A stretch of 64,000 bases of DNA, taken from positions 4,905,522 through 4,969,521 of the forward strand of contig CM039211.1 of NCBI GenBank assembly GCA_008360975.2, given 5' to 3'. The notes under the pieces were generated by a model. The model searched no databases, had not been told where the DNA came from, and saw only the letters and a list, made by a program, of their open reading frames with translations. Below, piece after piece: positions 1 to 64,000 of this stretch (positions within the stretch are counted from its first letter, which is position 1; each line of letters opens with the position of its first letter). The stretch comes from Lichenostomus cassidix. Lineage: Eukaryota; Chordata; Aves; Passeriformes; Meliphagidae. A program made the position numbers and the translations under genes.

Positions 1-684
1 CACAGCTACTGAACATTGGCATCCCTCGGATTAGCAGTTGAATACTGCAAACATATTTCTGTTTCTACTCTCAGCACCAACAGCTGAATGTAGCATTGTT
101 CAGTCTGATTAATTTCTAGTTTGGAGTCAGACCTATGCTGTTCCCCCAGTGAGACAGGTATGACAAGCCATGAGCACAGGCACATTAGGATGTCAGCTGT
201 CATTAAAAAAAATTTAAAAACCAAACACCCAAAAAACCCCTCTAACAAAAACAGAGGTGCATATTATCTTGCAAGTACGTTAGGCTTGCATCCTGTCTCC
301 AGAGGGAAGACAGTACAGCAACAAGAAAAAACCTGGCAACACTATGCTCGCCCTGCAGCAGCTCTCCCAGACTCCCACCAGCTTCCAGCAAATCCTCCAT
401 TTAACAAATGTGCAGCCAGAAGATAAAAAAACCCACCAACCCCAGAGGGAATACTCCACAAAAACACAGACAAAACCATGACTACATTGGCCAGTAATAG
501 ACTTCTTCCCCATGCATTTGCTTGCTGGTGTTTCATCCCACATGGCACTTTTGACCTCCACAGCACCCTGTGGCAGCACGTTCAGGATTTTGTGTTGCCT
601 TTGCTTTGGAGCTGCTCTGTGCTGGTTTTCTCTGAGCTTCTGAGGCTGCACAGAAGAACCATCAACTAATTGTCTCCCACTCAC

Positions 685-724
685 TTTGTGCATGCTGCTT
701 TGAGTCTGAGACATTGCTCATCTC
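685..724 (-). CDS. ZFYVE16: Candidate small next exon of ZFYVE16
   Basis: A 40-nt segment follows an acceptor-like TTGCACTTGCAG and ends at an AAA|GTGAGT donor. Read in the phase left by the 1839-1691 exon, it encodes EMSNVSDSKQHAQ. This loosely resembles the region after [11 protein letters not shown] in mammalian endofin. Without the splice, the frame hits TGA a few codons later. It is short and weakly conserved, so it may be chance. Confidence 0.3.
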
Positions 725-1690
725 CTGCAAGTGCAAATATCCTACTCTTCTCCCAAATGGGAGACAGGCTGTATCTTTTGACTACTCCAACTTTTTTTGA
801 TTACTACTGTTCTACATGAATAAAAGCTGATTTACATGCTATACACCTGGTAAGTGTTCAGATTCTCCATATACAAAATAATAATAATCTGGTCTGGATT
901 TTCAGCTATATCAACGTATTTTAAAAATTCTTGAGTGATGTAATGGAATTTATATAAATTATAACTTCATATAAATCATGGAATTTATATTATCACTTGA
1001 GACAGTGATTCAGTGCTAAGGTCTATCTTAAAAAGGCTTCATTCGAGGAACCCCGCTAAGTCTTTCCACAGCAAACTTACACCTCTTCTTTGAAATTTTC
1101 TTTTAAAGTGCAGGTCATTCAACATCACACATATGAGTCATGATTAAAAAAGCCAATCTCCCTCTCAGTTCAGTATTAGTTCACCTTAGAAACAAGATTC
1201 AGATTTGGTTGCATCTCTAATGTGGTATTGCAGGGCACTAGGCAACTTCTGGTTAGTCCAATAGGCAAACTACAGCAGGCCACTAGAAAAAAATAACCCA
1301 ACCACAAACATCTGCTATAAGCATGTTGCTAACAATGCATTTAAAAACTGTGGTTGAGGTCACCTTCACAAAGGTGGTTAATCAAACACTGTGTACAAAA
1401 AAAAGCTGCTTTGGAAAATTTTCAGCCACGCCATTTTTGAAGTTCACTGATACATCAAACCAAACAAGGTTTTCCTTTGAAAATCTTGCTTGCTTTTACT
1501 CAAATTGAAAATTATTACAGTGTTTTTGAATCCACGGACTTCACAGTCCCACCCCCAATACTCAAATATTGTCTCAGGTTCCAAAAGCAGTGAATCAGAA
1601 GTCACGTTATGATCTCGAAGGGGCCCCATCAACAGCAAGCAAAGGTCCCCCAGAGGGTAATTCATGCAGCTAAAACATCCTGACTCCTAC

Positions 1691-9494
<7,804 letters not shown>

Positions 9495-12400
9495 CTACAG
9501 AGAAAAACACAGCATTTAATTCAAAGCATTTTTCTGTTTACAAAGCCTGAGTGTTTGTATTAGACAGCAACTCATATGCGGTATTTTTTTCCCTTTTATT
9601 AACGCTTTGTTCTCTCTCCATGTAAACAAGCCCTACGCACAAACAGGGCTGCAGCCTCTAAGTACTCTGAATATGCTCAGTGTACTCAGCACGCTATAAA
9701 CAATACACCCAAAAAATGCACTTCATATTGCAAAATTGAGGCTACTTACAAATCACAAATGCATCTGGAAGTGTGTGCTATGGCTTCACAATGTCAACAA
9801 GTTTAAAACCAGAAGGACTATTAGGATCTTCTAGTTTGACCCTATATACATTTTATGCCACACAGTTCATAGGCAAAAACCAAAATAGGCCATTATTACC
9901 TTCCAACACAACTCAACTGTCTAAATAATAATAAAAATTAAAAATCCAACATAGTAATTCAGCTCATAATTTCTGTTCTACTCAAAACACATAAACAATT
10001 ACACTTCTGAGACCCAAAGAATGTAAACCTCTTATTATAGATTTACGAGCTCAACAGAGAGCTATTTTTTAATCAATCACATCCCCCACTGCAAAACACC
10101 CTGGTTTATTTGTTTAATGAACCTTTCCAGCCACTCAGTTTTATGCCTTTTTGGTGACTGTGAATTGCTTTCTAACTGCACATCCTTTTTCATGGCTGAA
10201 CACCCACAGAGTGCAACCACCTATAATACAAAAATCAATATTTACGCTTCCTTCGAGCAAACTGAGGGGACTGAGATCCATTTAACTTAATGTCTGGAAA
10301 CTACACCTGTGGAGATCTTCTAGTTTTCCTTCTGCTTTTATCAGTGCATTCAGTCTCTCCACAGGCTGACTTCACAGCCCACTGCAATTCAGCTGGTATT
10401 TTGACTACCTGGTAATGTCCAGTCATTCTTGGAAAAGCTTAGAGCCCAAACAAATACTTAAATCCTGTCACATCACTTATGCCACTCTGCAGCTACAGAT
10501 CTAAATTCTATGCCTTATTTCCTCCCCTAAGCTCTGTTTCTCCTCACTGCATAGCTCAGATCAGGAGCATTAACTTATATTAACATGTAATTGTTCACCA
10601 CATGTAATGTAATTATTTACCACGTGAGTACATATGTGACAAGAACACTTTAAGGCAAAGTGTAGCCCAAATAGCAACTTGCAAAGCACAAGAAAGGTGG
10701 AACAAATACACAGTAATACAGTACTTTGTGACCATATTTAAGCCAAAAATTAACAAGCTAAATATATCACTGTTTTGATATCTGTGTCCACTAATTAGTC
10801 ACAGCCAAGGTCTTCAGGCTGCACTCTAACCCAAGTCTCTCAGTGGTTTCTAGAGGGCTCAAAGAGCAGCAAGCACAGACTCAGTGCCCCTTCTCCTCAC
10901 CCATCCGAACACAGCTCTGCCCTGTAACAATCACGACCTCCAGGCAAGGGGATGTAACATGAACTGCAAGTTAATTCAATTAAGAACCTTAAAGGATTAA
11001 CAGCTTTTGGTGATTCACTGAGAGACATTAAAGTACAGATCCTATCCCTAAAGCACGCATCTGTGGACAGTCAATAGTCAAACAGACCACCTACACAAGA
11101 AATATTGAAGGGTTACAAGAAAACCAGGGATCAAACGATCCCTAATGCTGATTTGTGTTTTCTGTAGGTATTTATTACACAATCTCACCAGATAGTACAG
11201 ATATCAATAATGACAGAAGCTTATATAAAAAACCCTTTCATAAATAAAAAATATATAGAGGAGAGGGAAGTAAATATTTCATCTACCTTTGTCTGCTACG
11301 TAAAAAAACTTAGAGAATATTCATTGTTTTGCACTCTAGAGAGGCACACAACAAATTCTGAATTAAGCATAAGGGCATTATTAGATTACAATGCTATCTG
11401 TTATTATACTGCCAATTAGAAGGGTGCATTGATGCTGTACAGCACTGGCCCACTAAACTCTCCAAAAAGGAAAGAACTCAAGGCAAAGAACTGCAGAAAT
11501 AAAACCATATGCAAATATTTACATTTATTTAATACAGATTAACTCACCTCTACAGAGAGCTCAGAAAACTATCAAACCTCAGTCTATCAATCCAGTAATG
11601 TTGTTTTGTTTAGTAAAATCTATTTTTAAAATAAAAAAGTTATTACCTTAGCAACTCTTTTTGACTAACTAACCTAACCTTGAATAACTTGCATATATAT
11701 TATTCCTAATTTCATTACTTTATTCAAATTATTCATAGGTTTTCAGCTTTTCTACAAGAGGCCTAAAAGCAAAAAAACAAAACCCACAACAAAATCAAAA
11801 CCCCCAAAACAGGGCAGACCAGCAGTAACCCCTTGTCTCTCTTACACCTCTCTGTCCTGACTCCATGTCTGCATCTCCAAAGAACTGTAAAAGCCTTCTG
11901 GTTTCTCATGTTTCAAATCTTCTTTCAACAAGATGAGCGAGTTTTATTTTCTGCTGTGTGGATTTGCCTACAGCCTGTCCCAATGTTTACATTAAAGCAT
12001 TAGAAGCTACAAAAAACATCTCATGGACACATTTTTATTAAATGGCTGCTTGCTTCCCTGAGTAAAGGATCTGGAGGAACCACATGCTTCACCAAACTGC
12101 ATTTGTTCTGAAGATTTTTAAGACTTATACTTGTAACAATACTCTATCAGAAACCAGGAGCACCACCACTATGTACATTTTTTAGATAGGCAGAACTGTT
12201 GCTTTCTGAACACGTTGCTTAGAGCTCTGAATGCACTCACTAGACACTTTCTAAACTGGTTCACAGATTAGTATCTTTTACAAATAAACTTAATGCTTGT
12301 AACTTTATCTGAGATATGAAGTTCCTAAAAGTGCAGGGAGACATAAAACTTAAGGCTCTCACCAGCTCCATTTTATAGATTTTTTTCCAAACTTTTAATG

Positions 12401-14108
12401 GTATTTAAATCACTCTCTGTGGAAGACAATGTGCTTTCAGATTAAGACAAATTAAATATTTATGTATAAGGAGAATTGAAGATAAAATAGCAGTCCATCT
12501 CAAAAAGGGAAAATAATCTAAGCACAAAATGTACTACAAAAAAGTACACACTGGACACACTGCCACATCTGCAGGTAAACCTTTGGTGTGTCTCTACATG
12601 GTCTGACACACTCCTAACACAGCACTTAAAATACACACAGACCCACGGGACAGAGGCAATCTTTCTACAACATTAAAACTGTTAACTGAGGAATGCAAAG
12701 CCTGGGATCTGGATGACTGCACTGACTGCAAGTGTGACAGGGCATTTAAAAACACTTCATAGACTTCAGCATTTCTTTTATATCCTTTATAAATTACTTA
12801 TCCCTTCCCACATAACAGGAGCATATTCCAGAGTCCAAAACCAACATTCCACTGGGGATTTCTCAACTCACTCTCATTTAAAGGAGAAGATAACACAAGG
12901 CTGCTGGGATCCTGAGTGGTCAGCTGACAGGATGGATTGTCAGGGTTTTTTTCCAGACAAAGTCCCTACAAATGGAGGAAGCTAGCAGATTTCAGTGGCG
13001 GTAACTTGCAAAACAGAATGGAAAAGGTAATTATTACCAACTAAACAGTGCCAGGTCTGAAGACAAGCTGTCTTTTGATGTTTAAGAATCCTTGAAAAAC
13101 ACTCTGTGTAGTGTCAGCACATATGGGCACCCTCAGATCTGCAGTTTGTCACAGCTAATCCCCACTGCAGAGGCCAGCCTGCTTTCACCTGACACTAAAC
13201 CAGCACAGGACTGGGTTTAGAGACAAAGGAACACACACACAGGGGCAGACAGGTCTCCACTCCAGAGAGCTGGCCAGCAGAGCCTCCTTAATTCTGATTA
13301 CTAGAATCGAAGTCTTTTTCCTGGCTGCACAGTTACATTGTTTCAGCTCCGTCATTATGTTTAATCATCACATTCAGCCCGAGCATAAAACTGTATTGAA
13401 GCTTTTGTCCTCACAAGAGGATGGAAATGTTTTTTTCCACCTTACCACCAAAGCAACCACCCCAAGTAGAGCAAAACCTCCACTACAGACACGGCCACTA
13501 AGCACTAAGTTCACAGTGAACTGCTCATGGAGCACAGTGTGCCTCTTCTCCCACACTGAGGGCACCGAAAGAATTAATTACCAGCTTTTTCCTTTTCACC
13601 CCCCTCCTATACACCCACCTACAGGCTGGAGGCCCTACAGACAAGAAGTTTAAGGGAACAACTGCCCACAGAGCTCATCAGCAATCAACCTGATGGAGAA
13701 GCTCATTACAACTGAGCAAACACTGTGTGAAAAATTCAGATAAAAGATAAAATTATTCTTGTTGAGCAAAACAACTTATTGTCCAACCCAAAAGCTGCCG
13801 TGGGTGCTGCTACAGCAAGTTTAGGAGCTGAATCAGAGGGTGAAGACAAAAGCTGCAGAACTTTTCAGATGTATAAGGACTAGCTTCCGGGGTACAATAC
13901 AACAAAGGGCTTTGTTTGAAGAGTGCCATTCTATTAGTTCAACACAAAGTCTTTGGAAAGACAGAACTCCACCAGCAGCGTGATGACATTACCACCAGCA
14001 CAGCTCTATCCCACATCACCTTCAGCTCCTGTGGATTTTCTCTCATTCATCCACCCACAGAACCCTGCTCCTCTGAACTGAGAACAGCATTATTTGCACC
14101 ACACAGAG

Positions 14109-14420
14109 AATCACAGAATCCCTGAATTATTAGGGTTGGAAGGGACCTCTGGAGACCATCTAGTCCAACTCCCCAGCCCAAGGGTCCCCTGGAGCAGTGA
14201 CCCAGCAAGGTGTCCAGCTGGGTTGGCATGTCTCCAGACAGGGACACTCCAGCCCTCCCTGGGCAGCTGTTCCAGGGCTCTGCCCCTCCATGGAAAGCTC
14301 TTCCTGCTGCTGGGCTGGAATTGCTGTGCTTTATTTTCTGGCCATGGCTGCTCATGCTGTCCCTGGCACCTCTGAACAGTCTGCCCCATGCTCTGCACCC
14401 TTGGAGATGTTGGTATGGAT
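14109..14420 (-). mobile_element. CR1 LINE fragment (3' end, antisense)
   Basis: Starts with the hallmark reverse-complement CR1 3' end (AATCACAGAATCCCTGAATT, then GGTTGGAAGGGACCT, then CATCTAGTCCAACTCCC). It continues into the diverged upstream part of the element. The right boundary is approximate. Several long overlapping frames here are CR1 noise and not genes. Confidence 0.85.
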
Positions 14421-15004
14421 GGATGGATCCCCTCAGCCTTCCCTTCTGCAGCCTGCCCAGCCCAGCTCTGTGCTCAGCACACACATGCTGCACAGCCCAA
14501 ATCCTCTCTGTGCTCCCCTGGCCTCTCCAGCAGATTCTTCTCTTTCTTCTGCCGTGGACCCCATTACTGGACAGTGCCCTGGCGCCACACAGCTGACCAG
14601 CTGTGGCTGTCAGCAGTGTCCGGCACTGTGCCAGCAGCAGTGTACCCAGGGCGAGCAGCCCGGCGGCTCGCTGGCACACAGCCCGCACACTGCCCCACGC
14701 CACACCAGCTCCGCAGCTTCACCTCACCGTGACACACAACGGCACCGCACCAGCTCTGGCAGGCCACTCGCAGTGGAAACCACTGTTCGCTCCACTTCCC
14801 ATGTCCTGTGACTTGCATTATCACCGAGCAGAGGTTCGATCCCACAGAACCAGAGAGCTCTGAGCGCACTGGCTCGGGCAGCAGCGGGACCTCTGCGCCC
14901 CACACCGTGTGCGTGACGAGCGCTCTGCGTGACTGCTTGTTTCCACACACACCACCATGTTTTACGCTCTCCCAATGCGTCTGAGTGTACGATGTTAGAT
15001 TGGC

Positions 15005-15160
15005 CATTATACGCTATATACCATATATATATATATTCTATAGAACTTCTATATTAATCTCAATATACAATTTATGTACCATACATATAGTCCATATACC
15101 CTATATAATACTCTTTGTATTATATCTTATACGCTATTCATCCTATATAAACAAACGGAA
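15005..15160. repeat. AT-rich (TA)n-like low-complexity tract
   Basis: Repeated short TATA/ATAT/CTATA words, including an uninterrupted TA run near 15,024. It lies just downstream of the CpG-island promoter attributed to ZFYVE16. Confidence 0.8.
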
Positions 15161-15239
15161 CAACAGTAAGCAATAACATCACTAATATCCCCAAACCTCC
15201 GGGGGCAAATAACCCACCCAGGCAACCTCAGAGGCCAGA

Positions 15240-15660
15240 CTCCCGCAGCCGCGTCGCCCCGACCTCACCCGGCGGGCTCGGGCCGCCTGGGGCAGTCCCG
15301 GGGCAGTCCCGGGGCAGTCCCGGGCCGTCTCCCCTCACGGCCCGCCCCGGCCCCGCCGGCCGCCGGCCTCGACCCTCCGCCGCGCACCGCGCCTGCGCGG
15401 CCACGCCCGACTGACGTCACCCCGACCGCGCCCATCCCCACCCTGCGCGTGCGCTTCCCGCCACAGCCGGCGCGGGGAGCAACCGGAAGGGGCGGGGCCA
15501 CACGTGATTGACACTGCTTGTGGGCGTGGCATGATGAGTGGGCGGGGTCGTCCTTGAGATTGACAGCGCAGGAGGGCGGAGTCGCCGATGGGGCTGAGTG
15601 CTCAAGGGGGCGTGGCCAGTAGGAGGGGGCGGGACCCCTGTGTGATTGACAGGCACACAT
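15240..15660 (-). promoter_or_regulatory. CpG-island promoter, probably of ZFYVE16
   Basis: Dense CpG region with GC boxes (GGGCGGGG, GGGCGTGGC), one perfect CRE (TGACGTCA, 15,412-15,419) and a CACGTG near 15,502. A 12-bp unit (CCCGGGGCAGTC) repeats about four times at 15,289-15,324. A minus-strand donor-like CCGG|GTGAGG at about 15,268 would fit a non-coding first exon of ZFYVE16. The island precedes ZFYVE16 and lies beyond the 3' end of CCDC125, so assignment to ZFYVE16 is the simplest reading. Confidence 0.65.
15490..15660. repeat. Three-fold repeat of GC box plus GATTGACA
   Basis: The word GATTGACA occurs three times (around 15,505, 15,558 and 15,643). Each copy sits beside a GGGCGGGG or GGGCGTGGC box at roughly 55-85 bp spacing. 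This looks like a degenerate tandem array inside the CpG-island promoter. Confidence 0.6.
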
Positions 15661-15717
15661 CACCCCCCACATTGTTCCGCGCCCCACCGGCAGGGGGCGC
15701 TCCTCCTGTCCGGGTCT

Positions 15718-15900
15718 CGTGACGTCACAACTCTCCCCGCTATGATGTCACTCTTGCTGCCAGCCCCGCCCCCCAGGCCCTGCTCCCTGCCTGTCCTGAT
15801 GACATCACACTCCCCGCGGTGACATCACTCCTGCTCCATCAGCCCGGCCCTTGCCTGCTCTCATGACCTCACACACACAGTGACGTCATTCTCTCTCCGT
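15718..15900. promoter_or_regulatory. Cluster of CRE/ATF-like sites
   Basis: Six CRE-like words occur in about 180 bp: GTGACGTCAC, ATGATGTCAC, GATGACATCAC, GGTGACATCAC, CATGACCTCAC and GTGACGTCAT. CT-rich spacers of similar composition separate them, suggesting local duplication. The cluster lies between the ZFYVE16 CpG island and the 3' end of CCDC125. CREB/ATF binding is inferred from the motif only. Confidence 0.55.
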
Positions 15901-16051
15901 CACGGCACGCCGTGCGCTCAGGCAGCCAGCAGCGGCCTCCCGGTGGAACCGACCAGAGCTGCCCTGTGGCCCCAGCGGTGGCCCTGTGCCCTCCGCACCC
16001 CTCAGCGACGCAACCACAGCACCACTCTGGCGTTTCCGGAGGTGTTCCTTC

Positions 16052-16057
16052 TTTATA
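16052..16057 (-). terminator. Possible variant poly(A) signal of CCDC125
   Basis: TATAAA on the minus strand, 25 nt after the stop codon at 16082. It is a known weaker variant of AATAAA. No canonical signal is seen nearer. Confidence 0.35.
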
Positions 16058-16081
16058 AAGCCAAGCAGCCCCCGCACGCCG

Positions 16082-19000
16082 CTACAGCGAGAGCTCCCAC
16101 ATCCCCTCAGCCAGCCCGCCCTGCCCGCGGCCATCCGCCAGGGCTGAGGGCCACGAGTGCCACCGGCGGAGCCCTGCGGCCGCGGCTGCTGCTGGGCGGG
16201 GCACGGCGGGGAGGTGTTCTCCAGACAGAGCCATTCCTGCACGGGGCACGGCAGGGAGGTGTTCTCCGGACGGAGCCATTCCTGCATGGGGCACAGCAGG
16301 GAGGTGTTCTCCAGACGGAGCCATTCCTGCATGGGGCACAGCAGGGAGGTGTTCTTCAGCCAGAGCCATTCCTGCATGGGGCACGGCAGCGAGGAGGTGT
16401 TCTCTGGCCATTGCTGGGGCTGTTCCTGCGCGGGGCACGGCAGGGAGGTGTTCTCCAGACGGAGCCATTCCTGCACGGGGCACAGCAGGGAGGAGGTGCT
16501 CTCCGGCCACACTCAGGCCTGTTCCTCCGCAGGGCAGGGCAGGAGCACGGCTCGGGGCAGGCAGGCAGTGGCTCTCGGTGTCAGGGCCACTCTGGGCTCC
16601 CAGCACACACCTCCCCGCTGCATTTCCCCCGTCCTGCCCCAGCGTGGCCTCCCTGGTCTCGGCGGCCCGAGCCAGCATGTAGCTGACCTTGCGCTGGTGC
16701 GCCAGAGCCTCCTCCTTGTCGTTCACCTGCGCGGGGAAAGGGAAGGGAAGGAGGCCATCTGTCAGTTCAGGGTGTGCCAACCCACGCCAATGCACGTGCT
16801 ATGAAGAGCTGAACCAAATACTGACCAGATCTATCAACATCCTCAGGATGTCGTGGGGATTGTCCAGCTCCTCAACCCTCCTGCAGTCCCCGTCTGACGA
16901 GAGCAGGCTGGACAGCTTCTGCCCCAGATTGTTTTTTTTCCCTTGTAACTTGACACGCTCTAAGGAGAAGAGAAGTACATCAACTGCAGAATTGCTTAGG
17001 ACGGGAACAAGGACTTTGAGACAAAACGGGCACAGTAAAACTGTGAATTATCTCATCAAGAAGGGCAATGCAAGCTGCAGCTTCTCCCACTGCAAGCGAC
17101 ACAGCAGGCTCCTGCCAAGCAGCACCACTCCTGCTATCACACAAAGGCTATACAGACCTGCCACATGGACAAACAGAAAATAAGATTATTTTTGCTCTAT
17201 GGAAAATACACTTTTGACACTCTAGTTAAACAATAACTCATGGTAATTTGTTTTTAAATAGTAAGTAGCCTGAAAAAAGATTCATTGACATAGGCCATCT
17301 AAAAGTTTGTAAGATTTCTAGAAACAGTGAACTACATTAAAATTATGGAACATATGTACCAGGTAAGAGAGCCTGAAAGCAATGTCAGTATAGAGGAAAC
17401 AGCTAGTCAAGGAAACAGCTAATCAAGGTTATGCTGTTGTAGTGCTACATCCCAGGAGCTCCCAAGGAAGCAGGAAGACACTCCAAACTTCTAAGCCTGG
17501 CAGCTCCTGGTCAGTGGTCAAAAAAATAGATCTAGTCATTCCCAAAGTCTGCAAGGGTTTTGACCATGATATAAGCACTTCAATACTTCTCTTTATCCCT
17601 TTTTTTTTAATAAATAGATTATTAGAATCATTCCTACTTTACAGATTAGAGTTCTTCCTCTTTTACAGAGGGCTTTTAACTCTGTATTAGTATAAGAACA
17701 GTAATAAACACAAATGCTGATGCACACGCATGATAAAAAGCTAAAAATGTTTAAGGAAAAACAGAAAAAAAAAAAGCCTATGTAGTATGCCAGTGAATCA
17801 CGGAATGGCCTGGATTAGAAGGGACCTTAAAGCTCATCTTGTTCCACAACTTGCACTAGACCAGGTTGCTCAACACCCCATCTGGAGCTGAAAAAATGCC
17901 AAAAATATATTTTTTTGCATTTCTCCGCCTTTCCCAACTCTTACATAGAGCTCATTTAAAAACCCTAAACAGCACAAACATTGCTGATGGCATTAAAAGG
18001 GCCAGATGTCAGCTTTCCTCAGCTGCTGTCCTTTAACAGGCACAGGGAGAGGTGCTCAGGACTCATGCTTCCTCCTTTTCCAGCCAACCCCCAACACGCC
18101 GATTACCCAGTTACCAGTGCCCTTCGGACGTCTCCAGTTGGCAAATTTAGTTCCCTTCTTCGTGTTTATCACTTCTGCCAGCCTCAGGGCCTGGTCCTTC
18201 CTCTGCATCAGCTGCTGCTCAAACGCAATTCTGAAGGCATCTGCCATGATATACGCTTCATCCTTACTCTTTTTCAGATTTTCAATCTGGTTTTAATACA
18301 GGGCAAATTTAACATGTGTTAGGCAAACTGGAAGCAAAAGCAGATTTAAAATGTATATTAAAAATGTATATGAAGACACTGACACTGACAGCTTGTAAGT
18401 AAATAGTAGGAACCAAAGGGTTTTCCTGACATGTAAAGAAACGTATTTTGAAATGTGTATTAAAGTCCTTACTCTTCACTGTCTGCACATGCTCACACCA
18501 CCAGCCACCTGCACAATCATCTCTATGTATTTGTTTATGTCTGCACATGCAGAAGAGCTTGAGGAGGGCAGTAATGTCCTGTAACACAGGACAGGGCCAG
18601 GAGCAGAAGGAGTACGAGACTGGAATCCATATCAGGGATTATAATGGAGAGGCCAGGACTTATTTTTAAAACCAGTAAGGTACTTGGAACTTCTGCAGAA
18701 GGATCACAAGGATGGTTTCCACATTTGCAGAGTCAAGTACAAATTAGAACAAAAAACTCTAAAGCCACACAATTTCACTAAATTGAAAAAAACCAGGAGC
18801 TTGAAATTCATGTTACTGATTTATGCATGAGATAAATACGTATTTTCCAGCAAGATCAGCTTGCTGGCCTAGCTGGATGAGTGTGCTGTGGGTGCTGGTG
18901 GTGCCAACCCAAGGGAGGGGTGAAATGCACTGATAGGAAGGAAGGAAAAGGTTCAGTGCCAGTCCACGTGCACACTGTGCACATTCATGGAGTGCATACA

Positions 19001-22000
19001 CTTAGGGTGTATTTTCTTTTTTTAGATTAAAAAAATCTTTTTTTCAATTAAAAAATATGGGAAGAAGGAAAAAGAATGCAAAAAATTTTGTTTTGTTTTT
19101 AACTAGTAAAGCAGGGTAGATGTAATTACATTTTTTTCTGCCAGTAAAGTTAGGGCATTACAAGCATCACAAACAAACTTTACACCATTTCTGGGATCGA
19201 TTCTGGTTGTGAAACACCTGAGTTTGTGTCAGCAGTGGTTGAGTGTTTCTGGCTTTGTTTGGACTGGAGCAGGAGCACCCCCTCCTTGTCCCCACCCAGC
19301 CAGCCCTCCTTACCTCCTGCCTGAGACTGAGGAGCTGCTTTCGAGCGAGAGCTGCCACTTTAGCACAGGGACAAGGCTGTCCCTCAGCAGCACTGCAGCT
19401 GCAGGCTCCGAGCACCGCCAGCTTGGAACACAAAACAAACACAGGTAAGGATCTGCTTACGGAAATGCCAGCAAAAAAAATCCTGAAACTACACAGGGAG
19501 CATCAGTCGGCTGGAGCAAGGTGGAGAGGTGCAGGTGATTGCCTCTGACTCACGATGAGAGGTGTGTTTTTCAGGCAAAACCTGACAGCTGGGTGTGCCA
19601 CGCCCTGCAGAGCTCACTGGGGTATTACTGAGCTCAGTAAAGCACGAGAAAGCAGGGTTTAAGGGCTAGGAAGAAGAAAAATAAGAATCATGGCTTGTGA
19701 AAAGTAGCTTGACTCTTCTCTCTGATCTTTCTTTGCAAGGTGGACCATTAAGAAGAAAACTGATTAACAAGCATGCAAAGGCATATTCTAATTAGCTAAA
19801 AACAGGTCCAAAATAAGGGACATGTAATGAGCAATGAATCTTCTCTATGTATTTTGAACACAGACATAGCTTTGAAGCAGCCACTTTGAAAAATACGTGA
19901 GCAATACTTACTTCAAGACCTGTAAAATCAGTAATGTCACTTTTGTTCAATGACATGTTCTCCTGAACAACCTTCTGTTGTTTCACATCTAGCATTGCAA
20001 GGAATTCCGAGCACTGCTGGTTCAAAACTATAAAATAAAACAAGGAAAGAGATGACAAGAATCTGCCGTTCTGGTTTCTTCATTTTTGAGTTCAACTACA
20101 TCCAACTGAAGCAGTTTTATAATTCAAGCATCAGTTCGGGAACACGATGAGAGTGTAGAAGTAGAAACTTGTACCCCAGTTGTTTTTCCTTCTGTGTTCT
20201 TCCAGAAGTAATGACCCACTTAGAGAGACACCATTTCCTGTATTGCTCTGCCTCAGGACTGAGTGCTCATCTCTTTGTACACTTGTAAGTCAGGCAGCTG
20301 CTCATTTAGAACAGCACAACATTGGGGAAATAATGATTTAAGTCAGCCATTTTAAAGCTTTCTGGAAGGCAAAAATAATGGAGAGGGACTTGAGCCCTCT
20401 GGTCCAGTGTCTGCCCTAGCTGCTGTTGCCTCCTTTCCAGTTTAATTTGCAGGCTTCTGCATATCCACTAAGATCAGCTGCCAGTAACAAGAGACTGATC
20501 CCCACAGGAAGCTTCCATCATAGCTAAATCCTCAATTATTCCTGGAAAACAGAAGAATAGCTGTTGGTGGCTTACTTGCATTTTCAGCTTTAAGTGTTTT
20601 GACTTCTTCTGTCCTCAGTTTCAATGCTTCCCTAAGAGCTGCATTTTCACAGTATATCCTGCAGAAGTTAGAAAAAGGCTTTATTATATTTTTTAAATGT
20701 TTTAAATGGGCACTCAAATAATAATTAAAAAATAACCTGTAAAAACATGGTATCTAATATTTCTGCAAATTAAAATTAGGATTACTTAAAAGATGGAAGA
20801 AAAAAAATCAAAAGTGCAAGGAGTTGAATATTAGCTTTGACAAGATATTAACCATGGAGCATCATTCCAGCAGTTTTCTCACTTCTAGTATTTTTTATGG
20901 AAAAGGTGGTAATATTTTCCCACAACACCTGCACCAGTAATCTGTGTTCTATGGTTAGAGGGAATTCTGCTGGCCAGGGGCTGATCAGCAATGTGCCAGT
21001 GGTGCTGAACCAGGCCAGGGCAGCAGGGAGCAGCAGGCTCTGTGCTCACTCCAGGGTGCTCTGCCACCCCACACCAAGGGCTGCTCAAACAGCCTCACCC
21101 TGCTCCCAACACCACTCCCTCACACTTCAAACACCTCCAACTGTGCTCAAATTAATGTCTAAACAAAGACAAAACTTTTAAAAGCCTCAAAAAACCAAAA
21201 CCTACGAACAAAAACCACAAAACCAACGTCCACAAACAAACTAAAAAAAAAAAAAACCAAAAAAATAAACAAACAAAAAACCCCACAAAGAAACCAAAAT
21301 CCCCACAAAAACCAGAACAACAAATCAGAAAGAAACCAACAACAACAAAACCAAACAAACAAACAAAAAATTCATGTGTAAGTAGCCAGTGCCAACAGCT
21401 TTACCAAGAGATGAGTTAAAGTGCCATATTCCCATTAGAAATGCGAAGAAATTGGTAATTATGAACCTCTGAAATACTTGCTAAAAATTTGTTACTTTCT
21501 TGAAAGAACAAAACCAGTATTAGAGATGTGACAGCTCTGGTCTGTAAACCTCCTGTAGTCTGAATCCTGTTTTCAAGAACAGCTGTGCCTTTAGGTGTTG
21601 CAACCTGAGAACACACAATATGCACTGATAATGCATTTTTCCTTGAAGTATTTCCCTCTTGAACAGAACAGTGGCAATCTGATGTCCTAAATGTCAAAGC
21701 AATACAATTTATTTGGTGCATCTCCTCAGCTGTCAGTAAATACAGCCTGGTCCAAATTATTTCACTTGGGAAAAAACAATGAAAAAGGCACATTCTCCTT
21801 GTCCTGCTGTCTCAGATGTCAGAAAACGATCAGAAAAATATCAGATGTTTTGCAAAGCAGGCTGAGCCCCGTGACTTTCAGACTTCTGAAGCAATGTCTC
21901 TATTTTTCAACAGTCAACACCAGTTTTGTGGCTCCAAACTGCACAGCTACACTCCCAACCTTCTCTGTCAGGAAAGCCAGAGGGCTTTTCAAGAGGCATC

Positions 22001-25000
22001 CTTTGATGGATGTATCTATGGAATAATTTGTAAACTTCTGGCATATTCTTTGATTCAAAGTGGAAACATTTTAAAATAAAAATACATGCTAAATTACAAC
22101 AACAGGAATAACAGTAACAAATAATGACAATAGCAACTCCTCTGATGGGCAGACTTCAGAGGTACAATTTCTACATGCAAATAAACGAGTCTGCTGGTCC
22201 TGTTTTTCAAGGTCTGTTACACATTATTAGTTTAGTGCCTCTGGCACATTCTGCTTGCCCAACCACACCTGCTGTCCACCCTGAGTGACTCTTATTTAAA
22301 CACAAAACCTGTTGATCAGCCTCTCTCCAAAGCACTCTGTTTTACCTGTACTCATGCCCAGATCTACAGTGCAAGACAATAAAGAAACGATTAACCAGGA
22401 AATTATATTTCCACATGCATGCACATACCATTATTTTCTCTGCCTTGTCTACAGGTAAGGTAAATAAGGATAATCAGCCTCCAGCTGGCTAACGTCATAG
22501 GATGAAAATAAAAACTCAGCCTACCAAAGCCAGCCTACAGACATGTTAAAAAAAAAATAAACTGGGACAATGATTCTTGAAGTTCTCATTGAAAAATACA
22601 AGTGTGACTAGTGTGAAAATCAAAGTCTTCCAAAATTTGAAAGGAAATTAGGAAAAATATAAAACCCCCAAAGAACCAGAGGAAGCAAGTTTGGAACAGA
22701 AAAAAGATGACATAGAGCACTCAATGCAATTAAAAAAACTAAAACAAAAGCCCCAAGAATATACAGTGTAAGTCAAATACCTGTCATATTTCTCTGTCCA
22801 CGTGTCTTCTATTTTTTTAAATCTGTCCTGATCAAATTCAATTTCCCATTGCAAAATATTTATTTCCTGTGGAAACAAAAGAGCAGCTCATTCCAGGGTT
22901 CCCATCAAAAGGAAGACGGGTGCTGGGTTTGGCAGAGATCTCAGTGACCAGTGACAATGACAATCTGTGACACTACTAATAGCAAATTTGGTGCCAGACA
23001 GCAAAGTTTCTGCATCACTGTGGATTCCAGTCTCTGCTGCAGAACTATTGCTTCTAGAGGCCTACAACAAATTCAAACCCACACTGTCACATTTTCCTGT
23101 CCCACTCCTATTATGGGGAACAGAACAATAGTAGGGGGAACAAAGCAAAAAACTCAGTTTAACAAGGCAACTCAATGCCACTTTGCTCCTTCTCCTCATC
23201 TTTCCTGTGAAAACTAGGAACATATTTCTTAGAGTCCTTGGGAAGTCTCATATGAATGACTGAGGAGTTGTGTAGCTCACTCTGAACAACTGAAACCCAC
23301 AGCAAACACCAGCTGAAAGTACAGGAAGAACTCTGGTAATTTTCAGATATTATTTGTACATACTATAGCATGAGAAGGTCTAGATCAAAAGAGTGATACA
23401 CTAATATTTCCCTTTCTACTAAAAAGGAACAGGAACTCTTTCACAAACGCCCTGTTTTTAATGTCAGGTTTGCACTGATTTAAATAAACAGTCTGATAAC
23501 CACTTTTAATAGCCATGGGCTTCTCTGTGTGAAGGAAACACCCACTTACCTTCTCTAGAGTCCTCTTTTCTTCCTCAGTTTTCTGAAGCATTGCTTTTGT
23601 ATGACTTGTGGCTTTATCAAATACTGCCTGCAAAATTAAAAGAAAACCAAACAACAAACTCCCAAAATGCAACTCTGTCAAATACTGTGATTAAATTGAC
23701 TTAATTTTCAGTGCTATACCTAAAGGAGTTCACACTTGTAGTTAAACAGCAGTGTGAGAGTTACAAACACTAGCAACTTGCTTGTGAGCCCGAGAGGGTT
23801 CTGATTTCAAGTCACTAACTCACATAACAAACTTGGGTTTAAATCCCATAAACTCTGCTACTGAAAATTCAGCACCATTTAACGTGAGATCGTGGCTCAT
23901 GCAGAAAATCACATCTTAATAAACACGGTTACAACAGACCCAAGCTTTCACACAGGTCTAATTTGCTGCAAACGTCTGAGGACAGAAAATGCACAGCTAG
24001 AAATGGGTTATGTAAGATAGGCTAAATCCCAGGAACTGATTTCAACAGAATTCGTTATGAAAGAGAATAAAAGCATTACAAACGATGAACAAAAGGATGA
24101 CCTGACATTTAAGCCATCCTGTGCTCTAGGGCAACAGATGGAGCAGTTAACACAAAATACTAATGCTTTGCCCCAGGATTCTAAGCACTGGTAAAAGCTT
24201 TAATATAAGGGACTGGGAAAAGGCCTTAATTTTATGTTTAACAGATAAATCCTCAAGGACCCTCAAAGATAAAATTATGAGAATTGCTACAACAGTGAAG
24301 TCTTCTTAAATAACACGCTAGTCCCAGTAAATTGTAGAGCCAAGTCTGTAGGCACCTGCAGAGTCAATGATTTAAATTGCAGCTCTGGCAAGGCCTTAAA
24401 GTTTTTGAGGTTTTGATGAGGAGTAGCAGAAGATTTCCTGTGCTTTCCTTCTGTTACCACCAAGTACCAAGTGATTTCTGAACAGCTCCTACCATGCTCT
24501 GCAGAATTCTTAGGGCTTCATCTTTTCCTTCAAGCTGTCTTTGAGATGCTTCAAGCTCAACTTTCAAAATTTCAACTTCCTGAAGTAAAAAAGAAGTAGA
24601 TACACTGAGTAAAGGCCTGGGTAATGCTGTTAAGATTTGACTTATACAGAAATGTAAATTTGCCCTCCTCAAAAAACAAACCTCTGTTTTACCTATATGA
24701 TGTCTCTTCATGGGCTTACCTCAGATTAAAGAACACAGTGCAGATGAAATCTCTCTTTTTACAGCTGAAGTTGTTGGCTGTGATGCCAACAACTCAACAC
24801 ATTTAACAACAGTAAAACAAAAATGTAGGGGTAACTACCTTGCAACAAATGCAGACTAAAAATCCAAAGATTGTTTACGCTGCAGATTTTCAAGACCCAG
24901 TGGTTAATGAAAAAATAACATCTGGAAAAGTACACCACCACCTTCAATATTCTCTATATCTTTAAAATACTTTCTCTGACCCCTCAAAAAAACCACAAAC

Positions 25001-26586
25001 AAACAAAACCCCCAGAATATAAAGTGCACCTCACACTGTGATTTCCTGCCTTAAAATGTAATGAAGCTTCCAACTACCACTTTTATTTCAAGAGCCTGGA
25101 TCCTCCCAAGTCTTGCTACATTGGAAGGAAATGCAGATTTGTAGAGCAGCACCCTTGGCACTGTTACCAACCTCTAGAGCTTCCCGAAGTTGTTGCTTTA
25201 GTTCTTCATTTGACACTTCAGTATTAGATTCTGTAGGATTAATAGAAGATATTAAATTATTAAGATATTGTAATATTTTAAAAATAATTTTAAAAAGTGA
25301 GGCTTTTACCCTGAAAACAGGTAACATTCAAAGATGATTTCTCATCTTTGTGTTTTGGGGTTTTTTTTGTGTGGAGCTAATAAACTGATATAAGAAATAC
25401 ATAAATACAAACTTCAAAGACATTGCTTCACAGTTAAAGAAGTGAAATGGGGGAAAAACATCTGTTGCAAAGAGATATAAAGACAAATATTTTATCATTT
25501 CCTCTAAAATAAACCCAAGACAATTGCCATCTTGCTTTGAAAAAATAATTTTTTAGATTCTTTTCCGAGTGTAACTTTTCAACAACCAGACTGAACAGTA
25601 GTTAGCACTACTTAGAAGTAGGGGCAATTTTCAAGAGAGATAGCTAGCTCAGCTTACTAGAGAGAGGATAATGGGGAAATGTTTAAAGGAGAGAAGTAAG
25701 CAAGTTACACAGAAATACCTCAGTTAAAATATTAAAAATTGGCAGGAGAGCAGCTGGACTGTAATGAACAACACTGCCTGCAATTGATTGTTTTTACAGC
25801 AACACTACCTTCACAAAAGAAGAAGATGAATGCCAATGCAGGTTCTAGAAACAACTTCCTAAGGTAAGGCAATTCACAAATTTCAACTAAAGGGCAAGCA
25901 AGATTTTGAATATTTAGCCAGAAGCTTTAGATGCCATCTTTAGGAAGGCTTAAATTTACTTAAACCAGGAATCCAAGCAATTCCATTAAACTTCATGGAC
26001 ACATATATACCTATGTAGGTACACACACCACGAGATGCTCTTTGCTAAATGTCACTTTCAAATGCAAAAATAAAGAATTGAAAACTGAACATTTTTCAGT
26101 AGTAATGGTCAGGGCCTCAACCACTAAAAAGCAATTCTGGTAGTGATGTTCTGGGAGGAAGGTGAAGGATCCCAGCAGGCACTGGAAGCCTCTAGGGATA
26201 TTGGCAAGTGGTTTCAATTAAACTTGATGACACTTGTGAAGCAGCTGAGTGGCTCCCTTCACTAACAGAATTTTTTCTCACAGTGAATAATTAACTTCCA
26301 AATTACTCTTACCACAGCTATTCTGTCGTGAGGAACTAGCAGCAGGTTTTTTGAGTGATCCATCGTAAAAACTGTTTCGTTTTGGACCAGGAAGAGCTGC
26401 AACATCACTTTCTTCCACTCCCTTTGCTGACAAGGGGGAATTACAAGCCTTTCCAGACCCCTTCCTACATCTGATTGAATAGGAATTTTGTAAGTTTTCC
26501 CCTTCATAAACACCTCCTGGTCTTCTCCCAAGTCCATTTCCCAAGTCTCCACATGTCATGTCATCATCCTCTTCTGCTTCCTCCAT
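16082..26586 (-). CDS. CCDC125: CCDC125, coiled-coil domain protein
   Basis: Coiled-coil protein implicated in cell motility control in mammals (family knowledge; mechanism poorly known). Coding exons, all phase-consistent: 26586-26313, 25230-25172, 24579-24493, 23627-23550, 22866-22781, 20658-20576, 20027-19912, 19421-19314, 18286-18115, 16959-16826, 16726-16082, about 613 aa. Recognised blocks are DDDMTCGDLGNGLGRRPGG near the N-terminus, VELEASQRQLEGKDEALRIL, LQWEIEFDQDRFKKIEDTW, VLNQQCSEFLAMLDVKQQK, LAVLGAC with PCPCA, YIMADAFRIAFEQQLM and NDKEEALAHQRKVSYMLARA. ATG 26586 is the first in-frame ATG; a TAG lies upstream just before a GTG. After the conserved YMLARA block the frame does not resemble the mammalian C-terminus. 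It stays open through a 45-bp minisatellite to the stop at 16082, making the protein roughly 100 residues longer than the mammalian form. The extension could be real or could be hidden by an unseen splice. Confidence 0.93.
16201..16540. repeat. 45-bp minisatellite within the last CCDC125 exon
   Basis: About seven copies of a 45-bp unit (CACGGCAGGGAGGTGTTCTC, then a variable CAGACGGAGCCATTCCTGCA part, then TGGGG). Five copies are 45 bp. Two are variants lengthened by 9 bp or ending in diverged sequence, so the length changes stay in multiples of three. Read on the minus strand in the CCDC125 frame, each unit encodes a 15-residue repeat (AGMAPSGEHLPAVPR). Because 45 is divisible by 3, frames on both strands look open. 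Confidence 0.9.
17793..17890 (-). mobile_element. CR1 fragment in CCDC125 intron
   Basis: Matches the reverse-complement CR1 3' end: AATCACGGAATGG, GAAGGGACCTTAAAGCTCAT and CACTAGACCAGGTTGCTCAA. Short and diverged. Confidence 0.85.
21175..21372. repeat. A/C-rich simple repeat
   Basis: About 200 bp of CAAAA/ACCAAAA/ACAAAC words with almost no G on the plus strand, in a CCDC125 intron. Long open frames on the complementary strand here are low-complexity artefacts (Phe/Leu/Val-rich). Confidence 0.85.
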
Positions 26587-26639
26587 CTTCTCCTCGAGTA
26601 TTTTCGGATTTTTGGTTGGTTTGGGTTTTTTTCCTGACT

Positions 26640-27060
26640 GAGGGCTCTTCACCTACCGGCGAACAGCGCCTCCCGCCACGCCAGTGTTTTATCTGGAAAA
26701 ACAGGAAAGCTCCGTATTTACAGCAGCAGGGCGAGACCCGAGCGAGGAACGCGGAGCTGCCGGAGCGCGGCGGGTCGGGGCTGCCGAAACCACGGCTGCC
26801 GCCCGCGGTACAACCCCGGACACCCCCGGGACACCCCCGGGACACCCACGGGGACAGCCCTGGGACACCCCCGGGGACACACCCGCGACACGCCCGGCAC
26901 ACCCCCGGCCCGCAGCCCGGCCGGAGCCCCCGACCCACCTGCAGCCCGCTGCGGGCGGTGCCGGTCCCGCCCCGGGGCGGGATGGACCGAGCGCTCCGGG
27001 AGCTCCCCGGAGGCTCCTCGGAAGGAGGGGTTTGTTTATTTTTACTTTTTATTAGCGGGC
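26640..27060 (-). promoter_or_regulatory. CpG-island promoter of CCDC125
   Basis: GC-rich, CpG-dense segment immediately upstream of the first CCDC125 coding exon. It includes a tandem GGGACACCCCC-type repeat at about 26,815-26,915. No other start lies nearby on the plus strand, so it is assigned to CCDC125. Confidence 0.65.
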
Positions 27061-28333
27061 CATAGTGTGCCTGCAGCCCCGTGCCCGGCACAGCTCTGAC
27101 CAGCGTCCGGCTGCTCGAGGGAACTCGGCCTGAGGTTTCCAGGCGTGGTCACTTGGTCACTCCGAATGTTCTCACGGACTGGGGCTGTCCTGACACTCAC
27201 AGAGCACCCTCCACTTGTTTCCTACTCCAGTCCAACCTCTTCCCGAGTTTCCACAATGCCCGAGCCCGTTTCTCCAAGGAAACTCACTATTTGTCACCAT
27301 TTCGGTTTATAATATCATCAAATTGCTGATGCAGTATTGCTCTGCAAGTGCCACCAAAAAAAAAAATCCCAATAGCAAATCTGGAATAAGCATGTAACAA
27401 TAACACTCTTTACAGCAGAAATTTTAAAGAAAGTTGTTTTACTATGCAAACTCATGTATAGAAAGGGTTTATAAGCAAGCACCTCCGACAGAATCTTTCA
27501 CAAGGCTTACTTTGCAAGCAGCTTTTCACCACAGAAAGGTTTTCTCTTCCTTGTCCAGCCCTGCCCCCCTGGGGCCCAGGCTTTAATAGCAATTACAACA
27601 AATGGCTGACAGGCTCTTAATCGTGACCACGTTTAGGATCACTGCAGCTTTATCCTGACAAGGGATGCATCTCATGGGCAAACTTGCAGTGATGTCTACT
27701 CTCCATGACTGGGACAGGGGTTGGGGAACACAGAGAAAAAGGAAAAGCAAAGTTTATTGTTAGACACTCCACACCAGTGCAGACATAGCTCATGTTTCCT
27801 GACACATGAAGGAAACTACAAAGCTCTGTGCAATCATTTTAAAACAACCCTCTCACCATGTCACTCCTTTTCCCTGCAGAACAAAGGACCCACTCTAACC
27901 TGTACCAAACCCCCTCACTCTGCACTATCCTCACACACAAAAGGACACAGTGCAGCACAGCACGTTTCAGTCTCACAACTCAGCATCACACTAACTCCTT
28001 TCCAGGACACTCTCCCACCCTCTGGAAATCAAAAGTGCCTCAAGTGCCACCAGTTATCAGGATTTTACAGTTTTCTTGTGGGGAATTCATAGTTTGGTTT
28101 TAATTGTAAGATCCAAAGAATTCTCAGGTATTGAACACAGCTCCTGCTACTCAGGGCACCTGTGCCATCTTCATCCTTTCACTCACTTGTATCAGCTCTC
28201 CTGTTGCCTCTCCAGGGTGCTGTTTGTTACAAACCCTCACAACCTGACTACTCTGAACCGTTTTCTACTCCCCAGCCACGTTCAGCTGCAACAAAATCCA
28301 AACTCATTTATAATACAAAAACTACAAGTGTCA
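27061..28333. other. Intergenic, CCDC125 promoter to AK6 3' end
   Basis: No coding exon, RNA gene or clear mobile element seen. A separate TAF9 gene, which in mammals shares first exons with AK6, is not found here or elsewhere between 26.6 and 30.7 kb. Confidence 0.6.
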
Positions 28334-28339
28334 TTTATT
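28334..28339 (-). terminator. Poly(A) signal of AK6
   Basis: AATAAA on the minus strand, about 50 nt past the AK6 stop codon. Confidence 0.7.
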
Positions 28340-28388
28340 AAACCCTCCCTCCCAAGAAGAGATCCAGCAGTTACTGTTTCACCCAAAG

Positions 28389-30298
<1,910 letters not shown>

Positions 30299-30671
30299 GC
30301 CGCCCGTCGCCTTGGAGACACGTGCGCGGGGCCCTTCGCCTCCGCCGGCGCGCACCGATGGCGTCACCGCGCCGCCCGGCGCGCCGCGGACAGCTAAGGG
30401 CCGGAGGGCAGGAAGGACCCCTCGGGCCGTGTGAGGGACGCGGCCCGGTTCCGCCGCGCCCGGAGCGCCGAGAGCGCCGAGCACCGGGCAGACCGAGCAG
30501 CGCTCCCGCCGAGCGCCGGGCAGACCGGGCAGCGCTCCCGCCGAGCGCACCGGGCACACCGCCCCATCTCCCGGGCAGCGCTCCCGCCGAGCGCCGGCCC
30601 GCACCGAGCCCCGGGGCACGCAGCCCCAGCCCCGGGAGCGGGGGCCGCAGCGGAGCGCTCCCCGGGCGAGG
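30299..30671. promoter_or_regulatory. Shared bidirectional CpG promoter of AK6 and RAD17
   Basis: 373 bp separate the divergent ATGs of AK6 (30298, minus) and RAD17 (30672, plus). The segment is CpG-dense with no TATA box seen. It contains three near copies of a 20-odd-bp word (GGGCAGCGCTCCCGCCGAGC) at about 30,502-30,592. Head-to-head spacing this short normally means co-initiation from one nucleosome-free region. The transcription starts themselves are not visible. Confidence 0.75.
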
Positions 30672-33600
30672 ATGTCCGGCAGCGGCCCGGGAAGGCCGGC
30701 GGAGGTGGGTCTGGCGCGGAGCTCTCGGTTCCTCCGTGCGGGCAGTCTGTCCTTTCCCGGGGGCTGCTCTGTGTTTTGCTGAGAGCTCTGGTTTGGGGTG
30801 GCTGTGTGCGGAAGGAAAGGGATTCCCTCCCTGTGTTCCTCGTGCGGAGGCACTGCGGGTGAGTCCCAAGCCCGGCCGAGCCCGCTGTGTGACAGTAGCG
30901 GTGCGGAGGCGCCGGGGCGCAGCGGGAGCTGCGGGCAGTTCACCAGACACGCTCCCGCCGGGTAGCCAGGTGCAGGAGCCATCCCCAAAAGCTCCCGCAA
31001 GCCCCGCTGCAGCCCCTCCCGGCTCTGCACACACCGCAGGGAGCAGTCTGGCTGCGGCTGCATCCATCCCAGCCCCAGGGCTGGTCACTTGTCCGTGTGG
31101 GAAGGATCGGACAGATGTCACTGAGCCCTGACACAGCAGGGTGGAGTCTGCCAAACCAGATATATTCTGCAAATGTATTTGATGATCGTCAGACAAAGAG
31201 ATTTTAATCAGAATAATTCACTACACAGCGTAGGCACTCTAACCAGTGCTGCAGAGCACTGAAATATGAATGTACAAATATGGTTATCTCAAGAGTGGAA
31301 GTATGAAGTGAAGGCTGGCCTCGATGATCTTGGAGGTCTTCTCCAACCTCAATGATTCTGTGGTTCTGAATATTGAAGTAACTGTAGTAAAACCAGGAAA
31401 GCCAATTATTAAATAGAGGTTGATGTTTCTCACAGACTGTGGGCATTTGGCTGAGCCTTGAGCAGTGACCTTGAGGAGCAGCTCCACTCCAGGCAGGAAT
31501 CTCTACACCTTCCAAGAAGGGAAATGTCAGGAGATGCTGCTGTTGAAGTGTGGGAATGGGCTTTTATAATCTGAGCTGCTGCCCTGTCAGTGAGATGTGC
31601 CCAGGCTGTGCCAGCTCAGCAGCTCTGGAGAAGTTCTCAGTGGTGTCGCTTGGTTGTTCCTTTCTCTGGGGATTTTACCAGCTCTGCCACAGCTGCAGCT
31701 CCCTGTCAGGATGCTGAACTTGGTGAGGGAGGAGTCAGGCTGGCTCCAGCATGATTCACCCCAAAAGCAGCCTGCCTGCCCTTCCTCAGTGACCACTGGG
31801 GGCTTTGCAAGCAGGGCCTTGTTGGAGCTGTTGCACTCAGTTTCAGGCAGAGCCTCCTGCTACACCCAGCTCTCAGACAGTGTTCTGCCTGCCAGCACTG
31901 TGCTGTGTTGGTGTATGAGGTGTGTACACTGTAGTTTCACAGCCCTTTTTGGGTGTTGTGTCTGTTTGTCACTCCCATGTTCACAGGGGCTGGTGGCATC
32001 CAGCCTGTTAGCCTTGCACTGAGAGGCTGCTGTGACCCTGTGTTGTTGGGGCTTTGGGAGGTGGCTCTGGGGGCAGCTCTGCAGCCCTGAACCAGCTGTG
32101 TGCTCCTCAAACCCAGAAGGGAGTGCTGCTGCTGTTACCAGCACCAGTCCTGGTCACTGCCAGCGAGCTCTGCCTCAGCCCGAGCTGCCCAGGGCAGCAA
32201 ACACTCCCTGATTTGGTTGTGGTGCCTCACCAACTGTCCTCTGCCATCTATTTCTAACTTCTAAATACAAATGGTTGCATTGTAAATAGTAACGAAAAAG
32301 GGGAAAAAGTGCCACATACTGAAAACTACAGAGACAGTGTGAACATGACCTTCATGTAAGATTGGTCTGAGTAAGCTGATGCTACTTTTTCATTCTTTCT
32401 TAATACTGTAGTTTTGATGTGTGTTTGTGGAGTTCTCAACTTGTTCTGATTTGCCAGTTTGCTGCAAAATACTCCTGGCATGATGATGGTCTGGTTTTTT
32501 GGGTTTTTTTTAATGACTGAATAATCACAGCCCAGTTGTAGTTGGAGGCACCATAAAACCATCCAGTGCTACCCCCTGCCGTGGGCACAGACACCTCCCA
32601 CTATCTGAGGTTGCTTCAAGTGCTGTCCAACCTGGCCTTGGGTACTGCATTGATAAAAATCTCCAATTTTCTAGAGCTAGCTGTGCCCAGCTGAGGGCAG
32701 AGGCATGCTGCATTACGACCAAAACGTTTATGTTTCTCCAGGTGACAGATTGGCTGGCAAATTCATTTGATGACTTCTTTGGAAACACAAGTATTCCCTC
32801 TTGTGCAGCTCCTGTGAAGCCACTGAAAGACATCTCTGGCAGAGGCCGTCGTCAGAAGCAGAAGAACCCGAGCGCCGTGCCAGAGAACAGCAAACCCAGA
32901 GCTCCTCCCAGGAAAAGAGCGAAGCCATCTGCTGTGGATCTGCCCTGTTCCAAGTCCAGGCAGAGCCAGAGCCAGTGCCAGGATGAGCTGCCGTGGGTGG
33001 AGAGATACAGACCTGAAACTCAGGTGCAGGAGCTCCTCCGAGTGCCACTCTATAGTGACATCACAGGGACACGTTTGCTTCTGTCCATAGCCTGCACTGC
33101 TCAGGCTCTCACCATACCCTGTTTTGGTAAAGCAAAAGGGCTCTGGGTCATTTATTCACTGCCAGACAGTGCATAAAGCCAGACTTCAGTGAGCTCTTTA
33201 TCTGTAGGAGACACATGTTCCCCCAGGCTTCCTGAGACGTCGTTTCCTGTCATTCCACTTGTAAACTTTTGAACCAGTTACTGAATTCCAGAGACATCCA
33301 ATAGTTCCAAGCACTGGGAAGACCCAGCTGTGTGGGATTTGCAGAAATTCCAAAAACCTGTGCAGTATTAGAGTAAAAATGTAAAAAGGACCAGCTCCAG
33401 CAATATCTATGAAGCATCTGGACATAAACAGACAAGGCTGTAGTGTTATTACTTATAGAATAATAAATAGCTCATTATTTCTGAACTACAAAGAATGGAA
33501 TACTGAGTGTTTGAGGAAACAGGTTGATATGATCATCCTTAACTGTGCACACATGTAACTGCAACACACACCAACATGTCTGTTCATGTTTTAGTCAGCA

Positions 33601-36600
33601 TTTTTCCTATTCTTATAATTAGAAACCAAGAGTTTAATATATAACTTTCACATGGTTTAGAACTTACATAACTTTCATTTGTTTCAGAATGACCTTGCTG
33701 TGCAAAAGAAGAAGATTGAAGAGGTTGAAACCTGGTTAAAAACACACATATTTCAGGGGCAACCAAAGCAGGTAAACTTGCTAAAATTAGCAGCTAGAGG
33801 CATTAAACCATAGAAACTGGATGCAATTTCAAGTTCAGAGAAAAACCTCACCTTAGAGAGATGGTGATTGTGTATCTTCAGCATTGTAAGCAATACTTTA
33901 GGAGCATAGATTAGAGCTTTTACGTTTGTTTTGAGCTTGTGTTGCTAGGAGGTGGATTCTGATTTTGCTCAGAAAAATAGTTTTCTGGCATCCAGTCATA
34001 AATCACAACTCTTCAGTAGGTGCTTGAAGCTGCATTTTTTGTCTCCCAGATTAATTTTTAAGTCTCTTGACAAATTTTCAGCTGCACTGAGCTGGTGTAA
34101 CAGGATGTTTTTAATCTTGATTAGTAAGAGGCAATCTTATTCACAAGCACAAATTGCCAGCTTTGCCTAGTGTTTTCCAGAGCTGTCTGTTGTGTTGGCA
34201 GTCACATGCAGTTTATTTACCAGAGGCGTTAGGAATTGAGCAAAGCTCTCCGAGTCCTGGCCTGGTTCTCTTTGAATGTTCAGCAGGTGAATTAACAACA
34301 TAAAATGTGTGACTCAGGTTTCACTGGGAGAGAGGATTGTTACCAGAAAAACTAAAGGAGAAATTCGACCAGTCTGCATCTTCAGCTGACTGTCAGTCTT
34401 TATTTATCACATTTGTGGCTATGTTTTGTACCTCTGTGTCAGGGTGGCTGTGTCTTGCTGCTGACTGGTCCTCCTGGCAGTGGAAAAACTGCAACTCTGC
34501 AAATTCTAGCCAAAGATCTTGGCCTTGAGGTGCAAGAATGGACCAATCCAGTCTCTTTAGACTTCACAAAGGAAGATCTGAGAAATAAGTTTGGCCATGG
34601 TAAGTATGTTGGGGTTTTTCTTTTTTTCCTTCCTATTTTTGTGGGTTTTGTATCCTGTATTTTTGCTGCTTTTCTGGCTGTCACATATAAAATCAGATCC
34701 ACATCCATGTATGTCCATTCCTGAGTGTTTAATGAGAAATTTTCTGTTGCTTTTGTCTGGAAAGGGGTTTAGGTTTTTTACAGTGTCTACTCAAAAATAA
34801 TTGACAACTCAAATCAGTATAGACAGCTCTGTAGTAGCCTGGATACAATTTGAACCAAATAAATGAAAAGAGGTAAGTGTCTTTGTCTGGGTCCTCCATT
34901 GAATTATACCCCTTTAAAAAGTCTGCTGTGTTTGTCACATGTTTGCCAAAGGGCTTGTTCAGTACTGCTCTCAGAAAATAGCATGGGTGGGTGTTAGTTC
35001 ATGTGGGTATTGATATTTTACTTGATATAATATAGAATACATATTTTTAATTAGTTTTCTTTTTCAGACTCAGATTTTCATACGTTTCCGAGTCAGGCCC
35101 AAGCAGCTCTCTTTCAAGATTTTCTGTTAAGAGCAAATAAGTATAACAGACTTCAGATGCTTGGGGAGTCCTCAGAAAATGATAAAAAGCTTATTCTTAT
35201 TGAAGTAAGTGAAAACTTGTGAAATGTGTTGAAAACAGTACCTTTTATTCTAATATTGACATGCTAACTAGCTTCAGATGCTGGATGGGTGTTTCCCAAA
35301 GTTACTCTGCTTTACTGCAGATGTGGTGTTCATTTTATTTTGAGGGTTTGGGAGCAGGAGCAGGACAAGGCTTTACTTATACTTGTGCAGAAGTGTGTTT
35401 TAATACCAATTTCTTCCTGAGGTTTTCTGAGAGGAATTTTAGAAATTGGTAGTCAGGTTGTCTGTAAACTTTAAAGACCAAACCAAGCAGAAATTCTGGC
35501 ACAGTAATGTGATGTACTGTAGAATTCAGGAAGCAGAGTCTCATGTGCCTTGTCTTTATAAAGTCACCTTGTGTAGGTTCTCTCTCAGCTCACATGGGTG
35601 TCCTGCCCTCTTTCCCAATGGAGCTGCTGCCTGTAGTGATTGTCCTCCAGCTAAAACTCTTGTTCACAGGCAGTGTGATCACCCAAGGCTGTGTCTTAGG
35701 AAACAGAGACAGGCAGAAAACATTTCTTTTTAAATTATTGTTTTCTGTAATGAGACACACTGTACTTTAGGTTTGTTTCCCCCTTCTGCTCCTCTGCTTC
35801 TCGCCAGGGTCAGCTGTATTAAAATGTAGGTGACAGCAAGCAAACCAGCAATTAAAAATGTGTGGCAATGTAGTGCTTCATGATCATCAGTCTGTGGAAG
35901 AGAGTATTCACATCTGAATGTAATGACTGCAGTTCTTTGTTTTGCACAGGACATTCCTAACCAATTTTACCGAGAGCCTAGCAGTCTACATGAAATCCTC
36001 AGGTCAGTGGCAAATAAGTTACTAATTATCAGCTTTAGCCACCTGCAGTGAGCTGGAATTTGATTCTCATCTCACTTTGCTGTTTTGCAATCCAGGAGAT
36101 TTGTTCGGACAAGCAGGTGCCCCCTGGTCTTTATAATCTCAGATAACTTCAGTGGAGACAGCAACCAGAGGTCACTGTTCCCCACGGAAATTGTAGAGGA
36201 GTTGTGTATAGTCAGTATTAGGTAAGATCTTTTATCTCATTAACACATGGTTCAAATAACTGAGAATTTAGAAACTAAATTTTTTTTTTTATGAAATTCA
36301 ACAGTTTCAAGCCCATAGCTCCAACAAATATGATGAAAGTTCTTAATCGAATAGCTGCAGCAGAAGCCAGTATGGTAAGTTGTCAAAGCTGATGATTTCT
36401 TGTGCAGTGCTGGGACCAAAAGATTTCCCACTTTTATATATGAAATGTTATTTTTGTTTCTGTATTTATTTGATTTTTGATAGCAGAGCCCTACATCTCC
36501 CTAAAAACCCATTCTCCCGTGGCTACAGAAAGCAAGGAACAAGCTGGAAAGATACACTGTTTCTAAGATTACTGTCATTTGATCTGTGGTCTGAGTCTAC

Positions 36601-39600
36601 AAAGTTACTTCCAAGATTTACTCTGTTTATTACAGTAACTATATAAATGAAACAAGTAATGGGAAGATACATAATCTCCTTTGTATTCCTCAGGGCAAGA
36701 GGTCATGAACCTAAATTCTGTATTATTCCTGAAGTGTTTTGATTACAATCAAGTATCATATTGAGTGGCACCTTGCAAAGAGTTACATGGATTTTTCTCT
36801 TTAATATTGCCATATAAAGTGTGACAATTTCCTTAAATGGATTTAGTTTTTTAAAGTTTGCAGTATTACATGGTTTGAGCACGTGGTGGATACTCATGGC
36901 TGTTTATGGTGTGTGTCAGAGGTGGGATCCCATAGCCATGTTCAAATACTCCTTTTCCTGCTTTTTTGTTGTTTTTAATGCTGTTTTTCCATGTAGAACA
37001 GAGAGAAGAATTACAGCCTTGATAGAACTTCTCTGGAATTGATTTGCAAAGGTTGTTCAGGCGACATTAGAAGTGCAATAAACAGCCTTCAGTTTTCCTC
37101 TATGAAAGGTAAAAAACTATGGTTTGGTTAAGTGAAGTGATACTTTGACTATTTCTGCTGAAAACATGTTCTGTTCACAGTTGCAGCGGAGTTGGGTGAG
37201 TTGCAAAAACATTGTTGACACGCATCTGTGCAGCAGGAATAAACACAGGATGTGTGGGGGAGTGAGTGGGGCTCAGCTGCTGCAGGCTGGGGTTAAACCA
37301 CGACGTGTGCATGTGCTCACGTAGTTTAATGAAGTACCCTCTTTTCTGCCTGGTATCTCTGCTACTTGTGTTTCCTGTTGAAAGTTTTTATGGTGCAACC
37401 TTAGTTTAAAATGGATATTTTCATTGGTTGGTTGTTGCATTTCCTAAACTGCTTATTTTACAGGCATTTTACGTGTCAGTAATTGTAAAGGAACCGATGT
37501 ATGTGCATTTTTAAAAGCAGTACTCTGGCATATGTTTTTCATTCTAAGGACTGTGAAATGGTGGCATCATTTATATTCAACTTTAGAAATAAGGAAACAT
37601 ACTCATCAATTGTCTTCTGCTAAATGTGGTAGAGCTAGCAATGATACTGTTCCTGTCACACATTTTTTTCCTCCCATTTGCTTTGCAAATAGAAAATGTG
37701 CTCATGGAATGCAAGACTAAAGATAGTTTCAAGTCACTTCTTTAAGAGGGAGGGTTGTACTTTCAGTTTTAGGGTATATTGAAATTAACTGGGCAGTGTT
37801 AGTTACATTGCACAAGGCAGAGAGTAAAGTTTCTACATTTAACTTGCAGATGTTGAAGGTAAATTATTCCAATGATGTCTTCAGGTATACCAAGATTTGA
37901 TTATTCTGTGTTAATCCAAAAAATAGAGAATTGCTCTCACTGTGACCATTATGCCATTAGTATGAATGAATAGTAACTTGGTGATGATCTGAGAAAAGCT
38001 TACAGTCTCTCACTGCTGGACACATCCTCCAGAAACTCTAAATAATCTTACAATAACTAGTTTGGTTAATTTTTAAAAAGTTAACTTGGAAATGTAAAAC
38101 CATGAGAGTTAGAACTTGGGAGAAAACAAAGGCATCTATTGGAATCATATTCTGAAGTCTGAGCACAGTGAACATTATCCTCTAGCATTTTCTCTAACAC
38201 TGAGAAGGTGTTTGAACAGAACATCTTTAGTTGTGCAGGTATTTCAGTGAGGTGAATGACGGGTAGCTAGTGATACTTTGCAAGTTTGGGAGACACCCCA
38301 TCTCCTCCTTGGTCTCCTGAGCATGCAGCATTTGTTTTTATTTCTTCACGTGTGTATGTATGCAAGCACAGCTGATACATTGACTTTGTAACACTATTGA
38401 TGGGTAAAACAGATCCATGGTAACTGTGGGAGAAAAGAAAAATAAATACCTAAGGGATAATTTCTCTTAGCTCAATAAAGAACATTCAAATGTCACAAAA
38501 TCGAAAATTGGGTGGAATTTTTTAAGTTTATAAACGTAGAGTAGAATAAGGATTTTATTTCATGAAGCTCAAAACTTTGTGGAAGATAGCAGGCTGTTGG
38601 AAGAATCATCTAAATGAAAGGTTTTCTTTGCTACCCTGTATTTCAGGGTGAGTATTGTACAGATCATGCCAGTAGAAGACAAATAGATAAGTAAACAGGA
38701 TGTAACTGAAATAACAGGATGCAACTGAAATGTAATTTACATGCATTTGTACTTGTGCCTTACAAAGGTGAAATTCTAAACATGGTCAAGTGGGGAATGC
38801 ATCAGAGCTAGAAGGGATAAGCCTGAATGCTTTTTTTAAGGACAGCTGTTTATTGTTCCAAAAAGTACTTGGTACCTCAGCTGTGGCTTAAGGGACAGAA
38901 GTGGAATGAAAATAATGAATGATGTTAATTTTGGTGACTGGGTTCTGTTCCAAATAAATGAGTTCTCTATTAGTGCTCCCATTTATATAACCCTTTCTGT
39001 TCTTTTCATTATTGCTGTTTGTTCACGTAGAACATTAGCAGTAGCAACATAATAGAAAACCTCTGCAGATTCCTGTACTTTGTCTTGATTTTATTTCTTA
39101 TTTTATTGGTAGACTGCTCATTGGAGAAAGAATTTTGGTCAAAGAAGAAAAAGAGCTCCACAATAAAATGTGAGGAAGCAGGAATATCCAAAGTAAGAAA
39201 GAAAAGTAAATGTGATACCTCAGAAGACCAGGACATACAAGCTATTGGTGGCAAAGATGCATCTATCTTTCTTTTCCATGCTCTGGGGAAAATAATTTAT
39301 TGCAAAAGTAAGAAAACTTTGACTTATTCTGCCTTTCAGTGGGCAAAGCATGTCAGCTGCTAATAGCTGGAGTTGCTAAAGCAAGGCTTCGGATGGCCTT
39401 TGTCTGGGATGTTTGATCAGTAACAGCAGTATAAAATCGGATGAGTCAGGGTCCCTCATGCCACTGGCTGTGCACATTTTGGTAGTAATTCACAGTACTG
39501 GCTCCAACACCAACTGCGGAGAAGTACTGAGGTGAAGAAAATAAGTAGATTAAATAATTAGATTAAATTTATTGTATGAATCTTAGTGCAACTTACTGTG

Positions 39601-42600
39601 TGTTGATGACTATGTAATATCGACTGTAATAATTAAGTACTTGTGCCTGTGCCAGAACTTTCTGGGAACTGAAAATGCTATAATTTAGCTGCTGGTGGAG
39701 CTGACAGGTGCTAACAACATTTCTGAACATAAAGACTAAAGAGTGTGCAATCCTTTGCAGGAGAAGCAGTGTCAGAAGCAGAATCTCCTCAGCTGCCTGC
39801 TCACCTGTCCGAGCACCGTCGGGACACCTTGCTCATTCAGCCTGAGGTACTGCTGCAATGGCTCCCTGAGTTCAGCTGGGTTTGAGACAGACCAGGCTCT
39901 TAAGGGATTGCTGCAAGTTCTCAGTCACATTGCTTTTGTAACTGATCTCAGTTGGTGTGTATTCAGTCTGTCTGAGTTACAGAATAACTCATCTGGAAAG
40001 CACCACTGGGGCAAAACAGCTCCTTGTATCTGAGTGTTGCCGGACAGATCTTGTGTTGCAGCTGCCTCACCTAGACAGATCACAGCTTTTTACATGTAGG
40101 ATCCTTTTCTTTATCCACCTGTAAAATCTGAATTTTCCTTCTTCCTAACAGGATGTTGTGGAAAAATCACATATGCCTGGAAGCATGTTCAATCTATACC
40201 TTCACCAGAACTACGTGGACTTTTTTTCTGATATAGATGATGTGGTGAGAGCCAGTGAATATTTGAGCACTGCTGATGTCATTTGCAGTGACTGGAGTGT
40301 AAGTGTCATCTTTTCATAGGCATCCATTTGTTTTCAAGGACTTTGACATTGAGCATGATTGTCACTGCATTTTTGAATATTTGATGCACACTTAGGGTTG
40401 AGTTTAATTATGAATTAATGAATTGTTAATGAATGCTAAAGTACATCAGATGCCGAAGAGATGCAGAGGCAATGTTTTGTCCAGCTGCTATCAGCATTTT
40501 ATTATAGTGCTGTTTGTAGGATATTCTACACAGTATTTTTGAGTAGATTATGTTCATGCTAACAATTTATGCAAGTCCCTATGTCTTTTCCCTGTAGGAA
40601 TCAGGCTATTTCTTTTTTTGCTCAGCTGCTTTGAACAAACGTTTCACAGTAATCTAAACTTTGAAATGCTGTGCATGTTGTGCCACTGCAGTTACTGAGT
40701 GCGTTTCAGTTCAGATGAGCTCCTCAGGCTCACACAAGTTCCAATTTCTGTCTTAGACACGGCTTGTGATGGAGACCTACAGTGCCTCTGTGGCTACCCG
40801 AGGGGTGATCCACTCCAACACATCCAGAGCCTTTGCCCACCAGCAGGGGGGAATGGGGTTCCGACCCTTGCATAAACCCCAGTGGTTTTTGATCAACAAA
40901 AAGGTAAATCCTTGATTTTTTTTTTTTTAATTTTTTTCCTAAGATATGACTATTGAGTAGCACAGATGAAATTTCATCATAGTGCTAAACTTGTCAAATA
41001 CCCTGTTTTGATACAATCTGCTTCTAAAAAGCACTTGCTTGAGGAGCAGTTTGCATCACTCTGTTAGTGTAAAAAAAAAAAGAATTGGAGGCCTCTGATA
41101 AAGTCTGATTCCTTTGTCCAAGCTGGCATACTCCTGGGAGAGTTAATCCTAAATTAAGAGAGAGAGAATTGGTGTTGAAATACTATTAAGTGTTTCTAGA
41201 ATTAAGTTTGGGTTTGTGCACTTTAAAGCACATTGAACTGCTATGTAAATGTAACAAATTTCTGCTGTTATGGTTTATGTGTTTATCAGAAATAGCTTGT
41301 TCAGGAGATACAGCAGGTCTTGGCATTTTTTTACATTTGAACTGATAGTTCTCTAGTTGGCCTCAATGGGTAGGGAATTCTGTAATCAATATTTATTTTT
41401 TTTTAAATTTTAATGCCCAGTAAAGGGCAAAAATGAAGGATTTTACCATTTTTATGATTGATATATGTTAACTGTGTATCTTTTCTTCTGGTCTCATTTT
41501 TCAGTAGCTTGTGAGTAGTCATCCTGTAGCAGGCAGGAAGAAAATCTGTGTTATAGCTACGTGAATAATGTTTTATCTGTTTTTTTCACTTGTGTTTCTT
41601 GCCCTGCTCCTGCCACACCCCCCCAACTCTTACAGTATCAGGAAAATTGCCTTGCTGCAAAATCTCTATTTTCAAGCTTCTGTTTACCACCTGAGTGCCT
41701 TCAGACAGAACTGCTGCCTTATCTTGCTATGTTAGCAAACCCAATGAGAAACCAAGGTAAGATGGGTGCAACTCTTGATCTTGGACTCTTTCTGCAATTG
41801 AAACATACTGGCAGATTTCATTAGCCAGAATGCCAATCCTGCCTGTGCTTTTACCTCAGTACAAAAGATTCTCAGAGTGAATGTTATATAGGTGATGCCC
41901 AAAGATGCTTCCAGTACCACAGCCAAAATTAAAGCTGCCCTAGTAGGCTGTCAAACTTTACTAATTAAGTTGCTCTCTAGGCTTAGGGCTTCTGTTGTAT
42001 TGCTGCAGGATTTGATGAGAAGAGTTTACTGATAACTTTGCAGTAACATCAGCAGACTTACAATGCTTTTCAAAGCCTTTCAGAGATAAAGGAAGCAAAA
42101 ATCAAGTTTGCAGTGTATTAAAAAAAGTTAAATCTGAGATAATCCGTTAGCAGAGAAACTTGCTTTGTGTGGTGTATAATGCAAAAAATACTACTTAGAC
42201 AGCTGGGTCACTTATGCTATTAAGTGTTCTTAATAAAAAGCATCATGTCTTAACTAAGGCCTTGACATCAGGATGAGTGAATTGTAGGCTGTGGAATAAT
42301 AGCTCTACGTGATAAATACACAGGAGATAAAGGTCAGGAGTTTGGGGGTTTGTAAGCAGGCCATCTATAAATATGTTTTGGTATCTAAAGTACTTAAAAT
42401 ATATACAGGAATACTCGACTAAGGTCACTAATTGTTTATTTTCCATTATGTTAAATTGTCTGTTCATTATGATGTACCTAATGTGACAGTGGTGGTTCTT
42501 TGTTCTTAGCTCAGATTGCTTTTATCCAAGATGTGGGGAGGCTGCCACTGAAAAGACATTTTGGGAGGTAAGCTGAACTTCAGTCTGTACTCAAAGAAAG

Positions 42601-44256
42601 TGAGACTGTGTTACTGTAAATATGAAGGGGAAGAACCTGTTCATAGAGAACCCTTTCATCACATATGTCTGTGATGTGACATTCCCTCAGCAGGATAATT
42701 TTCCCCCTTTTTCCAGTTCAAATCTATTTATCATTACAATGTTGTAGCAGTGTTTTTACTCAGGTCTTGCTTTTAATCCTTGTTCAGCTTTCTTTTGCAT
42801 TGTATCAAATACTAGCTCTGTCCTAGCTATGTGTGTATCTCTAGTGCATGATCTGAATAAAATACTTTCTTTACAATTGAAGACATTTATGTGAGAATAG
42901 AAGTGAATTAATGCAGAGAGATTAGTGCCTTTTGCCTATTTAATCTGAGACAAAACAATCTGGAAGATTGATAGAACATTCTGTGTTCACCTGAGTGTCA
43001 GCAGTGTAAGAAAGTGCAATGTGGAATTGTTCTTACTTCCTTTGAAGAAACTGTACTGTGGAAAGACAAAGGATTTTAAAAAGTGTATTTGATCTATAGT
43101 TATTTAATCTAAAATTAGATAACTGCACTGGTTTTATTTTGTAGGAGTTTTACTTACAAGGCTACTTGGAGTAAACCTTTTTTCAGAATGCACAGGTTTT
43201 AGTTGGGCTACAGCTAAGGAATACTGAAACCCCATTTTCCCTGTGAGACTGCAGTGTCCTCACGGGCTGTGTGTGCAGGGCTCAGGGGTGACATGGCATG
43301 AGGTGCTCTGTTGTGATTCTCTGGAGCTCTCTGAATCACAGCCTTCAATTACACCAGGAGAGCCTCACTTACACTTCTATAGCTCTGATACCTCTGCAAT
43401 TTAAGAAGTGTTTTAATTGCTCTGTTTCTAGCAAAGAATCAGGTTCGTAGCTGCAATGAGACAAACTCTGTCATCTAACAAGGACAGAGTGTGTTCAAGC
43501 ATCTGACAAAGCATCTCCTGCTTGTCCCTGGTGATGCTGCACAGTTTAACTGTGAATTTCCAAGCTGTATTTCCAAAAACCACGCTGCTCCCCAGCTGTT
43601 GTATTAAAAGCCATTTTGGTTGCTAGTCAGGAGGAAGGAGAGTGTCCCTAAGGGGTGTATTTCTTTGTAATCCCTCTGGTCTGAGCTACAGAGTATAAAG
43701 CTTCTCAGATTAATTGTAACTTCCTTGTCCCTTTCAAGTTTCCCTGCAGCATACCTTTGAATACTGACATTTTGTATCTGCAGTAATAAATTGGGGGTGT
43801 ATCACTAAAAGTCTGATCTGACGGGTAACTTCCTGCTGAAAGCCCTGTCGTCCTTTTCCATCTGTTCAGTGTGCTGGAACCGTAGTACAGAGAAATGTAG
43901 GTATTTGCTTCCTTCAGAAATCCTGATAGAGAATAACGTGGGGTATTGAACAGTCCCTAAAGTGCCTCTGTCAGAGGCAATAAGGTTTTGTTTGCAGCGC
44001 TGGCTGTGAGAGATCAGCCCAGCTGCACTGGTGCTTTTGCAGGCTAAAGCTGGAAGCTCTGGGTGACAAAGACCCTGGGGTGCCAGAGCTGTTGCGCCAG
44101 GATGGGGATGGTGCCGATGGGGATCCCGAGGGGCTCCAGCTCCCCTCCAGCCAGTCCAGCGGGAGTGACCTGCCCGGCAGCCAGCCCCAGCCTGTCGCAG
44201 CTCAGGCCATCCTGGAGGACGAGGAATTAAAAATTGAGGAATATGACAGTGACTGA
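30672..44256 (+). CDS. RAD17: RAD17, checkpoint clamp loader
   Basis: AAA+ subunit that replaces RFC1 in the Rad17-RFC complex and loads the 9-1-1 clamp on damaged chromatin, activating ATR signalling (family knowledge). Exons: 30672-30704, 32742-33023, 33688-33771, 34443-34599, 35068-35204, 35950-36002, 36096-36221, 36305-36374, 36997-37108, 39113-39307, 39761-39846, 40152-40298, 40757-40903, 41636-41756, 42510-42567, 44043-44256. Total 2,022 nt, 673 aa (mammalian form about 670-680). Walker A GPPGSGKT is at residues 142-149 and Walker B LILIED at about 227-232, split between exons 5 and 6. Conserved blocks include CSGDIRSAINSLQFSS, QAIGGKDASIFLFHALGKI and GRLPLKRHFGRLK. The C-terminus keeps two SQ sites ten residues apart (SSQ...GSQPQP), as at the ATM/ATR sites of the human protein, plus an acidic EEYDSD end. 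The first exon is inferred from phase and position. Confidence 0.96.
31312..31372 (+). mobile_element. CR1 3'-end fragment in RAD17 intron 1
   Basis: Sense-oriented CR1 end: GATGATCTTGGAGGTCTTCT then CCAACCTCAATGATTCTGTG and GTTCTGA. This is the forward version of the tail seen reversed elsewhere in the window. Confidence 0.8.
32520..32700 (-). mobile_element. CR1 fragment just upstream of RAD17 exon 2
   Basis: Diverged reverse-complement CR1: AATCACAGCC, CCATCCAGTGCTACCCCCTG, CACAGACACCTCCCACTATC and GTCCAACCTGGCCTTGGGTA. It ends about 40 bp before the exon 2 acceptor. Confidence 0.75.
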
Positions 44257-44509
44257 GAGACCAGGACACACCCACGGCCGTGCCCAAGGATTCACGTGCT
44301 GCAAAGGCTTTGGCTGAAGAGCGTGGTCTGCCCAGCAGTGCTGCTCCCAGGAGGGCTGGGAGCCAAGTCTGGAGCTGCTGTGTGAGCAACGAGACAGCCC
44401 TTGGCATCCTCCTCGCTCTGCAGGGTCAGCCTGAGCTGAGCACTAAGGTACAAGCTATTTCCTGCCTCTCCTGAGCCATGCAATCGCCTTAGGGCGAGAA
44501 CAAGAGAGA

Positions 44510-44515
44510 AATAAA
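44510..44515 (+). terminator. Poly(A) signal of RAD17
   Basis: AATAAA about 250 nt after the RAD17 stop codon, in AGAGAAATAAATGACTG. Confidence 0.7.
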
Positions 44516-46640
44516 TGACTGAAGTCAGTTTGAAAGAGACTATAGATTAGCAGTGTCAGTCTTAAGTTATTTTTATTTTTTTACACATTTTAATTTACTT
44601 TGCAGTTTTGCAGTGACCTCCTGAGTATGCATTCCGTAAGCATTTGAAGGGTTTATTCAAACTCACACTTTGAAAAAAGCTGCTGTTTGGAATTTCAGCC
44701 CTTCTTCAAAGAGGAGGCTGAAATTTACACCTAAAAAGTTTAATGTTACATACTGATGATGTAAGGAAAACTCCTACTGTATTAATACTGTTTTGTACTC
44801 TGCCTTACAGAAGACATAAAAAAGATTTTCATGTCTTTATAAGTTGAGCATATGTTGTACCACAGATTGTTTTGTATTCCTCTTAGAAAGATATTTTCAT
44901 ACCTTTTGGAGGGGAAAAGGCAACAATAGAGTGTAAGTTGTACTTTGCAGGAAGTTAAGTGTGTAATGTGCAGTTTTTCTTTTTGAGTCACAGTTGTGCT
45001 GGGGGAAACAGTGTTCCTGTGTTTAGTAACTGACACATGATCGAGTGCTGTGCTTAGTAATACCACAGCAGTGAGGGAAAAAAGTCAAACCAAAACAAGT
45101 TTGGGTGATGCACATTTTCATTTCTTATTGCTTACAGCCAGTTTAGTGACAGAAAACACATGTTTATCCACCCTGACCTTGGATTAATGCTATTAAAGAC
45201 TCTGGATTTGTCCCCTTTCAAGGGACAGTTGTAGTCTTTTCATCTCTAGGTATTTAATTTGGAAGGGGGGAAATTTCTCCCCTAAACCCAAAATTCTGTT
45301 ACAGCTATACTTATTACAGCAAAGTCAAAATGCCTTTGGCTGTTGACTATCATTAACCCTTTCCCTCCTTTCTGGGGTGCTTTGGATGGGCTGTTCCTGG
45401 GGTGCCTGCAGTGCAAGTAACAATAAGGCATGAAATATTGATTTTTATCTTGCAAGCACACCCCCACCCTCCTTTGTTGTATCTTTACAGCTTTCTTTAC
45501 AGTAGCTCCAGGTAATAGCAGCTGCTGTGTTGGCCTTTTCCTTGTTAGGGCAGAATTCCATACTCACCTGGTGAATTCCACCTGGCACTGTGACGTACAG
45601 AGTGCAGAGCTGTTGTGCAAAACTTCTCACATGAAAACACCACCTGTGCACACACAAAAACCCCATTATTCTGTTTGAAGGCTGAATGTCTTGCAGTGCC
45701 AGTGCTGCCCTATTAAAGGCAGTGCCCAAATAGCAACCCATCAGGTGAGGCCAGGGGCAGGGCTGGCAGCACGGGCAGGTGCAAGAAAGTGTCACTGCTG
45801 TGGCCACCCAGCCAGCTCTGCTCCCTCAGCAATGTCCCAGTTACCAGGTGGGGAAGGGAGACCTGACCTTCAGGTGGGGTGATTTAGGAGCATCCCCAGA
45901 AGGAAGGGTGCCTGTGCTTCCTGGGTGTGGCCAGAGAACTGAAACAGCTGTGGGTGCCTTTGGGGAGCCCCCGTGCTCATGCTGGAAGCACCCAGCCCTG
46001 TCTCTGTGCTCAGCTGTGACAGGGGGTGGGCTCGGGGCTGGCAGTCCCCACCAGGCTCTCCCTCATCGGGGGACCTGGGCAAGGGTTAGGGACATGAATG
46101 CAGGTGGCTGAGAGCTTAAACACAAGAAGCAGATTTTCCTTCTTCCTCTGATGCCTGCAGGGGCCAACATCCCATTGCAATGTCACCTGGTTGTGGAGGG
46201 TGACAAACCAAGTGGCTGGCTGCAACATCACGGAGGGATGTGTTGTGATGTCACATCTCTCGTGATTGTATTTGGGCACCAGCAGGGCCAACGTGCCTCA
46301 AGCTGGGATTGCTGCTGAGCAAGGCTGCAAGGCCTGGAGGGCTGAGCCTGGCGTCTCCCAGAGCTGTGTGGTGGGTTGGGGACTGCCACTGGGAATTCTC
46401 TGCCCACCCTGGAGCCGTCACTCCATGTCCCCAGCCCTGCCTTGTCCAGGCAGCCAGCACTGTGGTGCTTTCACCACCAGAGCTGAGTTCTGTGGGGAAA
46501 TGTTCCTCAAGGGGTATCAGTGGGGTGGAGGAGCAGGGAGGGTGTCCTCGAGGGGCCTGGGCTTTTCTTCCTCCCCTCCTCGCCCCAGGACAGCCAGTGG
46601 CCATGGCCTCTGTCCATTCTGCAGCATGTGACACCCTTTG
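44516..46640. other. Intergenic, RAD17 to TOPORS-like gene; composition shift
   Basis: No gene seen. AT-rich sequence continues to about 45.6 kb, then changes to GC-rich. The frames on both strands after 45.7 kb lack recognisable domains. Confidence 0.6.
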
Positions 46641-46647
46641 GAAACAC

Positions 46648-46715
46648 TACAGAGTCACGGAATCATCAAGGCTGGAAGAGACCTTCAAGATCCCCAGGCC
46701 CAGCACCAGCTCCAG
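46648..46715 (-). mobile_element. CR1 3'-end remnant upstream of TOPORS-like ATG
   Basis: AGAGTCACGGAATCATCAAG, then GCTGGAAGAGACCTTCAAGA. This is the diverged reverse-complement CR1 end, within 10-75 bp of the chosen start codon. The open reading frame continues through it upstream, but that part is CR1-derived. Confidence 0.75.
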
Positions 46716-46723
46716 TGCCAGCA

Positions 46724-47797
46724 ATGGGGAACATGCTGCTCCCAGCTCTCTCGGCGCCGCCGCCCGTGAGCAAGGCCACGCAGACGGAGTGGAAGTGCCC
46801 CGTGTGCCGCAGCGTGCTGGTCAACAGCGACGCGGTGCCCTGCGGCCACCAGTTCTGCATGAGCTGCCTGCTGCGCCACGCGGCCGCCAGCCCCACGTGC
46901 CCGCTGTGCTCCAGCCCCCTGCTCAGTGTCCGCTTCTCGGTGCTGAGACACAACGACTTCCTGCAGTGCATCATCAACCCGCCCGGCGCGCCGCTGCCGC
47001 TGGGCAGCTGGGCTCGGAGAGGTGTGTTCCGCCTGATGCCCACCCGCCCGCAGCGCTGCGCCGCGCAGGGAGCGCCGTGCCCGCCTGAGCCGGTGGCTGC
47101 GGGCCCGGAGGCCTCGGAGGGCTTCCCGTCTGACCTCTGGGTCGAGCTGCTGCACGGGCAGGAGCACCTCCTGGACCCGGTGCGGCCGTGGCTGCGGCAG
47201 AGCCTGGACGCGATCTACGGCCCGCAGTGGTGGGAGGCCAGGCAGGTGGAGAGCATCACCCTGTCCACGCTGTGCATCTGCGGCCCGGAGAGGGAGGTGC
47301 TGACCTACATGCTGGAGAGATACCTCAGGGAATACACAGCGCCGCTGATCCACGGCCTCATCCACATCACCATGCACCAGTGCAGAGACGCCTGGCTGCT
47401 GCGGCGCGCCCAGGCTGCCCTGGAGGAGGGCGAGAGCGCTGGGGCCACCGCCAGCCCCTTGCCGGCCTGGATCCCGAGCCCCGTCCCGGCTCCCGGCCTG
47501 GAGAGCCAGGCTCCCAGCCCCGACCCTGCGGGGCCCGGCGCGGCAGAGCAGCCCAGCGCACCAGAGCCCGCCCAGCCCGGGGGGCTCAGCTGGCCCCCGT
47601 TCGCACCCGCTGCTGCCCAGCAGGACCGGCCCCCGGAGGTGCCCCAGGAGGACACGGCGGCCGCAGGTCCCTCCAGGCCCCGGCGGCGCAGCCGGCACCG
47701 GACCCGGAACCGGCGGATCCAGCGCACTCACAGGAGGAGAGCCCCCAGGTGCCGGCGCGCTGCGAGGTCCAGGAGGAGGAGACCAAAGAGGAGATAA
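46724..47797 (+). CDS. TOPORS-like RING-finger E3 ligase, single exon
   Basis: Predicted E3 ubiquitin ligase of the avian TOPORS-like type; 357 aa from ATG 46724. The frame is open further upstream, but only through CR1-like sequence. The C3HC4 RING ligands are C25, C28, C40, H42, C45, C48, C59 and C62 (CPVC, CGHQFCMSC, CPLC). LLSVRFSVLRHNDF follows, as in TOPORS (RING, then HSVRAxxDF). A second conserved-looking block, LLDPVRPWLRQSLDAIYGPQ then ITLSTLCICG and HGLIHITMHQC, resembles the helical domain of bird TOPORS-like proteins. The C-terminus is Pro/Ala-rich and ends in an Arg-rich tail (SRRRRPKRR). There are no introns. Substrate and localisation are unknown; the basic tail suggests the nucleus. 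It could be a functional retrogene or lineage-specific paralogue. Confidence 0.8.
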   Translation: MGNMLLPALSAPPPVSKATQTEWKCPVCRSVLVNSDAVPCGHQFCMSCLLRHAAASPTCPLCSSPLLSVRFSVLRHNDFLQCIINPPGAPLPLGSWARRGVFRLMPTRPQRCAAQGAPCPPEPVAAGPEASEGFPSDLWVELLHGQEHLLDPVRPWLRQSLDAIYGPQWWEARQVESITLSTLCICGPEREVLTYMLERYLREYTAPLIHGLIHITMHQCRDAWLLRRAQAALEEGESAGATASPLPAWIPSPVPAPGLESQAPSPDPAGPGAAEQPSAPEPAQPGGLSWPPFAPAAAQQDRPPEVPQEDTAAAGPSRPRRRSRHRTRNRRIQRTHRRRAPRCRRAARSRRRRPKRR

Positions 47798-47822
47798 AAG
47801 ATTCCAGGCTTCAAAAGGCTGG

Positions 47823-47828
47823 AATAAA
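47823..47828 (+). terminator. Poly(A) signal of the TOPORS-like gene
   Basis: AATAAA 26 nt after the stop codon. Confidence 0.65.
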
Positions 47829-49074
47829 AGGCTACTTCCTTCACAAAGTCTTGCTCCCCCTTCTCCTGGAACCCTTTCCCCTCATCCCCATGCCCACCAT
47901 CAGCCAAGCCCACAGCCCTGGGAGATCCTCTGTGAAACCATGTGGAAGTGACTTGTGCAGGAAAAGATTCTTGCGTTGTTTTCCCAGCTAAGCTTCCCGT
48001 CCCCTTTCGGATCCCTTCAGTCAGTTTCCGTGATGGGAAGGCATCAATTCTTTCCCAACAGGGAATTGTCCAGGAGCCCCTCTAAGGGCAGGGAAACCAA
48101 AGGGAAAAAGATGATGTCCCGAGGTCGCTCCCACGGTGAAGCAGCCTCTGCTCAGATGTGGAGCTGTTTAAGGATGCTCTGGGCAGCTCTCAGACTGTGG
48201 GATGTGCATTGAGACAGGGAAAAAGGCAGGCACAGGCTGGTAGTGAGGGCAGGATGAGGTTGGGAGGGCCTCGGGGGCTGGTGGGGTTTTTCCCAGAGGG
48301 ATCACGGGTGGCAGGAGAAGGAGGTGCTGGGAGGTTTGGCGCTGTCCTTCAGCCCCACCCAGGCTCCCAGAGGTGGCACCCGGGGGTGGGTCCGTGTCCC
48401 GGGAACCCCTCATTCATGTGCTGGCCAGGGCTGGATCCTGTGTGGAAATACTTAAAGGTAACAGTGCCACGGGCGGATTTCCCTGCCAGCCCGGCCCTAC
48501 AGCCCCGCGCAGCAGAGGGTGTCCCTGTCCCACAGCCCCAGGGAGCACTCTGGCTTCGGGCAAGGTGCCTCTGGAGCGGAACCAGAGGGAGATGTGTACA
48601 GACAAACTGCGAGCGCTGCTGGCAGACAACGCCACGTACTGATGGGTGAAAGAGGCCTTGGGAGGAACCATAAATTCCAGAGGAATTACATAAATTGACA
48701 CAGACTGATACTCAGCCAGGGCCGTGCTAAATCCCAGGACTTGGATAAAAAGAACAGAGACACAAAAATGTGGGCAAAGGGAATTCACGGTAGAAGGGGT
48801 TCTGCATTGGGCGATGCAGGAAATCTGCACCTCTCAGTTCCTCATGGGGAAAGAGAGGGAAATGCGGCCAGGAAATTAGGATATAAAGCAGGCTGCGTCC
48901 TCTAACAATCTGAGAGACCCCACCGGAAACTGCCCCATGCCCTCTCCCTTTATTCATGAATTATTAATGACTTATCCCGCTCCGAGCCCGGGACTGCTCA
49001 GGGCCTCAGCAAGGGCCGTGTCGGACCGGCGGCCCGCACTGCCTGAGCCTCGCTGTCGCGGGGTTTGTCCCTGC
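47829..49074. other. Intergenic, TOPORS-like gene to EXOSC5
   Basis: GC-rich, no gene recognised. The open frames are short and lack domains. Confidence 0.5.
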
Positions 49075-49336
49075 TGTCCCTCCCGCTGTCCCCGAGCTGT
49101 CCCCGAGCTGTCCATTCACTCCCGCTGTCCCTCCCGCTGTCCCTCCCGCTGTCCCTCCCGCTGTCCCCGAGCTGTCCCCGAGCTGTCCCCGAGCTGTCCA
49201 TTCACTCCCGCTGTCCCCGAGCTGTCCCCGAGCTGTCCCCGAGCTGTCCCCGAGCTGTCCATTCACTCCCGCTGTCCCTCCCGCTGTCCCTCCCGCTGTC
49301 CCCGAGCTGTCCCCGAGCTGTCCCTCCCGCTGTCCC
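49075..49336. repeat. Composite minisatellite upstream of EXOSC5
   Basis: Interleaved 11-bp (CTGTCCCCGAG), 12-bp (CTGTCCCTCCCG) and 17-bp (CTGTCCATTCACTCCCG) units, arranged in a higher-order pattern where the 17-bp unit recurs three times. It ends about 130 bp before the EXOSC5 start codon. The Ser/Pro/Cys-rich frames over it are not genes. Confidence 0.9.
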
Positions 49337-49465
49337 CTCACGCCGCTCCCGCCCCGCCCACCCGCACGGTATCGCGAGAGCGAGGACAAGTGGCGAGCCC
49401 GGCGCTGATTGGCCGGCCCGGGACCCGGAAGCGGAAGCGGCGAGGAGTGTCGGGAGGCGGCGGCG

Positions 49466-49540
49466 ATGGCGGTGGAGGCGATGGCGGTGGAGGCGATGGC
49501 GGTGGAGGCGATGGCGGTGGAGGCGATGGCGGTGGAGGCG
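49466..49540 (+). repeat. 15-bp x5 tandem repeat at EXOSC5 start
   Basis: Five perfect copies of ATGGCGGTGGAGGCG beginning at 49466, 49481, 49496, 49511 and 49526, in frame with EXOSC5. Confidence 0.98.
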
Positions 49541-51166
49541 GCGGGGCCGGGCGGGCAGTGCCGCTTGCGGCCCTTCTCCTGCGAGCTGGGGCTGCTCTCG
49601 CGGCCCGACGGCTCGGCCACCTTCCTGCAGGGTCTGTGGGGCTCCTCCTCCCGGGCATCCCCTTCCCGTCCGTTCCTGCAGGGTGGCTCCCGCTCCCCGG
49701 TGTCCGCTCCGCACCGTGACCGCTCCTCTCTGTGTGCAGGTGACACCTCGGTGCTGGCGGGGCTCTACGGCCCTGCGGAGGCCAAAGTCAGCAAGGAGCT
49801 GCCGGACCGGGCGGCGCTGGAGGTGCTGCTGCGCCCCAAGGTGGGGCTGCCAGGTGAGGACCCTCCGTCCTGCCCTTGTCCCCAGACAGGTTCTTTCCCT
49901 CAGAGTGAAGGAGTCGAGGTATTTGCTTTATTTAGAGCTCTTCATGTACATTTTGCTGGGTGAGAAATCCACAACTCCAGCATGAGAACCATCAAACCCC
50001 TCCGCTATTTACACATTTTAGCAAACAAGGGTGCTAATGTTCATTTGCTACAAACAACAGAGTTCTCTCGTTAATGAGCGTTCCCCCTTCTGTTGGTTAA
50101 TGACGCTAATCAGTGCCATGCTCAGCGTGCCCTGGTTTGGCCAGGGGCTCTCTTGGCTCAGCTGCCAGGAGCTGCCCTGCTGCCAGCAGTGTTCCCCACC
50201 AGAGCTGATCAGCACAGCTGCCGAGCTCTCTTTAGGAGCTTCTCCCTTGTCTTGGCAGTTCTGCCCGATGTCCTTGTCCATAAGCTCTGTGCAGCTAACC
50301 CTCCACAAGGCACTTCCAGCAGCCAGGAGTTTGTCTGTGCGGTGCCTGCTCACCGCTGGGAGCTCGGGGGCTGCTCAGGCTCGGGGATTAAATCTCCTTT
50401 CGCTGGCCTGAAAGCGCACAGAGCTCAAACAGCAGAGGGGGCTGCTGGGGAGCTGTGACGCGGTGTGTCGTGCAGGTGTGCTGGAGCGCAGCCGGGAGCA
50501 GCTGCTGCGGCAGACGTGTGAGGCTGTGGTTCTGGGGGTGCTGCACCCGCGCACGGCCATCACCCTGGTGCTGCAGGTGCTCAGCGACGCCGGCTCCGTA
50601 TCCTTCCCTCCGGGGGGCAGGGGGGCTCGCAGGGCGGGCTGGGGAAGGGCGGCTCGGAGCTGTTGGTGCTGTGTGTCCCTTGACACCCCAGCTGCTGTCC
50701 TGCTGCCTGAACGCCGCCTGCATGGCGCTGCTGGACGCGGGGCTGCCCCTCGCCGCCCTCTTCTGCGGCGTCACCTGCGCCCTGCAGCCCGACGGCACCA
50801 TCCTGCTGGACCCCACAGCCCGGCAGGAGCAGGTGAGCCCCGGGGGGAGCCCCGCTCTCTGCGTGCCCCCCGAGCCCCGCTGACCCCTGTCCCCGCAGGA
50901 GGCGCGCGCCATCCTCACCTTCGCCATCGGCAGCAGCGGCAGGAAGGTGCTGATGGCCACCACCAAGGGCAGCTGCTCTGTGGACGAGGTGAGGCAATCT
51001 CGGGGGGTCTGGGGGTGCGGGATTGCCTCCCGGGGGGACCCTCACACCCACCATTCACCCCTGGTCCCTGCAGATGCAGCAGTGCCTGGCCGCAGCTCAG
51101 CGTGCTGCTGACACCATCTTCCAGTTCTACCGTGACTCCGTGTGCCGCCGCTACTCCAAGTCCTGA
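49466..51166 (+). CDS. EXOSC5: EXOSC5 (RRP46), exosome core subunit
   Basis: RNase PH-fold subunit of the nine-subunit RNA exosome ring, which degrades and processes RNA in nucleus and cytoplasm; in animals the ring is structural and not catalytic (family knowledge). Exons: 49466-49631, 49740-49853, 50476-50597, 50692-50832, 50899-50988, 51074-51166; 241 aa against about 235 in mammals. Blocks: [80 protein letters not shown], and a C-terminal [12 protein letters not shown]. The first 25 residues are five copies of MAVEA, encoded by a 15-bp tandem repeat, so any of five ATGs could start translation. A possible variant poly(A) signal (AGTAAA) lies at 51,216. Confidence 0.96.
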
Positions 51167-51221
51167 CCTGGGGACATCCCGTGGGCAGCTGGACTGGCCT
51201 GGACCCCCAGCAGTCAGTAAA

Positions 51222-52358
51222 GGACCTTTTTTACCTCTGCTCTGCCTCTTGAGTCCATCCAGTGCTGCAGGGGCCACGACAGCAGCTCCTGACACCCACA
51301 GAGTGGGGCACACACGGGGATGGGCCGGGGGATGCATGTTTTGGTACCCCTGGCTCCTGAGACACCCAAAGTGGGGGACGCGCCTTGGGACACCCAACAT
51401 GGCTGGACACCCAACATGGCGTCCCATCTGGGTACAGGTTACCAGGCACGTGCCGGTACACCCAACAGGGCGGCTCCCGGGAGCCGCGCTCCCGGCAGAC
51501 ACTCGGCGGTACACCAAAGATGGCGACGCAGCTGGTCAAATGGCACTAGCAGCTGCGCTGTGACCTTCCGAGCATGGCGGCGCGGGGTGTTGCATACACC
51601 GGTGCCTTCCTGGGCGGGGCTTGACCAATAAGAAAGCGAACTGGGAAGGATCACGTGCTCGGGGTGGGCACGTGGTGCTGGCGCGAGTCCGTGCCCGTGT
51701 AGGAAGCTGTGGGAGGCAGTGGGGATCGCTGAGGGGCGATAACGGGGGCGTGGGTGAGCAGTAACGGGGAGCAGGTGAGGGTGGAGAGGCAGTAATGGGG
51801 GCATGGGGGTGAGGGGCAATAACGGGGTGTGTGAGGGGGCAGTCAGGGGGCAGTGGTGGTGAGGGCAGTAACGGGGGGCAGTGAGGGGTGAGGGCAACGG
51901 GGACAGTGAGGGGTGTGAGGGGCAGTAACGGGGTGGCGAGGGGTGAGGTTGGTAACTGGGGGCAGTGAGGGGTGTGAGGGGCAATAACGGGTGCGATGGA
52001 GGAACAGCGGCTGGCAGTGGGGAACATGGGGCGGAGTAGCAGGGTTCCGTGGGGATATGGGGGCAGCAACGGGGGCACAGTTTGGGTCAACAAGGGGGTG
52101 CAGCGGGATAAGGGGGAAGATGTGGAAAGGGGCCGCAATCAGGGAGTGCTGATTCCAACAAGGAAAAAACCTAAAATAACTAATCAAAACAAACAAGAAA
52201 ACCCCACACGAAACCATGCCTCCCTCCACTTAGAAAAAAACAAACCAACCAAAAACAAAAAAAAACCCCAGGAAAACACCCCAGTAAATCAGAGGAAGCG
52301 GCGCTAGAACTTTGGGGATAAAAACACGAAACGAGGGAGAGCGGCGTGAGGGGTGGGG
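51222..52358. other. EXOSC5-EMC4 spacer with promoter-like motifs and G-rich repeats
   Basis: Contains short repeats of ACACCCAACATGGC (about 51,385-51,480), then a promoter-like patch at 51,520-51,700: ATGGCGGC words, GGGCGGGGC, a CCAAT box (GACCAATAAG) and two CACGTG sites. A G-rich tandem tract of GGGGCAGTAACGGGG/GTGAGGGG words follows (about 51,720-51,990), then an A-rich stretch (52,150-52,290). No coding exon was recognised. The patch could be an upstream EMC4 start region or an unrecognised non-coding transcript. Confidence 0.6.
51720..51990 (+). repeat. G-rich degenerate tandem repeat
   Basis: Repeated GTGAGGGGCAGTAACGGGG-type words of about 20-30 bp on the plus strand. Multiple closely spaced runs of four G give G-quadruplex potential on that strand. 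Confidence 0.8.
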
Positions 52359-52359
52359 T

Positions 52360-52389
52360 CACGTGACTCGGCACGTGCCCGCCCACGTG
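52360..52389. promoter_or_regulatory. Three CACGTG E-boxes at EMC4 start
   Basis: CACGTG at 52360-52365, 52372-52377 and 52384-52389. The first and third sit in TCACGTGAC and CCACGTGAC, close to the CLEAR/USF palindrome. The last ends 13 bp before the EMC4 ATG. TFEB/TFE3, USF or MYC/MAX binding is inferred from the motif only. Confidence 0.7.
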
Positions 52390-52402
52390 ACTCGGCGCGG
52401 CA

Positions 52403-53905
52403 ATGGCGGCGGCAGCGGCGCTCCGGAGCCGCCGGTTCAAGTGGTCGCTGGATCTGGGCGCGGCGCCGGGGGGACGGTGAGGCGCGGGGGGACGGTGAGG
52501 CCCGGGGGCTAGGGGTCCCGGGGGCTAGGGGTCCCGCGCACGTCGGGACACCGAGAGCTCCCGCTCACCAGCTCCCCTGTCCCCAGGCCCCGCGGAGCCG
52601 CCGAAGGCCGCGGCCCGCTCGGGTTCGCCGACCGGCAGCTGGGGGAGGGCGGCGTCCACGAGAGCGACAAGATCCTCATGGAGAAGGTGGGAGGGAGCGG
52701 GGGATACCCGGCAGCGGCGGTGGGGTGGGTGGGGCCTGCCCCGGCACTCCCCGCAGCCCGGACACCTCTACGGGGGCGATCAGTGCCGTCAGTGCCCCAC
52801 GGGGGTGGGCTCTGCCCCGGGCTCCTCACACCCCCGCCCGCCGTGCGGTGACTCCCGGCCCAGGTCCCCCCGAGTCCCGGGTCCCCGTGGGGATGGTCCC
52901 TGTCCCGTATGCACGGGTGCCCCACGCGCCGGACGCCTGTAGCGGGGCGGTCCCTGCCCCGGGTGCCCCGTGGGCGGTGATCCCCGCGGGTTCCCCGCAC
53001 CCCGCGCTCCCCATGGGGGTGGTCCCTGCCCCGGGCGTGCGGGTGTTCCCCCGGGCCCCGGACACCTGTGACGCGTGCTCCCCGCCCTGGGTCCCCCAAA
53101 TGCCGAGTCCCCACACCCGTCCCGGCCTCCTGTCGTTGCAGCGCTGCTGGGACGTGGCTCTGGCGCCGCTGAAGCAGATCCCCATGAACCTGTTCATCAT
53201 GTACATGGCCGGCAACACGATCTCCATCTTCCCGGCCATGATGGTCTGCATGATGGGCTGGCGCCCGCTGCAGGCCCTCATGTCCCTGTCTGCCAGTGAG
53301 TGCAGCCCCCACGCGTGGGGACGGCCCTGGGGCCACACAGACCCAAGGTCCCCTTGGATTTCCCACAGGCCCCTGGACATCCCACAACCCCCAAGACTCC
53401 ACACAGCCCCCCAGGTCTCCCACAGCCCCATGGAGCACCAGATGTCTCCCACAGCCACCCCCTGAGAGTCACCTCCGTGTCATTCTCCCCTGCCCAGCAC
53501 TCCCCCCATGATGCTGCCCACCCCCATAATCCCCAGTGCCCCCTGTGCCAGCTCAGTGGCCTGGGGATCACTGGCAGGCACCCCAACTCCCTCTGTCCCC
53601 CCAGCGCTGAAGGCCCTGGAGAGCTCGAGCCGGCGGGCACTGCAGGGGCTCGTGTTCCTGGTGGGCAACGGGCTGGGGCTGGCACTAGCCCTCTACAAGT
53701 GCCAGGCCATGGGGCTGCTGCCCACCCGCCCCTCCGACTGGCTGGCTTTTGTCACTCCCCCGCAGGTGAGCCCGGGGCTCCTGGGGACACCCCTGCAGGG
53801 TCAGGGGTCCTGGGGTTGGACACCAGGGTCTCACCACTCACCCCCTTCCTCTCCCTCCTCTCTTGGCAGCGAATGGAGTTCACTGGGGGGGGCCTGATCT
53901 TGTGA
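52403..53905 (+). CDS. EMC4: EMC4, ER membrane complex subunit 4
   Basis: Subunit of the ER membrane complex, which inserts tail-anchored and multi-pass membrane proteins (family knowledge). Exons: 52403-52476, 52587-52686, 53142-53295, 53605-53765, 53870-53905; phases agree, 174 aa (mammalian about 183). N-terminus [19 protein letters not shown], then [20 protein letters not shown], the near-invariant [19 protein letters not shown] block with hydrophobic helices, [36 protein letters not shown], and the end [11 protein letters not shown]. Two copies of the donor GACG|GTGAGG lie 18 bp apart at the end of exon 1; only the first keeps the frame open. Confidence 0.97.
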
Positions 53906-53924
53906 CCCCCGGCACCTATCCACC

Positions 53925-53930
53925 AATAAA
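53925..53930 (+). terminator. Poly(A) signal of EMC4
   Basis: AATAAA 20 nt after the EMC4 stop codon, in CACCAATAAAGGCG. Confidence 0.8.
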
Positions 53931-53989
53931 GGCGATGGCAGGATGGTGACATCATTTTTGGGGAGAATTCCGGGGGTTTGGGGACTCAG

Positions 53990-54550
53990 CCCAAGGCAGC
54001 ACTGGGTTGGGGTGAACCAAAAGGTGTTGATTGAGCTGTACTGGAAGCACTGGGAGCACACTGGGATGGCACTGAACTCTGTAGCCCTGGGAACCTTGGG
54101 ACCTGTAGTGGGAGCACTGGGAACTTTGTGGCCTTTACTGGGAGCGTGTTGGGAGCCTTGGGGGCTGTACTGGGGAGTGCCCTGGAGCTACACTCAGAGC
54201 CACAGGACCCATCTTGGAGGGCATACTGGGGACACTGGGAGTGCACCTGGGGCCCATGTGGGGAGAGCTGCAGCCCAGGGCTGGCTCTGTACTGGGAACA
54301 TGGGATCATGCCAGGGTCTTGGTTTGGCTGTAGGTCATGCTGGTGTCATACTGAGAGCACTGGGGCCATGCTGGGATCCTGCCTGAGGAGCTGTGGCTCA
54401 GACTGGTGTTACACTGGGAGTGCTGCTGGTATATTGGAAACACTGGGGCTGTGGCAGCCCATACTGGGATTGTGCCTGCAGAGCTGTGGGTCACACTGGC
54501 ATTGTACTGGGAGCACTGGGCCCACACTGGGACGGTGGTGGGTGTGCCCA
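53990..54550. repeat. Degenerate ACTGGGAGCACTGGG minisatellite
   Basis: About 560 bp of repeated CTGGGA/CACTGGG/TACTGGGA words with variable spacers, directly downstream of EMC4. Open frames here (Cys/Gly/Trp-rich) are repeat artefacts. Confidence 0.85.
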
Positions 54551-55233
54551 TAGTGCTGGTTTCTGCCACATTTCACTATTTTACTCTAGTGTTTCCCCAT
54601 TTTTACTGTTTTTCTCATCACTTCTTGCTCATTTATTGCCCCATTTTTTCCCTTTACCCTTGTTCTTTCATACATTTTTTCCCATTGTTGCAGTAATTTC
54701 TTTCAATATTGGTCCCAGTAGAGCCCAAAGCTCTGCTTTCCAGTATGAACCAGTGCCTCCCAGTATGGCCTAGTGCCCTCTCCAGGACTTTGAGTATGAT
54801 CCAGGACTCCAGGATATATTTAGCACGGCCCAAAGCCCAATTTCAGTATATCCCACGAGTTCCCAGTGCCCTTCCACGCCACCCCAGTCTCCCCAGTGGC
54901 ACCACAGCCACACTGGGGGGCCGAGGATAGGGCAGGGCCTCCTTCTGGTGTAATCAGAGGAAACATATGATGTCACACCTCACTTAGGTGACCTGGCTGT
55001 GGCGTGTCCTGGGATGTCATTGGACATGGTAGCCCCAGCATGCCCTTTCCTGATGGCCACACCACCCATGTGAGGCCCCTTGGCCAATGCAGCCCCACCC
55101 CTTTCCCAAAGGCCTCCCCATGCACTCATCCCGGTTGGAAAATCCCTCCCAGCCCATCAGCCTGTGCCCAATGGCCACCTTGTCCCCAGCCCAGAGCACT
55201 GAGTGCCACAGCCAGCAATTCCTGGGGCACCTG
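54551..55233. other. Spacer before the retrovirus, no gene seen
   Basis: T-rich then mixed sequence without coding frames. A few CCCAGTA words continue from the adjacent minisatellite to about 54,900. Confidence 0.55.
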
Positions 55234-55285
55234 TGTTGCCCGAACCGAGGAAACACAAAACAACCGAAGTTATTTTATGCGGTGC

Positions 55286-55291
55286 TTTATT
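55286..55291 (-). terminator. LTR poly(A) signal
   Basis: AATAAA on the minus strand in the presumed R region. Confidence 0.8.
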
Positions 55292-55358
55292 GAGGGCCCT
55301 GGGGACCTGAGGACTAATGTCCAAAGTCAGAGCCCCAAACCTGCTACAAATCACTGAG

Positions 55359-55366
55359 TATATATA
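55359..55366 (-). promoter_or_regulatory. LTR TATA box
   Basis: TATATATA on the minus strand, 70 nt before the LTR poly(A) signal. Confidence 0.7.
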
Positions 55367-55723
55367 TGTTTTCTTTCCAAATTGCTTCATCTTAACTAAT
55401 TTGATTTCTAGACACATCTACCTGATTTATGATTACATTGTGACTTTGTTTTTCGTTAACTGAACATTCTTTATCATCATTAATCTACTACACCCTATTA
55501 GATAAGTCACACACTCCACTTAGCATATTACTTAAATAAACAAACTGTTCTATAGCTACATTCCTTAGACAAGTCTTTCTCCCCTCATCAGTATGCTCTA
55601 TTGATCCTTTTGATCGCTACTGGCAACTTCGCTACACAACAGTGTTTACACTCAGGCCTACTGATCCCTCCAAGCCTTAGCATGACTACTACTAAAGTTT
55701 TTATTCATAGTTTTGCAACAAGT

Positions 55724-55733
55724 CCCCCCTTTT
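55724..55733 (-). other. Polypurine tract
   Basis: AAAAGGGGGG on the minus strand, three bases before the LTR terminal TG. It primes plus-strand synthesis in reverse transcription. Confidence 0.9.
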
Positions 55734-55773
55734 GAGCATTCTTCAATTTCTAAGTTGCAAGGATGCTCAAATC

Positions 55774-57033
55774 TCAAAGTCTTTCTTCTCTATTTGCTGG
55801 AGGAGGTGTGGAAGACGTTGCATTCCTGGTCATTGCATTGATCAGCCTTCGGGTATGTAGGCGCTCCCTTCTAATGGTTCCTAAAATACATTTATAAACT
55901 CCAAAAATAATTAGAATCAAAATCAAAAACATTATCGCATACTGAATCACCGATGATATCCATCCAGACACCTGGAGTCCTAAAGAGCTAAACACTTCTC
56001 TAATCCAATTATGTTCTGCTTCCCTTTCGAGATCTTTTGTTTTGTCTTCTATTTGTTTTAATTGTGAAATGTCCTTTTCCACATCAATAGTTACATTTGG
56101 GATATGGATGCAACAATGATCAATTCTCTGGCTCAAATATCCACACACTCCATGTTCCTTCAGTAAGAGCATGTCAAGAGCCATTCTATTTTGTAATGTC
56201 ATTCTTGTGGTAGCCTGTAACTGAATATTGAAATCTTTAAATCCTTTCTTAGTGGCTGCTGCCAATCTTTCAGTCTGCCCCATTAGTTTGTAGAGCATAT
56301 CCCTGTTCCGATATGAAGCTACAGGTGCAAACAAGGATTCCAAAGCCCACCCGAATTTAACTCCACTGGTTGGCTCATGCCATTCGTTTTCATCATCCAA
56401 GTCTCGTTTAGTCCTAGCTGATTGTCGAGTCAAATTAGACTGTTTCCAAAACGGACATAAGGTCGGAATTTCTAAAGTAATTTGTGTGACAGGCCCATCT
56501 ATTGGCATATGGGTGGTCCATTTTCCATGCCCCATAACCCAAACTAGGTTTCCTGGACTTCTGATAGTAGTAGATTTACAACTGATGTTTCTCTTCCCAT
56601 TTTTATCTCCTTGAATTTGGTCTGTAATTGTGTGGTTGTATCCTCGACATTCACATCCCCATTTTAGCAAGACTCTTACTGGTACGAGCCCTATTTTATC
56701 TTTTGGTGTGTCACATGTGATTACTTGGGTACAATTCCAAATGTCTTTTTGGTCCCTCTTCTCCCGTCTGGTAGTCTGGAGGTTCATTACCTCAGTGTAA
56801 GTCTGGTTTTTACTTCCTGTCCATTGTATGCACCAATTAACTTGTCCTAAGTAGCTATATGTTTCTAAAAGGCTTGGTCCCCAAATTGTTCCCCATTCGT
56901 CTTCTAAAGACTGGGTCTGGGTAACATTTTGACAGACTTCTTCCTCTCTAATCTTTTGTTCCTTGAGAGTTACTTTGTTACACGGTTCTGAAACAGGCCC
57001 CTGAAACAACACACTTATTACCTCTTGATGTTG
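55774..57033 (-). pseudogene. env: env, distal part: end of surface subunit plus transmembrane subunit
   Basis: Frame open from 57,033 to the stop at 55,774, about 419 residues, with no ATG near its start, so it is not an independent gene. It is +1 relative to the upstream env frame. It carries several N-glycosylation sites and a furin-like cleavage site (ARTKR, followed by DLDD). A leucine-rich heptad region follows, with LQNRMALDMLLLKEHG in the position of the immunosuppressive-like segment, and then VCGYLSQRIDHCC. A membrane anchor (IMFLILILIIFGVY) and a short cytoplasmic tail end it. The Cys loop has nine residues between C and CC, where gamma-type transmembrane subunits usually have six. 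No strongly hydrophobic fusion peptide follows the cleavage site directly. Confidence 0.9.
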
Positions 57034-58354
57034 TCAGCCATGCATAATATCCTGGCATCTGCCTGCATTGGTGTTCAGTAACCTTCCGGACCAACATACA
57101 ACCCTCTTTCCAGTCATAGTACTCATTAGGAACCAATCTACAGCTCCAAGTTACATTTACATATGCCTCAGGCAAATCAGTGACGGGAACTATTCCCCAT
57201 GGAATTGGTTCTCCCGCTGCTCGAGGCAGAGGTAAACAAGCAGTGATTTTAGAAACATTCTGCATTTCTCCAAAGTCTCGAATTAGACCTACAATTAAGT
57301 TTTCTTGTTCTGGGTTATGGTGAAAAACCCAGGTTTTATTTCCAATTTCAACATCTCTAATTCTTCTTTTATTTATTCGTGCCCTAGTAAGGGATACCAA
57401 AGTCACAGCGTGTGTCCACCATGCATCTTGGGCAATCCAACACCAATATGTCCCTTCATCCTCTGGTTGAACATCCTGTATCACTAAAGTTAACATGCCT
57501 CCTGATCGCTTCTCTAATTGGTATTTCCCCCCTTCCTGGACATTTCCTTTCTTAAACCACCATCCGAACTCAGAGAAAACAATTCCACGCTCTGGTTGGC
57601 AAACTAAAACTACAGAAGCACCACGGACCGCCTGGTAAATTCCATGGGTAGGTCTTAACCCATCCATTAGATGACTTTTTCCTTGTACTTCTCTCTTCCC
57701 GTACCCCATCATAGAACCACAACTTATCACACAGAGATATAATCCCTCATTTTTCCCTACACGTGCCTGAGTATCATTTAACCATCCAATTCCACTATCG
57801 CTTCCTGCCTGCAGGTCACTCTTTCCTTCCGGCCTTTCCCACATTATCTGTCTAGCTAATTTCCACCAAGTAACCGTGAACATGCTGCTACATTCATGTT
57901 GGGCTGTGAATGAGCAATTTATTTTTGAGGGTGGACCATCCCACATGTCAACTAATGCTTGGTAAGGTGAGACTTTTATTGCCGAGTTGCTTTGCCATGT
58001 CATAACCCCTAGTGCGATTCGTTTATAATCAAAACTCCACCTAATTTTTACCAGACATGTATATATCCCAGCACTTTCCATGCTAACGTTGGTAAGCTGT
58101 AATGTGGTATTGCCTCTTTGTGTGTCCCTATCCCAAAATGTACTATTGATAACATTAGTGAGTGTTTGCTCTTTCCTCCAATATGTACTTATCTCATCGA
58201 CTCCAGCTCCCTGGTCATCAGTGATTTCACAAGTCAAGTTTACAGTCATTCCTTCCATTGCTCCGATTACAGGATCTGAAACAGTGACAAGTACATGTTC
58301 ATCAACGGGTAATATTTTTAGCATAACCAGAAATACAGCAATTACAATTTTCAT
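56978..58354 (-). pseudogene. env: env, proximal part: surface subunit with three Ig-like domains
   Basis: Starts at ATG 58354, whose last two bases overlap the pol stop (ATGA), and ends at a stop at 56978; 458 residues. A hydrophobic signal segment (about residues 1-16) is followed by three Ig V-like domains. Domain 1: C42, W59, C100 (SAGIYTC). Domain 2: C147, W163/W164, C208 (GLYLC). Domain 3: C252, W265/W266, C305 (VQPEDEGTYWC). The D-x-G-x-Y-x-C pattern of domain 3 is diagnostic of V-set folds and recalls pIgR/CD300-type receptors. A Cys-rich part with N-glycosylation sites comes next, then the frame is lost. The distal part lies in another frame, so this copy appears broken unless the shift is an assembly error. 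Signal peptide, glycosylation sites and position argue that this is genuine surface env. Confidence 0.88.
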
Positions 58355-61300
58355 TTTGCTCGTAAAATCAATCGCGTGGGGGACACGACTTGGGATTCCC
58401 ACTGAGTTGGCATCTTCTTGACTCGCGTGTAATGTATCCAGGAGTCGATTCCGGCCACTTTGATTGCTGTGAATGTTGTTAATATCACCTGATACGGGCC
58501 GTCCCATGATTCTCTCAGTGGGTCTGTGAACCAGTTCTTCACGTATACTTGGTCTCCTGGTTGAACATCATGCACAGGATTTTCCAGTGGAAGAGGTCTG
58601 TTCCACTGCAGGGTTCCACGCAAGGCACTGAGAACTCTATGCAGAGAAACAACATAATTATATACTGCCTGATCCCCTACCACATGCGGGTCTCCTTTTA
58701 AAATAGTTGCCTGGTAAGGTTTTCCATATAGTATCTCATAGGGGCTCACGCCTAACCTTTCCCTTGGCTTAATTCTAATTCGGAGGAGAGCAAGTGGCAA
58801 AGCCTGAGGCCATTGTATTTTGGCTTCTTGACAGATTTTCTTAATTTGGCCCTTTAAAGTTTGATTCATTCTTTCTACTTGCCCACTAGATTGCGGTCTC
58901 CAAGGAGTATGGAGATTCCAAGCAATATCTAACATCCGTGCTACATCCTGCACAATATTAGCAATGAAGTGAGGACCCCTATCTGATGACAACCCCAAAG
59001 GTACTCCAAATCTGGGTATTATCTCTTTCAAGAGAGTTTTCACTACTTCTTTTGCCTGATTAGTCCTACATGGAAAGGCCTCTGGCCACCCTGAAAAAGT
59101 ACACACATACACCAGGATATATTTATACCCTTGTGCTTTGGGTAATTCTGAAAAATCCACCTGCCAATAATCTCCCGGTTCTGGTCCTACTTGTAATTTT
59201 CCCATCTGAATCTGTTTCCTGACAATAGGATTATTCTTTAAACAGACTGGGCACATTGCATTCACCCGTTTTGCCAACGTTAACATCTGATTGGAAATTA
59301 TTTCATTCTTCAAAAATTTTACCAATGCTTCTGCTCCCCAATGACTTTTGTTATGTTCAGCTATGAGGATGGCTTTCATTATCTGTATGGGAACAACTAC
59401 TTGTCCTGTATTGGTTGTGTACCATCCTGTTGCTCCTTTCCGAGCTTTCAATAACATGGCTGGTTTCTCATCATCCTGTGAATACTTTGGAGCTTGTTGC
59501 ATATAAGGTGTAACAGGGTTTACCTTAGTTGGTATGAGAGCCATCTGAGTCCATACTTGACGAGCTGCCTGCTTTGCAGTTACATCTGCTAAATGATTAC
59601 CTTGGTAGATTTTTCCTTCTTCATTCCGATGTCCCTGGACATGCATAACGGCCACTCGCTCTGGTCGGTGTACAGCATCCAACAATGCTAACACTTCTGT
59701 GCGATGTTTTATTACAGCCCCTTGGGAATTAAGAAGTCCTCTTTCTTTCCATAGTGCTCCGTGAACATGCACCACACCAAAGGCATACTTGGAATCAGTC
59801 CAAATATTTACCGTTTTCCCAGTGCTCAATATCAAGGCTCGAGTGAGTCCAATGATCTCAGCCTTTTGGGCTGACGTACCTGGTGGCAGGGCTTGTGCCT
59901 CCACAACTCGAGTAACTGTAACCACTGAATATCCCACATACCTGGTACCGTTTTCCATAAAACTGGAACCATCGGTAAATAATTCCCAGTCTGGAGCATC
60001 CAGGGGTTCATCCTTCAAATCCGGTCGGCTCGAATAAACTTGTTCAATCACTTCCCCACAGTCATGGGAGAGCTCATGTTCTTCCATCTCACTGTGGAGG
60101 AACTCTGCTGGATTAATATGATTAGTCGTTTGGAGTTCTATGTCATCTTGTTCTCTTAGAATAGCTTGATACTGCAGCATTCTACTGGAAGATATCCAAT
60201 GACCCCCCTTTTGCTCCAAGACAGCTAGTACCATGTGGGGAACATACACCGTCATTCTTTTTCCCATGGTAAGTTTCCTGGCTTCCTGAATGAGAAGTAC
60301 CGTAGACGCAACGGCCCGCAAGCATGACGGCCAACCGGTACTTACAGTGTCCAGTTGTTTGGAGAAATATCCCACAGGCCTCTTCCAGGATCCCAACTTC
60401 TGGGTTAGAACTCCCAATGCTAGTTTCTGCCTTTCATTCACATATAATTGAAAGTCTTTGTTTAAATCTGGCAACCCCAAGGCCGGGGCTTCTTTTAATG
60501 CTTGTTTCAAATCCTGGAACGCCTTCTCCCTGTTTGGATTCCATTTCAATTGGGATTCTTTTAGAGCCTCATATAGGGGTTTTGCTATCAGGCCGAAATT
60601 CGGAATCCATAGCCTGCACCATCCAACCATTCCCAGAAAGGATCTTAACTCCTGGTGATTTCTAGGGAGTGGAATGGAGCATATAGCTTCAATTCTGTTA
60701 ACCCCCAAACTTCTGAGGCCTTGTGTTAGCTCACATCCTAGGTACAGGACACTTTCTCTGACCAGTTGTACTTTTTCCTTGGATACCTTGTATCCTGCTT
60801 GCCCCAACATATTCAATAATGCAACAGTTAATCGGAGGCATACCTTCTTGTCTTCTGTGGCCAAAAGAATATCATCTACATACTGCAATACTACATAAGA
60901 ATATGGAGATTCTCTCACCTGAGTCATTTTCCATTCTTCTAATTCCTTTGCCAATTGATTACCAAAGATGGTAGGGCTGTTTTTGAATCCTTGAGGCAGT
61001 CTGGTCCAGGTGAGCTGTTTCTTCCTTCCTGTCATTGGTTCTTCCCATTCAAAGGCAAAATACTTCATGCTCTCTATTGCCAGTGGGATGCAGAAGAAGG
61101 CATCCTTTAAATCAATCACAGTGAACCATTTAAATCGTTCCGATACAGATGTTAACAATGTATAAGGGTTGGCAACCACCGGGTGAATGTCTTTAACTAT
61201 CTCGTTTATAGCCCTTAAATCTTGAACTAATCTATACTTACCATTTGGTTTCTTCACCGGGAATATAGGAGTATTATACTCTGATTCACATTCCTTTAAT

Positions 61301-63057
61301 AAACCTTGCACTGTAAACTGTGCTATCAGCGGAGCTACTCCCTGCCGAGCCTCTGCTTTAATGGGATACTGTTTTATCCTAACCGGTTTAGCTCCTTCTT
61401 TTAGCTCAACTACCACCGGCTGGGCAACCTTTGATTTTCCCGGAGTTCCCGCCTCCCAAACCCAGGGTACCACTGCATGTTCAATCTCTGTTGGGATCGG
61501 TGCCGGGTCCATTTCCTTTATTGCAAATATTTTCCCGATTTCTTCATCCGGAATTTCCAATTTAACTCGACCCTGTTCAAATATAATTTTAGCATTTAAT
61601 AAAGACAGCAAATCCCGTCCAAACAGAGGCTGAGGGCAGTTTGGCATATACAAAAACTGATGATCCAGTTCCTTTCCTCCGAATTTTAAATTAAGGGGTT
61701 GTAGAAAAGGCCTTTCCTCCAATTGTCCTGTAGCTCCTATTACCTGTATAGTTGTGTCACTTATGGGTCCCAACCGTTTATTTAAAACTGAGTGAGTAGC
61801 CCCTGTATCAACCATAAATTCCTGCTCCTGTCCGCCTATTTCTATTATCACCTTCAGATCCCGGTCTAGTCTGCTTTGATCCCTACAGTTTCCTAACATC
61901 ATTGCCTGTGCTTGTGTCTGGGCGCCATCTACCGGCGGTACGGGGAAACCTCCCATCAACCCTACATTACTCATCCCAATCCCGTTTCTTATCGGACATT
62001 CATTCCGCCAGTGTCCGAATTGACGACAAAATGCACACTGATTAGGACCCAACTGTTCCTGTCTACCCTGGCTCATCCCTGCAACTAAAAATCCTCCTCT
62101 CCCCCGAGCGAATCCTCCCCTTCCCTGTCCAATTCCCCTTCCTCCCCTTCCCCGGCCCCTTACCCCCCCCCGAACCGCAGACTGCTGAATTACTGCAAGA
62201 ATTCCGGCTTGTTGTCGTTTAGCCGTTTCCTTTTCTCTATTATTATAAACTTTCCAAGCTACCTCCAACAGCTTATCTAAGCGTCGTGTGTGTTCCCCTT
62301 CTAATTTCTGCAACTTTTTCCTAATATCCTCTTGTGACTGTCCCATAAACAACAATGCCAATTGTAACTGACCTTCTTCCTTCTCCACATCCAAACTAGT
62401 GAAACGCCGTGCTGCCTCTTTAAGTCTCTCTAAAAATGCTGAAGGGGATTCATTCTTTTCTTGTTTTATTGAGTATAGCTTAGACCAATTTAGGGTTTTA
62501 GGCATCCCAGTCCGGACGCCTTCAATCAATAATTCCTGATACCTTTTTAACCTCTGTAAACCTTCTAACTCATTTGGATCCCGCTCTGGATCATCCCCAG
62601 GGACCAATTGATCTATTGTTTCCCCCATTATCAATCGTAACCGGAGTTGTTCCCTAGCTCGTTCTTTGGTTGCTCGTAAGACCATCTCTTTTTCTGTAGA
62701 ATCCATTAATGTATCTAATAACACTTGTAAATCATTCCAATCCGGATTCTGAGTTTTAATTATCATCTTCACCACCCTGGCCACCCGTTCGGGGTCCTCC
62801 CGATAACTCCCAGCTGATTGTTTCCAAATCACCAAATCCCCTGGAGAAAAAGGTACTTTAATAATAACTTTCTCACCACGGGGGCCCATGGCTTCCCTTA
62901 AGGGGGCTATCATTCGGGGTTCCTCTTGATTCCGCCTTCCCTGTCTAGTCCGTGCCGCTATGGGGTTCTTTGTATGCTTCGGGAGCTTGGGGAAGGAGTT
63001 TGGGGACGGAGGGTGACTGAGGTATGACTTACTCCAAGTCCTTCCGGGGATTGTATA
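58351..63057 (-). CDS. gag-pol: gag (capsid, nucleocapsid) fused in frame to pol
   Basis: One frame open from 63,057 to the stop at 58,351; the first ATG in it is at 62,913, giving 1,520 residues. Order from that ATG: gamma-like capsid (VPFSPGDLVIWK near residue 20; a major-homology-like segment with ESPSAFLERLKEA), Arg/Gly-rich linker, one CCHC knuckle (CAFCRQFGHWRNEC, about 292), protease (VDTGATHS, about 366), reverse transcriptase (LPQGFKNSP; YVDD, about 676), RNase H (LFTDGSS, about 976), integrase zinc domain (H-x3-H...CPVC, about 1187) and integrase D, D, E residues in WQVDFSE, SSDRGPHF and SGQVERMNQ (about 1251, 1309, 1344). There is no stop between gag and pol, although gammaretroviruses normally use stop-codon readthrough there. 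All catalytic motifs look intact. Confidence 0.95.
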   Translation of the reverse strand, partial: YTIPGRTWSKSYLSHPPSPNSFPKLPKHTKNPIAARTRQGRRNQEEPRMIAPLREAMGPRGEKVIIKVPFSPGDLVIWKQSAGSYREDPERVARVVKMIIKTQNPDWNDLQVLLDTLMDSTEKEMVLRATKERAREQLRLRLIMGETIDQLVPGDDPERDPNELEGLQRLKRYQELLIEGVRTGMPKTLNWSKLYSIKQEKNESPSAFLERLKEAARRFTSLDVEKEEGQLQLALLFMGQSQEDIRKKLQKLEGEHTRRLDKLLEVAWKVYNNREKETAKRQQAGILAVIQQSAVRGGVRGRGRGGRGIGQGRGGFARGRGGFLVAGMSQGRQEQLGPNQCAFCRQFGHWRNECPIRNGIGMSNVGLMGGFPVPPVDGAQTQAQAMMLGNCRDQSRLDRDLKVIIEIGGQEQEFMVDTGATHSVLNKRLGPISDTTIQVIGATGQLEERPFLQPLNLKFGGKELDHQFLYMPNCPQPLFGRDLLSLLNAKIIFEQGRVKLEIPDEEIGKIFAIKEMDPAPIPTEIEHAVVPWVWEAGTPGKSKVAQPVVVELKEGAKPVRIKQYPIKAEARQGVAPLIAQFTVQGLLKECESEYNTPIFPVKKPNGKYRLVQDLRAINEIVKDIHPVVANPYTLLTSVSERFKWFTVIDLKDAFFCIPLAIESMKYFAFEWEEPMTGRKKQLTWTRLPQGFKNSPTIFGNQLAKELEEWKMTQVRESPYSYVVLQYVDDILLATEDKKVCLRLTVALLNMLGQAGYKVSKEKVQLVRESVLYLGCELTQGLRSLGVNRIEAICSIPLPRNHQELRSFLGMVGWCRLWIPNFGLIAKPLYEALKESQLKWNPNREKAFQDLKQALKEAPALGLPDLNKDFQLYVNERQKLALGVLTQKLGSWKRPVGYFSKQLDTVSTGWPSCLRAVASTVLLIQEARKLTMGKRMTVYVPHMVLAVLEQKGGHWISSSRMLQYQAILREQDDIELQTTNHINPAEFLHSEMEEHELSHDCGEVIEQVYSSRPDLKDEPLDAPDWELFTDGSSFMENGTRYVGYSVVTVTRVVEAQALPPGTSAQKAEIIGLTRALILSTGKTVNIWTDSKYAFGVVHVHGALWKERGLLNSQGAVIKHRTEVLALLDAVHRPERVAVMHVQGHRNEEGKIYQGNHLADVTAKQAARQVWTQMALIPTKVNPVTPYMQQAPKYSQDDEKPAMLLKARKGATGWYTTNTGQVVVPIQIMKAILIAEHNKSHWGAEALVKFLKNEIISNQMLTLAKRVNAMCPVCLKNNPIVRKQIQMGKLQVGPEPGDYWQVDFSELPKAQGYKYILVYVCTFSGWPEAFPCRTNQAKEVVKTLLKEIIPRFGVPLGLSSDRGPHFIANIVQDVARMLDIAWNLHTPWRPQSSGQVERMNQTLKGQIKKICQEAKIQWPQALPLALLRIRIKPRERLGVSPYEILYGKPYQATILKGDPHVVGDQAVYNYVVSLHRVLSALRGTLQWNRPLPLENPVHDVQPGDQVYVKNWFTDPLRESWDGPYQVILTTFTAIKVAGIDSWIHYTRVKKMPTQWESQVVSPTRLILRAK

Positions 63058-63608
63058 TTATTTTCCTCATTAGTCTCATCCTCATCAGTATCAGTATCAT
63101 CTATGTCTCCCTCCCCACTTCTGCACGGCGGAGCAGAGGGAACAGGACAAGGGGGGGCAACCATTAAAGATAAATCTTCACCTTGACTAGAAAACCGTAC
63201 TGCACATTTCACACAGGTTTCACGCGCTTTGCACCCAATACATTCGTTTTCATCAGTCCCTGCTTGCAACAATAGCATACCACACTCCTTTTGCCATTCT
63301 GTTTTAGACCCCAAATAACGGAACAAATCCAAATAAGGTACCTCATCCCATTTCTCATTATCCCTTAGATAATACATCAATGAATTAATTATGTTCTCAT
63401 CAACAGTACCATTAACAGGCCATTCCGGTCCCCCCTCAGAAGCATAGAGAGGCCACACATGATTACAAAAATCTATCATTTTTCCTTTACTTAAGTCCTG
63501 GTAAAACCCAGCACTTTTCCATCTTCCCAGCAAGCATCCTAATGGGGTGTTCCCCGGTACTTTACCATTAGCTTGCACCAATGCTTTAAAGGTTTTAAAA
63601 GGCATCAT
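62958..63608 (-). pseudogene. gag: gag, N-terminal part (matrix and linker), frameshifted from capsid
   Basis: ATG at 63608 (a second ATG follows at once); frame ends at TAG 62958. The matrix-like core contains NTPLGCLLGRWKSAGFYQ and later VPYLDLFRYL. A linker with a four-Cys cluster (CIGC-x5-CVKC), a PSAP late-budding motif (PVPSAPP) and an Asp/Glu-rich stretch follow. The capsid continues in a frame shifted by -1, and the two frames overlap at 63,057-62,958, so gag is interrupted within the weakly conserved linker. No Met-Gly N-myristoylation start is seen. The frame is open upstream of the ATG only to a TGA about 60 nt away. Confidence 0.85.
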
Positions 63609-64000
63609 AGCAAAACAGAAAGTAACATGCAAAGAATAACAGGTAACATGCAGAGAATACAGATTTCAACAGCACCAAGTATAGAAAGAGGACAGCAACC
63701 AAACCAACCAACTTGCCACTTCTCGTCGCCGCGAGGGGCAAGTGCTGAACCTGCGTAGCTTTCGCTCCGTCTTATGGTCAGCGCCTAGGCATCCCCAAGA
63801 CGTCTATAACCCAACCCTGCGAGGTTCGCCGCCTCGTCTTATGGGCAGGTACCCAGTAGTAAACAAATAAAGCACCTTACGGGCTTACCTCCTGCAGTTG
63901 TCCGACAGGCGCGGGGGTCGGGCACGAACCGATGACTCCCCGAGAATCACCCGGTGCCGGCGTGGAGTAGATCAGGACGTGAACCGCCCCAGCCACCTTC
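63609..64000 (-). other. Retroviral leader (packaging region), truncated by window edge
   Basis: Non-coding leader between the unseen 5' LTR and gag. It contains the word CGTCTTATGG twice on the plus strand (about 63,770 and 63,835) and a strong minus-strand splice donor, GCAGGAG|GTAAGC style, ending near 63,889. I could not identify the primer-binding site; it probably lies beyond 64,000. Confidence 0.7.
63883..63891 (-). other. Major splice donor of the provirus
   Basis: AG|GTAAGC consensus on the minus strand in the leader, placed where the env mRNA donor normally lies. Confidence 0.65.

What the first reader, a model, noticed from the sequence alone, without database searches (positions are those of the whole stretch)
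56978..58354. Retroviral surface envelope built from three immunoglobulin V-like domains
The N-terminal ~320 residues of this env read as three tandem Ig-like domains with Cys-Trp-Cys cores. The last has the textbook D-x-G-x-Y-x-C strand motif (EDEGTYWC). The frame begins at the env ATG, directly overlaps the pol stop, has a signal segment and N-glycosylation sites, and is followed by a furin site and transmembrane subunit. Known gamma-type surface subunits are not normally described with tandem V-set domains. The inference is capture of a host Ig-superfamily ectodomain (pIgR/CD300-like) by an avian retrovirus, which could change receptor choice or mimic host immune receptors.
Basis: partly seen in the sequence, partly recalled or inferred. 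Interest (0 to 1): 0.88.

Follow-up and report, generated by a model that had tools for sequence, protein, structure and literature searches.

The report
Retroviral envelope wearing three immunoglobulin domains
Young retroviruses in a bird genome carry an envelope protein whose outer end is three antibody-like domains; related modules turn up in other songbirds and one domain resembles a bird poxvirus protein, so this may be an old module that viruses acquired and now use to dock onto cells.

Summary
Window 58354-56978 (-) encodes a signal peptide, three tandem Ig-like domains and the start of a gamma-type SU. D1 and D3 pass Pfam Ig cut-offs; D2 does not. The provirus has 487-bp LTRs with 3 mismatches and a 4-bp target duplication. 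The window copy is frame-broken between SU and TM, but at least 13 of 44 copies fetched from this genome keep one open 859-codon Ig-Env frame, and variants shared among copies suggest purifying selection on the Ig part. Sister ERVs and two outgroup envs lack the module, so it was probably gained.

Related modules (30-54% identical) occur in Serinus canaria, Zosterops borbonicus and two unnamed contigs, one of which runs straight into SU. No close host donor was found in this genome, so a recent pIgR/CD300 capture is not supported. D2's best viral fold match is the avipoxvirus Ig protein SWPV1-183 (38% identity). Best reading: an old module forming the outer, receptor-contacting part of SU. Function is inferred.

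The parts
55234..55720 (-). 3' LTR of the provirus (its 5' LTR lies just outside the window, at what would be 64028-64514)
   Evidence: 487 bp, 3 mismatches, no gaps between the two LTRs (printed before that script stopped on an error); TGTTGC...GCAACA ends and CCTG on both flanks
58351..62913 (-). gag (capsid onward)-pro-pol open frame, gamma-type
   Evidence: Pfam Gag_p30 3.5e-35, RVP, RVT_1, RNase_H, rve, MLVIN_C 1.1e-15
56978..58354 (-). env frame of the window copy: signal peptide, three Ig domains, N-terminal part of the SU body; ends at a frame break
58301..58354 (-). signal peptide, about residues 1-18 (cleavage position not predicted by a tool)
   Evidence: hydrophobic N-terminus read from the sequence
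57995..58300 (-). Ig domain D1 (residues 19-120), Cys42/Cys100, nearest solved relatives CD276 and PD-L1
   Evidence: Pfam ig 1.6e-10; PDB CD276 4.3e-11 (summed over its repeated domains, no single stretch passes), PD-L1 2.6e-06
57668..57994 (-). Ig-like domain D2 (residues 121-229), Cys147/Cys208 plus Cys155 and Cys212; the most distinctive domain
   Evidence: PDB sequence search gave one unrelated match at 1.7; fold match to avipoxvirus SWPV1-183, 38% identity
57389..57667 (-). Ig domain D3 (residues 230-322), Cys252/Cys305, EDEGTYWC
   Evidence: Pfam ig 3.7e-08, V-set 4.0e-08; PDB titin 3.1e-09 (summed over repeats), pIgR 9.1e-08
56978..57388 (-). start of the retroviral SU body (residue 323 on), homologous to the SU of Ig-less sister ERVs
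   Evidence: 42 of 120 aligned residues identical to sister L010, measured on copy L003
55774..57012 (-). rest of env in another frame: SU C-terminal part, furin-type site (56421-56401), TM with LQNRMALD...C(x9)CC and membrane anchor
   Evidence: Pfam TLV_coat 1.2e-05; filovirus GP2, ERV-S71, syncytin-1 and MLV-type TM matches; positions

Best explanation
This is a recently active gamma-type endogenous retrovirus of a bird whose Env has an N-terminal module of three Ig domains between the signal peptide and the ordinary SU body. The module is an old, diversified part of a songbird retrovirus lineage, gained before the divergent Ig-Env lineages split, and was kept under purifying selection while the virus replicated. 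Most likely mechanism (inferred): the Ig module is the outermost part of the Env and makes the first contact with a host cell-surface protein, doing the attachment job of a receptor-binding domain, while the SU body and TM carry out fusion. Shown: architecture, multiplicity, recent insertion, absence in sister and outgroup envs, recurrence of the module in other songbird sequences. Supported statistically: purifying selection. Inferred: age of the gain, surface exposure, receptor contact, direction of transfer.
For: Pfam and PDB matches. In sister envs the signal peptide joins directly to the stretch homologous to residue ~323 on; two outgroup envs have no Ig match between pol end and SU. At least 13 of 44 copies with one open 859-codon frame. 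In the Ig part of the 29 of 44 copies alignable without gaps over SU codons 1-450, shared variants are 12 non-synonymous/14 synonymous and singletons 39/14 (Fisher p = 0.024; shared class against a mutation-only expectation p 0.0004-0.009, singletons p 0.27-0.75). Module relatives: P0004, P0005 (Serinus canaria), P0007, P0008 (Zosterops borbonicus), P0003, P0006 (unnamed contigs). P0006 runs from the pol-overlap leader through D1-D2 into retroviral SU; P0008 is 79/86 identical to it over D1 and carries the same leader; P0005 has a similar leader end and signal peptide. Gamma-type RBDs lie in the N-terminal domain of SU, and a review expects novel folds there (PMC9967133, passages).
Against: No functional data. 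D2 is Ig-like by pattern, a weak model and fold matches only. Env membership of the outside relatives is direct for P0006 alone; P0003-P0005, P0007 and P0008 end before SU. P0006 lacks D3, and one copy here (L064) has lost D2+D3 in frame with 670 codons open, so the triplet is not strictly kept. Eight of 44 copies share a frame break near residue 380, so a sublineage spread without an intact Env. The selection test is small, and copies are not independent.
Confidence: 0.6

Rival explanations
1. The Ig module is mainly an immune decoy: D1 imitates a B7/PD-L1-like ligand or another checkpoint protein on virions and infected cells, and attachment is done by the SU body.
For: D1's nearest solved relatives are CD276 and PD-L1, with a shared DYKRI stretch; a host exon identified as PD-L1 (4.3e-29) matches D1 at 43% over 41 aa; shearwaterpox and canarypox viruses encode many Ig-like proteins (PMC5390406 table, passages).
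Against: The PD-L1 likeness is confined to about 40 residues around the last strands of the V domain, and the genome match is weak (E 0.94); D2 and D3 have no such link; no ligand was tested.
Confidence: 0.2
2. Recent capture of a host pIgR/CD300-like ectodomain.
For: D3 matches pIgR in PDB at 9.1e-08; a host Ig gene (nectin3) was captured by a crocodilian ERV (PMC4299795, passages).
Against: No close host gene in this genome for any of the three domains; module homologues in other songbird sequences are only 30-54% identical.
Confidence: 0.07
3. The module was exchanged with an avipoxvirus: either an avipoxvirus took it from an Ig-Env retrovirus, or the retrovirus took it from a poxvirus. This concerns origin and does not exclude the best explanation.
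For: SWPV1-183 is the only BFVD match at E <= 0.001 for the D2 model (4.7e-05, 38% identity over 111 columns, TMq 0.73); the next is 7.7e-03 at 20%. It is 332 aa, about the length of signal peptide plus module, and 54% identical to CNPV081. Retrovirus proviruses integrate into avipoxvirus genomes (PMC7563266, passages).
Against: The D2 model is low confidence (pLDDT 55). SWPV1-183 could not be read here, so match beyond D2, tree and direction are untested; a shared host ancestor gene would look the same. The profile search of the protein database listed no poxvirus protein (it only scores candidates sharing short exact words). PMC7563266 says integration had been seen in fowlpox, pigeonpox and turkeypox viruses but never before in canarypox viruses.
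Confidence: 0.4
4. The Ig module is ancestral to these gamma-type Envs and was lost in sister families.
For: In-frame losses do occur (L064; D3 missing in P0006).
Against: Sister family and two deeper, decayed outgroups lack it, needing several losses.
Confidence: 0.1
5. Host exon insertion or misassembly at this one locus.
For: None found.
Against: 44 copies on 10 contigs, LTRs, target duplication, relatives elsewhere.
Confidence: 0.01

Closest known systems
Gamma-type retroviral Env (MLV, syncytin kind)
   Same: Signal peptide, SU, furin-type site, TM with LQNR..LD...C..CC stretch, anchor; TLV_coat match; gamma-type gag and pol
   Different: Three Ig domains precede the SU body; no CXXC in either env frame; C(x9)CC instead of CX6CC in TM
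Ig-less sister ERV family in the same genome (36 distant matches; L009-L011 with long env frames)
   Same: pol 58-66% identical in four tblastn alignments; SU body 42/120, next SU part 72/192 and TM 110/204 aligned residues identical
   Different: Signal peptide joins directly to the SU body; no Ig module
Crocodilian CrocERV31 with captured nectin3 (PMC4299795, passages)
   Same: An ERV encoding a protein with three Ig-like domains under purifying selection
   Different: There nectin3 replaces env and is ~76% identical to the nectin3 of an alligator; here the Ig module is fused in frame to a retained Env and no close donor was found
Avipoxvirus Ig-like proteins SWPV1-183 / CNPV081
   Same: D2 fold match with 38% identity; total length 332-333 aa
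   Different: Listed as separate poxvirus genes, not part of a fusion protein; match beyond D2 not tested
PD-L1 / CD276 (B7 family) and pIgR
   Same: Ig fold; stretches of about 40-50 residues alike
   Different: Different number and order of domains; low identity; no D2 counterpart found

Membership tests
Gamma-type retrovirus | Gag p30, RT, MLV-type integrase C-terminus | tested here: met
Gamma-type Env | SU plus TM with furin-type site and TLV_coat-type TM | tested here: met
   one frame in at least 13 of 44 copies
Gamma-type Env | CX6CC in TM and CXXC in SU (CX6CC named in PMC9967133; the role of CXXC partly recalled) | tested here: not met
   TM reads C(x9)CC; no C..C in either env frame. 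Hence called gamma-like
IgSF domain | Pfam Ig model above cut-off with Cys pair, D1 and D3 | tested here: met
IgSF domain | same for D2 | tested here: inconclusive
   sub-threshold Pfam, pattern in register, pLDDT 55 model, fold matches mostly to Ig domains
Recently captured host gene (pIgR/CD300-like) | a host gene with the same domains at high identity | tested here: not met
   this genome only, six frames, candidate limit; the D1 search did reach host PD-L1 at 43%
Avipoxvirus CNPV081-like Ig protein | full-length homology and tree placement | not testable with these tools
   only the Foldseek match of D2; no relative reached in viral contigs
Receptor-binding domain | binds a host cell-surface protein | not testable with these tools
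   none

The most novel reading that the evidence does not exclude
A three-domain Ig ectodomain circulates among bird viruses themselves: it is the native outer domain of a songbird retrovirus lineage and also a stand-alone avipoxvirus protein, moved between a retrovirus and a large DNA virus, and it defines a kind of Env that docks through tandem Ig domains.
Probability: 0.35. Interest if true: 0.92.

Novelty: new variant of a known kind. Interest (0 to 1): 0.82.

Why it matters
Gamma-type Envs normally meet their receptor through an N-terminal receptor-binding domain of their own fold. Here a tandem Ig module sits in front of a retained SU and TM, has diversified, and stayed under apparent selection in a virus young enough to have LTRs 99.4% identical. 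It gives a concrete system to ask whether Ig modules can be receptor-binding or immune-modulating parts of a retrovirus, and the avipoxvirus resemblance points to possible gene flow between retroviruses and poxviruses in birds.

Tried and rejected

Literature: searches (4 papers listed; 13 listed; 402 hits, 15 listed) looked for Env with Ig domains; I read passages of PMC4299795, PMC9967133 and PMC10072453 (the last concerns CD4 domains, not Env). Searches timed out. That no Env of this kind is in print is therefore said only for those three searches of open-licence papers. PMC6523648 and PMC8310711 (passages) had no mention of immunoglobulin.

Rows left out: of 44 Ig-Env copies, 15 did not align without gaps over SU codons 1-450 and were left out of the variant count; 4 nonsense changes in the Ig part were counted apart. 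Four of 44 copies lacked the exact start motif and were not scored for frame length (one of them, L033, has a 948-residue open frame); L050 holds 500 N. Of 36 distant matches, 20 were fetched. One search scored 101 of 966 candidates, and two of its lower-identity rows were fetched as outgroups. L051 and L052 are near-duplicates.

Full report
What is there. The 459-codon frame at 58354-56978 on the minus strand overlaps the pol end by four bases and encodes a signal peptide, three tandem Ig-like domains and the beginning of a retroviral SU. Pfam finds Ig models at 9.3e-18 (ig), 1.4e-17 (Ig_3) and 1.8e-14 (V-set) for the whole ORF. Taken apart, D1 (58300-57995) and D3 (57667-57389) pass the cut-offs, while D2 (57994-57668) does not. 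D2 shares the G, Cys and GxYxC positions with D1 and D3 and gives a weak model with Ig-like strands (pLDDT 55).

Surroundings. Upstream lies a gamma-type gag-pro-pol frame, 62913-58351. The provirus is bounded by LTRs of 487 bp that differ at 3 sites; the 5' LTR is just outside the window. Both flanks carry the same four bases, CCTG, a target duplication. Three differences in 487 bp mean an insertion of the order of a million years old, by recalled songbird mutation rates and with a wide error. The window copy is defective: env is frame-broken between SU and TM, so the furin-type site and TM (57012-55774) lie in another frame, and gag reads, by eye, in two frames. The env has no CXXC in either frame and its TM reads C(x9)CC.

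Copies. Searching the assembly (1.10 Gb) gave 93 matches to the SU, 57 rows of close copies, some split, and 36 distant ones. I fetched 44 Ig-Env copies: 33 on contig C32, the rest on nine others. Of 44, 40 could be scored for frame length; 13 have one open 859-codon frame through Ig, SU and TM, and six stop at codon 387. By tblastn, eight of 44 share a frame break near residue 380 (L054-L059, L061, L062). L064 lacks D2+D3 in frame and stays open for 670 codons. In the 29 copies alignable without gaps over SU codons 1-450, mean pairwise difference is 1.19%, at most 2.5%. Variants shared by copies in the Ig part are 12 non-synonymous and 14 synonymous, singletons 39 and 14; Fisher p = 0.024, and the shared class falls below a mutation-only expectation (p 0.0004 to 0.009 over transition biases 1 to 8) while singletons do not. 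Copies are related, so this is supporting, not decisive.

Gain rather than loss. The 36 distant matches cover only residues from about 296 on, at 36-52% identity. Of 20 fetched, eight show the env start in a frame of 130 residues or more, and those eight run from signal peptide straight into the SU body (L009-L015, L023); the other 12 are broken there or do not show the start. Against sister L010 the Ig-Env copy L003 is 42/120 identical in the SU body and 110/204 in TM. Two lower-identity outgroups (36-37%), both decayed, have no Ig match at E <= 0.1 and only 355 and 137 bases between the pol and SU matches. A single gain in the Ig lineage is the simplest reading.

Not a local or recent host capture. 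Each domain was searched against the bird's own genome. D1: 51 matches, three of them outside the ERV copies and weak (0.44, 0.94, 4.92); the second is host PD-L1 (4.3e-29 to solved PD-L1), so the search could reach a 43% relative over 41 residues. D3: 77 matches, 43 of them ERV copies, best other one 0.0017 at 27%. D2: 49 matches, 43 of them ERV copies, best other one 0.28, with stops and no Ig frame. In PDB, D1 resembles CD276 and PD-L1, D3 titin and pIgR, D2 nothing; the CD276 and titin values are summed over repeated domains. These are superfamily-level resemblances. The host-genome search has a candidate limit, so a very diverged donor could be missed.

Other songbirds. D2 alone found P0003, 55% identical. 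Residues 1-330 found P0004 of Serinus canaria, 45% over 75% (one match among 803 candidates). A three-row profile added P0005 (canary), P0006 (unnamed contig) and P0007, P0008 (Zosterops borbonicus) (six proteins among 2461 candidates). P0006 carries the pol-overlap leader and signal peptide and runs through D1-D2 into retroviral SU ('EQENLVVGLIRDFG...ITACLPLPQAAGEPIPWGI'), lacking D3; P0008 carries the same leader and is 79/86 identical to P0006; P0005 has a similar leader end. The others end before SU, so their being env is inferred. Module identity of P0001 to these ranges from 60/197 to 91/170 (P0007 has an unrelated tail). So the architecture recurs, and is old relative to this young amplification.

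A poxvirus relative. D2's only viral fold match at E <= 0.001 is SWPV1-183 of Shearwaterpox virus: 4.7e-05, TMq 0.73, 38% identity over 111 columns; the next match is 20% identical. A table in PMC5390406 (passages read) lists SWPV1-183 as 332 aa and 54% identical to CNPV081, an Ig-like domain protein of canarypox virus. The length is about that of signal peptide plus module. Against it: the model is weak, the pox sequence could not be read here, IMG/VR scans reached no relative, and the profile search did not list it. Retrovirus proviruses in avipoxvirus genomes are documented (PMC7563266, passages), though that paper says none had been seen in canarypox viruses before; exchange is plausible, direction unknown.

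How it probably works. The module takes the place at the SU N-terminus where gamma-type Envs carry the receptor-binding domain (PMC9967133, passages). I infer that it makes the first contact with a host surface protein, with SU body and TM performing fusion. A PD-L1-like decoy role is a live rival because of D1. Neither is shown.

Known relatives. The nearest published case found is CrocERV31, in which nectin3, with three Ig-like domains, replaces env (PMC4299795, passages). Here the Ig module is fused to a retained Env and no close donor was found. Three answered searches of open-licence papers (capped listings) showed no Env of this kind.

Noticed in passing
G000 contig C32 (24.1 Mb): 33 of 44 Ig-Env copies sit on one contig that is 2.2% of the assembly, as expected if it is the W chromosome, a refuge for ERVs in birds (PMC8310711, passages); W identity not tested.
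   Followed up: partly
L054-L059, L061, L062 (env near residue 380): Eight copies share the same env frame break, so a sublineage spread without an intact Env, by retrotransposition or help in trans.
   Followed up: partly
L064: One copy lost D2 and D3 in frame and keeps an open 670-codon env; P0006 lacks D3.
   Followed up: partly
window 62913-58351: In the window copy capsid to integrase is a single open frame with no stop at the gag-pol border, where gammaretroviruses have a read-through stop (recalled); other copies not checked.
   Followed up: no
window 49085-49365 and 49438-49555: Two GC-rich arrays of short direct repeats (GCTGTCCCCGA-type units, and a 15-base GGCGGTGGAGGCGAT-type unit).
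   Followed up: no
G000:C1:93026606-93026890: A host V-type Ig exon, the best non-ERV match to D1 (36% over residues 4-86; 27 of 95); gene not identified.
   Followed up: partly
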